The notes under the pieces were generated by a model, which ran no database searches, was not told the DNA's origin, and saw nothing but the letters and a program-made list of their open reading frames with translations. The position numbers and the translations under genes are program-made. Below are positions 1-63,042 of a stretch of DNA of 63,042 nucleotides, piece after piece. How positions within the stretch are numbered: position 1 is the stretch's first letter; every line of letters starts with the position of its first letter. This DNA comes from a virus, in the IMG/VR virus record IMGVR_UViG_3300043410_000495, positions 1-63,042 of that record. One strand, written 5' to 3'.

Positions 1-382
1 ACAAGATTCTTAAATCCACTATATTTTCATTTTCTTCCCCACAATGTGGGCATGTACTAGTAATATCCATCCCATTACCATAACTTGCTATTCTAATTGC
101 TATTAAAACAGAATCAATATCTGCAGTGGGAACCCCCCATCCATTTTTAATATTTGGACAGCAACTTTGTATTACTTCCACTACCCCACTACCGTTCATT
201 AATGCATCTGGAGTTTTAAACGTTATTTCATCTTTTACCGTCATAGGATATACTGGAATTTGACCAGTTGGAGGTATATCTATATCATTTTCATTCCAAA
301 ATCGCCCCCCACTTGGTAAGTCTAGATAAACTGCAGGTTGACGAAAATGTTTGAATAACGGATTTGCGGCTGGAATTGCCAT
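1..382 (-). CDS. Baseplate hub protein, gp26-like (3' part outside window)
   Basis: The reading frame runs from an ATG at 382-380 leftward off the window, so only about 127 N-terminal residues are visible. The start MAIPAANPLFKHF is followed by LDLPSGGRFW, then PMTVKDEITFKTPDALMNG, then a CPHCGEEN zinc-knuckle-like motif near the cut end. This order (a 'PMT..DE' block, then 'D....L.AIRIASYG', then CPxC) is what I know of the T4 gp26 baseplate-hub family. The role would be assembly of the central baseplate hub. It is divergent from the tape-measure-like gene and has a late-type promoter (413-420, minus). Assignment to gp26 rather than another hub protein is by family resemblance only. Confidence 0.75.
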   Translation of the reverse strand, partial: MAIPAANPLFKHFRQPAVYLDLPSGGRFWNENDIDIPPTGQIPVYPMTVKDEITFKTPDALMNGSGVVEVIQSCCPNIKNGWGVPTADIDSVLIAIRIASYGNGMDITSTCPHCGEENENIVDLRIL

Positions 383-393
383 ATTTTGATCCC

Positions 394-401
394 CATAAAT
401 A
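394..401 (+). promoter_or_regulatory. Late promoter CATAAATA for the tape-measure-like gene
   Basis: One mismatch to the T4 late consensus TATAAATA, 36 bases before the ATG at 430. It lies beside the oppositely oriented motif at 413-420, so the two late units are driven divergently from a 47-base gap. Confidence 0.6.
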
Positions 402-412
402 ATTGATATGAT

Positions 413-420
413 TATTTATA
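413..420 (-). promoter_or_regulatory. Late promoter TATAAATA for the gp26-like gene
   Basis: Perfect match to the T4 late consensus on the minus strand, 38 bases from the ATG at 382. Confidence 0.65.
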
Positions 421-429
421 GGCTTAAAA

Positions 430-2616
430 ATGGCATCTGCTGATATTCCTGGCGTTGGTAGAGTTGAAATAAATGGTATTGCTGAAGAAGCAACCATGCG
501 TGAATTGCTGCGCACAATGACAGCAATGTCAAACAAAAATCGTAGGTTTGACACAGATTTAGCACAATCTTTCAAAGGTATAGACAGAAGCGCTGATGAC
601 ATAACCAGTTCAATGAACAATATGTCCTCATCGGCTAGAATGGCATCCAGTAGTACTACATCACTATACAATGAACTTCAAGGTCAATTATCCAAATCTG
701 GTAATGCTGTTGGGGATTTGGGTAGCTATGCTCTTACCTTTGGACATGATCTTCTATCTACATCCACTCTAATCAGTAAAGAATGGGCGAAATCATTTAA
801 CGCTTCAACAATAGCTGATCCTGTTGCCGTTGCTGCTGGAACCATTAATGCTGGACTTACGTTAGCAGGTGATAGTGCTGGATTATTTTCTAATGCGATG
901 GGCAGATTAGCCTCAACCGTATTAGGTCCTTTTGGTACTGCGCTAGGACTTGCTGGCGCAGATGTTTCCAAATTGGGGTCTAGGGTACTTGGTATAATTA
1001 ACGAACACCTCGCCAAAGAATTGACATTATCAATTAAAACCATGCATGATTTTGCCATGATGGGTGGTAACTTTGCAGGTAGTATTGATGAAATTAGACA
1101 AACAGCATCTCTTTCTCATTTAAATTTAGAGCAATTTGCGAAAGTAGTTAAAAACAATCGTGAAGAATTGCAAGGTCTAGGGCAAGCCACCGATTTATCA
1201 ACCAAACGTTTTGCTACTTTTATGGGAGCAATGGATACTGAACGATCTAATTTTGGTAGAACTTTCAGACAAGAACTTCGTGCTATGGGTTATGACGTAG
1301 AAGCACAAGGTGATGTAATGGCTAGTTATTTGCAAATTCTTCGTTCTACAATGAGTCAACAACAATTTAATAATTTGCAAGCACGTCAAGTGGCGGAAGG
1401 TACACGTGAATATGCTGGTAATTTAAAAATTCTAGCAGAGTTTACAGGTAAAGATGCAAAAGCATTAATGGAAAAAGCACGTGCAGAAAGCATGCGTGGT
1501 GCATTAATGAACCAATTAGATGGTAAGCAAAAAGAAGCATTTCACTTATCCACTGCCGCCCTTTATAAACTACCAGAGGATATCAGAGGACCAGTTCAAA
1601 ATGCATTAATGCAATATATTGCAGGAGGCACTATTACTGAACCTACAATTGCCGCTAATGAAAGAATGATGGAATTTGTTGTAGGATTGGCTGAAAAAAT
1701 CAAAGTTGGTGGCACTAATATGACCGATTTTACATTAAAACAAATCGGTGTATTACAGCAACAAACAATTGAGTATAACAAATTAACAGGTGGTATTGAG
1801 TCCATGAATGCACTATTTGGTGCTAGCGGCATTGTTCAAAATCTAGGAAAAATGAATGACGCACTGCTTGCAATGAAACCAATTGATCCAAAAGAAGTAG
1901 CTGCATCCAGAGCAAACATGAAAAGCATGGCAGAAGCAGAGGGTGAGGTTGTTGAGGGATATCTACGTGCCCAACAACAAGCACAAAATTTTGCTAATTT
2001 CTTGAGTTCTCTTGGAACACAATTGCTTCCTACCTATAGTGGTGTTATTGGTGATACAGTAAAAATTACCACTGAAGCGATTAAAATCATGATTAAATCA
2101 ATTGGTGGTTCTGATACAAGTCGTGATGTTGATAGATTAGTAAAAAATGTAGATGAGGCATTTGATAGAATACAACGTAATATTCAGAATATACCACAAC
2201 GTGCTGATGGAGATATTGTTAATGGCGCTCAACTATCATGGATTGGCGAAGCAGGACCAGAAGCTATTATACCATTAAAAAATGGTAAAACTATTCCAGT
2301 TGAGTTTAGTCAAAAAACAAACCAAGCAGATCCAAATGGTTTGATCATGAATTCAAAACAAAACAAAGATCAGCAAGATAATTCTAAAATGGTTGAAAAA
2401 TTGCCAGAAGTTATTGCATCTGCTTTAGAAAATGCCCTGAAAAATTCAGACGATAAATTTTCCACAGCTATTGCTGATTTAAAAAATGGTTTAATTTCAA
2501 CGTCAAAAGACCAAACCAATATATTATATCAACAAGCAGAAAAGTTAGACAATTTAGTAACTGCCATGCAGGATAACACACGTGCCAGCGAACAAATTGC
2601 CTATAGCATGTCATAA
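430..2616 (+). CDS. Putative tail tape measure / hub protein (gp29 position)
   Basis: A 728-residue, mostly helical, Ala/Gln/Met-rich protein. Around residues 595-625 it carries ADGDIVNGAQLSWIGEAGPE followed by AIIPLKNGK; a 'GEAGPEAIIPL' signature is typical of phage tail tape measure proteins. Hydrophobic small-residue stretches occupy roughly residues 130-200. The C-terminal 100 residues look coiled-coil forming. T4 gp29 is about 590 residues, so a longer tail or extra domains are possible. The gene lies between a divergent hub gene and the portal gene. The tape-measure call rests on the motif, length and context; I cannot align it to gp29 here. Confidence 0.62.
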   Translation: MASADIPGVGRVEINGIAEEATMRELLRTMTAMSNKNRRFDTDLAQSFKGIDRSADDITSSMNNMSSSARMASSSTTSLYNELQGQLSKSGNAVGDLGSYALTFGHDLLSTSTLISKEWAKSFNASTIADPVAVAAGTINAGLTLAGDSAGLFSNAMGRLASTVLGPFGTALGLAGADVSKLGSRVLGIINEHLAKELTLSIKTMHDFAMMGGNFAGSIDEIRQTASLSHLNLEQFAKVVKNNREELQGLGQATDLSTKRFATFMGAMDTERSNFGRTFRQELRAMGYDVEAQGDVMASYLQILRSTMSQQQFNNLQARQVAEGTREYAGNLKILAEFTGKDAKALMEKARAESMRGALMNQLDGKQKEAFHLSTAALYKLPEDIRGPVQNALMQYIAGGTITEPTIAANERMMEFVVGLAEKIKVGGTNMTDFTLKQIGVLQQQTIEYNKLTGGIESMNALFGASGIVQNLGKMNDALLAMKPIDPKEVAASRANMKSMAEAEGEVVEGYLRAQQQAQNFANFLSSLGTQLLPTYSGVIGDTVKITTEAIKIMIKSIGGSDTSRDVDRLVKNVDEAFDRIQRNIQNIPQRADGDIVNGAQLSWIGEAGPEAIIPLKNGKTIPVEFSQKTNQADPNGLIMNSKQNKDQQDNSKMVEKLPEVIASALENALKNSDDKFSTAIADLKNGLISTSKDQTNILYQQAEKLDNLVTAMQDNTRASEQIAYSMS

Positions 2617-2619
2617 CTC

Positions 2620-2627
2620 CATAAATA
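2620..2627 (+). promoter_or_regulatory. Late promoter CATAAATA for portal gene
   Basis: Sits 4 bases after the preceding stop codon and 29 bases before the portal ATG. The same 29-base spacing recurs at 10017 and 25646. Confidence 0.6.
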
Positions 2628-2648
2628 TAGGATAATGAGAGTTAATTT

Positions 2649-4373
2649 ATGACTTGGCGCAAGTATTTTAAATCTGGAAATTTACCTAGCAATGTTAGCC
2701 CACTTGGTGGTGGGCGTTCCCCTGAACCTGGATATCGTAATTACCAAAGCAATCTACCAGAAGTTTATATTGGTCATCCAAACCGTATTGAGCGTTATAA
2801 TCAATATGAACAAATGGATATGGATTCAGAGATCAATGCTGCTCTAGACATTCTTGCAGAGTTCATGACTCAAAAAAATGAAGCAAATAATACTGCATTT
2901 GATGTTCATTTTAAAGAAAAACCAACAGACAATGAAGTAAAAATTATCAAAGAGCAACTGCAACAGTGGGTTGCCCTAAATGAATTAAACAAAAGAATAT
3001 TTAAAATTATTCGTAATACCATAAAATATGGTGACCAAGTATTTGTTCGTGATCCAGAAACATTTAAAATGTTTTGGGTTGAGATGTCAAAAGTTGTAAA
3101 AGTTATTGTTAATGAGGGCGAAGGTAAAAAGCCAGAACAATATATTCTTAAAGAAATTAATCCAAATTTTCAAAACTTAACAGTTACTGCAGTATCTACA
3201 TCAGACACGTTTATTAATCATCCACAAGTTGGTGGTCCTAGTGGCGCATATGTTCAGCCATCGGCACCATGGGGTGGTGGCAGTAGATTTACACATGCTC
3301 AAAATGAAGCGGCTATTAATGCAGAACATATTGTTCACCTAAGTTTAACCGAAGGTCTTGATATCTACTGGCCATTTGGTAATTCTGTATTAGAAAACGT
3401 ATTCAAAGTATTCAAACAAAAAGAATTACTTGAAGACGCTATTATTATCTATCGTGTACAACGTGCTCCAGAACGTCGTGTGTTTAGTATTGACGTTGGT
3501 AATATGCCTAGTCACATGGCAATGGCTTATGTTGAACGTATTAAGAACGAAATTCACCAGCGTCGCATCCCTACCCAAACTGGTGGTGGGTCTAACATGA
3601 TGGATGCAACCTATAATCCACTATCACAAATGGAAGATTACTTCTTCCCAAAAACTGCAGATGGTCGTGGATCAAGTGTTGACACACTGGCTGGCGCAGC
3701 AAACTTGGGTGAAATCACTGATTTGCGATTCTTTACCAATAAATTATTCCGTGGATTGCGTATTCCTGCATCATATTTACCAACTGGGGTAGATGATGGG
3801 ACACAGGCAGTAAACGATGGTCGTGTTGGTACTGCATTAATTCAAGAATGGCGTTTTAATCAATACTGTAAGCGTTTACAGGCTATGATTGTGGATAAGT
3901 TGGATCAAGAATTCAAACTATTCATGCGTTGGCGTGGTATCAATATTGACAGTCAACTGTTTGATTTAACCTTTGAAGAGCCACAAAACTTTGCACAATA
4001 CCGTCAAGCAGATATTGATAGTGCCAGAATTGCTACATTTACACAGTTAGAAGCATACCCTTATCTAAGTAAACGTTGGTTAATGAAGCGTTATCTTGGA
4101 TTAAGTGAACAAGAAATGAGCGAAAACGAAACCATGTGGGCTGAAGAACAGGGTGATGTTGAACAAGCACCATCAGAAAATCCAAATCTACGTAGTGTAG
4201 GAATTAGTCCTGGTGGTATAGCAGGTGATTTAGAAAATGTAGCCCCAATGCCAGATCAACAAATGGGTGGTGGGGTAGCACCAGATCAAACACAATCAAT
4301 GAGTCCCATGGGAGGAGCCGCACCAGGTGCTGCTGCTGGAGTCAATGCAGTAGGCACACCAGGTACAATTTAA
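2649..4373 (+). CDS. gp20: Portal vertex protein gp20
   Basis: A 574-residue protein (T4 gp20 is 524) that would form the dodecameric portal through which DNA is packaged and to which the neck attaches. The N-terminus has the typical YIGHPNRIERYNQYEQM stretch followed by MDSEINAALDILAEF. Later come YGDQVFVRD, VQRAPERRVFSIDVGNMP (around residue 275) and the YLPTGVDDGTQAVNDGRVG block, all hallmarks of T4-type portals. The last 70 residues are a low-complexity Pro/Gly/Met tail. It is followed by core, protease, scaffold and capsid genes in T4 order. Confidence 0.93.
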   Translation: MTWRKYFKSGNLPSNVSPLGGGRSPEPGYRNYQSNLPEVYIGHPNRIERYNQYEQMDMDSEINAALDILAEFMTQKNEANNTAFDVHFKEKPTDNEVKIIKEQLQQWVALNELNKRIFKIIRNTIKYGDQVFVRDPETFKMFWVEMSKVVKVIVNEGEGKKPEQYILKEINPNFQNLTVTAVSTSDTFINHPQVGGPSGAYVQPSAPWGGGSRFTHAQNEAAINAEHIVHLSLTEGLDIYWPFGNSVLENVFKVFKQKELLEDAIIIYRVQRAPERRVFSIDVGNMPSHMAMAYVERIKNEIHQRRIPTQTGGGSNMMDATYNPLSQMEDYFFPKTADGRGSSVDTLAGAANLGEITDLRFFTNKLFRGLRIPASYLPTGVDDGTQAVNDGRVGTALIQEWRFNQYCKRLQAMIVDKLDQEFKLFMRWRGINIDSQLFDLTFEEPQNFAQYRQADIDSARIATFTQLEAYPYLSKRWLMKRYLGLSEQEMSENETMWAEEQGDVEQAPSENPNLRSVGISPGGIAGDLENVAPMPDQQMGGGVAPDQTQSMSPMGGAAPGAAAGVNAVGTPGTI

Positions 4374-4394
4374 CATAATTTGGTAAATATCAAT

Positions 4395-4625
4395 ATGTAC
4401 ATTACCGAATTATACGAACCACCAAAACCTGGTCATCAAAATGAAAAAGATGACCAGAGTATCCTTAGTTTAAAAGATTTACGTAAAAGCGCAAGGCTTA
4501 CTTTTGCTGATTTAAATCGTCTTCGTATGGCAAATGATGTTAGAAAAGTTGAACACGAAGATAAATTAGAAAAAGTTGCAAAACAGTATAAACCACCTGC
4601 AGCAATGCAACCAGGCATGGTTTAA
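4395..4625 (+). CDS. Small prohead-core candidate (gp67 position), unknown
   Basis: A 76-residue, highly charged protein beginning MYITELYEPPKPGHQ. I chose the ATG at 4395 over an in-frame TTG at 4380. The body (SLKDLRKSARLTFADLNRL) is Lys/Arg-rich and predicted helical. It starts 21 bases after the portal stop and precedes the acidic core protein, which is the slot of the small core protein gp67 in T4. No motif proves that identity, so only the coding call and the context are firm. A clear Shine-Dalgarno is not visible; translation may depend on the portal gene. Confidence 0.65.
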   Translation: MYITELYEPPKPGHQNEKDDQSILSLKDLRKSARLTFADLNRLRMANDVRKVEHEDKLEKVAKQYKPPAAMQPGMV

Positions 4626-4659
4626 CGCAAAATACCCCGAAAAACACCTATTATAAGGC

Positions 4660-4683
4660 AAAAACTATGGTTTTTTGTAAATA
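4660..4683 (+). promoter_or_regulatory. Weak A/T hairpin and TGTAAATA late-promoter-like site
   Basis: An AAAAAC-TATG-GTTTTT hairpin (4660-4675) runs directly into TGTAAATA (4676-4683), 40 bases before the ATG at 4716. The motif has the conserved TAAATA core but differs at its second base. Confidence 0.35.
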
Positions 4684-4715
4684 TAATACAGCCATATTAT
4701 TTTAAGGAGTTCCTA

Positions 4716-5708
4716 ATGAACAAATATGAAAAACTGATTGAACACATTATTAACAATGACGAAGCAAAAGCACGTGCATTGTTTCATGACATTGTAGTAG
4801 AAAAATCTCGTGAAATCTATGAATCTTTAATGGACGAAGAGTCAATGGAAGAAGATATCCATGCTCAGAACCCAGTTGAAGGCATGGTTGACGAAATCAC
4901 TATGGACGAAACCCATATCGGCGAAGACGATGAAGAGGGTTCAGAGATGGAATTTGATCTAGATTCTAGCGATGGTGATGAATTAGGTGGTGATTTACCA
5001 GCCGATGGTATGGATGACATGGGTGGTGAAGAAGACCTAGAAACCAAAGTTATGGATTTAGAGGCAGAATTAGATAGCCTAAAAGCAGAATTCGCAAAGA
5101 TTTCTGGCGACATGGGTGACGAAGAAGGTGACGAAGAGTCATTTGGTGACGAAGGCGACGAAGAAGGTGACGAAGAGTCATTTGGTGACGAAGGCGACGA
5201 AGAAGAGTCTCCTGAAGAAATGTATGAATCATCTGAAGAAGATGATGATGAAGAGGAAGATGACGAAGAAGAAATGACTGAATCACGTCAGCGTCCACGA
5301 TATCAAAAAACAGCAGTTGATTTAATGCGTGAATACGTAGAAAAAATCAGCGCACCTAGCAACACTGAATTTACTCCTGTAGGTACTGGTACTGGTGGCG
5401 ATAAGCCAGCAGGTAACACCAAGAACCCACTAGCAGGTAAAAATGATATGGGTGGTACAACCGCTAATATCGTTAAAGGTGGAACTGAACAGGCACCTGA
5501 TGGTAATTCACCAAAAGGTAAAGCAGGTGGATTCTTAAAGAATGCACAAGAAATTGATGTTGCTAAACGCAATGTTAATAAGCCTGGTGGCAACAAAGGT
5601 GCTCAAGATTGGTACAATACTAAAGCATCTGCTAAGAAGGGCGAAGGACAAACTACCGACGGTTCAGTTCCAGTGCAGAAGAAAAGCATTGAACCAGGTG
5701 GTAACTAA
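4716..5708 (+). CDS. Acidic prohead core/scaffold protein (gp68-like candidate)
   Basis: A 330-residue protein with three parts. Residues 1-45 are a helical head (NKYEKLIEHIINNDEAKARA) resembling the N-termini of small T4-like prohead core proteins. Residues 45-195 are extremely acidic (Asp/Glu runs, including a perfect two-copy 39-bp repeat). Residues 195-330 are a Gly/Lys/Asn-rich tail with net positive charge. The SD AAGGAG lies about 10 bases before the ATG. Its place between portal and prohead protease supports a core role, and it would be expected to be digested by gp21. It is much longer than T4 gp68 (141 residues), so homology is tentative. Confidence 0.6.
   Translation: MNKYEKLIEHIINNDEAKARALFHDIVVEKSREIYESLMDEESMEEDIHAQNPVEGMVDEITMDETHIGEDDEEGSEMEFDLDSSDGDELGGDLPADGMDDMGGEEDLETKVMDLEAELDSLKAEFAKISGDMGDEEGDEESFGDEGDEEGDEESFGDEGDEEESPEEMYESSEEDDDEEEDDEEEMTESRQRPRYQKTAVDLMREYVEKISAPSNTEFTPVGTGTGGDKPAGNTKNPLAGKNDMGGTTANIVKGGTEQAPDGNSPKGKAGGFLKNAQEIDVAKRNVNKPGGNKGAQDWYNTKASAKKGEGQTTDGSVPVQKKSIEPGGN
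5118..5195 (+). repeat. Perfect 2 x 39-bp tandem repeat inside the acidic core gene
   Basis: Copies at 5118-5156 and 5157-5195 are identical and in frame; each encodes 13 residues (DEEGDEESFGDEG). A third copy begins (gacgaagaagag) and then diverges. This is a simple slippage or recombination duplication extending the acidic tract. Confidence 0.9.
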
Positions 5709-5723
5709 TTAGGGCACAATAAT

Positions 5724-6365
5724 ATGGCTTTGTACCTAAGAGAGAATCTTACCTTTGACCATGCGAAGATGGAAATCCTATCCGAGGATTCCACAAGTGG
5801 CGAGGGTAAGAATCTATATATGAAGGGGATATTCATTCAGGGAGGCGTTAAAAACGCTAACCAACGTGTTTATCCCGTTCAAGAAATTTCTAAAGCCGTA
5901 GAACAGATCAATCATCAAATCAAGGACGGATATTCTGTTCTTGGTGAAGTTGATCATCCTGATGACCTAAAGATTAATTTGGATCGTGTTTCACATATGA
6001 TTGAACAAATGTGGATGGACGGTCCTTGCGGTTACGGTAAACTAAAAATTCTTCCAACACCAATGGGTAAACTAGTTGAGGCTATGATTACTAGTGGTGT
6101 TAAGTTGGGTGTTAGTAGCCGTGGATCCGGTGAAGTAAACGAGAGTACTGGGCATGTTAGCGGTTTTGATATTATTACTGTTGATATTGTTGCTCAACCT
6201 TCGGCACCAAATGCATATCCAAAAGCGATTTACGAAGGACTTATGAATATGCAGCATGGGCAACGTGTGTTAGAGATAGCTAAAGATGCTACTCAAAATC
6301 AACGAGTACAAAAGTACCTGAAAGAGGAAGTCACACGCCTCATCAAAGACCTGAAGTTAAAATAG
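5724..6365 (+). CDS. gp21: Prohead core protease gp21
   Basis: At 213 residues it matches the T4 protease (212). It belongs to the herpesvirus-like serine protease group (S77): GEVDHP supplies the probable catalytic His78, and GVSSRGSG supplies the nucleophile Ser131/Ser132. The N-terminal YMKGIFIQGGVKNANQRVYP is also typical. It would cleave scaffold, core proteins and the capsid precursor after Glu during head maturation. It begins 15 bases after the acidic core gene and ends 10 bases before the scaffold gene, in T4 order. Confidence 0.93.
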   Translation: MALYLRENLTFDHAKMEILSEDSTSGEGKNLYMKGIFIQGGVKNANQRVYPVQEISKAVEQINHQIKDGYSVLGEVDHPDDLKINLDRVSHMIEQMWMDGPCGYGKLKILPTPMGKLVEAMITSGVKLGVSSRGSGEVNESTGHVSGFDIITVDIVAQPSAPNAYPKAIYEGLMNMQHGQRVLEIAKDATQNQRVQKYLKEEVTRLIKDLKLK

Positions 6366-6375
6366 GAGAAACTGT

Positions 6376-7479
6376 ATGACACTAGAAGCACTTAAACCGT
6401 TGTTAGATAGTGGCATTATTAATGAAGACACTCAGCAAGCGATCACTGAAGCTTGGGAAACCAAACTTTTAGAGGCTCGTGAGACAGTACGTGCTGAACT
6501 TCGTGAAGAATTTGCGCAACGCTATCAACATGACAAGCAAGTTATGGTTGAAGCTCTAGATCGTATGGTAACTGAATCTCTACAAGCAGAATTAGAAGAA
6601 TTTGCTTCAGAGAAACAAAAACTAGCAGAAGATCGTGTTAAGTTTAAAACTTTCATGACCGAAAGCAGCAGTAAGTTCAATGATTTTATGGTAGGTAAAC
6701 TAGCAGAAGAAATCAAAGAACTACGTCAAGATCGTAAAGTTTATGAAAATTCTATTAAAAAGATGGAAACTTTCGTAATTCACGCTCTGGCAGAAGAAAT
6801 TCAAGAGTTTGAGCAAGATAAGCAAGCAGTGGTTGAGACAAAAGTTCGTCTAATCGCTGGTGCTAAAGAAAAACTTGCTGAACTACAACAGAATTTCGTT
6901 ACACGTGCTGCAGACCTAGTTAAAGAAACAGTTGCCAAAAACCTAGAGTCTGAAATGACTCAACTCAAAGAAGATATCCATCATGCTCGTGAGAACATGT
7001 TTGGTCGTCAAATCTTTGAAGCCTTTGCAAGCGAGTTCGCTGTTACTCATCTAAATGAGAACAAAGAAATCCGTAAGTTACAGGCTGTTATTGCTTCTAA
7101 AGAGCAAGCGTTGGCGGAAGCCAATCAGCAAGCATCTAAGGCTGCAATGATTGTTGAATCAAAAGAAAAAGAAATTCGTATTATAAAGGAATCAACAGAG
7201 CGTAAAGAAATTCTTGAAACTTTAATGAAACCTTTAAACAAGGAGAAAGCTTCAATAATGAGCGAACTTCTTGAAAGTGTGCAGACTGCGAAATTACAGT
7301 CAGCATATGATAAGTATCTTCCAGCAGTTCTAAACAACACTGCAACTAAGCCAGCAAAGCAAACTATGCTAGCCGAAAGTCGTGTAGAAGTAACTGGAGA
7401 TAAGTCAGCTAAGAACGTAACAGAAGACAGCAGCGTTAATAACGTTGTTGAAATCAAGCGTCTGGCAGGGCTAAAGTAA
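6376..7479 (+). CDS. gp22: Prohead scaffold protein gp22
   Basis: A 367-residue, almost entirely helical protein rich in Glu, Lys, Gln and Ala, with heptad-like coiled-coil segments over residues 20-290. The C-terminal ends in VVEIKRLAGLK, a basic tail suited to docking on the capsid shell. T4 gp22 is 269 residues, so this one has an extended coiled coil. An SD AGGAGAAA precedes the ATG. Position between the protease and the major capsid gene makes the scaffold role secure, although coiled-coil proteins have few sequence hallmarks. Confidence 0.88.
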   Translation: MTLEALKPLLDSGIINEDTQQAITEAWETKLLEARETVRAELREEFAQRYQHDKQVMVEALDRMVTESLQAELEEFASEKQKLAEDRVKFKTFMTESSSKFNDFMVGKLAEEIKELRQDRKVYENSIKKMETFVIHALAEEIQEFEQDKQAVVETKVRLIAGAKEKLAELQQNFVTRAADLVKETVAKNLESEMTQLKEDIHHARENMFGRQIFEAFASEFAVTHLNENKEIRKLQAVIASKEQALAEANQQASKAAMIVESKEKEIRIIKESTERKEILETLMKPLNKEKASIMSELLESVQTAKLQSAYDKYLPAVLNNTATKPAKQTMLAESRVEVTGDKSAKNVTEDSSVNNVVEIKRLAGLK

Positions 7480-7481
7480 AC

Positions 7482-7489
7482 CCTAAATA
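7482..7489 (+). promoter_or_regulatory. Late promoter-like CCTAAATA before capsid gene
   Basis: Keeps the TAAATA core, lies 3 bases after the scaffold stop and 24 bases before the capsid ATG. Two mismatches to TATAAATA. Confidence 0.45.
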
Positions 7490-7505
7490 GGAGAAAAGGA
7501 AAATT

Positions 7506-8699
7506 ATGTCACAAGCACTACTAGAAAGCCGTTGGGGCGAAACTAAAGACGCTCTGCTTGAAGGCTTAAATGGTTCAAAAAGAACCACAATGGGTGTTAT
7601 TCTTGAAAACACTCGTAAGCATCTAATGGAATCTGCAACTGCTGGCGCTACTGCTGCATCAAACGTTGCAACACTAAACCGTGTTATTCTACCAGTTATT
7701 CGTCGTGTAATGCCAACCGTTATTGCTAACGAAATCGTTGGTGTTCAGCCTATGACTGGCCCAGTAGCACAAATCCATACTCTACGTGTTCGTTATGCTG
7801 ATAGCGTAACTGACAGCAGTTCATATGGTACAAGCACTACAGCAGGTGATGAGGCTCTAAGCCCATTCAAGATTGCTGTTGCTTATTCTGGTGCAACTAA
7901 CGGTGGTACCTCTACAACTGGTAAAGCAGCATCAACCAGCACATTAGAAGGTGTTACTGGTAATCGTATCAACGTACAAATCTTAAAACAAGTCGTTGAA
8001 GCTAAGACTCGTAAATTAAGTGCACGTTGGACTTTTGAAGCTGCACAAGATGCACAAGCAATGCATGGTTTAGATATTGAAGCAGAGATTATGGCTGCAT
8101 TAGCACAAGAAATCACTGTTGAAATTGACCAAGAAATTCTAGGTTCATTACGTAGCCTAGCAGCAACTGAGTTCACATTTGACCAGGCTGCTGTTAGTGG
8201 TACTGCTACATTCGTTGGTGACGAACACGCTGCACTAGCTGTTCTAATCAATCGTACAGCAAACCTAATCGCTTCACGTACTCGTCGTGGCGCTGGTAAC
8301 TGGGCAGTTGTTTCACCTGCTTCGTTAACTGTTCTACAGAGTGCAACTACTTCTGCATTTGCACGTACTACAGAAGGCACATTTGAAGCTCCAACTAACA
8401 CTAAGTTTGTTGGTACATTAAATGGCGCAATGCGTATTTACGTTGACTCATATGCACAAGATAGTCAAGCAGTTCTAGTTGGATATAAGGGTTCAAGCGA
8501 GGCAGATGCTGCAGCGTTCTATTGCCCATATATTCCTCTAATGAGTTCTGGTGTTGTATTAGATCCAGCAACTTTTGAGCCAGTAGTTGGTTTCATGACT
8601 CGTTATGGTTACATTGAGTTAACAAACACAGCGTCATCGTTCGGTAACGCTGCTGACTACCTAGGTGAGATCGCTGTTTCTAACCTATCATTCCAGTAA
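7506..8699 (+). CDS. gp23: Major capsid protein gp23
   Basis: A 397-residue HK97-fold capsid protein, shorter than T4 gp23 (521). The N-terminus (LLESRWGETKDALLEGLNG, then TRKHLMESAT) is the expected delta region removed by gp21 after a Glu. It is followed by NRVILPVIRRVMPTVIANEI and VGVQPMTGPVAQIHTLRVRY, the best conserved gp23 stretch. Later come RTRRGAGNWAVVSP and the C-terminal PVVGFMTRYGY. The SD AGGAG is present. A strong UUCG-loop terminator follows, as expected for a very highly expressed late gene. The short length suggests that T4's insertion domain is reduced. Confidence 0.95.
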   Translation: MSQALLESRWGETKDALLEGLNGSKRTTMGVILENTRKHLMESATAGATAASNVATLNRVILPVIRRVMPTVIANEIVGVQPMTGPVAQIHTLRVRYADSVTDSSSYGTSTTAGDEALSPFKIAVAYSGATNGGTSTTGKAASTSTLEGVTGNRINVQILKQVVEAKTRKLSARWTFEAAQDAQAMHGLDIEAEIMAALAQEITVEIDQEILGSLRSLAATEFTFDQAAVSGTATFVGDEHAALAVLINRTANLIASRTRRGAGNWAVVSPASLTVLQSATTSAFARTTEGTFEAPTNTKFVGTLNGAMRIYVDSYAQDSQAVLVGYKGSSEADAAAFYCPYIPLMSSGVVLDPATFEPVVGFMTRYGYIELTNTASSFGNAADYLGEIAVSNLSFQ

Positions 8700-8701
8700 T
8701 C

Positions 8702-8748
8702 TTCCCTTCGGGATGGGAACAATTAAGCCTACTTCGGTAGGCTTTTTT
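8702..8748 (+). terminator. Double hairpin and rho-independent terminator after gp23
   Basis: A first small hairpin (CCC-TTCG-GG around 8704-8712) precedes the main stem AAGCCTAC-TTCG-GTAGGCTT (8725-8744) and a T run to 8748. Confidence 0.9.
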
Positions 8749-8767
8749 GTTGCTTAGATTTTTATAC

Positions 8768-8775
8768 TATAAATA
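8768..8775 (+). promoter_or_regulatory. Late promoter TATAAATA (perfect)
   Basis: Exact T4 late consensus just after the gp23 terminator. It gives the 75-residue gene at 8822 its own late unit with a leader of about 41 bases. Confidence 0.75.
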
Positions 8776-8821
8776 TTATTGCTCGTGTAGCATTTACACA
8801 CATACACACAAGGAGGTTATC

Positions 8822-9049
8822 ATGAGCAAAACACCTTACGAGATTCGTCTTGAACTTTTACATCTGGCACAGTCCATTTTACAAACTCCAGTTTACGAAA
8901 AACGCAATCAACTACAGAATGAATATCATTCTAAGCTGACTGACGCTAATCGTGAAACTCTTCCGTTTCCAACCTTACCTGATTTTCCAACTACTGTGAA
9001 TATCATCGCTGAGGCCGAAGCACTCAAAAAGTTTGTAGACCAAGCGTAA
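8822..9049 (+). CDS. Small conserved-looking protein, unknown function
   Basis: A 75-residue protein, MSKTPYEIRLELLHLAQSIL..., predicted to be mainly helical. The start is fixed by a strong SD (AAGGAGG, ending 5 bases before the ATG at 8822). It has its own perfect late promoter (8768) and its own terminator (9054), so it is a monocistronic late gene, probably strongly expressed directly after the capsid gene. No catalytic or membrane motif is visible. A small virion or head-associated protein is plausible, but this is position-based inference. Confidence 0.75.
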   Translation: MSKTPYEIRLELLHLAQSILQTPVYEKRNQLQNEYHSKLTDANRETLPFPTLPDFPTTVNIIAEAEALKKFVDQA

Positions 9050-9053
9050 TACT

Positions 9054-9075
9054 AAGGGGCAAAAGCCCCTTTTTT
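9054..9075 (+). terminator. Rho-independent terminator
   Basis: Stem AAGGGGC-AAAA-GCCCCTT followed by a T run, 5 bases after the stop of the 75-residue gene. Confidence 0.9.
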
Positions 9076-9083
9076 AATAAATA
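9076..9083 (+). promoter_or_regulatory. Late promoter AATAAATA with long structured leader
   Basis: The motif begins where the preceding terminator's T run ends and lies 81 bases before the ATG at 9157, much farther than most others here. The leader holds TCACACTGTGA (9090-9100) and a possible hairpin TCTCGG...CCTAGA (9102-9130). Confidence 0.5.
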
Positions 9084-9156
9084 TCCTTATCACACTGTGA
9101 TTCTCGGAGCGACACTTCGGGTGGCCTAGAACGTCACAACATTGAGGAGAAAATAA

Positions 9157-9948
9157 ATGTCAAATAAATTAAAAATTAGTAAAACCCCCGTTGGTAATAC
9201 TGGAACAGGTACAACACGTACAGATCGTCAGACTAGCCCAACATCAATTACCAGCAGTGGTGTAACAGGTTATCCAGGTAGCGTTGGTGGTGTTTATACA
9301 CAATCTGGTGCACAAATTCATGCACAAGTTGACATTGGAAACGGTGCCACAAATGGTAGTCTACTAACACAAAAAGGTGCACACAAGTTTTTATGTACTG
9401 ATGGTACTACCAGTCCAACTGCGGGAATATCACGTGACGGAAAAGGTCGTAACGTAAGAATTTGTAAGTTAGTTCCAAGTATGGTACCTGATGGTGGTGT
9501 TGTAAATGGTATCGGACAAGTTTCTGTTCCTGTTTATACTGCTGTTATTAGTGGTAACATTGCAGATACTGCTGGTGCACAAACATCAAGTTATCTACTT
9601 TATGACGTAGCAAGCGTACAAGGCAATGGCATCAAAGTTGGCGCAAACGTCATGGGTGCCTTACAACAAAGTATTAGTGGAAACGTAGTCATCACAGCAA
9701 TCAACCCAACTGTTGGTGGTCGTGGTAATGTTACTATTGCTTTCAGTAGCCAAGATGGAGACGTTCCAGCAGGTGATGTAACATTCCAAGTTGGTTTCTT
9801 TGCAGATCGTATTAGCAACCGTTGGGTTTGGGATATCAAAGGTAACAAATATCGTTACTGGAGTCAATTACCAACAACTGGCGCAACATATAACACAGAT
9901 AAAACTAATGGTGTTACAGGTTTTGTTCAGATTCCTGACGCAACCTAA
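9157..9948 (+). CDS. Probable virion structural protein, unknown
   Basis: A 263-residue, Gly/Thr/Ser-rich, predicted beta-structured protein. The N-terminal 40 residues are disordered-looking (TGTGTTRTDRQTSPTS). A segment QKGAHKFLCTDGTT (about residues 72-85) is followed by alternating polar/hydrophobic strands up to NRWVWDIKGNKYRYW. It has its own late promoter, an SD (GAGGAG), and a strong terminator right after it, so it is expressed as a separate late unit between capsid and fibre genes. A head decoration or head-fibre protein is one possibility; I recognise no family with confidence. Confidence 0.65.
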   Translation: MSNKLKISKTPVGNTGTGTTRTDRQTSPTSITSSGVTGYPGSVGGVYTQSGAQIHAQVDIGNGATNGSLLTQKGAHKFLCTDGTTSPTAGISRDGKGRNVRICKLVPSMVPDGGVVNGIGQVSVPVYTAVISGNIADTAGAQTSSYLLYDVASVQGNGIKVGANVMGALQQSISGNVVITAINPTVGGRGNVTIAFSSQDGDVPAGDVTFQVGFFADRISNRWVWDIKGNKYRYWSQLPTTGATYNTDKTNGVTGFVQIPDAT

Positions 9949-9966
9949 TATTGTTTTACCCAAAAT

Positions 9967-9989
9967 AAACCCGCTTCGGCGGGTTTTTT
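9967..9989 (+). terminator. Rho-independent terminator
   Basis: Stem AAACCCGC-TTCG-GCGGGTTT followed by TTT, 18 bases after the stop codon. Confidence 0.92.
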
Positions 9990-10016
9990 ATTTGAATTCT
10001 TCAATAATAAACCTAG

Positions 10017-10024
10017 CATAAATA
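10017..10024 (+). promoter_or_regulatory. Late promoter CATAAATA opening the fibre locus
   Basis: 29 bases before the ATG at 10046 and directly after a terminator. Confidence 0.65.
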
Positions 10025-10045
10025 TAAAGAATAAGGACTCATAAA

Positions 10046-10678
10046 ATGGCCGTAGTTAAGAACTTAAACACAGATTTCACTATTACCAATAAAATTTCTC
10101 CATTGGCAAATATTACATTAGCCACTCATACAGTTTATGTTCAGGGAAATTTGGTTGTTGGTGGTAATTCAACTTCCGTCTCAAAAACGGACATGAACAT
10201 TACTGACAATATTATTGTTTTAAACAAAGGTGAAACTGGTTCTGGTGTTACTTTAGGAACTTCTGGGCTATCAGTTGATCGTGGTTCTTCGGCAAACGTT
10301 CAATTAGTATGGAATGAACCATATCAAAAATGGTCATTGACTAATGATGGTACGACATATGGAAATATTTCAACATCAAGTGGTGGGGGTGGAGTAACTG
10401 TAAGAGATGATCCAGCACCACAATTGGGTGGAAATCTAGATGTATTAAACCAAAATATTTTTAGTTCAAATACTGCTTATGTTAGGTTTGATGATAATGT
10501 CGCAATAGCAACTACCTCAGTAATACCAACTGCAAAAACTGGTTACACAGTACTATATGCACAAAACATCACGACACCAGGTGGTTCTGGATTGTATGTA
10601 GTTAATAATGGGTCATCGCAAGAAGAATTAATAACCAAAAAACAAAGTGTTGGTTATAGTATCATTTTTTCATCATAA
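10046..10678 (+). CDS. Short tail-fibre-type structural protein
   Basis: A 210-residue protein starting MAVVKNLNTDFTI. Residues 30-65 carry the beta-repeat seen in many marine-type phage fibres (VQGNLVVGGNSTSVSKTDMN, then ITDNIIVLNKGETG). This is followed by GLSVDRGSSANVQLVWNEPY and KWSLTND. A similar block occurs in the large fibres at 15258 and 25675. It is the first gene of the fibre locus, with the next start 12 bases downstream. Exact location on the particle is unknown. Confidence 0.75.
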   Translation: MAVVKNLNTDFTITNKISPLANITLATHTVYVQGNLVVGGNSTSVSKTDMNITDNIIVLNKGETGSGVTLGTSGLSVDRGSSANVQLVWNEPYQKWSLTNDGTTYGNISTSSGGGGVTVRDDPAPQLGGNLDVLNQNIFSSNTAYVRFDDNVAIATTSVIPTAKTGYTVLYAQNITTPGGSGLYVVNNGSSQEELITKKQSVGYSIIFSS

Positions 10679-10690
10679 TAGGATTAGCAA

Positions 10691-10999
10691 ATGTCAGTAC
10701 AAAATACAGCATTAACAACTTCAGCGCAATCAGTATACACAAGTACTGGTAATACAGTGGTGTCAACTATGCATATACCAAATTATACTGGCACTCCTAT
10801 TACTTGTAATGTGTGGGTAGTACCTAATGGAGGAACACCATCATTCACAAATATAATTTATGGGAATGTAACAATAACTGCGTATAACACACTAGTTGTT
10901 GACAAAGAAAAATTTATATTAGGTAACGGAGATGCGTTGTATGCAAATGTAAGTGCAAGTAGTAGCGCATCTTCAACTGTGACGTACATTGGAGTTTAA
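10691..10999 (+). CDS. Small beta-structured fibre-locus protein (paralogue 1)
   Basis: A 102-residue protein, MSVQNTALTTSAQSVYTSTG..., predicted all-beta. It matches the two 118-residue proteins at 13917 and 30713 in layout: a TVV..IxNYT opening, then PxxxTLVVDKxxxIxxGDxLxANVSA. All three precede other fibre-locus genes. A trimerising or adaptor domain is plausible, but no biochemical role can be assigned. Its stop codon is separated from the next ATG by a single base. Confidence 0.7.
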   Translation: MSVQNTALTTSAQSVYTSTGNTVVSTMHIPNYTGTPITCNVWVVPNGGTPSFTNIIYGNVTITAYNTLVVDKEKFILGNGDALYANVSASSSASSTVTYIGV

Positions 11000-11000
11000 T

Positions 11001-11426
11001 ATGGCAAGATTTTTAAAGAATCCAGATTTATCTCCAAATAGTATTGCAGCAAGATTGCCAATCGTACCAAGTTCAGCATATGGTGATGCTCCAATAGATG
11101 GATTGATCAGATATAACAATGGCAATAGTAAGATTGAATTTTTTTATAATAACACTTGGAATCAAATTGCTAAAGTAGGTACAGTAAACTTAGTTGTAGA
11201 TGAATTTGTTGGTGATGGTACTACAACAGGACCTTTCCTAATGAGTCAATCTGAATCTGCTGATTCTAGTGTATTAGTAACTATTGGTGGAGTATATCAA
11301 CAACCAACAACACATTATTATGTAGTTGGATATCAAATTTGGTTTACTAGCCCACCACCTGCACCAGGAATTAACCCTAACAAGATTGTTGTTGTTCATA
11401 ATATAAACAGCACTAACGCTGCATAA
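11001..11426 (+). CDS. Fibre-locus protein with 'IGGVYQQP' module
   Basis: A 141-residue protein. I chose the ATG at 11001 (MARFLKNPDLSP), which follows the previous TAA by one base; a TTG 12 bases upstream is in frame but unlikely. Residues 36-58 (DGLIRYNNGNSKIEFFYNN, then TW) are the 'RYNT...W' module of the large fibres. Residues 70-135 (VGDGTTTGPFLMSQSE, then IGGVYQQP and PPAPG) form a beta module that also appears in proteins at 11435, 15258, 21277 and 45742. Probably a short fibre or fibre adaptor. Confidence 0.72.
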   Translation: MARFLKNPDLSPNSIAARLPIVPSSAYGDAPIDGLIRYNNGNSKIEFFYNNTWNQIAKVGTVNLVVDEFVGDGTTTGPFLMSQSESADSSVLVTIGGVYQQPTTHYYVVGYQIWFTSPPPAPGINPNKIVVVHNINSTNAA

Positions 11427-11434
11427 GGAATAAA

Positions 11435-13915
11435 ATGGCAATTGGGCGTATATCCGGACCAATGCTGTTTAGCAACCTTGAACGTCAAGGTGTTGATCTA
11501 GCTTTTCAATCAAATTTATTATACCTAGACATGAATAATTTGCGTGTTGGGGTAGTAAACTCAGCACCACAATATTCTTTTGACGCATCTGGTAATGTAA
11601 AATTATCTAATATCATAATCACCCAAAGTTCAATACGCTCTAATACTGGTGTAATAGATTTGGGTTCAACATCAAATATTAGAATTAGTGGTGGAGCAGC
11701 AAATTATGTATTGTACACAGATGGTGCTGGTAATATTTCATGGGGTGAAATAAGCAGTTTAGATGCTCAATGGGGCAATATAACACTACTAAACAATACT
11801 ATAGGGATTGTCAATACTGATGGAAATTTAGTATTACAAGCAAATGGTACAGGATCAGTAACTACCACAAATAATTTTTATGCTGGTAATGTATATGCAT
11901 CAAATTTAACTGGTAACATCCAAAGTAATGGGGGCGTATTTTCTGGAAATATCTCTGCCCCATGGTTTACTGGCAATGTAGAATCAATTATCGTTAATGT
12001 AGTAAGTGGTAACATTTTAACATTACAAACTAGTAATTTTAGTACTGCAAATGCATTAATCACTGGTGGTGTACTTAATAATATAGATGTTCAATCAAAC
12101 AATTTTAGTACTGCAAATGCATTAATCACTGGTGGTGTACTTAATAATATAGATGTACAAGCAAACAATTTTAGTACTGGCAATGCATTAATAAGTGGTG
12201 GCGTTTTATATAATATAGATGTACAAGCAAATAACGTTAGTACAGGTAATGCAGTAATAAGTGGTGGTTACATTAGTTCATTGACTAATGCATATATTAC
12301 TACTAGTAGTATTGATAACTTTAGTACTGGTAATGCACTAATAAGTGGTGGTGTTTTATATAATATAGATGTTCAATCAAACAATTTTAGTACTGCAAAT
12401 GCATTAATAAGTGGTGGCGTTTTATATAATATAGATGTACAAGCAAATAACTTTAGTACTGGTAATGCATTAATTACTGGTGGAAATGTAACTGCGAATA
12501 TTACTGGTAATACAACAGGAACTTTTGGTAGTTTCACTGGAAATGTGGATGCTAGTTGGCTTGTTGGTAATGTAAATGGGACAACTGGAAATTTTGGTAA
12601 TGTAAATATAACTTCAAATTTATCTATTACTGGTAATCTAATTGCATCTGGTAATATTATTGCACAAAAATTGATTAGCCCCATAGGTGATCTACATCTT
12701 AGTGCGGCAACTAATGACCCAAACAATATTATTAGATTTGACAGTGTAAGTGCTCTAGATATTGCCAGTGGTACTACAGACCAACGACCACCAAATCCAG
12801 ACTCTGGTTATCTTAGATATAATACTGATCAGGGAAGTATTGAATGGTGGTCTGGCTCACAATGGATTCAGGGTGCTCAAACTATTACATCTGAAATCAT
12901 TAATCCAGATGGTATCAATGATACATTTACACTTAATCAATCAACGACTGAAAACTCAATTTTAGTTAATATTAACGGTACCATACAGCAAGCAGGATCG
13001 GGTGCATATTCAGTTGTTGCAGATCAAATTACATTTGCTGAAATTCCTTTAGTAACAGATATTATTGAAATTAGATATATTGCTGGTGGTGTTGCGTCTT
13101 TGTCAATTGATTTTGCTAACATAGCAAGTAATGTTTCTCCGAGTGCAAATGTAACATATAGTTTGGGATCACCAACTAAACGTTGGAAAGATTTGTGGTT
13201 ATCAGGGACTACCATATACATTGGTGCTGCAAATATTAGTACTGTAGATAGTAATGTAATAATTACTAATCCATCAGGGGGATCATTTACAGTAAGTGGT
13301 TCAGAATCTGGTAACGCAACTGCTACGTTTGGAAATGTATATAGTAAAGCATTTTACTTTGCCAATGGAACTCCATTTACTTCAAGTACATATGGTAATA
13401 CAGAAGTTGCTGCATATCTACTAGCAAATCCACAGGGTAATTTTTACAGCAATGCTAACGTAACAGCATACATTCCAACAGATACAACTATCCTTGCGAT
13501 GCAAGCAAACATTACTGCTGCAAACTTATGGATAGCAAATGCAGCAACTCAAGCAGATTCATTAATATCTCTATTAGCCAATGCCGCAGTTCAAGAAGCA
13601 AACTTAGCAGTATTGGTTAGTAATGCAGCTTCACAACAATCAAGCTTTAATGTAATAAATGCCAACATTGGCGCATATCACATATATGCCAATGCCAATA
13701 TTGGTGCATATCAGACATACGCCAATGCCAATGTCGCAGCTATTCAAGCTAATTTGGGGGCATATCAGACATATGCCAATGCTAATGTTGTGACAATTCA
13801 GGCTAATTTGGGTGCGTATCAAATTTGGTCTAATGCAAATGCAGCGACACAACAAGGAAATATAACATCATTACGAGCAAGAGCATTCACTTCAGTAATG
13901 GTATTCGGAGGATAA
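11435..13915 (+). CDS. Large tail fibre with 22-residue repeats
   Basis: An 826-residue fibre. Residues 200-370 contain in-phase 22-residue (66-bp) repeats of the type NFSTANALITGGVLNNIDVQ, fitting a trimeric beta-fibre shaft. Then follow an 'RYNTDQGSIEWWSG' module (about 460), an 'INGTIQQAG' beta module (about 515), a 'YSLGSPTKRWKDLWLSGTTI' module (about 575), and Ala/Asn-rich 'NANIGAYQTYANANV' repeats (about 740-810). It ends in SVMVFGG. Its last codons contain GGAGG, which is also the SD for the next gene. Role: host recognition or a fibre segment; the receptor is unknown. Confidence 0.82.
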   Translation: MAIGRISGPMLFSNLERQGVDLAFQSNLLYLDMNNLRVGVVNSAPQYSFDASGNVKLSNIIITQSSIRSNTGVIDLGSTSNIRISGGAANYVLYTDGAGNISWGEISSLDAQWGNITLLNNTIGIVNTDGNLVLQANGTGSVTTTNNFYAGNVYASNLTGNIQSNGGVFSGNISAPWFTGNVESIIVNVVSGNILTLQTSNFSTANALITGGVLNNIDVQSNNFSTANALITGGVLNNIDVQANNFSTGNALISGGVLYNIDVQANNVSTGNAVISGGYISSLTNAYITTSSIDNFSTGNALISGGVLYNIDVQSNNFSTANALISGGVLYNIDVQANNFSTGNALITGGNVTANITGNTTGTFGSFTGNVDASWLVGNVNGTTGNFGNVNITSNLSITGNLIASGNIIAQKLISPIGDLHLSAATNDPNNIIRFDSVSALDIASGTTDQRPPNPDSGYLRYNTDQGSIEWWSGSQWIQGAQTITSEIINPDGINDTFTLNQSTTENSILVNINGTIQQAGSGAYSVVADQITFAEIPLVTDIIEIRYIAGGVASLSIDFANIASNVSPSANVTYSLGSPTKRWKDLWLSGTTIYIGAANISTVDSNVIITNPSGGSFTVSGSESGNATATFGNVYSKAFYFANGTPFTSSTYGNTEVAAYLLANPQGNFYSNANVTAYIPTDTTILAMQANITAANLWIANAATQADSLISLLANAAVQEANLAVLVSNAASQQSSFNVINANIGAYHIYANANIGAYQTYANANVAAIQANLGAYQTYANANVVTIQANLGAYQIWSNANAATQQGNITSLRARAFTSVMVFGG
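12035..12500 (+). repeat. 66-bp coding repeats (22-residue fibre repeat)
   Basis: Units begin with aa(t/c)(t/g)ttagtactg at 12035, 12101, 12167 and 12233 (exact 66-base period), with further, partly irregular units to about 12500. They remain in frame and encode 'NxSTxNAxITGGVLxNIDVQxN'. These are protein repeats, not a CRISPR array. Confidence 0.88.
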
Positions 13916-13916
13916 T

Positions 13917-14273
13917 ATGGCAGCACCAAATCTTTTAAACAGTACATCAATTATAGGTAAAACCGCAATAGCAAATGTTACTACAGTTTTATCAAATGTA
14001 ATTACTAACGGATCAACTAGTGGAAATTTAGTTAAAGTTGATACTATTACTATTTCTAACTATTCTTCAGGAACAATTTACGCCAATGTGATTATGTACA
14101 GGAATCCAGATAGGGCATATATTATTGGTACTACTTCTATACCAGCATATTCTACATTAACGGCACTAGCAAGAGATACCGCATTATTATTAGAAGAAGG
14201 TGATTACATACAATCTAACGTAAGTGCAAACGTTACCGCACACATGACACTGAGTTATGAAGTAATTAGTTAA
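13917..14273 (+). CDS. Small fibre-locus adaptor candidate (paralogue 2)
   Basis: A 118-residue all-beta protein, MAAPNLLNSTSIIGKTAIAN..., near-parallel to the 118-residue protein at 30713: shared LSNVITNGSTSGN, LLLEEGDYIQ/YMEEGDYLQ and a SYEVIS C-terminus. It sits between a VFGG-ending protein and a glycine-rich adhesin, exactly as its paralogue does. Translation starts from an SD inside the previous gene's last codons. A connector between shaft and adhesin is a reasonable inference, not shown. Confidence 0.75.
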   Translation: MAAPNLLNSTSIIGKTAIANVTTVLSNVITNGSTSGNLVKVDTITISNYSSGTIYANVIMYRNPDRAYIIGTTSIPAYSTLTALARDTALLLEEGDYIQSNVSANVTAHMTLSYEVIS

Positions 14274-14276
14274 ACC

Positions 14277-15197
14277 ATGCCACGAATTAGAAACAGTATT
14301 ATTGGTGTAAGACCAACTCCAATTGGAAAAAATTCAACTAATATGACATTTGGTATAGTTGAACAACAACTTTTTTCCGCACCTTACTATACTGTTAGTG
14401 TACTAGCAATTGGTGGAGGTGGTGGGGGAGGGGGTAACGACGGACCACTAGGAGCCGCAGGTGGTGGCGGTGCCGCAGTTGTTGCCGATATAGATGTAAT
14501 TTCTTTACAATCACTTTCAATTGGAATTGGTGGAGGTGGTGCTGGTGGAACATCAGGAACTGGAGGTGGCGGTGCTGCGGGTGGAACTAATGGAGGAGGC
14601 ACCGGCGGTGATCGTGGCGGTAGCGGTTCATCTGGCTCTGGCGGTGGTGGTGGTGGCTGGAGTGGTATATACACTGGTGCCACCTATTATGTTGTTGCTG
14701 GTGGTGGTGCAGGTGGTGGAGGTTCCAACGAAGGATCAGCAAATGATGTGGTATCACCTGGAGGTGGAAGCCAACCCAATGGTGCTAACGGAACAAGTTT
14801 AACAGGCGGCAATGGAGCACCGTATAGTGGTGACGGTGGTGGTGGAGGTGGTGGTGGCGGTGGCTATTACGGCGGTAATGGACAAACAAATCTTGGTGGT
14901 GGACAAGCATCCGGGGGAGCTAACTACACAAATGGATCCGTAGCGAGAGCAGTTAGCACTACAAACGGTAATAACGGCCCAACTTCAGGCACAGCAGCAA
15001 GTGCTGTAGCAGTTACTTTTTCTGGATATTCTGGAACAAATGGCAAAGGTGGTGATGCTGCATCTGCTGGAACCAATGGTGTAGTGATAATCAGATATTT
15101 GGGTGGTCAAAAAGGGACAGGCGGAACTATTACCCAAGATAGTTTATATACATATCATACATTTTCAACTCCTGGTACTAGTACTTTTACAGCGTAA
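14277..15197 (+). CDS. Glycine-rich adhesin 1
   Basis: A 306-residue protein with an N-terminal MPRIRNSIIGVRPTP, a pattern shared with the 852-residue adhesin at 31071 (MPRGNAGFIGPKATP). From residue 44 (VLAIGGGG) it is dominated by polyglycine runs separated by variable loops. It closes with VVIIRYLGG, then YTYHTFSTPGTSTFTA, a C-terminal module shared with proteins at 25675 and 43722. Polyglycine sandwich adhesins of T-even phages (gp38 type) bind receptors through loops between such runs; analogous receptor binding is inferred. The next unit starts after a new late-promoter-like site. Confidence 0.78.
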   Translation: MPRIRNSIIGVRPTPIGKNSTNMTFGIVEQQLFSAPYYTVSVLAIGGGGGGGGNDGPLGAAGGGGAAVVADIDVISLQSLSIGIGGGGAGGTSGTGGGGAAGGTNGGGTGGDRGGSGSSGSGGGGGGWSGIYTGATYYVVAGGGAGGGGSNEGSANDVVSPGGGSQPNGANGTSLTGGNGAPYSGDGGGGGGGGGGYYGGNGQTNLGGGQASGGANYTNGSVARAVSTTNGNNGPTSGTAASAVAVTFSGYSGTNGKGGDAASAGTNGVVIIRYLGGQKGTGGTITQDSLYTYHTFSTPGTSTFTA

Positions 15198-15217
15198 TTA
15201 ATCAAAAGCCAATTTTG

Positions 15218-15225
15218 ACTAAATA
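15218..15225 (+). promoter_or_regulatory. Late promoter-like ACTAAATA
   Basis: TAAATA core, 40 bases before the ATG at 15258. The leader (AATTGAGGATACTTTAACATGG) nearly matches the leader of the gene at 22371. Confidence 0.45.
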
Positions 15226-15257
15226 TGTGTAATAGTTAAAATTGAGGATACTTTAAC

Positions 15258-18200
15258 ATGGCTGTTACTAGAATTAAGAACAATCAGATTACTGATAGTA
15301 CTATCACCTATCAAAAAATTGCTAGTGGTACGCTGGTTGGCAGTCTTTTCAACCCAAATCTTACTTTAAATTCAAATATTAGCATTGTAGGTAATCTACA
15401 AGTTTCTGGTAACGCCACAACTGTTAATTCAATTGATACATTAATAACTGACCCATTAGTAATTTTTAATAATGGTTATGTTGGAACCCCAAGTTATGAC
15501 GTAGGTATTCTTGTAAATCGTAATTTACAATCTATTGGTAATTATGGTGGTAAAAATGCAGCATGGATTTGGCGTGAATCGGATGGTGCGTTTGAAGGTG
15601 TTTTAACAACAGACACAGGAACTACCACTGGAGCCATTAATAGAAGCTTCTTAGCAAACTTAACAATTGGTAATATCACTGTAGCAAATGCTTTAACTGC
15701 TGAACGTGCCACTGTAACAACATTAAACACAACCACATTAACTGCAAGTAGTTTTGTTGCATCTGGTAACATTGTTGCTGCATCTGGAGTAAATGCAACT
15801 AACTATACGACTGGTGCTTTAGTAGTACCTGGCGGTGGTGGTGTTGGTATTACAGGTGATCTTTGGGTTCAAGGACCAAGCACTTTTGCAGGTAATATTA
15901 ATGCAGGTAATATCCAATTAAGCGGAAATATTAATGTTCCTGTTGGTGGTACATTATCTAGTTTTGGTGTATTTTACGGTAATGCTGGTGGTATAGGTGC
16001 CCTATATGCTGGCACTACAACATACACTGCATTGCCTACCACTGTGTTCCAGATGACTGGTAATGTCAATAGCTATGCTCAAACTAATTTTCAGAATTTA
16101 AATAGTGGATCATCAGCTACTACCGATTATATTTTAACTGCCGATGACGGAACTGATGACAGTTATTACGGCGATTTTGGTATATTGGGTTCCAATTATA
16201 ACGGATCGTTATACACTAGTTATACCAATGGTATAGGAACAGTAGGATTCCCCAACGACACCTACTTATATGCACACGGTAGTCATTCGGCTCCGGGTAT
16301 TGGTGGTAACTTATTAATAGGCACATCTATTCCGAACACTATTATTCGTGCTTTTGTTGGTGGTATGAATGTTGCTAATATTGTTACAACCACAACCAGT
16401 TCTGGTTTAATTGTTAATGCAGCAACAGCTAGTACAAACACAACTTCTGGTGCATTGATTGTTTCTGGCGGTGCTGGTATTGCTGGTAACTTATACGTTG
16501 GTGGCACATTATTCAATGCGGGTGGAGCACTAGGTAGTTTTGCTGCAATTAATAATACACCAATTGGAAATGCTACACCTAGTACTGGTGCATTTACTAC
16601 ACTAACATCTACAACAGAAACCACTACAAACTTCAGCACTGCAAATGCAGTTATTACTGGTGGATATATTAAATCTGTTGCAAATGTTTTTGCATCTGAT
16701 GCCACAATTGGCAATGTAAATTCCACACAAGGAAATGTAACTACTTTAGTTGCAACAAACTTTAGTACAGGTAATGCACGTGTGACTGGAGGTTATGCAG
16801 ATAACTTCCCAATTGGCGCAAATACAGCAAGTACTGGTAACTTTACAACTGCAAATGCAACTGCTGTTTCTGCTTATACTGGTGACTTTACAACCGTTAA
16901 TGTAACAACAGCTAATATTACAACTGCAAATGCAAGTACAATTAATTCGGTAACTGAAACTGTTGTTACCTTAAATGCAACAACAGGAAATGTAACTACA
17001 TTAGGTGCAGGTACTACAACAACTACTAATTTAAACACAACAAATGGTAACGCTACTACACTAGTAGCTACAAACTTTAGTTCAGGTAATTCTCGCATTA
17101 CTGGTGGGTATGCAGACAATTTCCCAGTTGGTGCGAACACAGCAGCACCCGGTAATTTTACAACTGCAAATGCAACTACTGTTTCTGCTTATACAGTAAA
17201 TTCCACAACTGTCAATACGACGAATGCAAATGCAACAACTTTAGTTGCAACAAACTTTAGTTCTGGTAATGCTGTAATAAGTGGTGGATATATTTCTGCT
17301 CTAACAAATGCTTATATTACTACTAGCCAAATTACTAACTTCTCAACTGGTAATGCTCAAATAACTGGTGGTAAAGTAACTGGATTAACTGGTGGTACAG
17401 GATCAACTACTTCTGCAACAACACAATCACTACAAGTTTCTTCTGGTGGTTTGGGTGTAGTTGGGGATAGTTATATCAATGGATCATTGGGACTCACTGG
17501 TGATGTTTCTGGAGTTAATGCAAAATTTGTAGTGTTAAATGCCACAACTGGTAATTTAACAAATGCAAATGCAACAACTTTAGTTGCAACAAACTTTAGC
17601 ACAGGTAATGCTGTAATAAGTGATGGATATATTTCTGCACTTGCCAATATTACTGCGACCAATGCGAACTTTGCAACTGCATATGCTACAACATTAAATT
17701 CTACTTCTGGCAATCTAACAACATTAGTATCTACAAACTTTAGTTCAGGCAACTCTCGTATTACTGGTGGTTATGCAGATAACTTCCCAATTGGTGCAAA
17801 TACAAAAGCAACTGGTGCATTTACTACATTAACATCAAATGGATTAACTACATTTACAAACGCAACGCAAAGTGACAACGCAAGCACTGGTGCTGTGGTA
17901 GTTACAGGAGGCGTTGGTGTAGGTGCTAACTTGAATGTTGGTGGCAATGTAACTGTAACTGGAAACTTAACAGTACAAGGTACTACAACTACAGTTAATT
18001 CTCAAACATTGGATGTTGCGGATATAAACATTACTGTTGCCAAAGGAGCAGCAAGTGCTGCTGCTGCAAATGGTGCTGGTTTAACTGTTGATGGTGCAAA
18101 TGCAACCATTACCTATGCAAGCTCTGATGATAGTTGGAACTTTAATAAGAAAGTTAATCTATCTGGCATAAATGCAACGAGCGCAAATATCACCAATGGA

Positions 18201-21200
18201 AATGTAACAACACTATACGCTCAAAACTTTAGTACTGGTAACGCTATTATTAGTGGTGGTAACATCAATTTGTTTACTGGCAACTATCCTCCATTATCAA
18301 CACAGGGATATATAACAGCAGACAAAGTTCAAGGTGTTGACGGATTATTTGGAAATATATTAATAGTAGGTAACATAGCTGCTTCTGGAACTGGATATAT
18401 TTTAGGGCTTACTAATTTCCAAAGTAACATTGTTAATACTGCAAATATTTTTGCAACCTTTGGTAATATTAATGGTACTACTATAGGATTAACAAATCCA
18501 CAAGATGCATCATTTGTAAATGCAAATGTTACAAATGTATTGACTGCTCTGACTGGTAATATTAATAATATTAATACTACTACGGCAAATGTAATTAATG
18601 AACAAGTAACTACTCTTGTAGCTACCAATTTCAGTTCAGGTAATGTAGTTATTACTGGCGGATACATTCAATCAGTTGCAAATGTTTATGCTACAACTGG
18701 ACAAATTGCTAACTTTAGCACTGCTAATGCATTAGTAACTGGTGGTGTTTTAAACAATATTAATGTTCAAGCAAATAACTTTAGTACTGCTAATGCATTA
18801 GTAACTGGTGGCGTTCTAAACAATATTGATGTTCAAGCAAATAACTTTAGCACTGCTAATGCAGTTATCACTGGTGGTTATATTAATAACCTTGCTAACT
18901 TAACTGCAACTACAGGACAATTTACTAACTTTAGTACAGGCAATGCATGGATTTCTGGAGGCAATGTTACATTAACAAATGCATATGTAACTACATCTCA
19001 GATTACCAACTTTAGTACAGGCAATGCAGTTATCACTGGTGGTTATATTAATAACCTTGCTAACTTAACTGCAACTACAGGACAGTTTACAAATTTAAGC
19101 ACTGCCAATGCATTAGTAACTGGCGGTGTCCTTAACAATGTTAATATCCAAGCAAATAATATTAGCACAAGTAATGCATATGTAACTAATGGTACACTAA
19201 ACAGTGTGATTATTGGTAATGCAACTCCTGGCTATGGTAAATTTACACAACTATTGGCAACAACAAGTGTAGACTTAAGTCCTACATTGGGCGCTGCAAC
19301 AGTTACAATTAATCCATTAAGCATTGGTTCTATTGATAACATGAACATTGGTGCCAGTTATCAAGGTAATGCTTATGTAACTAACTTCAGAACAACTCAA
19401 AGTTTGTGGGCATCCACTGTTGGTACTGTGTTTATTCGTGCAGGTACAGCAAGTGGTAGTAGCATTAATAATATCGTAATTGGTTCTACTGATCCTGCTG
19501 CTGGTACGTTTACTAATTTAAATTCACAAACTGAAACTACAATTACTCTTAATGCAGGTGCTGGTAATGTAACTGGTGCATTGTATGCTGGAAGTATTAA
19601 TACAGCAAATGCAGTAATCTCTGGTGGTTATATCACTGGAATGTCTAATATTACTGCAACCACTGGTAATGTAAGCAGTTGGTATGCAACTAATCTAAAT
19701 GCAACTAATGCAAATATTACTGGTGCACTTGCCCTATCTAGCTTAAACACAGCAAATGCAGTAATCTCTGGTGGTTATATTACTGGGCTTGCAAATGCAA
19801 ACGCTATTGTTGGTACATTTACTACCCTTAACACTAGTTCGGCAAATATTTCTGGTTCTGCAACAATTACTGGCAATATTGTTATATCCAGCGGTACTAC
19901 AAATCCAATTGGAAGTTATACAGATGGCGCACTTGTATTAACTGGCGAAGGTGGCGCAGCCATTGGTGGTAATGTAACCGTTAAAGGTGGTATGCTGATT
20001 AATCACAGCCAATCTGATGCGGCAGGACACAATGTTATTGTACAAGGTGTAAATGATAGTACATTGCTATATGTACATCCAAATGCAACTTATGATCAAG
20101 TTGCCGTTGGTGGCAATATGGCTGGCTCTACATTAACTGATGGTGCCAAACTTGCAATATATAGTACAGATGCATTCTTACTACCAGTTGGTTCTAGCTC
20201 TCAACGTCCAAGTGGACAAGGATTTACTGATGTTCAGGGTATGATCCGATATAGTACTACAACTAATCAAATAGAATACTACAATGGTACATCATGGTCA
20301 GGAACTGGTTCGCAATTAACATTAATTTCTGATGCACAATATTCATTAAGTACTGGTGATATTCGTGGTAACGTTGATGGAGTTAATGATACATTTGTAC
20401 TTCCTTCATCTAGTACAACAAATTCTTCAATTGTAAGCATTAACGGTGTATTACAATTACCGGGTATTGCATACAATGTATTCAGCGGAAATACATCAAT
20501 AGTATTCACTGAAGCACCAGCAATTGGTGATGCAATTGATGTTAGAATTCTTTCTACTACCACAACTGTTGACAGTATTAGCAGTCAAAATGGATTTAAT
20601 TACTTCCAAGCAAATAATACTTCATTAAGTTTCTTCACAGGCAATGTATTAACAGGATCGCTTGAAAATTGGAGAATTGATACAAATGGCGATTTCTATC
20701 CAGTTACAACATCTAACATTGGTGCATCAAATCATCGTGTTGACTACCTATTTGCAAGCAACATTGATATTAGCGGTGGAACGTTAACAGGCGTAAGTCT
20801 TGGTGGTGGTTCACTAGATAATACTGTTATTGGTGGAAATATTGCCGCATTGGGTGGATTTACTACATTGTATTCATCTACTGCATTTCAAGCAAATGGT
20901 TCTGTTTTAATTAGTAGTGGAAATATTCAAGTTGACAGCCCTGCTGGTAAATTTATTGCGCCAAGCACTACCGGGTCCGTTGCTAGTTTTGATAAAACAG
21001 TTGATCGTGGTGGAGAATTTTTGGTTTCATTGAGTAAAACAGATAATACTGAATTCCAAATGGCTAAAGTCGTTATTGTACATGATGGATCAACGCCACA
21101 CATAGAAGCATATGGAGTTACTTTCACAGGTTCCGCCAACTTGGCAACATTTAGCGCAAACATTTCTGGTAGTACAGTATGGTTAAATGCAAGTAGTGCG

Positions 21201-21248
21201 GGGGCAAACTTACAGGTTAAAGTCAGTTCTACGCTAATAAAAGTTTAA
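15258..21248 (+). CDS. Giant repetitive tail fibre (1996 residues)
   Basis: The largest gene in the window. The N-terminus (MAVTRIKNNQITDSTITYQK) leads into 'GNLQVSGNATTVNSIDTLIT' and an 'AWIWRESDGAFEG' block. Residues about 430-1560 are long arrays of Thr/Asn/Ala repeats such as TNFSTGNAVITGGYI and ADNFPIGANT, predicted beta. Near 1650 there is an 'RYSTTTNQIEYYNGTSW' module, then 'INGVLQLPG'. The final 60 residues (VVIVHDGSTPHIEAYGVTF...) form a compact C-terminal domain. A long trimeric fibre is likely. Near-identical DNA repeats make it prone to length change by recombination. Confidence 0.85.
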   Translation: MAVTRIKNNQITDSTITYQKIASGTLVGSLFNPNLTLNSNISIVGNLQVSGNATTVNSIDTLITDPLVIFNNGYVGTPSYDVGILVNRNLQSIGNYGGKNAAWIWRESDGAFEGVLTTDTGTTTGAINRSFLANLTIGNITVANALTAERATVTTLNTTTLTASSFVASGNIVAASGVNATNYTTGALVVPGGGGVGITGDLWVQGPSTFAGNINAGNIQLSGNINVPVGGTLSSFGVFYGNAGGIGALYAGTTTYTALPTTVFQMTGNVNSYAQTNFQNLNSGSSATTDYILTADDGTDDSYYGDFGILGSNYNGSLYTSYTNGIGTVGFPNDTYLYAHGSHSAPGIGGNLLIGTSIPNTIIRAFVGGMNVANIVTTTTSSGLIVNAATASTNTTSGALIVSGGAGIAGNLYVGGTLFNAGGALGSFAAINNTPIGNATPSTGAFTTLTSTTETTTNFSTANAVITGGYIKSVANVFASDATIGNVNSTQGNVTTLVATNFSTGNARVTGGYADNFPIGANTASTGNFTTANATAVSAYTGDFTTVNVTTANITTANASTINSVTETVVTLNATTGNVTTLGAGTTTTTNLNTTNGNATTLVATNFSSGNSRITGGYADNFPVGANTAAPGNFTTANATTVSAYTVNSTTVNTTNANATTLVATNFSSGNAVISGGYISALTNAYITTSQITNFSTGNAQITGGKVTGLTGGTGSTTSATTQSLQVSSGGLGVVGDSYINGSLGLTGDVSGVNAKFVVLNATTGNLTNANATTLVATNFSTGNAVISDGYISALANITATNANFATAYATTLNSTSGNLTTLVSTNFSSGNSRITGGYADNFPIGANTKATGAFTTLTSNGLTTFTNATQSDNASTGAVVVTGGVGVGANLNVGGNVTVTGNLTVQGTTTTVNSQTLDVADINITVAKGAASAAAANGAGLTVDGANATITYASSDDSWNFNKKVNLSGINATSANITNGNVTTLYAQNFSTGNAIISGGNINLFTGNYPPLSTQGYITADKVQGVDGLFGNILIVGNIAASGTGYILGLTNFQSNIVNTANIFATFGNINGTTIGLTNPQDASFVNANVTNVLTALTGNINNINTTTANVINEQVTTLVATNFSSGNVVITGGYIQSVANVYATTGQIANFSTANALVTGGVLNNINVQANNFSTANALVTGGVLNNIDVQANNFSTANAVITGGYINNLANLTATTGQFTNFSTGNAWISGGNVTLTNAYVTTSQITNFSTGNAVITGGYINNLANLTATTGQFTNLSTANALVTGGVLNNVNIQANNISTSNAYVTNGTLNSVIIGNATPGYGKFTQLLATTSVDLSPTLGAATVTINPLSIGSIDNMNIGASYQGNAYVTNFRTTQSLWASTVGTVFIRAGTASGSSINNIVIGSTDPAAGTFTNLNSQTETTITLNAGAGNVTGALYAGSINTANAVISGGYITGMSNITATTGNVSSWYATNLNATNANITGALALSSLNTANAVISGGYITGLANANAIVGTFTTLNTSSANISGSATITGNIVISSGTTNPIGSYTDGALVLTGEGGAAIGGNVTVKGGMLINHSQSDAAGHNVIVQGVNDSTLLYVHPNATYDQVAVGGNMAGSTLTDGAKLAIYSTDAFLLPVGSSSQRPSGQGFTDVQGMIRYSTTTNQIEYYNGTSWSGTGSQLTLISDAQYSLSTGDIRGNVDGVNDTFVLPSSSTTNSSIVSINGVLQLPGIAYNVFSGNTSIVFTEAPAIGDAIDVRILSTTTTVDSISSQNGFNYFQANNTSLSFFTGNVLTGSLENWRIDTNGDFYPVTTSNIGASNHRVDYLFASNIDISGGTLTGVSLGGGSLDNTVIGGNIAALGGFTTLYSSTAFQANGSVLISSGNIQVDSPAGKFIAPSTTGSVASFDKTVDRGGEFLVSLSKTDNTEFQMAKVVIVHDGSTPHIEAYGVTFTGSANLATFSANISGSTVWLNASSAGANLQVKVSSTLIKV
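18858..18919 (+). repeat. 62-bp direct repeat, copy 1 (copy 2 at 19023-19084)
   Basis: This stretch is identical to 19023-19084, offset by 165 bases (55 codons), so recombination between the copies would delete exactly 55 residues in frame. It encodes NAVITGGYINNLANLTATTG. Confidence 0.85.
19023..19084 (+). repeat. 62-bp direct repeat, copy 2
   Basis: Identical to 18858-18919; the copies diverge at the next base (a versus g). Confidence 0.85.
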
Positions 21249-21276
21249 AAAATAGCCAACAGGGAGATATGGAACT

Positions 21277-22329
21277 ATGGCAAATAAAAATTTTGTAGTA
21301 CACAATGGGTTACAAGTAGGACCAGTAACAATATTTGGTGGAAATGGTGATGTTATTACTTCTGGTAATCTAACATCTACTGGTTCTGGATCAGTTCAAA
21401 CTGTATCTGTAACCAAATACTTGATGCAATTACCTGCATCATTGGCAGTTGGAACATGGTACAAATTTGGTACATTAACTCTTGCAAGTGGTACTGGTGT
21501 TGGTGAAGCATTAGAAATTGTATTAACTGGTGGTCAAGGTTATGGATCAAGTTCTATTGCCAAAGATGTTTTAGTGGTGCGTTTCCTTAATGGTTCTGGA
21601 ACAAATGTTCAGGGACAATTTTATAGTCTTGGTTACAGACGAGCCATTACTAATGTAAAAATTAAAAGTGTAAATGCAAGTGACACCGATACTTCTTGGG
21701 ATATTTACGGTTTAGTTTCCACTGATGCTGGTAATGGCATAGCAGAAATTAAAGTAAACAACAATGCCACATTCACGTGGTCAATGACTGCAGATAGTGA
21801 TCCGGGTTCTGCATCTAGTACTCTAGTAGTTGCTGAAGAAAAATTAGTAACAGCAAGTGCAAACGTTAACATTGTCAGTGGTAATTTATATGTTGGTGGT
21901 AACATTTATCAAAGTGGTATTCAAGTTAGCACTTCAAGTACAAACAATGGTTGGATAACTCAAACAATTACCGCAAATGGAACAACAGGCCCATTTAATT
22001 TAACAAATACACCTTCTGATATTGATCAGATTGCCGTTTGGTGGGATGGTATATTCCAACCAAAAGCTACATATAGTTTAACAACAAACCAATTAAGTTT
22101 TACAGAAGCTCCACCTTCTGGTTCCACTATTGAAGTGAAAATTCTTGGAGGCACTGGTGCGCAAAGATTAAGTACATTACAAGACATTAATTTTAGCACA
22201 AGTCCAACAGATGGACAATTTTTGAGTTATAACGCATCTACTCAAAAATGGGTTGCAGCGACATCTGCTACTGCATCTAGTGTTACTGATACTGCTGTTA
22301 AGTATGCAATTGTTTTTGGTGGATTGTAA
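21277..22329 (+). CDS. Tail-fibre-type protein ending in IVFGGL
   Basis: A 350-residue protein, MANKNFVVHNGLQVGPVTIF..., the 'F.V.nGL.V' opening common in phage fibre proteins. The middle (residues 45-190) is a globular beta domain with QLPASLAVGTWYKFGTLTL. Residues 225-290 carry the 'DGIFQPKATYSL...FTEAPPSG' module. The C-terminus is TAVKYAIVFGGL, like the VFGG ends of proteins at 11435 and 30337. It lies 28 bases after the giant fibre in the same transcription unit. A distal fibre part or separate short fibre; receptor unknown. Confidence 0.75.
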   Translation: MANKNFVVHNGLQVGPVTIFGGNGDVITSGNLTSTGSGSVQTVSVTKYLMQLPASLAVGTWYKFGTLTLASGTGVGEALEIVLTGGQGYGSSSIAKDVLVVRFLNGSGTNVQGQFYSLGYRRAITNVKIKSVNASDTDTSWDIYGLVSTDAGNGIAEIKVNNNATFTWSMTADSDPGSASSTLVVAEEKLVTASANVNIVSGNLYVGGNIYQSGIQVSTSSTNNGWITQTITANGTTGPFNLTNTPSDIDQIAVWWDGIFQPKATYSLTTNQLSFTEAPPSGSTIEVKILGGTGAQRLSTLQDINFSTSPTDGQFLSYNASTQKWVAATSATASSVTDTAVKYAIVFGGL

Positions 22330-22336
22330 AAAATAC

Positions 22337-22344
22337 AGTAAATA
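22337..22344 (+). promoter_or_regulatory. Late promoter-like AGTAAATA
   Basis: TAAATA core, 34 bases before the ATG at 22371. Confidence 0.45.
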
Positions 22345-22370
22345 TAAAGAAAAATTGAGGAAGATTTAAC

Positions 22371-24956
22371 ATGGCAAAGAAAACGTATACAAGTGGTTAT
22401 ATATTTACTACTGGAACATCTGGTAATACTGCGGTAACACTACCAGATAAAGCAACACCAGAACAAATATTATTAATTATTCACGTTCCAAGTAAAACAA
22501 CGCTGTATTCTTTTAATGATACAACTTTTAATAATGTTGTTTTTAGTAATATTCAGAGAAGTGTAACAGTCACTGGCACTACAACTAATGGCAGTACAGC
22601 ATTAGTTTTTTCTGCACCTAATTATGCAACATTAAAGTATAATACGACTGGCGTTCAACAAGGGTGGCGTGTATCAGGTACTGGTATACCAACTACTGGT
22701 AACGTTGTAGATTATACCGATGGTAGTACTACTATCTACATGGACAGTCCTGCGACTGCATCTGGGTCAGTTTCAATAACATTCACTGATCAAAACTATG
22801 TTGCTAAATTAACTAATATTCCAATTGATACTAGTGCTTATTCTACATCAGATAAGTTGTTAATTATCACAGATAGTAACCCTGCCCCTCTGGTTAGCTT
22901 TAGAGATTTCTTAGTTGATCCAGTAGGTAAGTTACGTATTAGTCAACCACAATCACTGATTGATACCGACTTTGAATATGGTGCACAACCCACTAAATGG
23001 CAGACATTATTACAAACTAATAATTGGTTTGCTAGTTATGGTAAAAATACAGACTCAGCATTAACAGCAAATGTTGCTTCAATTAGTGGTAATGGAACTA
23101 ACTATGTTTCTGTTACAACAACAACTGCGCATGGCATTGCTGATGGACAACCTATTCAAGTTATTGGTACTTCAAGTGCAAATGCCAATGGCGATTTTAT
23201 AGCAAGTAATACTGGGGCAACATCATTTAGATATTATGCTGCTGGAACAGTAACATCAGGTTCAATTTACCAGAATGGTATAGTGGTATATCCAGGCGCT
23301 TTCTTCACCGGTGCTAATATTCCATTTACTGCAGTAAAAGGATTTGGTAATACTACTGTTCAATGTATTAATGCAGCAGAGCATGGGTTACAAGTAAACA
23401 ATACTGTCACATTCATTAATTTTGCAAATGTTAACATGAATGGACCTTGGACTATTGCTACTGTATCAAATACTAAAGCATTTGAATGTACTACATTAGG
23501 CACTACACTAGCAACATCATATACACAGGGACAGGGTAACGTGTATGTTCGTCCTCAAGGAATTGCCTACGCAAAACCATATGATGGTGGTATGTTAATG
23601 ACCACAAATGATACACAACCAAATACTAGTGTAATACGTCAAAGCCGTAAGTATTTCCGCTACCAGTCTGGTAAAGGTATTCAAGTATCTTTTGCTGTTG
23701 CATTTAATAATCCAGCACAGGCATCAAGTAATATTCAAAATCGTGCTGGTGTATTTGATGACCAGAATGGTGCATTCTATGAATGGGATGGATCTACATT
23801 ATGGGCTGTTCGCAGAAACAGTACTAGACAGATTACAGGAACTGTAACAGTAACTAACGGAAGCCAAACAGTTACTGGTTCTGGAACATCATTTACTGGT
23901 GAAGTTGCTGTTGGATCATACGTTGTAATTAAAGGACAAAGTTACAAAGTAATCGCAGTTGCTAGTAATACAAGCATGACTATCATACCTGCTTATAGAG
24001 CAGACCCAAGTATAGGAAGTTTGAGTGGTGTTTATGTAAGTGCAACAACTGATGCACGTATTCCACAAAGTGGGTTTAACCTTGATGTTGCTGATGGCAC
24101 TGGTGATAGTGGATTTAAACTTGATGTTAATAAGATTTTAATGTATTACATAGATTATGCATGGTATGGTGCTGGTACGATTCGTTTTGGTGTGAAAGAT
24201 CAATTCGGTGAAATTAAGTACCTACACAAATTTGTTCATGGTAATAATAAAATAGAAGCATACTTCCGTTCCGGTAATTTACCTGTTCGCTATGAAGTTA
24301 GAAATGGTAATACTGCGCCATCATCGTCCCCTACACTATTCCATTGGGGCACATCAATGATTATGGATGGTATGTTCCAAGATGATCGTGGATATACATT
24401 TGCACGTGCAGGACAATTGAATACAATTAATAATGCAAATCCGTATTGCTTGTTGAATATTCGTTTAGCACCAACTGCAGATTCTGGTATACCAGGAGAA
24501 TATGGAGTTAGAGATTTGACTAATCACATGCAGTTATGGCCATTGGGAGTTGACGTAGCAGCATCCGATACAGTATTGGTTAGCGTTATATTAAATGGAC
24601 AGCTAGGTTCTCCAGCACCAGTTTGGACTAATGTTGGTGGTAATAGCTTAACACAATATGATGATCAGGCTACCATAGTGACTGGTGGTGAAACAGTTTT
24701 CCAAGGCTATACACAGCCAGCACCCGCACGTCAAACAACATATAACTATTTTGGTCAGCCAGTTACAACTGGTACCAGTTATGGTATTACAACACTAGAC
24801 CTTAGTAAAATTAAAGAACTTAATAATGCTATCTTGGGTGGATTTAATACCTATCCAGATGGGCCAGATACATTAAGTGTAGTTGTTACTCCGCTTAATA
24901 CTGGATTAACATACTACGCTAGAGCAACATTACGCTGGCAAGAGAACCAGTCATAA
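22371..24956 (+). CDS. Large structural protein with 'SLIDTDFEYGAQ' domain, copy 1
   Basis: An 861-residue protein paralogous along most of its length to the 1066-residue protein at 46309. Shared landmarks are RISQPQSLIDTDFEYGAQ (about residue 188), RQSRKYFRYQSGKGIQ (about 423), 'FDDQNGAFYEWDGSTLWAVR' (about 460), AWYGAGTIRFG (about 595) and FRSGNLPVRYE. Residues 60-140 hold a beta domain around RVSGTGIPTTGNVV. This domain set is familiar from uncharacterised structural proteins of marine T4-like phages. It probably forms part of the tail fibre or baseplate periphery. It is followed 13 bases later by a YADLAE-type protein, the same gene order as at 46309-50117. Confidence 0.78.
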   Translation: MAKKTYTSGYIFTTGTSGNTAVTLPDKATPEQILLIIHVPSKTTLYSFNDTTFNNVVFSNIQRSVTVTGTTTNGSTALVFSAPNYATLKYNTTGVQQGWRVSGTGIPTTGNVVDYTDGSTTIYMDSPATASGSVSITFTDQNYVAKLTNIPIDTSAYSTSDKLLIITDSNPAPLVSFRDFLVDPVGKLRISQPQSLIDTDFEYGAQPTKWQTLLQTNNWFASYGKNTDSALTANVASISGNGTNYVSVTTTTAHGIADGQPIQVIGTSSANANGDFIASNTGATSFRYYAAGTVTSGSIYQNGIVVYPGAFFTGANIPFTAVKGFGNTTVQCINAAEHGLQVNNTVTFINFANVNMNGPWTIATVSNTKAFECTTLGTTLATSYTQGQGNVYVRPQGIAYAKPYDGGMLMTTNDTQPNTSVIRQSRKYFRYQSGKGIQVSFAVAFNNPAQASSNIQNRAGVFDDQNGAFYEWDGSTLWAVRRNSTRQITGTVTVTNGSQTVTGSGTSFTGEVAVGSYVVIKGQSYKVIAVASNTSMTIIPAYRADPSIGSLSGVYVSATTDARIPQSGFNLDVADGTGDSGFKLDVNKILMYYIDYAWYGAGTIRFGVKDQFGEIKYLHKFVHGNNKIEAYFRSGNLPVRYEVRNGNTAPSSSPTLFHWGTSMIMDGMFQDDRGYTFARAGQLNTINNANPYCLLNIRLAPTADSGIPGEYGVRDLTNHMQLWPLGVDVAASDTVLVSVILNGQLGSPAPVWTNVGGNSLTQYDDQATIVTGGETVFQGYTQPAPARQTTYNYFGQPVTTGTSYGITTLDLSKIKELNNAILGGFNTYPDGPDTLSVVVTPLNTGLTYYARATLRWQENQS

Positions 24957-24968
24957 TAAGGAAAAAAG

Positions 24969-25592
24969 ATGGCATTACAAAGAATTGACACGGTATATGG
25001 TGCGTTAGCGTTAAATGGGAATGTAATACCTACATTTACTACTGCAAATACTTTTATTGGTAATGCAGTAAATCGTGTGGGTAATGTATTTGCAACAGCA
25101 TTCAATGCCAATGCCACTAGTACATTTGCTAATATTATCCCAAATGCAAACGTAACAGCAAATATAGGCAGTTCAACTGCTTGGTTTAACACATTTTTTG
25201 GTGTGTCAACTCAAGCACGTTATGCTGACTTAGCAGAAAATTATCAATCTGATGCACAGTATGAAGCAGGTACAGTATTGGAATTTGGTGGTGTTTCTGA
25301 GGTAACAATTGCAGAAGATGGTACACGCAGAGTTGCTGGAATTGTTTCATCAAACCCAGCATATTTGATGAATGGTGGTTTAACTGGTGAAAATGTAATT
25401 AGCCTAGCACTTATGGGGCGTGTTCCATGTAAAGTTCGTGGGAAAATACGTAAGGGTGATATGTTAGTTAGTGGTGGTGGGGGTTATGCTAGACCAGAAA
25501 ATGCTCCACAAATAGGTTCAGTGGTTGGTAAAGCACTGGAAGATTTTGATGGAGGAGAAGGCATTATTGAAGTAGTTGTTGGAAGACTCTAA
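24969..25592 (+). CDS. YADLAE-type fibre tip/chaperone-like protein, copy 1
   Basis: A 207-residue protein with a short fibre-like N-terminus (MALQRIDTVYGALALNGNVI). A conserved C-terminal beta domain begins at ARYADLAENYQSDAQYEAGT (about residue 79) and runs through VAGIVSSNPAYLMN and GRVPCKVRGKIRKGDMLVS to GIIEVVVGRL. The domain recurs in phage fibre C-termini and resembles the region before autocleavage in 'peptidase G2'-type fibre proteins, but I see no proven cleavage site. Its paralogue is at 49509. It ends the transcription unit. Confidence 0.75.
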   Translation: MALQRIDTVYGALALNGNVIPTFTTANTFIGNAVNRVGNVFATAFNANATSTFANIIPNANVTANIGSSTAWFNTFFGVSTQARYADLAENYQSDAQYEAGTVLEFGGVSEVTIAEDGTRRVAGIVSSNPAYLMNGGLTGENVISLALMGRVPCKVRGKIRKGDMLVSGGGGYARPENAPQIGSVVGKALEDFDGGEGIIEVVVGRL

Positions 25593-25612
25593 CACTTACT
25601 GCATTTTTAGTC

Positions 25613-25643
25613 AAAAGGGGCACTTAGGTGCCCTTTGTTTTTT
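25613..25643 (+). terminator. Rho-independent terminator
   Basis: Stem AAAGGGGCAC-TTAG-GTGCCCTTT with one bulged G, followed by GTTTTTTG. Confidence 0.88.
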
Positions 25644-25645
25644 GC

Positions 25646-25653
25646 GATAAATA
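25646..25653 (+). promoter_or_regulatory. Late promoter GATAAATA
   Basis: Directly after a terminator and 29 bases before the ATG at 25675. Confidence 0.62.
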
Positions 25654-25674
25654 CTAAATGCTGCAGGATAAAAA

Positions 25675-28600
25675 ATGGCGCTAACCAGACCAAAGTTTAC
25701 ACAGATCAATACTACGATTTCTGAAATTACCGATCCAATTTCGGTACTAAATCAGGGGTCAAACTTAGCCAATGTAGACATTGGTCTATTAATGAATCGC
25801 AACAATGGTAGTACCAGTAATGTTGCATTCTACTGGAGCGAGTCTGGTAATACATTTGTTGCTGGTTGGACTAATAATACCGGTGTTTCAAATTCTAATA
25901 TTTCTATTACTGATTATGCTAATTTAAAAGTTAATAATATTTACGGCAATATTGGTGGTGGAAACAGTCAAGCAAATGTATTCATAACTGGTAGTTTAAT
26001 ACCTTCAGCCAATCTTTCTTACGATTTAGGTAGTAATACAAAACGATTTAATACACTTTGGTTATCTGGAACAACGATTAACCTTGGTGGAGAAACAGTC
26101 AAGTTTCAAAATGGTAATTGGGAATTCACCACTGCTGGTGGACCAACTATCTATCTTGGTAATCTTTCATCATTTACTAATTTAACTTCTAGTAACGTTA
26201 CATTTACTGGTGGTTATGCTGATAATTTAAAATTAGGTCCTAATATAGCAGCATCAGCCAATGTAACTACATTAACTGTAAATGACAATACTAATACAAG
26301 TGGTCTTGGAACTGGTGCATTAATAGTTTCCAGTGGTGGTGCAGCAATCCAAAAAGATTTATACGTTGGTGGAAATATTTACGTATCAAATCTTATTAGT
26401 CAAACAAGCAGTATTCTACAAGTTAATGAACCTTTAGTTTATTTAGAAGCTGCAGATGCACCATCATACAATTATGAAATTGGTATATATAGTAATTTTA
26501 TTGGTGGACCACTTAATAATTATCAACACACAGGGATAGTACGAAATCACGCTGATAACTCATGGTATTTCTTTAGTAATATCCCAGAACCAAGTGGTGG
26601 TACTGTAGATTTAGCAAATGTTAATATTATATACGACACAGTTCGTGCTGGTGCTTTAATATTATCAAATTCAACTGTATCAACATCAACATCAACTGGA
26701 GCATTACGTGTAAGTGGTGGGGCTGGGATAGCTGGTGCATTATACATTGGAAACACAGGAGATGTTTCTGCCAATATTGGTGCTTTGTTTAATGGAAACA
26801 TTAGCACAAATGCAAATCTAGGTGCATATCAATCTTGGGCCAATGCAAATCTAGTAACTCAAACAACAAATATCAATGATATAAATGCAAATATTGGTGC
26901 GTATTACACATACGCTAATGCAAATATAGGAACATTGTATCTTGGTAACATTAGCACAAATGCAAACTTAGGTGCATATCAGACATGGGCTAATGCAAAT
27001 ATTTCTGCACAACAAGTAGAAATAAACAACATTGTTTCAACTGCCAATACAAATACTGCAGCATATATTTCTACTTACACTGGTAATGTTAGTGCTGGCA
27101 ATGTTAATGTAACAAGCAATGTTCATACAAGTGGAATATTATCTAATACATATTATGGCACTATCAATATTGGCACTACTGCATTTGATCTTTCAAGATC
27201 AAGTGGAAGTCAAACATTAACTGGTATAAGCATTGATGGTAGTGCTTCCAGTGCATCAACTGCAACTACTGCAACTAATTCTGTAAATTCTGGCATTACA
27301 GCAAATACAAATACTGGTACAGGATATATTACTTTTGTTTCTGCTACAAGTGGCAACAATCCATTATATGCAACTACATCACTGACATTTAATCCAGCAA
27401 CTGGTTTATTAACTCCATATGCAATTAATATTAATGGTGGCACTGCATCTACCTCTACATCAACTGGAGCATTAATAGTTAATGGTGGTGCAGGTGTAAG
27501 TGGTAATGTATATTCTGGTGCTGTTTATACGTCTGGACTCTATTGGGCTGGTAATAACGTATCAATAACTGGACCTGCTGGTGGTGTTAGTGGGTCAATT
27601 ACATACAATAATAGTGGCTCACAAGATGGAACTAACATCATTTATGATAATGTTAGTGGTAACGTAGTATTCACTGATACTACTGACAGTACAAACATAA
27701 CAACTGGAGCAGTTGTTCTTAAAGGTGGTATTGGTATTGCTGGTAATGCATTCGTTGGTAATGTGCTTGCAACTGGATTCTTTTATGCAAATGGAACACC
27801 ATTCTCAAGCAGCAATTATGGCAATGTACAAATGCTTGCTAACTTGGCTGGTACTACTCCAGTTACTGTTGGTGGAAATTTAACAGTTACAGGAAATTTA
27901 TCGGTTGTTGGTAACATTACTTCAGTAAATTATGAATACGTTACTAATACAGAATTTGCAAATGTTATTGTTGCAAATACAATTAATGCAGCAACAATTG
28001 GTAATACTGGCGCAGTATTTACTGGCGCTTCGCTTTCTCTTACTAATGTTGGTGATGTAAGTGCAAACATAGGAACGTTATTCCTTGGTAATACTAGTAC
28101 ACAAGCCAACTTGGGTGCATACCAAATATACGCTAATACTAATGCTGCAACACAAGCAACAAGTATTAACTCAATTAATGCAAACTTAGGCGCATATCAA
28201 ACTTATGCAAATGCCAATGTCGTAGCTATACAAGCTAATTTAGGTGCATATCAAACTTGGGCTAATACTTCAATCACTAGTTTATATACTAGTGCCAATG
28301 CAAATACTGCTGCATATTTAACTACCTATACTGGAAACATTCAAGCTGGAAACGTTACTGTTACTGGAAATGTAAATGTAACTAGCAATGTATTTGCTAA
28401 TGTGCTTTATACAACAAATGGTATTCGTTGGGCAGGTAATAATGTCGCATTTACTAGTGGAGGTGGTGGGGGTGGTACATTTACAGCAAGTAATACAGCA
28501 CCGTCAAGTCCATCAAAAGGTGATCAATGGTATTACATTGCTAGTGACATACTATTTGAATATATTGACGATGGTGATAGTTTACAGTGGGTTGATACAA

Positions 28601-30324
28601 GCAGCCCTGTTGCTCCAACAAGCACTGTAGTTTCAGATTTAGTATTATCTAATGTTAGTATTAGCAGTGTTTACAACGTTAATTCTACGAAAACAGCATT
28701 GGGGATATTGCCAACAGTAGGAACAACTCCACCAGCAAGTCCAATACGTGGTGATTATTGGTATAACACTAACGAAGATATATTATATCAATACACCTAT
28801 GATGGTACTAGCAATTATTGGGTAGATGTTACGTCCGAAACATTCAGTTCAACTGCGGGAAGCCAGTTATTAGATACAACAATTCAAGGTAACTTAGTTC
28901 CATCAGCGAATATAACATATAGTTTAGGAACTACTACAAAACGATTTAAAGATTTATTTTTAAGTGGTACTACGATTGATCTCGGCGGTGCAACGATTAA
29001 AACAGATGCTACCAGCGGCGCAATTGCTTTAATACCTCAACCAACAGTGGCGAATCCAAATCCAACAGGTATTGTTGTTTCTCCGTCTGGAACAGTAAGT
29101 ACAGTATCCACCACAGGTGGTACGCTAACTGCAAATGCAATTAGCAATTCATCTAATACCGCAGTCGCAACAAATACAACTACGTTTGGAAATATAACTT
29201 CAAATGGTAATGTTATTACATCAAACGTCTATGCGGATAGATTTTTCTATTCTAATGGCACAGCATTTAGTAGTTCAAGTTTTGGAAATACAGATGTTGC
29301 AGCATATATGACTTCAAATGTGTCTGGGATGTCATTGAGAACAGACGTATTAAGTATTCCAGTAGGTACAACAGCACAAAGACCAGCAACGGCTTCAAAC
29401 GGGGCACTTAGATACAATACAACAAGGGCAGCATTGGAAACATACATGCCCACTGGTGGATGGACGATTCTTGCACAAGATGTAGTCACTTTAGAATATA
29501 TTATTGTTGCAGGAGGTGGAGGCGGTGGTACATGGGCAGGTGGAGGTGGAGGAGGAGCAGGTGGCGTTCTCTATTCTGCGTCACTTAGTGCAACAACAAA
29601 TGCTGCATACACTGTTACTGTTGGTGGCGGTGGTGCTGCTGGAGCATCAAGTCCTAACGGACCTAATGGTGTGAGTGGTTCAAATTCTTCAATTGTCTAT
29701 GCACCATCAGGAGTAAATTTTGTTGCCACTGGTGGTGGTAATGGTGGATATACCGGACCTACTGGTTCCAGTAATACTGGTGGTTCTGGCGGTGGTGCAA
29801 CTTATAACGTTGCATCTGGTTCTAATGGTATCGCTGGTCAAGGATATGCTGGAGGGGGCGGTTACAGCCCAACTTTAGTGGGGGGTGGCGGTGGAGGTGC
29901 AGGTGCTGTGGGTACCGCAGGTTCTGCTAGTGGTGCCGGACCTGGTGGTATAGGTGTAAGTTATTCTGCGTTTAGTACATTTGGTTCAGCAGGATATTTT
30001 GGAGGCGGAGGCGGCGGCGGCAATCATGGAAATGGTGGAAACGGAACTGGAGGAACAGGAGGATCCGGAGGAGGTGCCAATGGCGGAGCATACAATGTAA
30101 ATGCTCAAGCACCTTCCGGAACACAATACACCGGAGGTGGAGGTGGTGGTGCTGGTGGACAATCTGGTGTATACGGTGTTGCTAGTGGTGCAGGTGGTTC
30201 AGGGGCAGTTGTCATTCGTTATGCAGGAACAGTTCAAAGAGCCACTGGAGGAACGGTAAGTGTTATTAATGGATACACGTATCATTACTTTACAGCCACC
30301 GGAACATTTAACTTCACTGGTTAA
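25675..30324 (+). CDS. Very large composite fibre with glycine-rich C-terminal adhesin
   Basis: A 1549-residue protein with a clear mosaic. The N-terminus (MALTRPKFTQINTTISEITD) is followed by two 'YSLGTTTKRFKDLFLSGTTI' modules (about 117 and 1082) and 'NANLGAYQTWANANI' repeats (about 380-460 and 800-880). Two 'GDQWYYIASDILFEY' modules lie near 945-1040, and an 'RYNTTRAALETYMPTGGW' module near 1245. From residue 1276 (EYIIVAGGGGGG) a polyglycine-rich adhesin domain runs to the end, closing with VVIRYAG and YTYHYFTATGTFNFTG. It likely combines shaft and receptor-binding tip in one chain, whereas elsewhere the Gly-rich adhesin is a separate gene. Confidence 0.82.
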   Translation: MALTRPKFTQINTTISEITDPISVLNQGSNLANVDIGLLMNRNNGSTSNVAFYWSESGNTFVAGWTNNTGVSNSNISITDYANLKVNNIYGNIGGGNSQANVFITGSLIPSANLSYDLGSNTKRFNTLWLSGTTINLGGETVKFQNGNWEFTTAGGPTIYLGNLSSFTNLTSSNVTFTGGYADNLKLGPNIAASANVTTLTVNDNTNTSGLGTGALIVSSGGAAIQKDLYVGGNIYVSNLISQTSSILQVNEPLVYLEAADAPSYNYEIGIYSNFIGGPLNNYQHTGIVRNHADNSWYFFSNIPEPSGGTVDLANVNIIYDTVRAGALILSNSTVSTSTSTGALRVSGGAGIAGALYIGNTGDVSANIGALFNGNISTNANLGAYQSWANANLVTQTTNINDINANIGAYYTYANANIGTLYLGNISTNANLGAYQTWANANISAQQVEINNIVSTANTNTAAYISTYTGNVSAGNVNVTSNVHTSGILSNTYYGTINIGTTAFDLSRSSGSQTLTGISIDGSASSASTATTATNSVNSGITANTNTGTGYITFVSATSGNNPLYATTSLTFNPATGLLTPYAININGGTASTSTSTGALIVNGGAGVSGNVYSGAVYTSGLYWAGNNVSITGPAGGVSGSITYNNSGSQDGTNIIYDNVSGNVVFTDTTDSTNITTGAVVLKGGIGIAGNAFVGNVLATGFFYANGTPFSSSNYGNVQMLANLAGTTPVTVGGNLTVTGNLSVVGNITSVNYEYVTNTEFANVIVANTINAATIGNTGAVFTGASLSLTNVGDVSANIGTLFLGNTSTQANLGAYQIYANTNAATQATSINSINANLGAYQTYANANVVAIQANLGAYQTWANTSITSLYTSANANTAAYLTTYTGNIQAGNVTVTGNVNVTSNVFANVLYTTNGIRWAGNNVAFTSGGGGGGTFTASNTAPSSPSKGDQWYYIASDILFEYIDDGDSLQWVDTSSPVAPTSTVVSDLVLSNVSISSVYNVNSTKTALGILPTVGTTPPASPIRGDYWYNTNEDILYQYTYDGTSNYWVDVTSETFSSTAGSQLLDTTIQGNLVPSANITYSLGTTTKRFKDLFLSGTTIDLGGATIKTDATSGAIALIPQPTVANPNPTGIVVSPSGTVSTVSTTGGTLTANAISNSSNTAVATNTTTFGNITSNGNVITSNVYADRFFYSNGTAFSSSSFGNTDVAAYMTSNVSGMSLRTDVLSIPVGTTAQRPATASNGALRYNTTRAALETYMPTGGWTILAQDVVTLEYIIVAGGGGGGTWAGGGGGGAGGVLYSASLSATTNAAYTVTVGGGGAAGASSPNGPNGVSGSNSSIVYAPSGVNFVATGGGNGGYTGPTGSSNTGGSGGGATYNVASGSNGIAGQGYAGGGGYSPTLVGGGGGGAGAVGTAGSASGAGPGGIGVSYSAFSTFGSAGYFGGGGGGGNHGNGGNGTGGTGGSGGGANGGAYNVNAQAPSGTQYTGGGGGGAGGQSGVYGVASGAGGSGAVVIRYAGTVQRATGGTVSVINGYTYHYFTATGTFNFTG

Positions 30325-30336
30325 GGATAAAATAAA

Positions 30337-30711
30337 ATGGCATTCCCAATATCACCAACAAATGGACAAACAGCAACGGTAAATAATATTACGTATGTTT
30401 ACGCCAGCGCAACTAATAGTTGGAAGAAAAGTACAGCAGCGATTGCTAATGCTACTGTTACAGGAACTTTAACAGCATCTAATATATCAGTAACTGCAAA
30501 TGTTACTGCAGGTAACGTCGTAACTGGAATAGTAACTGCCACAGGAAATGTAAAAGCAGCAAATTTAACTACTACTGGAAATGTAACAACATCATATGTA
30601 ATTGCAACTGGAAATGTTCAAGGTAATTATGTATTAGGTGATGGATCAAAACTAACAAACACTACAACAACAGGAAAGGCTATTGCAATGTCAATAGTAT
30701 TCGGAGGATAA
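30337..30711 (+). CDS. Short fibre protein with 'MAFPxSPxNGQT' head, VFGG tail
   Basis: A 124-residue protein. The first 30 residues, MAFPISPTNGQTATVNNITY, are a module shared with proteins at 34040, 43722 and 45742. The rest is Thr/Asn/Val repeats (VTATGNVKAANLTTTGNVTT). It ends AIAMSIVFGG, and the GGAGG in those final codons is the SD for the next gene. It may be a minimal fibre adaptor: a docking head plus a short shaft. Confidence 0.75.
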   Translation: MAFPISPTNGQTATVNNITYVYASATNSWKKSTAAIANATVTGTLTASNISVTANVTAGNVVTGIVTATGNVKAANLTTTGNVTTSYVIATGNVQGNYVLGDGSKLTNTTTTGKAIAMSIVFGG

Positions 30712-30712
30712 C

Positions 30713-31069
30713 ATGGCAGCACCTAATATAGTCGGCGTAACCACGATTTATGGAAAAACAGCATACGCACAATTAACCACTACATTATCAAATGTAATTA
30801 CTAATGGATCAACGAGCGGTAATGTTATGAAGGTAAATGATGTATTAGTAGCAAATTATACTACTTCATCTGTTTATTGTAATGTTGCAATTGGTAGAGG
30901 TTCATCTTCATATTATATAGCAGGTAATATGACTGTCCCTGCAAATAGTACACTAGTTGTAGTGGCAAAAGATAGCTCATTGTATATGGAAGAAGGTGAT
31001 TATTTACAAGCAAATTGTAGTTCAGCAACGGCAGCACAGGTTACTTGTTCATATGAGGTAATTAGCTAA
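30713..31069 (+). CDS. Small fibre-locus adaptor candidate (paralogue 3)
   Basis: A 118-residue paralogue of the protein at 13917 (same length, shared TLSNVITNGSTSGN and MEEGDYLQ blocks, same SYEVIS end). It also sits between a VFGG-ending protein and an MPR-starting glycine-rich adhesin. The stop codon TAA overlaps the next ATG by one base (TAAAATG context, next start at 31071). Confidence 0.75.
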   Translation: MAAPNIVGVTTIYGKTAYAQLTTTLSNVITNGSTSGNVMKVNDVLVANYTTSSVYCNVAIGRGSSSYYIAGNMTVPANSTLVVVAKDSSLYMEEGDYLQANCSSATAAQVTCSYEVIS

Positions 31070-31070
31070 A

Positions 31071-33629
31071 ATGCCAAGAGGTAATGCTGGTTTTATAGGT
31101 CCAAAGGCTACACCAAATACGTCTGCCACTGCTGCTGCTGGATTTTTTAAAATGTCTGAAGTTCAGCAATTATTAAGTGCTGGATTATATGGAAGTGGTT
31201 CTCCTTCTGCAAGCATAGTACGAACATTTATATCTACCCAAAACTGGACAGTTCCTGCTGGAGTAACTTCACTTGAAGTGTTAATGCTTGCGGGTGGTGG
31301 GGGTGGTGGTAATACTATGGGAGGTGGCGGCGGTGCTGGTGGTTATGTTTATAACGCAGCATTATCAGTAACACCGGGTCAAACATATGCCATAACTATT
31401 GGATCAGGTGGTGCTGGTGCCACAGATAGAAACACAAAAGGCACAAATGGATCAAATAGCACATTTAAACTTAGTGGAGTTGATTCTCTAACACCAGCAG
31501 TGGGTGGTGGTGGAGGCTGTAGTTGGAACTCAGGTGGTGCTGGTAGTGGAGGATCTGGTGGAGGTGGTGGTGCTGGAGGCAGTTATGCTGCAGGTACAGC
31601 AAGCCCCGCAGGACAAGGTTATGCAGGTGGTGGTGCTGTAGCACCTAGTTATGCTGGATCAGGTGGTGGAGGTGCAGGTGGTGTTGGTACATCGGCTTCC
31701 TCTGGACCTGGCGGACCTGGTATTAGTACATATAGTGATTTAGTTCAAAAATCTAATTACGGAACTCTTTATAACGGAAATTATGTCATCGGTGGAGGTG
31801 GTGGTGGAGGTTGGGGTTCTGGATACGGACCAAGCTCTAGCGGAACTGGCGGACCTGGCGGAGGTGGACAGGGTGGGCAATCGGTGCCTGGTAGTGCTGC
31901 TACGGCTAACACCGGAGGTGGTGGCGGCGGTGGTGGGTATCCTGCCGACTTAAATGGTGGTGCTGGTGGTTCTGGAATAGTTATTGTTAGGTATGCCACC
32001 CCAAACGTAGATGTGTTTACTGGCTCTGGTACTTGGACATGTCCCCCTAGTGTATATAACGTTGAAGCATTAGTTGTTGCGGGTGGTGCTGCTGGTGGAA
32101 ATGGATTTAATCATAGTGCATGTGGTGGAGGAGGTGGTGCTGGTGGTGTCACCTATGGATATCTTTCTGTTACTCCTGGCTCAAATTATTCTGTTGTAGT
32201 TGGAGCAGGTGGTACGTTACCTGTTTCAGGAAGTGGTGTTTGGGGAGGTAATGGATCACCATCTAGTTTTAGCACTGTATCAACTCTTGGTGGAGGAGGT
32301 GGAGCAAGTTATCCAGATTCCGTGGGATACACAGGAGGTTCGGGAGGAGGTGCAGGTGGTGCAGGTGGATCAACTACTGGTAAAAGTATAGGCACAGCTA
32401 ATCAAGGTTTTGGAGGTGGATATCACACAGGAACTGGCGTAAGTAATGGTAGCACAGGTTGTGGCGGTGGTGGCGGAGCAACTGCTGTTGGTGCAAATGG
32501 CGTAAACACTGGTACTGGTGGTAAAGGTGGTGATGGTGTTTATAGTTTTATCACTGGAGCCAATGTTGCCTACGGAGGTGGAGGTGGCGGTGGCGGTTAC
32601 AACACTGGGGGCATAGGTGGAGTTGGGGGTGGAGGTGCTGGATATGGTGGTAACGGTAATGGAACCCCCGGCACAATCAGTACAGGTGGTGGTGGTGGCG
32701 GTGGTGCATGGCAAGGATCACCTGGTAACTCTAGTGGTGGAACTGGCGGCAGTGGCGTTGTTATATTACGTTGGGCACCATCTAGAACAAATGTCACATC
32801 TGTTGAGTTTCTTGCTGTTGCAGGTGGTGGCGGTGGTGGCGGTGGCACATATCACAATGGTGGTGGTGGCGGTGGCGGATATTTTTACAATCCTTCATTC
32901 GCTGTTATGACAGGAACAACTTATTCTGTTGTTGTTGGTGCTGGTGGTGCTTATGGTACAAATGCCTACGGAAGTCAGGGTGGTAATACTCAAATATTTT
33001 CAAGCAACGTTGCAGTTGGTGGTGGAGGAGGAATAAATTTTAATACTACTGCTTCTACTACAAATAGCGGTGGTTCTGGTGGTGGTGGTGCAGGTAGCAG
33101 TGCTGCTGGTGGTAACACTGGTGCCGCTGGTATCAGTGGACAAGGTTATGCTGGTGGTAATGGTTTAAACGGAGCACCTAACTATGGGGCAGGTGGCGGC
33201 GGAGGAGCAGGTGGCGTTGGTGCAAACGGCACATCAACCACTGGTGGAAACGGCGGAGTTGGATCATCTGTTTATACTAGTTGGTTAAGTGCTTGTGGTG
33301 TTGGTCAAAACGTTGGAGGCACATATTATTTTAGTGGTGGTGGAGGTGGTTCTACTTACAATGGAGGAACACCAGGCACTGGAGGCAACGGCGGTGGTGG
33401 TGCTGGTTCAACTGGTAATGCAACAGATGCGACCGCATACACTGGGGGTGGTGGCGGTGGCGGGGAAAGAAGTGGAACTATTGGTGGAAATGGTGGTTCT
33501 GGATTTATGTTAATTAGACATCCTAGTACATCAGCAAATGCAATTATCGGTGGTTCTAATGTAAGTACTATTCAAAGCGGTGGATATACATATTATGTTT
33601 TTAAATCCACTGGTTACATACAGTTTTAA
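31071..33629 (+). CDS. Glycine-rich adhesin 2, three tandem modules
   Basis: An 852-residue protein starting MPRGNAGFIGPKATP. Three successive glycine-rich adhesin modules each begin with a 'W...GV.S.EVL.LAGGGGGG' strand: NWTVPAGVTSLEVLMLAGG (about 60), TWTCPPSVYNVEALVVAGG (about 320) and NVTSVEFLAVAGG (about 570). They close with IVIVRYA, VVILRW and FMLIRHP respectively. Between strands are polyglycine runs with variable Tyr/Asn/Ser loops. It ends with GGYTYYVFKSTGYIQF. Receptor binding is inferred from resemblance to polyglycine adhesins. The modules are divergent enough that the triplication is not recent. Confidence 0.8.
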   Translation: MPRGNAGFIGPKATPNTSATAAAGFFKMSEVQQLLSAGLYGSGSPSASIVRTFISTQNWTVPAGVTSLEVLMLAGGGGGGNTMGGGGGAGGYVYNAALSVTPGQTYAITIGSGGAGATDRNTKGTNGSNSTFKLSGVDSLTPAVGGGGGCSWNSGGAGSGGSGGGGGAGGSYAAGTASPAGQGYAGGGAVAPSYAGSGGGGAGGVGTSASSGPGGPGISTYSDLVQKSNYGTLYNGNYVIGGGGGGGWGSGYGPSSSGTGGPGGGGQGGQSVPGSAATANTGGGGGGGGYPADLNGGAGGSGIVIVRYATPNVDVFTGSGTWTCPPSVYNVEALVVAGGAAGGNGFNHSACGGGGGAGGVTYGYLSVTPGSNYSVVVGAGGTLPVSGSGVWGGNGSPSSFSTVSTLGGGGGASYPDSVGYTGGSGGGAGGAGGSTTGKSIGTANQGFGGGYHTGTGVSNGSTGCGGGGGATAVGANGVNTGTGGKGGDGVYSFITGANVAYGGGGGGGGYNTGGIGGVGGGGAGYGGNGNGTPGTISTGGGGGGGAWQGSPGNSSGGTGGSGVVILRWAPSRTNVTSVEFLAVAGGGGGGGGTYHNGGGGGGGYFYNPSFAVMTGTTYSVVVGAGGAYGTNAYGSQGGNTQIFSSNVAVGGGGGINFNTTASTTNSGGSGGGGAGSSAAGGNTGAAGISGQGYAGGNGLNGAPNYGAGGGGGAGGVGANGTSTTGGNGGVGSSVYTSWLSACGVGQNVGGTYYFSGGGGGSTYNGGTPGTGGNGGGGAGSTGNATDATAYTGGGGGGGERSGTIGGNGGSGFMLIRHPSTSANAIIGGSNVSTIQSGGYTYYVFKSTGYIQF

Positions 33630-33632
33630 ATA
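33625..33632 (+). promoter_or_regulatory. Possible weak late promoter TTTAAATA
   Basis: TAAATA core overlapping the adhesin stop codon, 30 bases before the ATG at 33655. Two mismatches to the consensus, so only the spacing supports it. Confidence 0.25.
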
Positions 33633-33654
33633 CAGTAATTAAGGAGAAAATTAA

Positions 33655-34017
33655 ATGGCACATTTTGCTGAATTAGGCGAGAACAACGTAGTACTAAGAG
33701 TTATCGTTGTTGATAATAAAGATACTATGGACACACAAGGAAACGAAGTAGAAGAAATTGGTGCTACTTTTTGCAGAAATTTGTTAGGAGGAACTTGGAA
33801 AAAAACCAGTTACAACGCTAACATTCGTAAAAATTATGCTGGTATTGGATTTACATACGACAGTGATCGTGATGCATTCATACCTCCAAAACCATATCCA
33901 AGTTGGATACTAGATGAGGAAACTTGTCGTTGGAATCCTCCTGTCCCACACCCAACAGATGGTGGTATGTATAACTGGAATGAAGACACGCAGACTTGGG
34001 ATGCTTTACCTCAATAA
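33655..34017 (+). CDS. Conserved small fibre-locus protein 'MAHFAELGENN', copy 1
   Basis: A 120-residue protein paralogous to the 119-residue protein at 45371. Shared blocks are MAHFAxLGxxN, 'EVEEIGATFCRNLLGG', NxRKNYAxxGFTYDSxRDAF, IPPKPYPSWILDEETC and a closing YNWNEDTQTWD. I know this type as a recurrent uncharacterised protein near fibre genes of marine T4-like phages. Both copies directly follow a glycine-rich adhesin and precede an MxFPxxPxNGQT protein. It may be a fibre-associated cap or assembly factor; no enzymatic motif is visible. The SD AAGGAG is strong. Confidence 0.75.
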   Translation: MAHFAELGENNVVLRVIVVDNKDTMDTQGNEVEEIGATFCRNLLGGTWKKTSYNANIRKNYAGIGFTYDSDRDAFIPPKPYPSWILDEETCRWNPPVPHPTDGGMYNWNEDTQTWDALPQ

Positions 34018-34020
34018 ATA
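34013..34020 (+). promoter_or_regulatory. Late promoter AATAAATA
   Basis: Overlaps the preceding TAA stop; 27 bases before the ATG at 34040. It is the nearest upstream late promoter I see for the accessory cassette extending to 43630. Confidence 0.5.
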
Positions 34021-34039
34021 TAAGATTATAAGGTAAAAG

Positions 34040-35248
34040 ATGGGATTTCCTAATACGCCCAGTAATGGTCAAACCGCAGTAGTAAATGGTATTACGTATA
34101 CCTACAACAGTGCAAGAACTGCATGGGTGCGTAGTGCTGCCACAACTTATAATCTTTATACCGCAAGTAATATAGCACCTACTACTCCTAGTCTAGGCGA
34201 CCAATGGTACTATATTGCGACAGATGTTTTATATGAATATGTAAGCGATGGAACAAATAGTGTATGGGTTGATGTTGGTACATTTGCTGGTCAGAATGGA
34301 AATATCACAAATATTCCAAGTTCTACTTTAAGTGGAAATATAGTTGTTGCGTTAAATGGAATTTATTCTATTGGTGCAGCCACTGGTTATCTATCAAACA
34401 TTTATACAAATAAAACTACCAGTAATACAATTACCACCTCTGGTGGAGTTTTTTGGTCAAATGGAACGTCTTTTTCTAGCCCGCCCGGTGGCAGTAATGG
34501 ACAGTTTCAATTTAACAATTCAAATGTTTTTGGTGGAGCAAATGTATTATTCTCATCTGCGAATGGTAATGTAATTATTACATCTGCAACAACATCTACA
34601 TCAACATCTACTGGTGCTTTGGTAGTTGGTGGTGGCGTTGGTGTTACTGGTAACATTTATACTGCTGGTGGAGTATTTTGGGCAAATGGAGCATCATTCT
34701 CTAGTCCACCAGGTGGCAGTAATGGACAAATTCAATTCAATAGTTCTAGTGCATTTGCTGGAGCAGCCAATGTAAAATATGATTCAACCACTGGTAATTT
34801 ATTAGTTTTATCAACTACAAATGGTACAGCAACTGGTGGTGCGATAACTACACTTGGTGGAGCAAGTTTTGTTGGTAATATTTTTGTTACAGGAAATATT
34901 TTAGCCACAAATCAAATTATTGCTGCGTATTCTGATGAAAGATTAAAAAATAAATTGGGCGCAATATTAAATCCAATTCAAAAAATAAAACAAATTGATA
35001 CGTTTTATTATACACCAAATGATTTAGCACTAAGTATTGGAATCAATGATACTAGAATACAAGTTGGTGTATCTGCACAAAGTGTTGAAAGCGTATTGCC
35101 CGAAGTAGTAACTTCAAGTCCAGTTAATAGTGAATATAAAACAGTTAGTTATGAAAGAATAGTTCCATTACTAATTGCTGCTATCAATGAACAACAACAA
35201 CAAATTGATCAATTACGGGAGATAATTAATGTCCTTCATAATAGGTAA
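34040..35248 (+). CDS. Tail fibre with C-terminal S74 intramolecular chaperone
   Basis: A 402-residue fibre. The head MGFPNTPSNGQTAVVNGITY is followed by a 'GDQWYYIATDVLYEYVSDG' module (about 52) and two copies of GGVFWSNG/ANGxSFSSPPGGSNGQ (about 135 and 210). From about residue 298 a peptidase S74-type domain starts at AAYSDERLKNKLG, continues with QVGVSAQSVESVLPEVV and KTVSYERIVPLLIAAI and ends in a coiled coil. Such domains trimerise the fibre and then cut themselves off before the conserved Ser-Asp; the SD pair is present here. The next gene starts inside its last 20 bases. Confidence 0.88.
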   Translation: MGFPNTPSNGQTAVVNGITYTYNSARTAWVRSAATTYNLYTASNIAPTTPSLGDQWYYIATDVLYEYVSDGTNSVWVDVGTFAGQNGNITNIPSSTLSGNIVVALNGIYSIGAATGYLSNIYTNKTTSNTITTSGGVFWSNGTSFSSPPGGSNGQFQFNNSNVFGGANVLFSSANGNVIITSATTSTSTSTGALVVGGGVGVTGNIYTAGGVFWANGASFSSPPGGSNGQIQFNSSSAFAGAANVKYDSTTGNLLVLSTTNGTATGGAITTLGGASFVGNIFVTGNILATNQIIAAYSDERLKNKLGAILNPIQKIKQIDTFYYTPNDLALSIGINDTRIQVGVSAQSVESVLPEVVTSSPVNSEYKTVSYERIVPLLIAAINEQQQQIDQLREIINVLHNR

Positions 35249-36416
35249 TACAGTAGTTGGTACTACTGGTATTGTCGCTCCTGTTTTTACAAATAATAAT
35301 AGACCAACCAATGCTACTACTGGTTATGTTATCTATAATACAGATGCACAACAATTACAAGGTTATTTTGGAAATATAGGTGGTCAAAGTGGTATATGGA
35401 GAACCATAGGGGGTAATATTGCTACAGGTTCTGCATATCTTTACAGAACAGTAATTACAACAGGCTACGTAATGGGAGGGTATCAAAATAGTAGCCCATG
35501 GAAGAATGTCAACCGTATGAATCATTCCACAGATGTTATGACAAATCTTGGTGATCTATTAACGAATTCTGGTGCATATACTAGTGGAACAAATAATAAC
35601 AGTAAAGGATTTATTTGGTCAACTGATAATAGTTTTCCTGGAAGTAGCACAACTACTTCTGCGTTTTCAATGATTACCGAAACTGGTTCTGGTTTAAACA
35701 CAAATTGGAATATGCGTGTTAATAGAAATAATATGGGTACTATTTTTAAAGAAACCTTGTATGCCTATATTGTGGGTGGTGGAAATGCAGACGTAGATGT
35801 ATTTAATTTGACAACAGAAACAATGTTGGCTGATTTTACTTACATTGGCAATTACATACAAATGGGTGGAGTAACTCCGTATAACACTCCTATCAGTGGA
35901 GATACAAGTAGCAGTGATAGTTCAAATGCCATTGGTACAATGAGCGACGAAACTGCAGGATACGGATACTGCGATAACGGTACATTTAGATTGACGTTTG
36001 CAACTTCTACAGTCAGTGGAATAGATCCAGCACGATCTGGATTGAGTGGTGATTATTATATAAGTGGTGCAAATGTTAATTTAGGCGCACACGGACAACA
36101 AAAAGGTATTAATTCCAAATTAAACAGAGGTTACGCAGGTAACGAAGGAAATTATAATGGAGGATATAACCTGCGTCGTTGGGTATTTCCTACACAAACA
36201 TACACAACTATTTCTAAACCTATTGGCAATTCTGGAGAAGAAAATTTTGATATGGGACAAGATCATCAATACATGATGGGTTGTTACGATGGATCACAAA
36301 ACAATCGTGGATGGAGATTTAGTTATACCACAGATACAGGATACGAGTTGGGTGCAGGTAGTGTAAGAACAGGTGTTGCTGGAGGAAGTTCTGGCGCATG
36401 TTGTTGGAAAGGTTGA
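35229..36416 (+). CDS. Fibre-tip protein with 'GYVMGGYQ' domain, copy 1
   Basis: A 395-residue protein overlapping the previous gene by 20 bases (SD GGGAG). Residues 25-75 carry the 'RPTNATTGYVIYNTD' module. From about 75 the sequence is strongly related to the next gene: TTGYVMGGYQ, SPWKNVN, DVMTNLGDLL, NEGNYNGGYNLRRW, NSGEENFDMGQ, NNRGW, YELGAGSVRTGV. The repeated 'Y..GG' and Trp spacing suggests a kelch-like beta-propeller, which is inference. It directly follows an S74 fibre, so it may be a distal receptor-binding protein. Copies differ mainly in the middle 150 residues. Confidence 0.75.
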   Translation: MSFIIGNTVVGTTGIVAPVFTNNNRPTNATTGYVIYNTDAQQLQGYFGNIGGQSGIWRTIGGNIATGSAYLYRTVITTGYVMGGYQNSSPWKNVNRMNHSTDVMTNLGDLLTNSGAYTSGTNNNSKGFIWSTDNSFPGSSTTTSAFSMITETGSGLNTNWNMRVNRNNMGTIFKETLYAYIVGGGNADVDVFNLTTETMLADFTYIGNYIQMGGVTPYNTPISGDTSSSDSSNAIGTMSDETAGYGYCDNGTFRLTFATSTVSGIDPARSGLSGDYYISGANVNLGAHGQQKGINSKLNRGYAGNEGNYNGGYNLRRWVFPTQTYTTISKPIGNSGEENFDMGQDHQYMMGCYDGSQNNRGWRFSYTTDTGYELGAGSVRTGVAGGSSGACCWKG

Positions 36417-36417
36417 G

Positions 36418-37488
36418 ATGGTTTTTAAATTAAATGCTAATATAGTTATTGATGCAAATGGTGTAGTAATTCCTAGTTTTACTACTGGTACTAGGCCAAG
36501 CAGTCCTGTTAATGGACAAATAATCTATAATACCAGTACCAATTTGATGGAAATTTATGACACTGGTTTGTGGAAAGATGCCACATCAAGTGCAAGTGGT
36601 GGGGCGTTTTTATATCGTCAAATAATTACTACTGGTTATGTTATGGGTGGATATCAAAGTAGTAGTCCATGGAAAAATGTAAATAAAATGGTTCATGCCA
36701 CAGATGTGATGACTAATTTAGGAGACTTATTAGCATATGCTGGAGCATACACTTCTGGATTCTGTAGCACAAGTCGTGGGTTTCTTTGGTCAGCCGATGG
36801 ATCATGGCCTGGTACTAGCGCACAAACAGTGGCATTTAACTTAGCCACAGAAACAACAGCAGGAACAAATACAAATTGGAACATGAGCGTTGGTCGTGAT
36901 GACTGTGGAACTGGATTTAAAGAACAAAGTTATGCATACATCACGGGTGGTGGTAGTAGTGTAATTGATGTGTTTACAGCAGCAACCGAAACTCAAACAG
37001 TTGGTGTTGGTACTGGAATTACAGGAGATTCACAACAATCTGGGGCTACTTCTTTTAGTAGCGAAACTGCGGCATATTATTGGGGTAATGAAAGTAAAAA
37101 ATTAACTTTTAGTTCGGGTACTACATTTTCAATTGCAACAACAACAGTTGGAGGAAGTGGCAGTCAACAGAAAGGTATAAGTAGTAAGTTAGGTAAAGGG
37201 TATTGTGGTAACGAAGGAACCTATAATGGTGGATATAATCTTCGCCGCTGGAATACTGCAACTGATACTCAAAATACTACTTGCTCAAAACCAGTAGGAA
37301 ATAGTGGTGAAGAAAATTTTGATATGGGTCAAGCGTGGCAATACATGTATGGATGTTACGATGGAGCACAAAATAACCGAGGTTGGAAATTCAATTATAA
37401 TACTGAAACTGGATACGAATTAGGCGCAGGTAGTGTGCGCACTGGAGTTCCCGGTGGAAGTTCAGGACATGCAGTTTGGAAAGGATAA
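36418..37488 (+). CDS. Fibre-tip protein with 'GYVMGGYQ' domain, copy 2
   Basis: A 356-residue tandem paralogue of the preceding gene. I chose the ATG at 36418 (MVFKLNANIVIDANG), one base after the upstream TGA; a longer in-frame start at 36373 would lie inside the previous gene. Residues 18-45 hold the 'RPSSPVNGQIIYNTS' module; the propeller-like domain begins near 58. Both ends are highly conserved with copy 1, while about residues 110-250 diverge. This fits duplication followed by diversification of a ligand-binding region. Confidence 0.75.
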   Translation: MVFKLNANIVIDANGVVIPSFTTGTRPSSPVNGQIIYNTSTNLMEIYDTGLWKDATSSASGGAFLYRQIITTGYVMGGYQSSSPWKNVNKMVHATDVMTNLGDLLAYAGAYTSGFCSTSRGFLWSADGSWPGTSAQTVAFNLATETTAGTNTNWNMSVGRDDCGTGFKEQSYAYITGGGSSVIDVFTAATETQTVGVGTGITGDSQQSGATSFSSETAAYYWGNESKKLTFSSGTTFSIATTTVGGSGSQQKGISSKLGKGYCGNEGTYNGGYNLRRWNTATDTQNTTCSKPVGNSGEENFDMGQAWQYMYGCYDGAQNNRGWKFNYNTETGYELGAGSVRTGVPGGSSGHAVWKG

Positions 37489-37490
37489 AA

Positions 37491-38282
37491 ATGCATTTAG
37501 ATAAGTTTTCAAAAGATGATATTATCACTGATGTTAGTGGTATGTCTGAAGATCAAAAAGATATTATTGCTGTTGCAATGAGCAAAGAGTGGACAACGCC
37601 TGAGTTTAAAGTTAAAAACTTTATTGGCAATGCACAAGTAACACCATTTGCTAAATTGCGTCAGTATATTATAGAAATGAATACTCGTGAACATGCAGTT
37701 CAGGGTATGGAATATGAAGTTAAAAAAATTGAATTAGAAATTGAATTAGAACAGGAACGTGCAAACGAAACCACTAGTCCAGCACAAAAGAAGATTCATG
37801 AACTTGAGATATTAAAACTCACAGCAGGTCTTAAACGTAGTCAATTGAGATTGCGTGATGCGTATAATGAAAGAGAAATGTACATTAAGATCATTGAAGA
37901 GTTTAATAATAGTCCAGAAGGACATTTACCAAACGGAACTAGATTAATTGATGTTTTTGAAGATCCAGAAATTTCGGAACAATTAGAAAAAGAATACTGG
38001 ACAATGCGACTTGCAAAACAAACAGCATTGGATATGATAGCATATGGACGTGCTGGTGTTGGTAATATGGAAGCAGTCACTATGCTTGAGCCAGAACAAC
38101 AAATGGAAGTTATGCAAATTGCATGTGAATATTTTGTTAGAAATGAAATGCGCACAAACTATTTGTTAAATTCTGTAAATGAAGCAATTCAGCAAGGTAA
38201 ATTGCCTCCATCAGAATTGGCAAAACAATTAATATTAAATCAGGATAAACAGGATGTACCTACTATTCAGAACAGTCAGTGA
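37491..38282 (+). CDS. Coiled-coil protein of fibre locus, unknown
   Basis: A 263-residue, charged, helical protein, MHLDKFSKDDIITDVSGMSE. Start taken at the ATG 37491 (2 bases after the previous stop) rather than an in-frame TTG 15 bases upstream. Residues 68-140 (EYEVKKIELEIELEQE, then LKRSQLRLRD) form a strong coiled coil. There is no signal peptide, membrane helix or catalytic motif. Its position right after receptor-type proteins and before a DUF4376-like gene suggests a chaperone or spacer for fibre assembly; that is inference only. Confidence 0.7.
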   Translation: MHLDKFSKDDIITDVSGMSEDQKDIIAVAMSKEWTTPEFKVKNFIGNAQVTPFAKLRQYIIEMNTREHAVQGMEYEVKKIELEIELEQERANETTSPAQKKIHELEILKLTAGLKRSQLRLRDAYNEREMYIKIIEEFNNSPEGHLPNGTRLIDVFEDPEISEQLEKEYWTMRLAKQTALDMIAYGRAGVGNMEAVTMLEPEQQMEVMQIACEYFVRNEMRTNYLLNSVNEAIQQGKLPPSELAKQLILNQDKQDVPTIQNSQ

Positions 38283-38982
38283 TCCCCAATTGGGGATTAT
38301 TAAACGCACAGGACAATGGCTAGATTTTGTCATTGGCTACTTAGATGATTCTGTCAAAGATGTTGTAAAAATAGATCATCTAAATGCCGTTGTGATTGAA
38401 GATGAAGCAGTTGCATTGGCATGGAAATTTGCTGGAAATTATTCTGGATATGTTTCTGTACGTGCAAATACATTAACTAACGATCAATTGAATATTATTA
38501 GTTCTGTTGAAGATCAATCATTGAAAGTAAAATATTACTTAACTGATGAAGACAAGTACAACGGAACTAAGTTTATGAAAATTGGGTTAAGAAAGTTTCT
38601 AGACGAAGTGTATGATCGTAGACTGCGACATGTTAATTTAGGAGTAACTGATTTAGAACAAAATACGTGGCCGCAACAACGTTCCGAAGCAGAAGCATAT
38701 AACCTAGATAATGCTGCTTCTACTCCTATGCTTGATGCATTGGCAGCAGCACGTAATATCACTAAAGCAGAAATGGTTCAAAAAGTATTATCTGCCATTC
38801 AAAATTATAATCAACAAATCAGTGACCTATTGGCTACAAAGCAGGGAATTGAATCCGAAATAAAAAATTGCCTATCCATGGCAGACTTAAATATCCTTAT
38901 GCATCAACGCTTTGGTTATAATATGCCAGCAGCGCAACAGCAGGATCTTGATTATCAAGGTGGTTCGGTGTATAATTTATAA
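38254..38982 (+). CDS. DUF4376-like tail-fibre-associated/assembly protein
   Basis: A 242-residue protein starting within the last 29 bases of the previous gene (purine-rich AGGATAAACAGG before the ATG). Residues 127-225 (NTWPQQRSEAEAYNLDN, TPMLDALAAARNITKAEMV, then a helical SAIQNYNQQISDLL) resemble the DUF4376 domain I know from phage fibre-assembly-like proteins. The N-terminal 120 residues are a separate alpha/beta part. Its stop codon lies in the left arm of a perfect hairpin whose right arm contains the next start codon. Confidence 0.68.
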   Translation: MYLLFRTVSDPQLGIIKRTGQWLDFVIGYLDDSVKDVVKIDHLNAVVIEDEAVALAWKFAGNYSGYVSVRANTLTNDQLNIISSVEDQSLKVKYYLTDEDKYNGTKFMKIGLRKFLDEVYDRRLRHVNLGVTDLEQNTWPQQRSEAEAYNLDNAASTPMLDALAAARNITKAEMVQKVLSAIQNYNQQISDLLATKQGIESEIKNCLSMADLNILMHQRFGYNMPAAQQQDLDYQGGSVYNL

Positions 38983-39000
38983 GAACCACTTATAAATTAT
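38972..39000 (+). promoter_or_regulatory. Perfect 12-bp-arm hairpin spanning stop and start codons
   Basis: Left arm ATAATTTATAAG (38972-38983), loop AACCA, right arm CTTATAAATTAT (38989-39000). The upstream stop TAA (38980-38982) lies in the left arm. The first two bases of the downstream ATG (38999-39001) are in the right arm. No SD is visible before that ATG, so ribosomes finishing the upstream gene may need to open the hairpin. The sequence is certain; the coupling role is inferred. Confidence 0.75.
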
Positions 39001-40615
39001 GTTTTCAATACCAATTAACCCGAAACTCAGGGAATCTGAGTTTAAACGATTCTATTCTTTTTTACAAGAAAATAAAGATGTGATTTATGATCTTTATTTT
39101 ACTAGTAGAATGCCTCCATTTGTCCAAGATGCAATGGGTGACGTATTTGATGTAAATGATATGGCACCGATTGAAACTGCATTGTATATTCAACAAAGTC
39201 TAGGCATTCCAGTTTCTGCTACCTTTAATAATGTTATGGTTAGACCTAGCCAAGAAAACTTGGATTTGTTTATTCATAATTTTAGAATGTTATACGACAT
39301 AGGTGTGCGATCAGCAACTATTCCACATTCGCATTGGTTAGCAACAAGACAAATACAAAAAGAATTCCCCGAATTACAAATCAAAAATACTATATTACGT
39401 AACGTAACACAAGCACAAGAAGTAGCACGTCTTGCTGAAGTTGGATTTCATTATATAAATCTTGATCGTGATTTGATGCGTAATAGAGACGAGTTGATTA
39501 AAATTCGTCGTGCCGCAGACAAGTATGGCGTAAAGATCAGTTTACTTGGTAATGAGGGATGTTTGGGTGGTTGTCCTATGATGGACGAACATTTTCAATT
39601 TAATAATACTAGAACAGGAAATAGTCCTCAATATTTTAATGATAGTATCAGTCGTGTCAGTTGTCCTAAATGGGAAATTGAAGATTCTGCAACATCATTG
39701 AAAACAGCAAACATTCCCCCATGGAGAGAAGATTGGGTAGACCTCCTACAATACGTAGATGTATTTAAAATGCATGGTAGAGAAAGTGTTAAACAATTGT
39801 TTAATACCATGGATATTGTTAAACGATATCGTAATAATGAACCTATACTTTTTAATGATTTTGATGAATACCTAAACGAAACAAATCTTGTAAACAAGCC
39901 TATTACTGTATGGCGAGAAAAGATTAAAAATTGTAAATTTGATTGTTGGGAATGTAATTATTGTGACCAAGTATACCAAGCAAAATCTAAAATAAAACAA
40001 CACCCACTAGTGTACGCTGTCACTAAAGAATTAGTTGATAGTGTTAATGTAACGTTACAATCATCTGTTCAAGGTCTTACCTCAAATAGAGTCAGACAAT
40101 TACTGTATTCGCTGGCAAAACACTGTGATAATTATCTAGAAATTGGTTCGGCAATGGGAGCCACTGCTACAGCAGTTGCCGAATCTAATATTCACATGCA
40201 CTGTGTTGATAGTTGGAAATTGAATGTTCAACCAGAATCTGGTGAATTTGAACTTCCAGACAACACAAAAGATATATTTGTTAAAAATATGAATGGATAT
40301 GATAATTTAATTATTCATGATTGTGATCTATTTTACACAGAACGAAAAAAAATAAAAGACATTGATTTGTTTTTTTATGATGGCTCACACGATGTTAACA
40401 TTACTGCCCGGGCCATAAGTCACTATTATGATTGTTTTGCAGACACTGCAATATTAGTATTTGATGATGCAAATTGGCAAGGGGTAGTTCAAGGTGCTGA
40501 TTTGGGCATTAGTATGTCTAAACTTAAAGTATTATATTCAAAGAAATTATTAAATTCTGCCGAAAATAAAGGTATGTGGTGGAATGGGTTATATATTGTG
40601 GTGGTTCAAAAATGA
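38999..40615 (+). CDS. Fusion: U32-like Fe-S TIM-barrel protein + SAM methyltransferase
   Basis: A 538-residue two-domain protein. Residues 20-326 look like a peptidase-U32-type barrel: GIPVSATFNN, 'DIGVRSATIPHSHWL', 'EVGFHYINLDRDLMRNRDEL', then NEGCLGGCP. Cysteines at 188, 192, 222 and a C312-x3-C316-x2-C319-x2-C322 cluster could hold a 4Fe-4S centre, as in UbiU/UbiV/TrhP-like U32 proteins. Residues 365-538 are a class I methyltransferase: NYLEIGSAMGATA (motif I), HCVDSW, DLFFYDGSH, ILVFDDANW. U32 relatives mediate hydroxylations or RNA modification rather than proteolysis. Substrate unknown. It heads a translationally coupled cassette and overlaps the oxygenase gene by ATGA. Family placement of the first domain is by eye. 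Confidence 0.65.
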   Translation: MFSIPINPKLRESEFKRFYSFLQENKDVIYDLYFTSRMPPFVQDAMGDVFDVNDMAPIETALYIQQSLGIPVSATFNNVMVRPSQENLDLFIHNFRMLYDIGVRSATIPHSHWLATRQIQKEFPELQIKNTILRNVTQAQEVARLAEVGFHYINLDRDLMRNRDELIKIRRAADKYGVKISLLGNEGCLGGCPMMDEHFQFNNTRTGNSPQYFNDSISRVSCPKWEIEDSATSLKTANIPPWREDWVDLLQYVDVFKMHGRESVKQLFNTMDIVKRYRNNEPILFNDFDEYLNETNLVNKPITVWREKIKNCKFDCWECNYCDQVYQAKSKIKQHPLVYAVTKELVDSVNVTLQSSVQGLTSNRVRQLLYSLAKHCDNYLEIGSAMGATATAVAESNIHMHCVDSWKLNVQPESGEFELPDNTKDIFVKNMNGYDNLIIHDCDLFYTERKKIKDIDLFFYDGSHDVNITARAISHYYDCFADTAILVFDDANWQGVVQGADLGISMSKLKVLYSKKLLNSAENKGMWWNGLYIVVVQK

Positions 40616-41223
40616 AACGGTTTCCTATAATACAAGCAGACGTATTTGCGACTAACTGTGGTACACCAGAACAACGAAAGCAACTCATTGATGAAGCATG
40701 GGAAGCATATAAACAAAATGATTCTACGCTAGGATTTAGTAATCGTGGATGCTGGCGTAGCCATTTCAAATACAAGAATATTGATTGGTTGATGGATGAA
40801 ATACGTAATTTAGTTAATGAAGCAGGTAATCATTATCAAATGCAAGACCCACTGTATAAAGAAAAATCAAGTTTTTTTGGCGCAGCCGAAGTAAACTATT
40901 GGACTAACATTAATCAAATTGGCAGTAAAAATGCATTACATAATCATCAGTTACATCACTACGTAGCAGTGTATTACCTACAAGGCACAGGTACTGGCGA
41001 TATCATGTTTAGCAATCCATCTAATCTATTAGAAGGATGCAACCCTTATGCTCCTTTTGTCAGCGCATCAACATTTAGCCCAGATGATGGCGATTTATAT
41101 GTATGGCCAGCATGGTTGCCACATGAAACGGAAATCAATAACTCTGGAAGACATAGAATTAATATAGCCTTCAATATTAGATTCCAAGCACCTCAAAATA
41201 TATACAATGAAAAATACTATTGA
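40612..41223 (+). CDS. 2OG-Fe(II) oxygenase-like protein
   Basis: A 203-residue protein. Start set at the ATG 40612, which forms an ATGA overlap with the preceding stop. The C-terminal half has the double-stranded beta-helix oxygenase pattern: NALHNHQLHHYVAVYYLQGT (iron ligand His-x-His/Asp region), then GDLYVWPAWLPHETEIN (distal His) and GRHRINIAFNIRF (2OG-binding Arg). Similar putative 2OG oxygenases are common in T4-like cyanophages. It would hydroxylate a protein, nucleic acid or small molecule using 2-oxoglutarate and O2. Here it is coupled to a U32-like/methyltransferase protein, suggesting they modify a common target. Confidence 0.75.
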   Translation: MKRFPIIQADVFATNCGTPEQRKQLIDEAWEAYKQNDSTLGFSNRGCWRSHFKYKNIDWLMDEIRNLVNEAGNHYQMQDPLYKEKSSFFGAAEVNYWTNINQIGSKNALHNHQLHHYVAVYYLQGTGTGDIMFSNPSNLLEGCNPYAPFVSASTFSPDDGDLYVWPAWLPHETEINNSGRHRINIAFNIRFQAPQNIYNEKYY

Positions 41224-41959
41224 ATTCTATTCTGATATTGCAGGTGTTGTTGATGCATATCCTATAGTAAAACCAACCGACGTGCTACCAAATTGGATAG
41301 CAACAGTTCGTGCTGATTATAAACAAGCAGACAAAACACAACCACATCTATACAGATGTCCTGGTATTTTTGACTTATTCAATTATGGGTTCATTGTTCC
41401 AGCATGGCATGATGTTACATTGAATACAGATGGTGAAAACTATGGTTGGCTGGTTCCAAATGATGACCTAAAATTATTAATGGGTTCAAATCAAGTAGCA
41501 CAAATACACAGTCATAAAACAGTGGCAAAATACTTACCTCGCCCACCGTATGCGCATCCTAGTGTATTAAAACTAAACACACCGTGGCATGTAGTAGCGC
41601 CAAAAGGTATTAAACTATTAATTACTGCTGTGCCATATCCTGATAGTTACGACTTCCAAGCGCTGACTGGAATTCTTGATCCTGCTATTAGCACAGAAGT
41701 AAACATTCAATTAAATTGGCACACACCAATTGGAACAAAAACAATACGTGCAGGTACTCCTCTTGCGCATATTATACCAATTAGCGAACGCAACTTAGAA
41801 CTGATTGTTAGAGACAAAAACAGTTGGGATGAGATGTGGTCACTAAAACGCCGATATTTTAATGCAATGAATTTTGTATTGAATAGAAGCAAAATCAAAT
41901 CCATGTATGAACGGCATTTCCATGGTGGTAAATGTCCATTTCATTTCTGGAAAAAATAG
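41207..41959 (+). CDS. Conserved phage/bacterial protein, possibly DUF6065-like
   Basis: A 250-residue protein starting 17 bases before the end of the oxygenase gene. The layout is 'KPTDVLPNWIATVRADY', then HLYRCPGIFDLFNYGFIVPA and DVTLNTDG (residues 46-78), then a beta-rich part PWHVVAPKGIKLLIT, and finally GTPLAHIIPI with a basic C-terminus ending HGGKCPFHFWKK. It resembles the DUF6065-type proteins found beside oxygenases in aquatic phages. A cupin-like fold is possible. No catalytic motif is certain. Co-translation with the oxygenase suggests a shared pathway. Confidence 0.6.
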   Translation: MKNTIEFYSDIAGVVDAYPIVKPTDVLPNWIATVRADYKQADKTQPHLYRCPGIFDLFNYGFIVPAWHDVTLNTDGENYGWLVPNDDLKLLMGSNQVAQIHSHKTVAKYLPRPPYAHPSVLKLNTPWHVVAPKGIKLLITAVPYPDSYDFQALTGILDPAISTEVNIQLNWHTPIGTKTIRAGTPLAHIIPISERNLELIVRDKNSWDEMWSLKRRYFNAMNFVLNRSKIKSMYERHFHGGKCPFHFWKK

Positions 41960-41967
41960 GAGAAACT

Positions 41968-43011
41968 ATGGAGTTCATAACTTCTGTCCTACTAAAGGAC
42001 ATCACATATCTATGGATGATTTTCTTCATTATGATCAGTGCTGGACTAGCAAAAGAGTATCAACTCTTCGCCCCAGCATTTGCCTATGTAAGAAACACAT
42101 TTCGTAGTAATAGATTTGTTGTCGCTCTCTTAAGTGCAATAGGTGGTGTGCTACCCATTGAAGGTCGTGTTACTGTATCAGCAGGCTTGTTAGATACAGT
42201 AGCACCTAAAGATGGAGCAGGGCGTCAAAAAATGGGTATTGTTGATTATCTAGCAACTCACCACTATTATATGTGGTCACCACTAGAGAAAACAGTTATT
42301 CTTCCTATTGCTGCTTTTGGTCTTACTTACTCTGCGTGGTTACAAACCATAGCACCATTATTAGTTGTTAGTTTGGCTTTTATTGGTTGGTATGTTTGGA
42401 CACAGGTAAAAGAAGATGAAGTAGTTATTACACCTGGTAATTTTAAATTGTCTGCAGTTATTCGTAATGTATTTCCAATGATTATCGCAATTGGTTTTTA
42501 CATTTATAATGAACGTTGGATGATTAGTTGCTTTGGATTTTTAACTCTCTACTATATGTTTATCACTCAACAATGGAATTTCAAGAAGTTATTTGGATAT
42601 GTTCGTTGGGATGTTTTAGCAATAGTGGCAGTAGTTATAATGGTAGGAAACTACTTTAAGAGTAACAATGCATTATTTGAAACTATTATACGTGGCACAG
42701 TGATTGATCCAACTACATTTGTTGGTATGTTGATCATATCTGTACTAGGGTTTGTAATTAGTTTTCTAATGGGTTCAAGTGGTAAGTTTGTGGCAATCGC
42801 TGTGCTTATGGCACAAGTGTTCGGAACTGAATATTTCTTATGGTTCTTTGCTGTGGATTTCACTGCTTATTTGTTAAGTCCAACTCACAAGTGTATTAGT
42901 GTGGGTAATAGATATTTTGGAACACCTTTGAATACCTATTATCGTGCATTAAGTGCGTGGGGTTTAATTATGCTGGTAACAGCAGGACTATTTACATTTA
43001 TAAGGATTTAA
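41968..43011 (+). CDS. Polytopic inner-membrane protein, DUF401/IT-superfamily permease-like
   Basis: A 347-residue protein with about eight to nine hydrophobic segments (for example near residues 8-28, 45-60, 95-140, 160-205, 210-225, 250-295 and 328-345). The start at 41968 is fixed by a good SD (AGGAG, 5 bases upstream), in preference to an in-frame ATG at 41932. The segment GGVLPIEGRVTVSAGLLDTV followed by IVDYLATHHYYMWSPLEKT resembles the DUF401 group of ion-transporter-superfamily membrane proteins (uncharacterised, related to organic-anion permeases). Such a protein is unusual in a phage. The outer-membrane barrel gene starts one base after its stop. Transport is inference. Confidence 0.6.
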   Translation: MEFITSVLLKDITYLWMIFFIMISAGLAKEYQLFAPAFAYVRNTFRSNRFVVALLSAIGGVLPIEGRVTVSAGLLDTVAPKDGAGRQKMGIVDYLATHHYYMWSPLEKTVILPIAAFGLTYSAWLQTIAPLLVVSLAFIGWYVWTQVKEDEVVITPGNFKLSAVIRNVFPMIIAIGFYIYNERWMISCFGFLTLYYMFITQQWNFKKLFGYVRWDVLAIVAVVIMVGNYFKSNNALFETIIRGTVIDPTTFVGMLIISVLGFVISFLMGSSGKFVAIAVLMAQVFGTEYFLWFFAVDFTAYLLSPTHKCISVGNRYFGTPLNTYYRALSAWGLIMLVTAGLFTFIRI

Positions 43012-43012
43012 A

Positions 43013-43630
43013 ATGAAAAAACTTTTTGTAGTACTTTTGATGTTGTCTAACTTTGCTTTTGCAGAATCTGGTCAACCTCGTGTTGCATTTGAATATGAAC
43101 ATGAAACTTCTAAGAATGGGGGGAACAATATTGCATTTAGCATGTATCCCGGAATTCAGTGGAAAGAAGGATGGCTAAATCGTGCTGAATTAATGCTTGA
43201 AGGGAATCAGGACAATATGTACGATAACGGAAAAACTGGTAATAATACTCAAACTAAAATGGGTGTTAGATTACGCACAGATTTTAAACTAGGAGCAGGA
43301 TTTAGTGGTTATGTGCGTGGACTAGTTGGACGTGCAATGAGTAATGAAGAAAATTATGATTATGTATACTTAGAACCAGCAATTAAGTATAGTTTTAATA
43401 ATACTTGGAGTTGGACGGTTAGTGATCGTATTATTCGTACAATGGATGGAACAGATGGCAAGGACGTAAATAAATTGCGCTTTGGTCCAAATTGGGAAAT
43501 TAATAAAAACAATGTACTAGAACTACGATATGCTCTAGTTTATTATGCAGATAGTCATAATATTCTAAACCCAAATAATGGGGCTAGAAAGGCTGATGCT
43601 TGGATTTTAGAATATGCATATAAGTTCTAA
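43013..43630 (+). CDS. Secreted outer-membrane beta-barrel (KdgM-like porin candidate)
   Basis: A 205-residue protein with a textbook signal peptide, MKKLFVVLLMLSNFAFA, and an AFA|ES cleavage site after residue 17. The mature part alternates polar and hydrophobic residues in about 10-12 strands with aromatic girdles (MYPGIQWKEGWLNRAELMLE, SWTVSDRII). It ends ILEYAYKF, with the C-terminal Phe signal recognised by the Bam machinery. Size and the last strands recall small monomeric KdgM-type oligosaccharide porins. It directly follows the permease gene and is closed by a terminator, so the two are expressed together. A role in uptake, receptor masking or envelope change cannot be decided from sequence. 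Confidence 0.7.
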   Translation: MKKLFVVLLMLSNFAFAESGQPRVAFEYEHETSKNGGNNIAFSMYPGIQWKEGWLNRAELMLEGNQDNMYDNGKTGNNTQTKMGVRLRTDFKLGAGFSGYVRGLVGRAMSNEENYDYVYLEPAIKYSFNNTWSWTVSDRIIRTMDGTDGKDVNKLRFGPNWEINKNNVLELRYALVYYADSHNILNPNNGARKADAWILEYAYKF

Positions 43631-43651
43631 AATACCATTTTAATCCAATTT

Positions 43652-43679
43652 TAGGGGGCTTCGGCTCCCTATTTTTTTG
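43652..43679 (+). terminator. Rho-independent terminator closing the cassette
   Basis: Stem TAGGGGGC-TTCG-GCTCCCTA (one wobble pair) followed by seven Ts. Confidence 0.88.
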
Positions 43680-43690
43680 TCTATTTTTTC

Positions 43691-43698
43691 TATAAATA
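43691..43698 (+). promoter_or_regulatory. Late promoter TATAAATA (perfect)
   Basis: Exact T4 late consensus directly after the terminator, 31 bases before the ATG at 43722. It starts the second fibre block. Confidence 0.75.
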
Positions 43699-43721
43699 AG
43701 GAATAATAGGCAGAGATAATA

Positions 43722-45356
43722 ATGGCATTTCCAATTTCACCCGTTAATGGACAAACAACAACTGTTAACGGAATACGATATATATATGCATCAACGACAA
43801 ATACCTGGTCTAGAATTCCTTCTGGAAAGTATACTGCGGCCGCAACTGGCCCTAGTAATCCCTCCACAGGTGATCACTGGTATAATACCAGTGAGGATAC
43901 CCTATACGAATATGTAAGCGACGGTGTTAGCAGTTACTGGATAGATATACAAACAGGTTTTGTTGGTGGTAGTTCAACAGGACTGCTATCAAACACAACA
44001 ATAGCCGGCACACTAACAATGACTGGTAATATTTTACCATCAGCAAATGTTACATATGACCTAGGTTCGTCGGCATATAGATTTAGAGATTTGTGGTTAT
44101 CGGGTAATACTATTCGCTTAGGTGGAGCAACAATTAGTGCTACAGCAGACACTTTAGTTTTATCCAACCCCGGCGGGGGATCGTATGTATTAGCAGGAAA
44201 TGCAATTACCGGTAATACCACTAACACCTATGGAAATATTACTGTATCAGCAAATGTAATTACATCTAATGTGTATGCAGATAGATTTTTCTATTCCAAT
44301 GGTACAGCATTTAGTAGCGGATCAAGTTACGGTAATACAGAAGTAGCTACTTACTTAACTTCAAATGTTTCTGGGTTAGTCTCAACTACATCCGGAATAC
44401 AACTACCGTCGGGAACCACAGCACAAAGACCAGCTAATCCTCAACCTGGAGTAATGCGATACAACACTACACTTACTAGAGTAGAAGCATATATGCCTGG
44501 TGCAGGTTGGTCGGAAGTTGTTGGAGATGTATATAGTATTGAATATCTAGCTATTGCTGGTGGTGGCGGTGGAGGTACAGGTGGTAGTCAAGACTCTGGT
44601 GGCGGTGGAGGTGCTGGCGGTGTAGTTGGTGCTACAGTAACTGGCGTTGTGCCTGGCACGATATTAACTATTACTGTTGGTGCAGGTGCAGCTGGATTTA
44701 CTTCTGGCGGTCAAAACGGAAATCCTGGTGCAAACACAACAATCACAGCAACAGGTTATTCATTTACAACAGCCCTTAAAGGTGGATATGGAGTAGGTGA
44801 ATCAGGAAATAGAAATGGTGGTAGTGGTTGGGGTTCAGGTGGTGGTGCTGGTGGATGGAGTGGAACACAAGGTACCGGAACAGCAGGACAGGGATACGAT
44901 GGTGGCGCAGTAGGATTGTCTGGTGGTGGGTCATCAGGTGGTGGTGGTGGAGCAGGTGGTGCTGGTACACACAATGGTGGAGTAGGAACGTCATCGTATT
45001 CTGCTTGGGGTACAGCAACCGGAAAAGGTCAAAATGTAGGAGGCACATATTATTTTGCTGGCGGTGGCGGCGGCGCCGGTGATGGAAGAAATATTAGTGC
45101 AGGAGGCACTGGTGGATCAGGTGGCGGTGGTGCTGGTGGATGGAACGGAGGTACAGGCGATGGTGTAGTAAATACCGGCAGTGGTGGTGGTGGTGGCACT
45201 GGTAGTAGTTACGGACCACAAACGTCAGGTGCAGGTGGATCAGGGATTGTTATTCTTCGTTATCTTGGCTCCCAAAGAGGCCTCGGAGGCAACATTGTTA
45301 CAGCGGCTGGATACACGTACCATACGTTTACTGGTTCAGGATCATACACAGCTTAA
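43722..45356 (+). CDS. Composite fibre with glycine-rich adhesin 3
   Basis: A 544-residue protein made of modules seen elsewhere in the window. In order: head MAFPISPVNGQTTTVNGIRY (1-20); 'GDHWYNTSEDTLYEYVSDG' (about 48); 'YDLGSSAYRFRDLWLSGNTI' (about 110); 'ADRFFYSNGTAFSSG' (about 186), shared with 25675; 'RPANPQPGVMRYNTT' (about 233). From residue 270 (EYLAIAGGGGGG) there is a polyglycine-rich adhesin domain ending VILRYLG, then YTYHTFTGSGSYTA. It is a shorter cousin of the 1549-residue fibre at 25675. Receptor binding through loops between Gly runs is inferred. Confidence 0.8.
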   Translation: MAFPISPVNGQTTTVNGIRYIYASTTNTWSRIPSGKYTAAATGPSNPSTGDHWYNTSEDTLYEYVSDGVSSYWIDIQTGFVGGSSTGLLSNTTIAGTLTMTGNILPSANVTYDLGSSAYRFRDLWLSGNTIRLGGATISATADTLVLSNPGGGSYVLAGNAITGNTTNTYGNITVSANVITSNVYADRFFYSNGTAFSSGSSYGNTEVATYLTSNVSGLVSTTSGIQLPSGTTAQRPANPQPGVMRYNTTLTRVEAYMPGAGWSEVVGDVYSIEYLAIAGGGGGGTGGSQDSGGGGGAGGVVGATVTGVVPGTILTITVGAGAAGFTSGGQNGNPGANTTITATGYSFTTALKGGYGVGESGNRNGGSGWGSGGGAGGWSGTQGTGTAGQGYDGGAVGLSGGGSSGGGGGAGGAGTHNGGVGTSSYSAWGTATGKGQNVGGTYYFAGGGGGAGDGRNISAGGTGGSGGGGAGGWNGGTGDGVVNTGSGGGGGTGSSYGPQTSGAGGSGIVILRYLGSQRGLGGNIVTAAGYTYHTFTGSGSYTA

Positions 45357-45370
45357 TAGGATAAAAGACA

Positions 45371-45730
45371 ATGGCACACTTTGCAAAACTTGGGCTTGAC
45401 AACATAGTAATAGAAGTACTAGTTGTTAACAACATTGATACAATGACTCCGCAAGGAGAAGAAATAGAAGAAATTGGTATAGAGTTTTTAAGAAAGTTAA
45501 CTGGACACGAAACCTGGAAACAAACATCGTATAACGGAAATTTTCGTAAAAATTATGCAGCCGAAGGGTATACATACGATAGTACTCGGGATGCATTTAT
45601 TCCTCCAAAACCATATGCGTCTTGGATATTAGATGAGAATACATGTTGGTGGTACCCTCCGATACCCTACCCAACAGATGGTAATTCGTATAAATGGAAC
45701 GAGGATACCCAAAATTGGGAATCTGTATAA
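45371..45730 (+). CDS. Conserved small fibre-locus protein 'MAHFAKLGLDN', copy 2
   Basis: A 119-residue paralogue of the protein at 33655 with the same block order (EEIGIEFLRKL, FRKNYAAEGYTYDSTRDAF, IPPKPYASWILDENTCWW, YKWNEDTQNWE). It again follows a glycine-rich adhesin and precedes an MAFPxSPxNGQT protein. Divergence between copies is moderate, so the duplication is old or was acquired from a relative. No function is known to me. Confidence 0.75.
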   Translation: MAHFAKLGLDNIVIEVLVVNNIDTMTPQGEEIEEIGIEFLRKLTGHETWKQTSYNGNFRKNYAAEGYTYDSTRDAFIPPKPYASWILDENTCWWYPPIPYPTDGNSYKWNEDTQNWESV

Positions 45731-45741
45731 GGATAAAATAA

Positions 45742-46272
45742 ATGGCATTTCCAACATCACCAACTAATGGGCAAACAACAACAGTAAACGGTATTACCTA
45801 TGCCTACAACTCTACTAATAATGCTTGGAAACGCCAAACATTAACTGATATTACTGTTACTGGTAATATTACTGCAGCACAGAATATTACTGCCCTAAAC
45901 TATTTTTATAGTAATGCCTCCCCATTAATTGCTTCAGTTTATGATTTAGATGAAATATATCCAGATGGTACTACCAATACATTTTATACAAGATATAATC
46001 AAAGTAATGTAAGCATTCCCCATCCATGGGCAGTTATGGTCACGATCAATGGATTCTTCCAGCCAGCATTTAATGCTAATTATGATACTGTTTGGCTGAG
46101 TTCAACTTTAACTTCCCAAAATGGATATACGATTGACACAGATGGAAACATCAAGTTTTCTGACTGTCCCCCACCAGGAACCACTGTAATAGCCAGAACA
46201 CAGGTTGCTTCTGCTCCTACTACAACTAAAACCTATCCATTCAAACCGTTAGATATACTGCTTGGCATATAA
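45742..46272 (+). CDS. Short fibre protein with 'MAFPTSPTNGQT' head
   Basis: A 176-residue protein. Residues 1-30 (MAFPTSPTNGQTTTVNGITY, then AYNSTNNAWKR) match heads at 30337, 34040 and 43722; the leader AAGGATAAAATAAATGGCATT is also shared with 30337. The rest carries a degenerate 'INGFFQPAFNANYD...FSDCPPPG' beta module. It may be a short fibre or an adaptor for the next large protein. The following unit has its own late promoter 2 bases after the stop. Confidence 0.72.
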   Translation: MAFPTSPTNGQTTTVNGITYAYNSTNNAWKRQTLTDITVTGNITAAQNITALNYFYSNASPLIASVYDLDEIYPDGTTNTFYTRYNQSNVSIPHPWAVMVTINGFFQPAFNANYDTVWLSSTLTSQNGYTIDTDGNIKFSDCPPPGTTVIARTQVASAPTTTKTYPFKPLDILLGI

Positions 46273-46273
46273 G

Positions 46274-46281
46274 CATAAATA
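46274..46281 (+). promoter_or_regulatory. Late promoter CATAAATA
   Basis: 35 bases before the ATG at 46309, directly after the preceding stop codon. Confidence 0.6.
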
Positions 46282-46308
46282 TCGGATAGAGCACTCTTTG
46301 GAGCAAAA

Positions 46309-49300
46309 ATGGCAAGAAAAACCATATTAGATACATATTACACATTTACCCCATCAACCAAAACTATTGTGATTCCACGTCCAATCCCACGTGAACGTAT
46401 GGTTTTGATTACCAATGTTACCACAAATCAGGTAATTTTTAATTTTTCAGACGCTAGTTTAAAAGAAACTAGTCATACGATTGCAACTGATGCAACTGGA
46501 ACAACAACCACAACTGTGGTATTACAATATAATACTGCCTCAATGTCATCAACTGACAAGTTGCAAATTATTGTTGATGAATATGATGAAAAATTTAGTC
46601 CATCAGAATTATATACAGACCCTGTTAATAAATTTCGTGTAAGTCAACCACAAGCACTGATTGATACTGACTTTGAATATGGTGCACAATCAACCAAATG
46701 GGAAAGTTTGGCATTGGTTAATAACAAGCCAATGGGATATTATTCAGTTACTTCGCCATTAACAATTACTAACATTTCTGTCACTAATGGTTCTCGTTCA
46801 GTCACTGTTGCAACTACAACTCCACCAGGTGCTGGTTCTATTGTATACATACAAGACACATTATGGTCAGCAGCAGATGGCGTTTATGTAGTTGATTCTG
46901 TTAGTGCAGGTGTGAGTTTTACTTATACCGCAAGAGTACAATATACTGGAACAAGTGGATCAATTTTTGATTCTGCAAGATCATTAGTTTATGTGGGAAA
47001 TTTCTTTAGTAATGCTGCAATTGGTATTGGTAGTTTTGGTTTTAGTGGTAACAATGTTAACTGTGTTACTAGCATTCCACATGGTTTAGCAGTTGGCAAT
47101 GAAATCGCTGTGGCAGGAACCACGGCATCAACAAACGCACCAAATGGTTCATGGGTTGTTGCCACCGTAGGTAACAGTACCTCATTTAATTTTTATGTAA
47201 CTAATACACCAACAGGAACTATTTCTGGTGGATCATTGTATCCAAGACCAGTTGGACAATTCTTACATCGTGCATTTGATGGTGGTGTGCAGTTTAGTAC
47301 CTTTGCACAAAGTCATAATCAACAATTAATTCGTCAGACACGTCGTTATTTCCGCTATCAATCTGGTAAAGGTATCCAGATGTCAACTGGTACTATTTTA
47401 AAACCAAATATTAATGTTGACTATATTTCTAGTTCTGGTACTACTGTAACAGTTTACACAAAGCAAGCACATAATATTAATCCAGGCGTAACAGTTACCA
47501 TTAGTGGATGTAACGAAAGCGCATATAATGGTTCGTTCGCAGTAGCATCTGTGCTTGATCCTTATCGTTTCACGTATACTGCATCATCAACTCCTTCTGC
47601 ATCTGTTGCAACAGGATTGCCAGTACTATCAGTTACATCATGGTATGGTTCTAATACACGTCTTGGTATGTTTGATAATCAAAATGGTATTTTCTTTGAT
47701 TTTGATGGACAAACATTAAGTGCTGGTCGTCGTTCAAGTACATACCAGATTGCTGGGTTTGCTAACGTTGCCACTGGGGGTACTGTATTATCTGGTGCAA
47801 CCATTAATGGTGTTGGTACAAACTTTAGCAAACAATTAGTACCAAATGATTTTATTGTAATTCGTGGCATGTCATATCGTGTATTGAATATTACAAGTGA
47901 CACATCTGCAAATATCAGTCCTGCTTATCGTGGATTATCTAATGCTAATCTAGCAGTTGTTAGTAAAACTGTTGATAGACTGTTCCCACAAAGCCAATGG
48001 AATATTGATCGTGCAGATGGCACAGGACCAAGTGGATTTAATCTAGATTTGTCTCGTATGCAGATGTTTTATCTAGATTATTCATGGTATGGTGCTGGAT
48101 TTATTCGTTGGGGTTTCCGTGGGGCAGATGGAGGTATTGTTTATTGTCATAAGATAGCAAATAATAATATTAACTATGAAGCATACATGCGTTCTGGTAA
48201 CTTACCAGCACGTTATGAAACAAATACATTTGCCAAAAATTCTATTTTAACTACAAGTGCAGGTAGTACTGATACTACAATTTATTTGTCAGATACAACC
48301 AATTGGCCTCCAAGTGGTACAGCGTGGATAAAAAATCATAGCCAAAGTGAATATATTAACTATACTGGTTTAGGTGCTGTTGCTACCTTATCAATGACAT
48401 TAACATCTGGTAGTCCTACCCTAACAGGAACAAGTACTACTGGTGTTGTTGCTGGTCAATTTGTACAGGGCAATGGTATTCCTTATGGCACTACTGTATT
48501 GAGTGTTAGTGCTGGTGCATCAGTAACACTAAGCCAGAATGCATTAATAACAGGCACACAAACAATTAAGTTTAGTCCAACATTAACAGGTGTTACTCGT
48601 GGCAGTCCTGGTGTTACTCAAACAGTTACACAAACTGCAAACGTTGCTACAGTTACTACAGCAAACACTATTAATGTTCAACAAGGTATGTATGTTGTTG
48701 GTACTGGTATTCCTGAAAATACTTTTGTTTATAGTGTAACTGCTAATACCAGCATTTTACTAAGCCAAGCACCAACATCATCAACTACACAGGCGATGAT
48801 TTTTGCTCCAATGGCACAGGCACCGCAAACATGGACTTATTCTGCCACTGCACCAATTACTGTAGAATCACATAGTCCAAGTTTTGCACCTACTATTAGT
48901 CATTGGGGTACATCAGTGATTATGGATGGTCGTTATGATGACGATAAATCTCTTGTTTTCACACAGGGTATGACACAACCTATTGCAGTTTACAATGCGG
49001 GTGGTGGACAAACAGTTGCACTACAAAGTTTCCGAATTGCTCCAACTGTAAGCAGTGGTATTTCTGGTACTACACTGGGTTCACGTGAAATTGTAAATCG
49101 TATGCAGATGGTTCTACGACAAATGGACGTTTTGACCAATGGTAACTTCCTTATTACTCTAGTGTTGAATGGACAAGCAAACATCGCTACACCTGCTTGG
49201 TCAAGTGTTGGTGGATCAAGTCTTGCGCAGTACGTTAACCATACTGGTAATACTACGATTAGTGGTGGAGAAACAATATTTGGATTCTTCTTAAACACTG

Positions 49301-49509
49301 GTGCGGGTGGAACCAACTTTCAAACTACTCAACAAGATCTAGTGCTTGTTCGTGATCTTGGTACAAGCATTTTAAGTGGTGGTCAAGCCAATGTACAAGC
49401 TGCAATTTATCCAGATGGTCCAGATATTATTACTGTTGTTGCTCGTAACATTGGTACTGCCCCTGCTAACGTGTTTGCACGTTTATCATGGACTGAGGCA
49501 CAAGCGTAA
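46309..49509 (+). CDS. Large structural protein with 'ALIDTDFEYGAQ' domain, copy 2
   Basis: A 1066-residue paralogue of the 861-residue protein at 22371. It shares RVSQPQALIDTDFEYGAQ (about 112), RQTRRYFRYQSGKGIQ (about 345), 'MFDNQNGIFFDFDGQTLSAGR' (about 455), SWYGAGFIRWG (about 595), MRSGNLPARYE and a C-terminal 'YPDGPDIITV' block. The extra length lies at about 660-850 and includes two copies of a 'GxxVxGxGIPxxTxVxSV' beta domain. Its stop overlaps the next start (TAATG). Probably a fibre or baseplate-peripheral structural protein; function not established. Confidence 0.78.
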   Translation: MARKTILDTYYTFTPSTKTIVIPRPIPRERMVLITNVTTNQVIFNFSDASLKETSHTIATDATGTTTTTVVLQYNTASMSSTDKLQIIVDEYDEKFSPSELYTDPVNKFRVSQPQALIDTDFEYGAQSTKWESLALVNNKPMGYYSVTSPLTITNISVTNGSRSVTVATTTPPGAGSIVYIQDTLWSAADGVYVVDSVSAGVSFTYTARVQYTGTSGSIFDSARSLVYVGNFFSNAAIGIGSFGFSGNNVNCVTSIPHGLAVGNEIAVAGTTASTNAPNGSWVVATVGNSTSFNFYVTNTPTGTISGGSLYPRPVGQFLHRAFDGGVQFSTFAQSHNQQLIRQTRRYFRYQSGKGIQMSTGTILKPNINVDYISSSGTTVTVYTKQAHNINPGVTVTISGCNESAYNGSFAVASVLDPYRFTYTASSTPSASVATGLPVLSVTSWYGSNTRLGMFDNQNGIFFDFDGQTLSAGRRSSTYQIAGFANVATGGTVLSGATINGVGTNFSKQLVPNDFIVIRGMSYRVLNITSDTSANISPAYRGLSNANLAVVSKTVDRLFPQSQWNIDRADGTGPSGFNLDLSRMQMFYLDYSWYGAGFIRWGFRGADGGIVYCHKIANNNINYEAYMRSGNLPARYETNTFAKNSILTTSAGSTDTTIYLSDTTNWPPSGTAWIKNHSQSEYINYTGLGAVATLSMTLTSGSPTLTGTSTTGVVAGQFVQGNGIPYGTTVLSVSAGASVTLSQNALITGTQTIKFSPTLTGVTRGSPGVTQTVTQTANVATVTTANTINVQQGMYVVGTGIPENTFVYSVTANTSILLSQAPTSSTTQAMIFAPMAQAPQTWTYSATAPITVESHSPSFAPTISHWGTSVIMDGRYDDDKSLVFTQGMTQPIAVYNAGGGQTVALQSFRIAPTVSSGISGTTLGSREIVNRMQMVLRQMDVLTNGNFLITLVLNGQANIATPAWSSVGGSSLAQYVNHTGNTTISGGETIFGFFLNTGAGGTNFQTTQQDLVLVRDLGTSILSGGQANVQAAIYPDGPDIITVVARNIGTAPANVFARLSWTEAQA

Positions 49510-50117
49510 TGAGTTTAAACATAAATTATGGAGCAGTTGCGGCAGGTGGAGTATCTGCCGCTGCAGCGGGTGGTGGTGGAAGTGGTGCTTTAACCATTAC
49601 CAGCGCATCATCTAGTTCTACATATTTTTTGGCAATGCAACCATCAAGTACAGGAACAACTACTTCAGAATATGTTTATAGTACATTAACATTTGCTCCA
49701 TCCACTGGCACATTAAATGCAACTGCTTCTAGCGCAAAGTACGCTGACTTGGCAGAAAAATATGTATCAGATGCAGAATATGAACCAGGCACTGTTGTTA
49801 TATTTGGTGGTGATAAAGAAATTACTACTACCAATATACCCCATGATACACGTGTTGCTGGCGTAATTTCTACAAATCCAGCATATCTAATGAATGATGG
49901 AATTGATGGATTGCCAGTTGCGTTTACTGGAAGAGTTCCATGTAAAGTTCGTGGACCAGTTAACAAAGGTTCTTTATTAGTATCAAGTTCTATTGATGGT
50001 GTGGCAGAAATATTAAACGATAGTCAATATAGACCTGGTTGCGTAATTGGAAAAAGTTTAGAAGTAATTAATAATAATGATATAAAAACAATAGAAATTG
50101 TTGTTGGAAGATTCTAA
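49509..50117 (+). CDS. YADLAE-type fibre tip/chaperone-like protein, copy 2
   Basis: A 202-residue paralogue of the protein at 24969. The N-terminal 75 residues differ (Gly/Ser/Ala-rich), while AKYADLAEKYVSDAEYEPGT (about 77) through VAGVISTNPAYLMN, TGRVPCKVRGPVNKGSLLVS and IEIVVGRF are conserved. It is joined by TAATG overlaps to both neighbours, so all three are translated together. As at 22371-25592, it follows a 'LIDTDFEYGAQ' protein, so the two probably function as a pair. Confidence 0.75.
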   Translation: MSLNINYGAVAAGGVSAAAAGGGGSGALTITSASSSSTYFLAMQPSSTGTTTSEYVYSTLTFAPSTGTLNATASSAKYADLAEKYVSDAEYEPGTVVIFGGDKEITTTNIPHDTRVAGVISTNPAYLMNDGIDGLPVAFTGRVPCKVRGPVNKGSLLVSSSIDGVAEILNDSQYRPGCVIGKSLEVINNNDIKTIEIVVGRF

Positions 50118-50878
50118 TGCAAAAAATTTCTAAAAAATACAGGTCTGATTACGATGGTGAAGATATAAATCTAATCGGAAAATATGAAAATTCTAATTGG
50201 AATTATACAACTGAATTTATTGACAAATCATCAGATCATAAACCATTAAACACCTATGCTGTTGTTATTGGTAATGGTGAATCTAGACTTGAATTTGATC
50301 TAACATATTTTCTTCCTTACAAAACAGGACCATTGGATACAAGTTGGCATAATCCAAAAGGTAGAAGAAATTTCTTTACATATGGATGCAATGCATTATA
50401 TAGAGATTTTTCACCAGATTTTTTAATAGCAACTGGTGAAGAAATTATTGAAGAAGTTGTTAAAAGTGGTTTTTGTGACACAAATATAGTATATGCAAAT
50501 AGTTGGGTATTACCAGAATATCCTGGTAAATTTCATTACATACCAGAAAATCCTAGTTATAATAGTGGAACACTTGCTGCATACATGGCTGCATTTGATG
50601 GACACAAAAAAGTATTTTTACTTGGTTTTGATGGTAATGATACTCCTAATGTAAATTGTAATGTGTACAACAATACAAATGGATATCCATCAAGAGATAA
50701 TTATACTCCAGAAGATTTTTGGGTTAATTCATTGAAGTTAGTAATGGATACTTACAACGATACTGAATTTGTCAGAGTCGCACCATATAATACTTTTAGA
50801 ACTCCAGAAGCATGGAAATATTGTCTTAATTTTAGAACAATTGATTTTAGACAATTTGTTTTTGAGGCTGATTTATAA
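50117..50878 (+). CDS. Possible glycosyltransferase-like (DUF115/sialyltransferase-like) protein
   Basis: A 253-residue protein. VVIGNGESRLEFDLTYFLPY (about 48-67) is a GNGxSR nucleotide-sugar-binding-like loop. It is followed by TYGCNALYRDFSPDFLIATG and then NSGTLAAYMAAFDGHKKVFL with a 'GFDG' turn. I recognise the 'GNGESR...YGCNALYRDF' pattern from uncharacterised proteins in marine T4-like phages; resemblance to DUF115/sialyltransferase-like folds is tentative. It is translationally coupled to a fibre protein, so glycan modification of fibres is a reasonable hypothesis. Its 3' end overlaps the convergent Nudix gene by 32 bases. Confidence 0.55.
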   Translation: MQKISKKYRSDYDGEDINLIGKYENSNWNYTTEFIDKSSDHKPLNTYAVVIGNGESRLEFDLTYFLPYKTGPLDTSWHNPKGRRNFFTYGCNALYRDFSPDFLIATGEEIIEEVVKSGFCDTNIVYANSWVLPEYPGKFHYIPENPSYNSGTLAAYMAAFDGHKKVFLLGFDGNDTPNVNCNVYNNTNGYPSRDNYTPEDFWVNSLKLVMDTYNDTEFVRVAPYNTFRTPEAWKYCLNFRTIDFRQFVFEADL

Positions 50879-51293
50879 CAGTTTCTACCGTTTTAATTTT
50901 ATCTATAACACTTTTAAAACTAAATGTTCTCCATACACCAGGATGTAATGGTTTTGGGTGATCGTTAATTCCAGTCCATGCATACCCACGATGTTCATCA
51001 TTTAGTTTTGGAACGAATTCATTTTCCACAATAATCAAATATGTATGGTATTCAAAGTTTTTATTTTCGGCAGTGAATTTTTCTAGGGGAATAATTTTTT
51101 CAAACGTTATTCCACCAATTTCTTCTATGATTTCTCTTTGTAATGCTTCGGATGGCATTTCATTTGATTCAACTCCACCACCAACTAAACCCCAACTACC
51201 AGCATGGCGTTTTTGATTGCGTAATAAAAAAAGATAACGTTTAGTTGATTTGCTGTAAATTAGCGCACCACACCCTATATTACTAGACTCCAA
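50847..51293 (-). CDS. Nudix hydrolase
   Basis: A 148-residue protein with a near-complete Nudix box at residues 39-61 (GGVESNE, seven residues, REIIEEIGG), fitting G-x5-E-x7-REUxEExGU except for Gly in the last position. It would hydrolyse a nucleoside diphosphate linked to another moiety using Mg2+; substrates in phages range from oxidised nucleotides to NAD derivatives and capped RNA. The start is TTG at 51293 with SD GAGG 6 bases upstream, inside the last 19 bases of the gp15 gene. No nearer ATG exists. It overlaps the plus-strand gene 3' to 3'. Confidence 0.85.
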   Translation of the reverse strand: MESSNIGCGALIYSKSTKRYLFLLRNQKRHAGSWGLVGGGVESNEMPSEALQREIIEEIGGITFEKIIPLEKFTAENKNFEYHTYLIIVENEFVPKLNDEHRGYAWTGINDHPKPLHPGVWRTFSFKSVIDKIKTVETVINQPQKQIV

Positions 51294-52648
51294 TCACCAC
51301 CTCTATAGACACCCTCAACACTCTTGACCCACTCTTGACCATTCCAACGATACTGTGCACCAGTATTTGTATTTGTTACATACTCATAGTTATCAATTTT
51401 TTCACTACTTGAAAAAGAAACAAACCATTGTGTACCATCATATTGAATGATGTCATTTGATTTTGCTACTAATCCACCCCATATTTCGCTGTGTTCTGTA
51501 TTGTTAATATTACCAATATTATCGGTGAGTAAGAATCTTGTGCCAGCAGAAGGAGATAATAAACTACTATCAACTGCCACATTGATTGGATTAATAATTG
51601 CATTTACTGCTGGTAAAGTATTTGATGGCATGGTGTCCATATTTGGATCAAATAACAATATACTAGGATCAGTTGGATGATATGCAATAGAACCAATCAA
51701 CTCAGTATCAGTGGGAAGAGCCAATCTAATTTCACTTTGACCTGTTACTAAAGTACCATACATTTCAATGACAGCCCTCCATGTTTCGGGAGGTGAAACT
51801 TTAATCAATGATCCATCTTCATTGGCAATTTCTTGTGGTTTTAATAGTCTTAGGTAATTGCCACTACGATCACTAGTATAATATACTCCGTAATTTAATG
51901 GTGTTGTTATTACTCTAGCAACTAAATTTTCTAGTACAGTGTCTTCACTTAGATTGCCTTGCTCATCATATATACTAGCAATAAATTTTTGAATAACACC
52001 AAGTCTTTTTACTTTCGCAGGAGCACTAATCCAAATAGGCATTTCAAATGTTAAACTGGCTATATCAATATTCTCAGAATCATTTGCTGGAATTACTCTT
52101 GATGACCATTGCATATCTGTTAGAATAATATAAGTTAAACTACTCCAATCTATGTAATTGTCAGTGCTTTGTATCTCTAAACTTGGATTGAACAGAGTTG
52201 CAATTTGTTCAATAATTTGCATTTTTTGTTCAGTATTACTAGTCCATATATCTAATTTTAAAGTTAATTTATATGGTACAGGCATCAAACGTTCAACTGT
52301 ATAACTATCACCTTGACTGCCACTATAAGTTCCAGTTTCTGGATCATATTGACGTTCACGTATATTCATTTTACTAACAAAATTTGGTTCTTGCATGCGT
52401 GATATATCATAATTTAATGCGTTGATATAAACTGCCATTGCAGGAACTGCATTTAATGTATTAGTACTATTATTTTTTAATATTGTAGCAGCCTGTCTAC
52501 TAGGATCACCATAGGTTACTGGTATTCTTTGTAGTGTTCTTGTACCATTTGAATCTTTACCAAATTCAACTTCAAAGTTACTTACTGCTCTCATGAATTG
52601 CACTAAGAATCTTCTTATTTGACCATCATAAAAAAATTGTTGAGCCAT
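51275..52648 (-). CDS. gp15: Tail completion / sheath-stabilising terminator gp15-like
   Basis: A 457-residue protein. The first 220 residues follow T4 gp15: FFYDGQIRRFLVQFMRAVSN, RIPVTYGD, MPVPYKLTLKLDIWTSNTEQ, QIIEQIATLFNPSLEIQ, ASLTFEMPIWI. gp15 caps the tail tube and sheath before head joining. T4 gp15 is 272 residues; the extra 190 here form an added domain ending with a 'TGAQYRWNGQEWVKS' module of the type seen in fibre proteins. Start shares one base with the preceding stop (TAATG). The upstream neighbour and gp13 nearby support the neck and tail-completion context. Confidence 0.82.
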   Translation of the reverse strand: MAQQFFYDGQIRRFLVQFMRAVSNFEVEFGKDSNGTRTLQRIPVTYGDPSRQAATILKNNSTNTLNAVPAMAVYINALNYDISRMQEPNFVSKMNIRERQYDPETGTYSGSQGDSYTVERLMPVPYKLTLKLDIWTSNTEQKMQIIEQIATLFNPSLEIQSTDNYIDWSSLTYIILTDMQWSSRVIPANDSENIDIASLTFEMPIWISAPAKVKRLGVIQKFIASIYDEQGNLSEDTVLENLVARVITTPLNYGVYYTSDRSGNYLRLLKPQEIANEDGSLIKVSPPETWRAVIEMYGTLVTGQSEIRLALPTDTELIGSIAYHPTDPSILLFDPNMDTMPSNTLPAVNAIINPINVAVDSSLLSPSAGTRFLLTDNIGNINNTEHSEIWGGLVAKSNDIIQYDGTQWFVSFSSSEKIDNYEYVTNTNTGAQYRWNGQEWVKSVEGVYRGGDWSLVI

Positions 52649-54039
52649 TAGTTATCTGCCTTTGGACGTAATGCCTGTGATAAACTTTGACGAACTGTAA
52701 CATTACCACTATTATTGGTAAATGTATCTGTATTATTAATAAATCCACTACGTAAAGTTTTATTATCTGTGCCGGGTGTTAGCTGTGTTCTAACATTATC
52801 TTCAATCTTGACCCAACGACGACCATCCCAACGGAATAATCTATTTGGTAGATAATCAGTTCTTAATGCATAATCACCTACTTGTGGATTTAATGGGAAT
52901 GATATACCAGTTGCAACAGGTAATCCATTTGGTGTTGCTCCTGTTCCTGTTAGGTAACCATGAATAGTATCATCAGGTGATAGTACAGCAGCATCAGTTG
53001 ATAGATTACCATTGTCGGCAGTGATAGTTCCAGTATCTCCAGTAATTCCAAGTGGATCACCTGGATATTTTATTTCTGTATTAGTTTTTGGTTTTACATA
53101 AAATGAACTGATATCATATCCACTATATGGGACATTTTTTTCTGCTTCAGCAATAATAGCATCATTGACTTGTTGATATTTGTTAATGATACTAGTAACT
53201 GATCCTAGTGATATATTGCCATTTGTTGGATCATAATCTGGTGCATCTACTTTTATTTGATCTAGAATATCTTTGTATTCTTGGCTATCAGTTAATGGAT
53301 TTAATTTAACTTTCCATAAATGCGGCCACCAAGTTGGACTAAAACCTTCAGACGCATTTAAACAATCACTGACTACATAAAATCTTTTCAGAGCAACAGG
53401 CAAAGTATCATCCAGTGGATAATAATCTTTCAAATGCATAAACTCTATAACATCACCTGACATGATTTTGCGACCAATTGAATCTATCATATCATTGATG
53501 TGAAATACCATAAACAATGTGCCAGTTTGTAAGAATAAACCAAATTGACTTAAATCAAATGCTGCATCTGATGTCTGATAATGACCACGTAACTTATATA
53601 CGCTAGTATCATATTTTCTATCACGATTTTCTAAAAATAATAAATCTTGTATATTCAGTGCACTTTGGTTTAGATAACTAGGTTGTGAAGCATTATCATA
53701 AAATGACACAGATGTATTACTGGTAATTGGGCTAGTTGTGGGAGCATTTAAAGTAATTGTTGTCGCTGTTTTTGCTGATACAATAGCCCCTGTTGGAACC
53801 CCTGTTCCAACCACATACATCCCTAAACTAATATCTGTAGTACTTGGAAAAGTTAATGTATTACCAACTACAGATTGGGAAGTACTGGTTTTTAATACCG
53901 TGTTTTGCTCATTTGTTCCCAAATATTTGTGTAAAAGAATGCCCACCCCACCGACAGTGAACATTTCGCTGATACGGCGATCTATAAATTTATAATCGTT
54001 GGTGTGTTGACCGTCTTTCCAAAGTGATAATCTTGGCAC
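52648..54039 (-). CDS. Neck protein, gp14-position candidate with inserted beta domain
   Basis: A 463-residue protein beginning MPRLSLWKDGQHTNDYKFID. Residues 48-112 are a beta domain (LGMYVVGTGVPTGAIVSA) also found in fibre proteins at 22371 and 46309. Residues 125-260 (LLFLENRDRKYD, 'FDLSQFGLFLQTG', SGDVIEF, LKRFYVVSD) recall the layout of T4 gp14-type neck proteins ('FGL...GD...F.V'), but the match is weak. A C-terminal 'GDYALRTDYLPNRLFRWDGRRWV' module follows. Placed directly before gp15 and near gp13, which is the T4 slot for gp14. Structural role likely; identity moderate. Confidence 0.6.
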   Translation of the reverse strand: MPRLSLWKDGQHTNDYKFIDRRISEMFTVGGVGILLHKYLGTNEQNTVLKTSTSQSVVGNTLTFPSTTDISLGMYVVGTGVPTGAIVSAKTATTITLNAPTTSPITSNTSVSFYDNASQPSYLNQSALNIQDLLFLENRDRKYDTSVYKLRGHYQTSDAAFDLSQFGLFLQTGTLFMVFHINDMIDSIGRKIMSGDVIEFMHLKDYYPLDDTLPVALKRFYVVSDCLNASEGFSPTWWPHLWKVKLNPLTDSQEYKDILDQIKVDAPDYDPTNGNISLGSVTSIINKYQQVNDAIIAEAEKNVPYSGYDISSFYVKPKTNTEIKYPGDPLGITGDTGTITADNGNLSTDAAVLSPDDTIHGYLTGTGATPNGLPVATGISFPLNPQVGDYALRTDYLPNRLFRWDGRRWVKIEDNVRTQLTPGTDNKTLRSGFINNTDTFTNNSGNVTVRQSLSQALRPKADN

Positions 54040-54059
54040 AATATTAATCCTTTATCCTA

Positions 54060-54067
54060 TATTTAGC
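54060..54067 (-). promoter_or_regulatory. Late promoter-like GCTAAATA (minus)
   Basis: TAAATA core on the minus strand, 28 bases from the ATG at 54039; it would drive 52648-54039, gp15 and Nudix. Confidence 0.45.
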
Positions 54068-54078
54068 CCTACCCTGAA

Positions 54079-54114
54079 TTGACCAAAAATCAGTAAAATC
54101 GTATAATTACGATT
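54079..54114 (+). promoter_or_regulatory. Sigma70-like promoter P1 with palindrome over the -10
   Basis: TTGACC (54079-54084), 17-base spacer, TATAAT (54102-54107). A 7-bp-arm palindrome AATCGTA-TAAT-TACGATT (54097-54114) covers the -10 box and could bind a regulator. Operator function is inferred. Confidence 0.7.
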
Positions 54115-54153
54115 GTTGGAATAACTGTTTTATTAATGACAACACCTTTTTTC

Positions 54154-54183
54154 TTGACAAGTAATAAAATTACTGGTTAGAAT
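54154..54183 (+). promoter_or_regulatory. Sigma70-like promoter P2 with palindromic spacer
   Basis: TTGACA (54154-54159), 18-base spacer, TAGAAT (54178-54183), 26 bases before the ATG at 54209. The spacer contains AGTAATAAAATTACT (54160-54174), a perfect 6-3-6 inverted repeat placed between the boxes. Confidence 0.7.
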
Positions 54184-54208
54184 TCGTCATCATTTTCAAG
54201 GAACTAAA

Positions 54209-55360
54209 ATGGCACGTACAGCAAATAGTGTAAAAGCACCTAAAAAAACGTCAACAAAGCGTGATCCGCTTTTTAATGATGAAAAACATACTGGTAGGGA
54301 ACCTGTTTGGGATACTGAACGTGCCCTAACAATGTCACAGGATGAGTTTGACCATCACCTGCGTCGTAGTTTCTATTATTACAACTATTATTACACTCAA
54401 AAAGATGTAAAAAAACATGTTGTAAAATGGATGCAAGATAAAGGTTTTGGTAAACAAGATGTCAGCAAATTCATTCGTAGCCCTGATCGTGCAATTCCAA
54501 TGACTGCATGTAGCCTAGTCATGGCTGCACGTCAAGGTATGCCTATTCGTGAGCGTGAACTTGCCTATCTTAAAAAACAAATTAGTAATGTGCTGGAATC
54601 AGAAGTTGCAGAAGAAGAAGTTGTGTCTGTCACGGTTGATGCACCAAAAGTTACTATTCAAGATCGCCTAAATGAAAAAACCAGTATGACTATTGGCGAA
54701 CTTGAAGGATATTATGACGAACTACAGGAGATTAAATTCTATGACTTTTTTGTGGCACAAAATGTTCCACAGGCACAATTGGGTAAAATTGAAAAAGTGT
54801 TCGTTGACCGTCGCACTGAATTAGAATTAGCTCATACTAAACAAGATGAACAACTTGTTGAAGCTTACAAACATTATAAATCTACAGATTTTAAAAAGCA
54901 TTTTGCGTGGATTGGCGGTTTGATTGAAGCAATAGATCAATATCGTGGTGTTAAAAAAGCGACAAAGAAAGCAAGAGTTAAGCGCCCTCACAGTAAAGAA
55001 AAATTGATTGCTAAACTAAAATATATGAAAGAAGATGCCACACTAAAGTTGGTATCTATCAATCCAGTGGATATTATTGGTGCACAAGAACTGTGGGTTT
55101 ATAATACCAAAACACGTAAGTTGTTTAAGTATGTTGCTGATAGTGTAACTGGTCCTCTTGCTATCAAAGGAACCAGTATTATTTGTTTTGATACTACAAA
55201 ATCGGTTGGCAAAACTCTACGTAAGCCAGATGAAAAGTTGAAAGAGTTTGGTAAGGCTGGTAAAGTTGCTTTAAGAACATTTCTGTCAGATATTAAAGCA
55301 ACCGAAACACTGGCAAATGGTAGAATTAATGAGGATACAATTTTGTTGCGTGTGGCTTAA
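54209..55360 (+). CDS. Unknown protein from a sigma70-type (probably early) promoter
   Basis: A 383-residue, basic, mostly helical protein. A Lys/Arg-rich N-terminus (KAPKKTSTKRD) leads to SQDEFDHHLRRSFYYYNYYY and VKKHVVKWMQDKGF (residues 45-90). The middle is helical with YYDELQEIKFYDFFVA. Then comes a basic linker KKATKKARVKRPHSKEK (about 252-268) and a C-terminal beta part 'VDIIGAQELWVYNTKTRKLF' extending to GTSIICFD. No signal peptide or catalytic signature. I believe relatives occur in other marine T4-like phages without known function. Tandem sigma70-like promoters set it apart from neighbouring late genes; a nucleic-acid-binding role is possible. Confidence 0.7.
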   Translation: MARTANSVKAPKKTSTKRDPLFNDEKHTGREPVWDTERALTMSQDEFDHHLRRSFYYYNYYYTQKDVKKHVVKWMQDKGFGKQDVSKFIRSPDRAIPMTACSLVMAARQGMPIRERELAYLKKQISNVLESEVAEEEVVSVTVDAPKVTIQDRLNEKTSMTIGELEGYYDELQEIKFYDFFVAQNVPQAQLGKIEKVFVDRRTELELAHTKQDEQLVEAYKHYKSTDFKKHFAWIGGLIEAIDQYRGVKKATKKARVKRPHSKEKLIAKLKYMKEDATLKLVSINPVDIIGAQELWVYNTKTRKLFKYVADSVTGPLAIKGTSIICFDTTKSVGKTLRKPDEKLKEFGKAGKVALRTFLSDIKATETLANGRINEDTILLRVA

Positions 55361-55764
55361 ACACCATATTTGTTTTTCTTTGGTTTAGCTACGATGCTGG
55401 TCTTATTAACGCTTGGAATTTCTTCTGAGCGTTTATTTGACCATTTTTGTGCTCTCCCTGCACCCACTTGTTCTGCAGCAGCATTTACCATTTCTTGTTC
55501 TACGTCAGTATATGTGCTTATCAATGGATCACCACCGATCCATGTGTCGGCTTCCATTTTAGTTGGATAATCGGGTGCACCTGCTAGTGCAATGCCCATG
55601 CGATAATTCATATATGCACTACCAGTGCTTTGATTTAAATTAGGATGGGTTTGTGCATTTTGTATTGCTGCTTTGGCTTCATCACCAATCGGCTGCGTTC
55701 CACCCTTTGCATAAGTACCATTTGCAGTCATCGTGCCTTCGTTAATAATTTCATTAATTTTCAT
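55357..55764 (-). CDS. Small protein downstream of gp13, unknown
   Basis: A 135-residue protein, MKINEIINEGTMTANGTYAK. I prefer the ATG at 55764 (directly after gp13's stop at 55766) over an in-frame TTG at 55773. 'MKINEIINE' is a common N-terminal opening among T4-like virion proteins. Residues 75-98 (TWIGGDPLISTYTDVEQEM) and AEQVGAGRAQKWSNKRSEEI look conserved. The C-terminus is basic. It is co-transcribed with gp13 and overlaps the convergent 54209 gene by 4 bases. A neck-associated or packaging-associated role is a guess from context. Confidence 0.65.
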   Translation of the reverse strand: MKINEIINEGTMTANGTYAKGGTQPIGDEAKAAIQNAQTHPNLNQSTGSAYMNYRMGIALAGAPDYPTKMEADTWIGGDPLISTYTDVEQEMVNAAAEQVGAGRAQKWSNKRSEEIPSVNKTSIVAKPKKNKYGV

Positions 55765-55765
55765 A

Positions 55766-56698
55766 TTATCCAATTACCCATGTCAATGGCATAGAACCAT
55801 CTACATAATCTTTTAATTCTTGTTCTAATTTATCCATTTCTGCTTGTGCTTCTGCTTTAAGACTAGCACCATTTAATTGTGTACCTCCTTGTGGTCCAGC
55901 AATCGTTGCAAATTTTTCACGTGCTTCACCTAGAATACGTTTAGCAAAACTGTATGCATATTCTTGTATCCATGGGAATGCCTGATAGTCATTTAATAAC
56001 ATACTATCTGGTTTGTAGTTATATAAATGTAACAAACAATCTTCAAATTGGTCTTCATTTATATTAGCACCACCATAAGGTATTTTACGAATTAAAGTTA
56101 ATTTTTTGGTTATTTTATTAAAAGTAAAATTTAAATGCCCACCAAACATACGCATTGCTAATTTTTGGTAATCCACAAATAATTCATAATTTAGTAGTCC
56201 ACCAACACGACCAGCAACTAACATATAAGTGTTTAAATAACCAGAACTGAATGGTTCAAATTGACTAGCAGTAGTACCAGTTACTGAACCAATACCACGA
56301 CGATATGCCCCACGAACATCCATGACCACATTTGGTAAAATGTATTCTTGTGTTTCTGGTTTTAGCTTTAAAAATGCATAACTTTCTTCTTGACTATTTG
56401 AGGCACGTTGGCGATATTTAATCAAAGACTGATTAATAGCCATTTCATAATGTTCTTTGTCTAATTCTACATCAACCAATCCATCACCCAAACGCATGCG
56501 AATATAATCTATAATTTCTGAACGTTTTTGGTGTAGTGTTTCTAATTCTGGCGATTTAACAACATCTTGTAAATTATTATCTGGATCATAGACAATATGA
56601 CCACTTCCAGACTGTGTGCCAGTGGCTGAATTGTATAGGGAGTCAGTTATTAAAACTCCATTTGCGTAAAAATTAGATGAATCTGGTGTGAGTGCCAT
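55766..56698 (-). CDS. gp13: Neck protein gp13
   Basis: At 310 residues it matches T4 gp13 (309). Landmarks are IIDYIRMRLGDGLVDVELDK with 'AINQSLIKYRQR' (about 60-95), PNVVMDVRGAYRR, a central variable part, then IQEYAYSFAKRILGEAREKF and the C-terminal MPLTWVIG that parallels gp13's end. The start is set at the ATG 56698; an in-frame ATG at 56716 would overlap the late promoter. gp13 with gp14 completes the head-tail connector after packaging. The small gene at 55357 is its downstream partner. Confidence 0.82.
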   Translation of the reverse strand: MALTPDSSNFYANGVLITDSLYNSATGTQSGSGHIVYDPDNNLQDVVKSPELETLHQKRSEIIDYIRMRLGDGLVDVELDKEHYEMAINQSLIKYRQRASNSQEESYAFLKLKPETQEYILPNVVMDVRGAYRRGIGSVTGTTASQFEPFSSGYLNTYMLVAGRVGGLLNYELFVDYQKLAMRMFGGHLNFTFNKITKKLTLIRKIPYGGANINEDQFEDCLLHLYNYKPDSMLLNDYQAFPWIQEYAYSFAKRILGEAREKFATIAGPQGGTQLNGASLKAEAQAEMDKLEQELKDYVDGSMPLTWVIG

Positions 56699-56716
56699 AG
56701 TTTTATTCCGATACAA

Positions 56717-56724
56717 TATTTATT
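56717..56724 (-). promoter_or_regulatory. Late promoter AATAAATA (minus) for gp13
   Basis: 26 bases from the ATG at 56698. Only 4 bases separate it from the -35 box of the divergent sigma70-like promoter at 56729. Confidence 0.6.
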
Positions 56725-56728
56725 CATA

Positions 56729-56757
56729 TTGACAGGGTATTAACCATAGTGTAGAAT
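56729..56757 (+). promoter_or_regulatory. Sigma70-like promoter for dNMP kinase
   Basis: TTGACA (56729-56734), exact 17-base spacer, TAGAAT (56752-56757), 19 bases before the ATG at 56776. The same TAGAAT -10 box is used by P2 at 54154. Confidence 0.78.
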
Positions 56758-56775
56758 ATTGGCAAGGAGACAATT

Positions 56776-57435
56776 ATGATTATTGGTATAAGTGGATTCA
56801 TAGGTTCTGGTAAAGACACAGCAGCAAACTACTTGGTTGGGTGGCATGGATTTAGAAGAGATAGTTTTGCTGGAGCACTAAAAGATGCTGTTGCAACTGT
56901 TTTTGGGTGGGACAGAGAACTTTTAGAAGGACTCACTCCTGAATCTAGACAGTGGCGAGATCAGGTTGATCAATGGTGGGCAAAACGCCTCAATATACCA
57001 CATTTAACTCCAAGGTGGATTCTTCAATATTGGGGAACTGAAGTTTGTCGTGGTGGATTCCACGATGATATTTGGATTGCTGCCCTAGAAAACAGACTTC
57101 GTAGCAGGTCTGGAGATACTGTTATTACTGATGTCCGATTTCCCAATGAAATTAAAACTATCCGAAATGCTGGAGGTGTAGTTGTTTGGATTAAACGTGG
57201 GGAATTGCCAGAATGGTATAATGATGCTCTTCGTGAAAATACAACACCCGAAGATCAGCAATGGCTATTAGAGGACGCACATCAACTTATGCCACAAAAA
57301 TGGCCCAAAGTGCATGCCAGTGAATATAGTTGGGTTGGCACATTCTTTAATGCCGAAATTGATAATAATGGCACTGTTGATCAATTACATGAACAGCTTA
57401 AAAATCTGCTACTAAGTCAGCGGGTTTCCAAGTAA
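56776..57435 (+). CDS. Deoxynucleoside monophosphate kinase (gp1-like)
   Basis: A 219-residue P-loop kinase (T4 gp1 is 241). IIGISGFIGSGKDTAANYLV holds the Walker A at residues 6-14. RRDSFAGALKDAV follows, then WILQYWGTEVCRGGF with WIAALENRL (about 82-112) and VITDVRFPNEIKTI. This is the T4 dNMP kinase pattern (phosphorylates dGMP, dTMP and modified dCMP in T4). SD AAGGAG is present. A near-consensus sigma70 promoter fits early expression for nucleotide supply. Its last 38 bases overlap the convergent gene at 57398. Confidence 0.88.
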   Translation: MIIGISGFIGSGKDTAANYLVGWHGFRRDSFAGALKDAVATVFGWDRELLEGLTPESRQWRDQVDQWWAKRLNIPHLTPRWILQYWGTEVCRGGFHDDIWIAALENRLRSRSGDTVITDVRFPNEIKTIRNAGGVVVWIKRGELPEWYNDALRENTTPEDQQWLLEDAHQLMPQKWPKVHASEYSWVGTFFNAEIDNNGTVDQLHEQLKNLLLSQRVSK

Positions 57436-57754
57436 TTTTAGAATCTTGGATGACAGCTTGGCAATTAAGACAAATTGTTTTTAAATTTGTCCAATCATTG
57501 TTTTTTAGGTTACCATCCACGTAATATACTTTCATTTGTGTTTTAATATTTGTAGCAGTAAATCCACACCTATCACATTTCTGTTTCATTTTATACCCAG
57601 CTTTGACCCATAATGGTGGGGGTGGTTTTGCAGTTTTTCCAGCCCTGCGGCACACATCACACATTTTCCTGTAGTATACTTGATTGTTAAAGTATCTATT
57701 AATTGCAACTTTTCTATTCTTACAAATAGGACAAATTGGTCTAAATTTAGTCAT
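57398..57754 (-). CDS. Zinc-ribbon protein with degenerate HNH-like segment
   Basis: A 118-residue protein with four Cys pairs: CPICKNRK (9-12), CDVC (33-36), CDRCGF (about 60) and CLNC (about 94). The stretch VYYVDGNLKNNDWTNLKTIC parallels the HNH core 'vHHxDgnxxNNxxxNLxxLCxxCH', but Tyr and Gln replace the catalytic/metal histidines. Nuclease activity is therefore doubtful, and a nucleic-acid-binding zinc protein is more likely. I recall similar small proteins near gp18 in marine T4-like phages. The CATAAATA motif begins exactly 13 bases before the ATG, so its late transcript may be leaderless. Confidence 0.75.
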   Translation of the reverse strand: MTKFRPICPICKNRKVAINRYFNNQVYYRKMCDVCRRAGKTAKPPPPLWVKAGYKMKQKCDRCGFTATNIKTQMKVYYVDGNLKNNDWTNLKTICLNCQAVIQDSKITWKPADLVADF

Positions 57755-57759
57755 GTCAA

Positions 57760-57767
57760 TATTTATG
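57760..57767 (-). promoter_or_regulatory. Late promoter CATAAATA (minus), start-codon-proximal
   Basis: The motif's first base is 13 bases upstream of the A of the ATG at 57754, the distance at which T4 late transcription starts. Confidence 0.55.
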
Positions 57768-57770
57768 ATT

Positions 57771-57788
57771 TGCCCTTAATTAAGGGCA
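57771..57788. repeat. 18-bp perfect palindrome
   Basis: TGCCCTTAATTAAGGGCA; as RNA it forms a 7-bp stem with AATT loop. It lies between the divergent late promoters at 57760 and 57817. Confidence 0.85.
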
Positions 57789-57800
57789 TTGAATCACATA

Positions 57801-57817
57801 TAAAAAGGGCCTTTTTA
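57801..57817. terminator. A/T-flanked palindrome, possible bidirectional terminator
   Basis: TAAAAAGGGCCTTTTTA, arms of 8 bases around a central G, with A-run and T-run flanks on both strands. It may end the sigma70 transcript that reads through from 56776. The late promoter for the sheath begins at its last base. Confidence 0.5.
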
Positions 57818-57824
57818 ATAAATA
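57817..57824 (+). promoter_or_regulatory. Late promoter AATAAATA for tail sheath
   Basis: 38 bases before the sheath ATG at 57855. Confidence 0.58.
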
Positions 57825-57854
57825 TTAGAAATTGTTTTAATAAAGGAAAACAAA

Positions 57855-60800
57855 ATGGCACTAGTATCTCCAGGTTTACAAATCACAGTAAGTGATGAAA
57901 GTCAGTACGTACCAGGCGCAGTAGGAACTGTCCCACTGGTTATATTGGCAACGGCGCAAAATAAATCAAATCCAAGCGGCTCATTGGCTGCTGATACAGC
58001 ACCAACACGTGCTGGAAAATTATTATCATATACAAGTCAGCGTGAATTAATCACCGCTTTAGGATATCCATCATTTAAACAAAGTGCTGCTGGCACTCCA
58101 TTACATGGAGATGAAAGAAATGAATATGGTCTAATGGCTGCTTATAGTGCATTAGGACAAGTTAACAAAATTTATGCAATTCGTGCAGATATCAACTTAG
58201 ATGAATTAGAAGGCACAAGTGTACGTCCAACTGGTTCAGTTTTTGATGGGACTTATTGGTTAGATTTAGCTGATTCTACTTGGGGTATTAATGAATGGGA
58301 TGCGGTAAATGGAGTATTTAATAATAAATCTCCCATCCTAGTTACCTCAACAGCAGACGTTACATTAACTTCTGGAGTTTACTTCCCAAAATCTAGCATT
58401 GGTACCATTGGTAGTTACGCAATTGTGTTTAATACTGGAAGCAACGCTTTAGTATTTTATAAAAATTCATCAAATATTTGGGTACGTGTGGGCACTGACG
58501 ATTGGAAAACAAGTTGGGCAACAATCAAGAGTACTGTTTCTGGTGCTACAATCGCTGCATCAACCCCAGCGGCACAAATTATAATAAACACAGTGCCAGT
58601 AACAATTGGTAGTACATCAGTTTCTAAGAGTTTAACTGATGTGGCAAACGCTATTAATGCTGCTACTATTGATGGGGTTACTGCTGGTGTTGTTAATAAC
58701 AGATTAGAAATTTATGCTAGTAGCATTGCAAAAAGTGATGGCTCTACAGAAAATGGAAAAATTGATATCAGTGACTCAGCACAAACACCTCTTACTACAC
58801 TAGGAATTACAACTGGAGTTTATGCTAATCCAGAAATGGTTTATGCAACTTTTGCTGGAGTTCCAAGTTGGCATAGTTTTGATACTGTCCCACGTCCAAG
58901 TGGCAGTGTCTATCTTAAATTAGGTGCTACTGGTTCTGGTGCTGATTTAGTAATTAAAAAATATAGTGCATCTACAGCAACTTTTGTAACACAAGGAGCA
59001 CAATTCTTTGCTTCTCCAGAAGCAGCATTGTATGGATTAGATTCTTCTGGAGGTGGTAATGGTATTACTGCTGGAACAGTTTGGGTGCTATATGATTCAT
59101 TGGCAGATAGTACTGGTGGATTTAAGCCATATGTTCGTCGTGTTACTGGAAAAACTTCTTTTAGTGGCACTGCACTAAGTGCAAATCCATTTACACCAAC
59201 TGACACTATTACAATTAGTGTGACAAGTATTGGATCAAGCGCATTAACTAGTTATACAGTTGAATTGTCTGGAACTACTCCAGCAAGTTTTGTTAGTGAC
59301 GTTCTTGCTGCAAATATTCCAGAACTAGATGTTAGTGTTAGTACGTCAAATGTAATTACATTTACCCACATTTATGGTGGTGATATTCACTTAGGTGATT
59401 CTTCTGGAAATCTTTCTGGTGCCGTTGCTGATGCTGGTTTTAGTGCAAGCACAACAAATGTAACCAAAGTATCAACAAATGATTTACTATTATCAAACTG
59501 GTCACCATTAACTTACACATTTAGTACTACAGAACCATACCAAGCACCAGCCGATGGTACACATTGGTATTATAGTGATCTTGCTACAGTAGACATTATG
59601 ATTAATGAAATTGGTGGATGGAAAGGTTACAAGAGTTCATACTATGATGGATCAAAAACTGATGCACGTGGATATGACTTATCGTTAACTGATCCAAATG
59701 GAGTTATTGTAAGTGCAAGTGAACCAACATTCCAAAGTGATGGTGTAACATCATTGGCTTATGGTGATTTATGGTTAGATAGTGGCGATACAGAAAACTA
59801 TCCTGCAATATATCGTTGGCAGTCAGTTAGTGGAACTGATATGTGGGTTATGATTGATAACACAGATCAAGTTGGGCAAAACGGTATCTTATTTGCTGAT
59901 GCACGTTGGGATACTGATGGCACTACTGATATTATTACTGGAAGTCTACCATCAATTGTTGACCTGTTATCTAGTGATTACCTTGATCAGGATGCGCCAG
60001 ATTATAGACTATATCCACGTGGTATGTTGTTATTCAACCTACGTCGCAGTGGGTACAATGTTAAGAAATATGTTGGCAACTATTTTACAAGTGCAGCATT
60101 CCCAGACCTACCAGCAGTTCCTGGTGCAGCAAGTTCCCTACCAGCAATTACTGCAGCTTGGGTTACAGCAAGTGGATTAAAAGATAATGGCAGTCCATAC
60201 ATGGGTCGCCAAGCACAACGTAAGATGATTACTGCGGCAATGCAAGGAGCAATTGCTGCTAACACAGATATACGTGAAGAACAGTTCCAATTTAATCTTA
60301 TCACAGCGCCTGGCTATCCAGAGTTGATTGATGAAATGGTTGCGTTGAATAATGATCGTGCTAATACTGCATTCATTATTGGTGATACACCAATGAGATT
60401 GGCACCAAATTCTGTTGATATTATTAACTGGAGTAACAATACAAATGGCGATGGATTAGCTACTGCTGATCCTTACCTAGCAGTTTATTATCCATGTGGT
60501 AAGTCAACAGATTTACAAGGAAACGAAATTGTTGTTCCATCAAGTCATATTGCATTGCGTACAATGATTCATAATGATAATGTTTCATATCAATGGTTTG
60601 CTCCAGCAGGAACACGTCGTGGATTAGTGGATAATGCAAGTAATATCGGATATATTGACGCAGCAACTGGCGAATTTGTATTCAATAGTATTCGTGTAGG
60701 TTTGCGTGATACTCTATATGAAAATAAGATTAACCCAATTACTAGTTTACCTGGCGTTGGTTTAGTTGTATGGGGTCAAAAAACACGCAACCCAACCGCA

Positions 60801-61130
60801 AGTGCTTTGGATCGTATTAACGTAGCACGTTTAGTAAACTATATTCGTACAATCTTAGCAAGTGTTGGCAATGGTTTCTTGTTTGAACCAAACGATACTA
60901 TTACTAGAAACCAGATCAAAAATATCATTTCAAGTGCTATTAATGATTTAGTTGCAAAACGTGGCATCTATGATTACCTAGTTATTTGTGACGAAAGTAA
61001 TAATACACCAGCACGTATTGCTCGTAATGAATTATGGGTTGACATAGCGATTGAGCCTATGAAGGCTGTAGAATTTATCTACATTCCAATTCGCTTGAAG
61101 AACCCAGGCGATATTAAAGCAGGAGTATAA
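57855..61130 (+). CDS. gp18: Tail sheath protein gp18
   Basis: A 1091-residue protein (T4 gp18 is 659). The N-terminus MALVSPGLQITVSDESQYVP with GTVPLVILATAQNKSNP and the block LMAAYSALGQVNKIYAIRAD (about 95-115) are typical of T4-type sheaths. The C-terminal 300 residues are conserved: MGRQAQRKMITAAMQGAIAA, 'YLAVYYPCGKSTDLQGNEIVVPSSHIALR' region, TASALDRINVARLVNYIRT, FEPNDTITRNQIKNIISSAI. Residues about 125-640 hold added beta domains likely exposed on the sheath surface. Contraction drives the tube into the host. Followed by a strong hairpin and the tube gene. Confidence 0.93.
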   Translation: MALVSPGLQITVSDESQYVPGAVGTVPLVILATAQNKSNPSGSLAADTAPTRAGKLLSYTSQRELITALGYPSFKQSAAGTPLHGDERNEYGLMAAYSALGQVNKIYAIRADINLDELEGTSVRPTGSVFDGTYWLDLADSTWGINEWDAVNGVFNNKSPILVTSTADVTLTSGVYFPKSSIGTIGSYAIVFNTGSNALVFYKNSSNIWVRVGTDDWKTSWATIKSTVSGATIAASTPAAQIIINTVPVTIGSTSVSKSLTDVANAINAATIDGVTAGVVNNRLEIYASSIAKSDGSTENGKIDISDSAQTPLTTLGITTGVYANPEMVYATFAGVPSWHSFDTVPRPSGSVYLKLGATGSGADLVIKKYSASTATFVTQGAQFFASPEAALYGLDSSGGGNGITAGTVWVLYDSLADSTGGFKPYVRRVTGKTSFSGTALSANPFTPTDTITISVTSIGSSALTSYTVELSGTTPASFVSDVLAANIPELDVSVSTSNVITFTHIYGGDIHLGDSSGNLSGAVADAGFSASTTNVTKVSTNDLLLSNWSPLTYTFSTTEPYQAPADGTHWYYSDLATVDIMINEIGGWKGYKSSYYDGSKTDARGYDLSLTDPNGVIVSASEPTFQSDGVTSLAYGDLWLDSGDTENYPAIYRWQSVSGTDMWVMIDNTDQVGQNGILFADARWDTDGTTDIITGSLPSIVDLLSSDYLDQDAPDYRLYPRGMLLFNLRRSGYNVKKYVGNYFTSAAFPDLPAVPGAASSLPAITAAWVTASGLKDNGSPYMGRQAQRKMITAAMQGAIAANTDIREEQFQFNLITAPGYPELIDEMVALNNDRANTAFIIGDTPMRLAPNSVDIINWSNNTNGDGLATADPYLAVYYPCGKSTDLQGNEIVVPSSHIALRTMIHNDNVSYQWFAPAGTRRGLVDNASNIGYIDAATGEFVFNSIRVGLRDTLYENKINPITSLPGVGLVVWGQKTRNPTASALDRINVARLVNYIRTILASVGNGFLFEPNDTITRNQIKNIISSAINDLVAKRGIYDYLVICDESNNTPARIARNELWVDIAIEPMKAVEFIYIPIRLKNPGDIKAGV

Positions 61131-61138
61131 TATAGGTA

Positions 61139-61166
61139 TATAATGGGGTCTTTGGACTCCATTATA
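61139..61166 (+). other. Strong hairpin between sheath and tube genes
   Basis: Arms TATAATGGGGTC (61139-61150) and GACTCCATTATA (61155-61166) with a TTTG loop; 11 Watson-Crick pairs plus one wobble. No immediate T run, so it may be an attenuator, an RNA-stability element or a weak terminator rather than a classic one. Confidence 0.7.
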
Positions 61167-61181
61167 AACAATAAAATTTTT

Positions 61182-61189
61182 GGTAAATA
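61182..61189 (+). promoter_or_regulatory. Late promoter-like GGTAAATA for tail tube
   Basis: TAAATA core, 27 bases before the ATG at 61209. Confidence 0.42.
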
Positions 61190-61208
61190 CCTATAACAGG
61201 AGAAAGAA

Positions 61209-61829
61209 ATGGCAATAGCCTCATTAACAAGATTTACAGTTCCTTTAGCAACTGATCAAAGTTCAAGCACTCAAGGTCTTTTAATGCCAAAATTAAAGTA
61301 TCGCTTTCGTGCGGTATTTGAAAATTTTGGCGTTAGCAGTGAAAAAACTGAATTAACAAAACAAGTTGCTGACATTAAGCGTCCAAATTTAAATTTCAAT
61401 CCATTTACAATTGATGTTTATAATAGTAAAGTTAACCTAGTTGGCAAACCAAGTTGGGAGACTATCACTGTTACTTTACGTGATGATGCTGGTGGTAATG
61501 TTAGTAAGTTAGTTGGTGAACAAATCCAGAAACAATTTGACTTTGCTGAACAGGCTAGTGCAAGTTCTGGTATTGATTATAAATTCGTGTTACGCTATGA
61601 AATGTTGGACGGTGGCAATGGAGCTAACCAACCTAACGTTCTAGAAACATGGGAAATATATGGAGCACTTTTAAGTCAAGTAGACTATGGTGATATGAGT
61701 TATAGTGATGGTAATGCACCAGCAACAATTACATTAACTGTTACTTACGATAACGCTATCCAAACTCCTGGCGGTACTGGAATTGGTACAGCAGTTGGTA
61801 GAACACTAGGTACAGTAGTCACTGGTTAA
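61209..61829 (+). CDS. gp19: Tail tube protein gp19
   Basis: A 206-residue protein (T4 gp19 is 163). The pattern KYRFRAVFENFGV, TKQVADIKRPNLNFNPFTID, VYNSKVNLVGKPSWETITVT and the late WEIYGALLSQVDYGDMSYSD is diagnostic of the T4-like tube fold. It assembles into hexameric rings inside the sheath. The SD (CAGGAGAAAG) and the following terminator give it its own strong late unit, as expected for a protein needed in many copies. Confidence 0.93.
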   Translation: MAIASLTRFTVPLATDQSSSTQGLLMPKLKYRFRAVFENFGVSSEKTELTKQVADIKRPNLNFNPFTIDVYNSKVNLVGKPSWETITVTLRDDAGGNVSKLVGEQIQKQFDFAEQASASSGIDYKFVLRYEMLDGGNGANQPNVLETWEIYGALLSQVDYGDMSYSDGNAPATITLTVTYDNAIQTPGGTGIGTAVGRTLGTVVTG

Positions 61830-61852
61830 TAGATAATCCAATGAAAAACTTT

Positions 61853-61883
61853 AATACCCGGCATAATAGTCGGGTATTTTTTT
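61853..61883 (+). terminator. Rho-independent terminator after tail tube
   Basis: Stem AATACCCG / CGGGTATT with a 10-base loop, then a T run. Confidence 0.9.
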
Positions 61884-61886
61884 ATG

Positions 61887-61894
61887 TATAAATA
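61887..61894 (+). promoter_or_regulatory. Late promoter TATAAATA (perfect), start-codon-proximal
   Basis: The motif begins 13 bases before the A of the ATG at 61900, predicting a transcript that starts at or next to the start codon. Confidence 0.65.
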
Positions 61895-61899
61895 ATTAC

Positions 61900-63042
61900 A
61901 TGAACCTATTTAACAACTTTCTGACTCAACTTGGCACTGGCGATCAGATCAAAGATTATAAACACGCCAGTAGATTGTTTGTTGATAACAATTATGCGCT
62001 AAGTCCAAAGTATGATTGGTTGTATCACGTATTTTTTGATGTAAATCCACAATTAAGTTATATCAGAAGTCGTGAAATGCTTACAGAAACTGGTATGTTA
62101 GTCAAAGCAATTGACTTGCCAAAATATTCAGTAGAATCTAAAACATTCAATAATTATAATAGACCAAATATAGTACAATCAAAAATCAAATATGATAACA
62201 TACAAGTAACATTTCATGATGATCAATCAAATGTTGTCAGAAATTTTTGGTATGATTACTATAATTATTACTACAGAGATTCAGACATTGGTATTACCAG
62301 TGGTGCAGGAGACGTAAATCCTACTTATTTTGCAAAAAACAAATATAACAGTGGTGATAGAACTCAACTAAACAAATTTGGTTATTCTCCACGAAGCACT
62401 GATAGTAACTATGGAAACCAATATATTAATTCAATTAGAATTTATAGTTTACATCAAAAGAATTTTACAGAATACATCTTAGTAAATCCAAAAATTGTAG
62501 GGTTTTCACATGGAAGTCATAATGCTGGTAATAATGGCATCTTAGAACACTCTATGACTATTTCATATGAAACTGTTTTATATTGTAGTGGGTATGTAAC
62601 AGCAAGTACTGTTAAAGGATTTGCCGATCTTCATTATGATAAATCACCTAGCCCATTAACTGCGGCGGGTGGGGGAACCAATAGTATTATGGGTCCTGGT
62701 GGTATTGTTTCTGCAATTGATGGTTTCGTTCATGACCCAATAAAAGGCGCTTTTGGATTAGCAAGAGTTTATCAAAAAAATAAAAATGTTAATCTAGGTC
62801 AAATCGCAAAAGCAGAAGCATTAACTGCATTTAAAGATTTCTTAAACGGACAAGACCCACGTAATAGATTTTTTGTACCAACAGGTACATCTAGATTTAA
62901 TACTGCTGGTGGTGAAGGTGGAACAGTGGAAGCAAGATTTTATCCTTCGGCAGGACAAGTTGCTGGAGGTAGTGCAACAAGCAATGGTTCATCTGTAATA
63001 GCAGGTGCCACAGCAGCCGCTTCTGGTGTGAATATCACAGGA
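61900..63042 (+). CDS. Tail-tube/baseplate junction protein, gp54/gp48-like (3' cut)
   Basis: 381 codons are visible without a stop; the gene runs off the window. The start MNLFNNFLTQLGTGDQIKDY is followed by KHASRLFVD and 'YDWLYHVFFDVNP'. A tube-like domain (LVKAIDLPKYSVESKTFNNY, 'IVQSKIKYDNIQVTFHDD', FWYDYYNYYYRD) and SMTISYETVLYCSG come next. This combination of a gp19-like tube fold with a C-terminal extension is what T4 gp54 (and gp48) have, where the protein starts tube polymerisation on the baseplate. The later part is Gly/Ser-rich. Which of the two T4 proteins it matches cannot be settled here. Confidence 0.72.
   Translation, partial: MNLFNNFLTQLGTGDQIKDYKHASRLFVDNNYALSPKYDWLYHVFFDVNPQLSYIRSREMLTETGMLVKAIDLPKYSVESKTFNNYNRPNIVQSKIKYDNIQVTFHDDQSNVVRNFWYDYYNYYYRDSDIGITSGAGDVNPTYFAKNKYNSGDRTQLNKFGYSPRSTDSNYGNQYINSIRIYSLHQKNFTEYILVNPKIVGFSHGSHNAGNNGILEHSMTISYETVLYCSGYVTASTVKGFADLHYDKSPSPLTAAGGGTNSIMGPGGIVSAIDGFVHDPIKGAFGLARVYQKNKNVNLGQIAKAEALTAFKDFLNGQDPRNRFFVPTGTSRFNTAGGEGGTVEARFYPSAGQVAGGSATSNGSSVIAGATAAASGVNITG

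Follow-up and report, generated by a model that had tools for sequence, protein, structure and literature searches.

The window analysed here, the whole 63-kb stretch of a virus record, is T4-like, with gp20 and gp23 present, and its five tightly packed ORFs were confirmed at the positions given in Table 1. Successive genes are joined by a 4-bp overlap, a 17-bp overlap, an 8-bp gap and a 1-bp gap, and a strong intrinsic terminator closes the unit, exactly as the first-pass annotation of this DNA had described. The block lies downstream of a tail fibre gene and of two fibre-adjacent genes (PHROG 1409 and PHROG 1604), which are also found 5' of the enzyme block in relatives.

Table 1. Features in and around the five-gene block of the window.
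Feature	Positions	Strand	Evidence or remark
Late-promoter-like element AATAAATA	34013..34020	+	27 bp 5' of ATG at 34040
Tail fibre, C-terminal S74 chaperone domain	34040..35248	+	Pfam Peptidase_S74 9.5e-8; PHROG tail fibre matches
Two fibre-adjacent genes	37476..38982	+	37476-38282 PHROG 1409; 38254-38982 PHROG 1604
Enzyme module gene 1	38999..40615	+	PHROG 1458 4e-159; Methyltransf_24 2e-6
Enzyme module gene 2, predicted 2OG-Fe(II) oxygenase	40612..41223	+	PF13759 (2OG-FeII_Oxy_5) 50.8 bits, cut-off 27
Enzyme module gene 3, conserved	41207..41959	+	PHROG 7084 2e-39; weak DUF6065
Predicted inner-membrane permease, viral DUF401 branch, IT-superfamily elevator fold	41968..43011	+	PF04165 41.9 bits; PHROG 14035 4e-77
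Predicted secreted 10-strand outer-membrane beta-barrel, permease partner	43013..43630	+	Signal peptide; C-terminal Phe; AlphaFold2; Foldseek
Intrinsic terminator hairpin closing the unit	43652..43671	+	TAGGGGGCTTCGGCTCCCTA + T7 run
Late promoter TATAAATA of the next fibre gene (43722)	43691..43698	+	NATAAATA-type site

Late-promoter-type NATAAATA sites number 11 on the plus strand of the window versus 3 on the minus strand, and 9 of the 11 stand 20-60 bp before a gene start. This strand bias and spacing make credible the late promoter that had been proposed at 34013, which is presumed to start a late transcript ending with the barrel gene. Since no further site falls between those at 34013 and 43691, which flank the fibre genes and the five-gene block, a single late transcript is likely for all of these genes, and because the next fibre gene has its own promoter at 43691, the permease-barrel pair would end that transcript. 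In 12 loci of relatives outside the enzyme cluster, a NATAAATA site precedes the permease by 45-49 bp. A scan of the block for sigma-70 promoters was uninformative, with 49 found and 52.6 expected by shuffling.

The first gene encodes a large N-terminal domain and a C-terminal methyltransferase, the latter passing the Methyltransf_24 cut-off (29 bits, cut-off 26.3). Seven of its cysteines are strictly conserved in the alignment (C188, C192, C222, C312, C316, C319 and C322), which suggests a candidate Fe-S site. The peptidase U32-like label that the gene had been given was dropped, as it found no match in Pfam (E <= 10, four N-terminal domains), NCBIfam or a PDB profile search. The methyltransferase and 2OG-Fe(II) oxygenase labels stand on their Pfam scores, and the third gene scores 16.7 bits with DUF6065, under the cut-off of 26.6. 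The family of the first gene (PHROG 1458) occurs in 123 cyanophage records versus 9 for the permease, and metagenomic viruses often carry the permease at a distance from the enzymes, or in loci where none of them is visible. Within the window the two have different nearest relatives: gene 1 is 69% identical to its counterpart in locus L077, where the permease is only 60% identical, and the permease is 78% identical to that of locus L002, where the gene 1 homologue is 51% identical. The ancestries of enzyme and permease are thus discordant. The annotation had asked whether the five-gene order is conserved, and the answer is divided, with the membrane pair kept together and the enzymes separable from it. 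As judged from these comparisons, the three predicted enzymes are a fibre-adjacent modifying module that is separate from the permease-barrel module. An earlier suggestion, that fibre or glycan modification enzymes happen to neighbour an envelope pair, was therefore right in part, in placing fibre-modifying enzymes beside a separable envelope pair.

The permease passes the DUF401 gathering cut-off (24 bits; PF04165) and scores 57.7 bits with the hypothetical equivalog TIGR00529, below that model's cut-off of 378.4. The best Foldseek matches of its AlphaFold2 model (pLDDT 82) are SiaQM of the TRAP type (4e-5), VcINDY (4e-4) and ArsB (6e-4), each with a probability of 1.00, and the fold similarity to IT members corresponds to TM values of 0.57-0.68, in agreement with the DUF401/IT label already assigned. 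Most solutes of elevator carriers of the SiaQM, VcINDY and ArsB types are anions. Across the viral set and two cellular relatives, the motifs GG-LPI-GR, HHYY-WSPLEK, GSS and SP-HKC show little or no variation. The permease is thus like DUF401 and the IT superfamily (VcINDY, the TRAP protein SiaM, ArsB) in its Pfam match, its fold and a motif set common to the rare cellular DUF401 proteins, and differs in that the N-terminal ~50 positions of the PF04165 profile are missing. Permease dN/dS among relatives is 0.06-0.12, and the protein is a maintained carrier that is probably active. Cellular relatives of the viral branch were found at 2 loci in 84,980 species, so that the branch is essentially virus-only; an approach to the substrate through cellular DUF401 context was dropped because these relatives are too rare. 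The PDB holds no sequence relatives of the permease, and the open-access literature gives DUF401 a single passing mention. The pairing with a barrel is a first context for this family.

The signal-peptide beta-barrel noted in the first-pass annotation was borne out by AlphaFold2, which predicts 10 strands (pLDDT 88), and by Foldseek, which matches the model to beta-barrels only. The signal peptide, antiparallel barrel and C-terminal Phe are those of an outer-membrane protein, and scores with Pfam barrel families lie under their cut-offs. A direct search of viral contigs and phages with the window barrel gave no match, and its homologues were reached only through the neighbouring permease, as with a 46% identical barrel at the same position in L065. 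An outer-membrane gene adjoins the permease in 45 of 81 viral loci, or 39 of 66 after identical permeases are collapsed. The partners belong to at least six families: small, 10-strand-like barrels (n = 25, including that of the window), plugless barrels of 265-297 aa (n = 10), 584-aa TonB-receptor-like proteins (n = 5), without sequence relatives in the PDB, 717-aa proteins of the siderophore-receptor type (n = 3), and a TorF-type porin and a DUF2490-like barrel at one locus each. By a fixed rule, 39 of 69 genes immediately downstream of the permease are barrel-like versus 11 of 735 long ORFs elsewhere in the loci, and most of those 11 are cell-wall hydrolases or similar by eye. In L037, the outer-membrane gene lies directly upstream of the permease with a 1-bp gap. 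When 2.9 million viral contigs were scanned in reverse with four of the outer-membrane families, 28 loci were recovered and the permease was directly upstream in all 26 that could be tested; such scans detect close relatives only, and the reciprocity applies within these families and not to all phage barrels. The gate is not obligatory, since an outer-membrane neighbour is lacking for 26 of the 66 distinct permease rows and for the cyanophage relatives.

The gate is exchanged as a whole gene between closely related genomes. L002 and L008 are about 93% identical across 9.1 kb upstream and 6 kb downstream (flanks 92-94%), and their permeases are separated by a dS of 0.009, yet one has the 584-aa receptor and the other a 288-aa barrel. 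In the upstream stretch that was compared the two are identical right up to the ATG, and they become similar again where the late promoter of the following gene lies. The same pattern of whole-gene replacement is found in L022 and L024, where the immediate flanks are 91-94% identical, and in L042 the gate is absent. Chimeric assembly is an unlikely cause, as the contigs originate in different metagenomes, with the same alternatives seen repeatedly. On the permease tree there are 22 changes of gate type (minimum 7), and the dS values of gate and permease are discordant in several pairs. The gate has a dN/dS of 0.07-0.28, and both gate and permease are under purifying selection.

TonB-dependent receptors and TonB boxes serve uptake. 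A TonB-box-like motif follows shortly after the signal peptide (for example LPPVVVTD, LDEVVVTA or DTFTVTG) in 10 of 10 barrels of 265-297 aa, which have no plug domain, versus 25 of 995 in the background, and is found in none of the 25 small barrels. The small barrel of the window lacks both box and plug, and this gate may be a passive channel with a putative pore; 10-strand barrels can be closed. The 717-aa gates of L067-L069, three near-identical loci of one lineage, match both a receptor barrel (PF00593, 2e-43) and a plug (PF07715, 1e-12), with TIGR01783 at 2.4e-58 but under its cut-off. No TonB/ExbBD genes were seen among the neighbours. Uptake is the straightforward interpretation of true TonB receptors and TonB boxes that occupy the same slot, and we take the predicted direction to be import. 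The solute is most likely a scarce chelated or anionic nutrient. Chelated iron is a weak lead, suggested by the siderophore-type receptor lineage, by a Dps/ferritin gene that one lineage (14 loci) carries 3' of the pair under a separate late promoter, and by the iron-dependent enzymes nearby. No riboswitch or other RNA hint to the solute was seen in the window or in 20 loci, where only tmRNAs and tRNAs were found.

Taken together, these observations lead us to favour, with somewhat better than even confidence, a model in which two abutting modules make up the block and share one late transcript. Module A (38999-41959) would comprise fibre-adjacent modifying enzymes, and module B (41968-43630) would form a phage-encoded solute route across both membranes, with the DUF401 carrier inside and an outer-membrane gate. 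In this model the pairing is old and the gate is an exchangeable cassette that may be a small barrel, a plugless barrel with a TonB-box-like motif, a TonB-dependent receptor or a porin. We infer all three of transport, import direction and late action as host uptake fades. The annotation had listed a late uptake route across both membranes among its hypotheses, and the part of it that proposes a coupled late two-membrane unit agrees with the conserved pair and with the late promoters that precede the permease in relatives.

The strongest alternative to import, and a live one, is superinfection exclusion or receptor masking; the annotation had named surface remodelling or superinfection exclusion among its hypotheses. 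Here an outer-membrane protein made late would mimic, block or displace the receptor of the host. Sibling phages, or progeny meeting debris, would thereby be spared wasted infections, and gate swaps would follow receptor use. Exclusion cassettes are often swapped in place, as is the outer-membrane gene between near-identical phages here; the gate is near fibre genes in many genomes, its expression is predicted to be late, and phages classically bind to TonB receptors and porins. Lc, a porin of the lambdoid phage PA-2, and Llp, a receptor blocker of T5, are phage outer-membrane proteins that alter receptor availability, as the gates would under this reading, but neither Lc nor Llp is known to have an inner-membrane carrier as partner. 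We consider exclusion rather unlikely, as it leaves unexplained why the gate adjoins an inner-membrane carrier with intact motifs and strong purifying selection, and why the linkage to the permease is reciprocal. Many permease-barrel pairs are also remote from fibre genes, and in L002 and L008, the one pair compared for co-variation of gate and fibre, whole-gate replacement leaves the fibre genes beside it homologous (83-96% identical); the more distal fibre region could not be aligned, so that this pair may or may not show co-variation.

Another possibility, raised by the annotation, is that all five genes form one system, with the enzymes modifying the solute or the envelope pair serving the enzymes (e.g., by supplying 2-oxoglutarate or iron). 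The order of enzyme, oxygenase, DUF401 and Gly-rich fibre does recur in the distant cyanophages S-H25 and metaG-MbCM1, where the oxygenase was called by eye (HxD...H) with no Pfam match, the permease identity is 34% and there is no barrel; the neighbourhood is thus old. In addition, 2OG enzymes need iron, 2OG genes occur in 38 of 81 permease loci, and a JmjC-like cupin, identified by eye, lies 3' of the cellular DUF401 gene in L086. A single system is nonetheless improbable given that most enzyme-bearing cyanophages lack DUF401, that many permease-barrel pairs are enzyme-free within the locus sequence examined, that the modules of the window have discordant ancestry and that in relatives a separate late promoter precedes the permease. 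We think it very improbable that the pair instead exports a product such as a siderophore, toxic metabolite or signal. Elevator carriers can operate in either direction, the exporter ArsB is among the fold matches of the permease and the small barrels have no TonB box, but the slot is also filled by TonB-dependent receptors and TonB-box barrels, which favours uptake, and a periplasmic adaptor of the efflux kind was not seen.

Phage auxiliary genes are usually viewed as single enzymes or single transport parts, and here a carrier and a gate are kept together while the gate swaps in near-identical genomes. The pair is like TonB-dependent uptake systems in placing an outer-membrane receptor beside an inner-membrane carrier, with a TIGR01783-like receptor and TonB boxes in some relatives. 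It differs in being phage-encoded and late, in lacking a binding protein or ABC transporter, in the swapping of the gate across unrelated families, and in a window gate without a TonB box. T4-like aquatic phages with an outer-membrane channel have been described among pelagimyophages and for an OM43 phage, which carry the curli genes CsgG-CsgF, and uptake is among the authors' suggestions (PMC7029224, PMC9004378); those proteins are different ones, with no paired inner-membrane carrier and no reported gate swapping. A SusC-type TonB receptor in the marine megaphage Mar_Mega_1 and in LR745206 has been proposed to raise uptake (PMC9723777). It is similarly a phage-borne TonB-dependent receptor, but is listed as a lone gene for which no carrier partner or swapping is described. 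In the open-access literature, to which our search was confined (subscription literature was outside its scope), we found no account of a paired or swappable phage carrier-gate system.

Swapping in place is strong evidence, drawn from natural genomes, for a dependence of the phage on outer-membrane handling of a solute or receptor, and the carrier-gate pair allows a clean test of import versus superinfection exclusion. If import is correct, phages still invest in it during the late phase. A broader proposal, to which we give a little less than even confidence, is that lytic T4-like phages infecting aquatic, largely betaproteobacterial hosts have their own late, energised two-membrane import, in which a conserved elevator carrier works with a gate exchanged as a precise cassette among unrelated barrel families, including plugless TonB-box barrels. 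Some of the loci carry a betaproteobacterial tmRNA, which suggests that part of the set infects Betaproteobacteria.

Secreted peptides of 52–79 amino acids, rich in Lys, Pro, Ala and Glu, are encoded either directly adjoining the permease gene, which specifies the inner-membrane DUF401 carrier, or just 3' of the gate, the neighboring outer-membrane protein gene. Some of these peptides contain NCVTKDKKGNCPP, and a scan of the loci carrying permease homologues (L-numbers) found none away from the permease or gate. It is possible that the peptides form a third, periplasmic component of the permease-gate system. The gates of 265–297 amino acids (L003, L004, L008, L024, L033, L037 and others) have a TonB-box-like tail and no plug domain, and these proteins possibly represent a type of TonB-linked barrel that was not recognized before.

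Other genes accompany the permease. One lineage, seen in L002 and 13 further loci, encodes Dps/ferritin 3' of the permease or gate, under a late promoter of its own. In 20 loci, a flavoprotein gene assigned by eye as tryptophan-halogenase-like lies between the first enzyme (the methyltransferase fusion) and the 2OG-Fe(II) oxygenase; an NCBIfam search gave weak flavoprotein matches. Several viral loci have a permuted tmRNA gene a short distance 5' of the permease, of betaproteobacterial type except in L100, where it matched the permuted model only. In L086, a cellular DUF401 gene has neighbors within 8 kb that were assigned by eye: one resembling U32 peptidases, one for an MFS carrier and one for a JmjC-like cupin.

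The window encodes two paralogues of a protein of ~120 amino acids (MAHFA...), each followed by a fibre gene.

Coordinates of features in the window and in loci with permease homologues
Feature	Positions
Secreted Lys/Pro/Ala/Glu-rich peptide genes	L025:6353-6583, L057:9831-10070, L079:3698-3922, L044:7758-7916, L055:7702-7899, L100:2612-2809
Dps/ferritin gene	L002:10948-11385
Tryptophan-halogenase-like flavoprotein (by eye)	L002:4277-5806
Permuted tmRNA genes	L025:4241-4624, L020:2732-3106, L030:465-792, L079:1607-1962, L100:1860-2446, L057:7556-7959
Cellular DUF401 neighborhood (neighbors assigned by eye)	L086:67-8820
Paralogous ~120-aa protein pair	window 33655-34017, 45371-45730
Paralogous fibre-like genes, in tandem	window 35229-36416, 36412-37488
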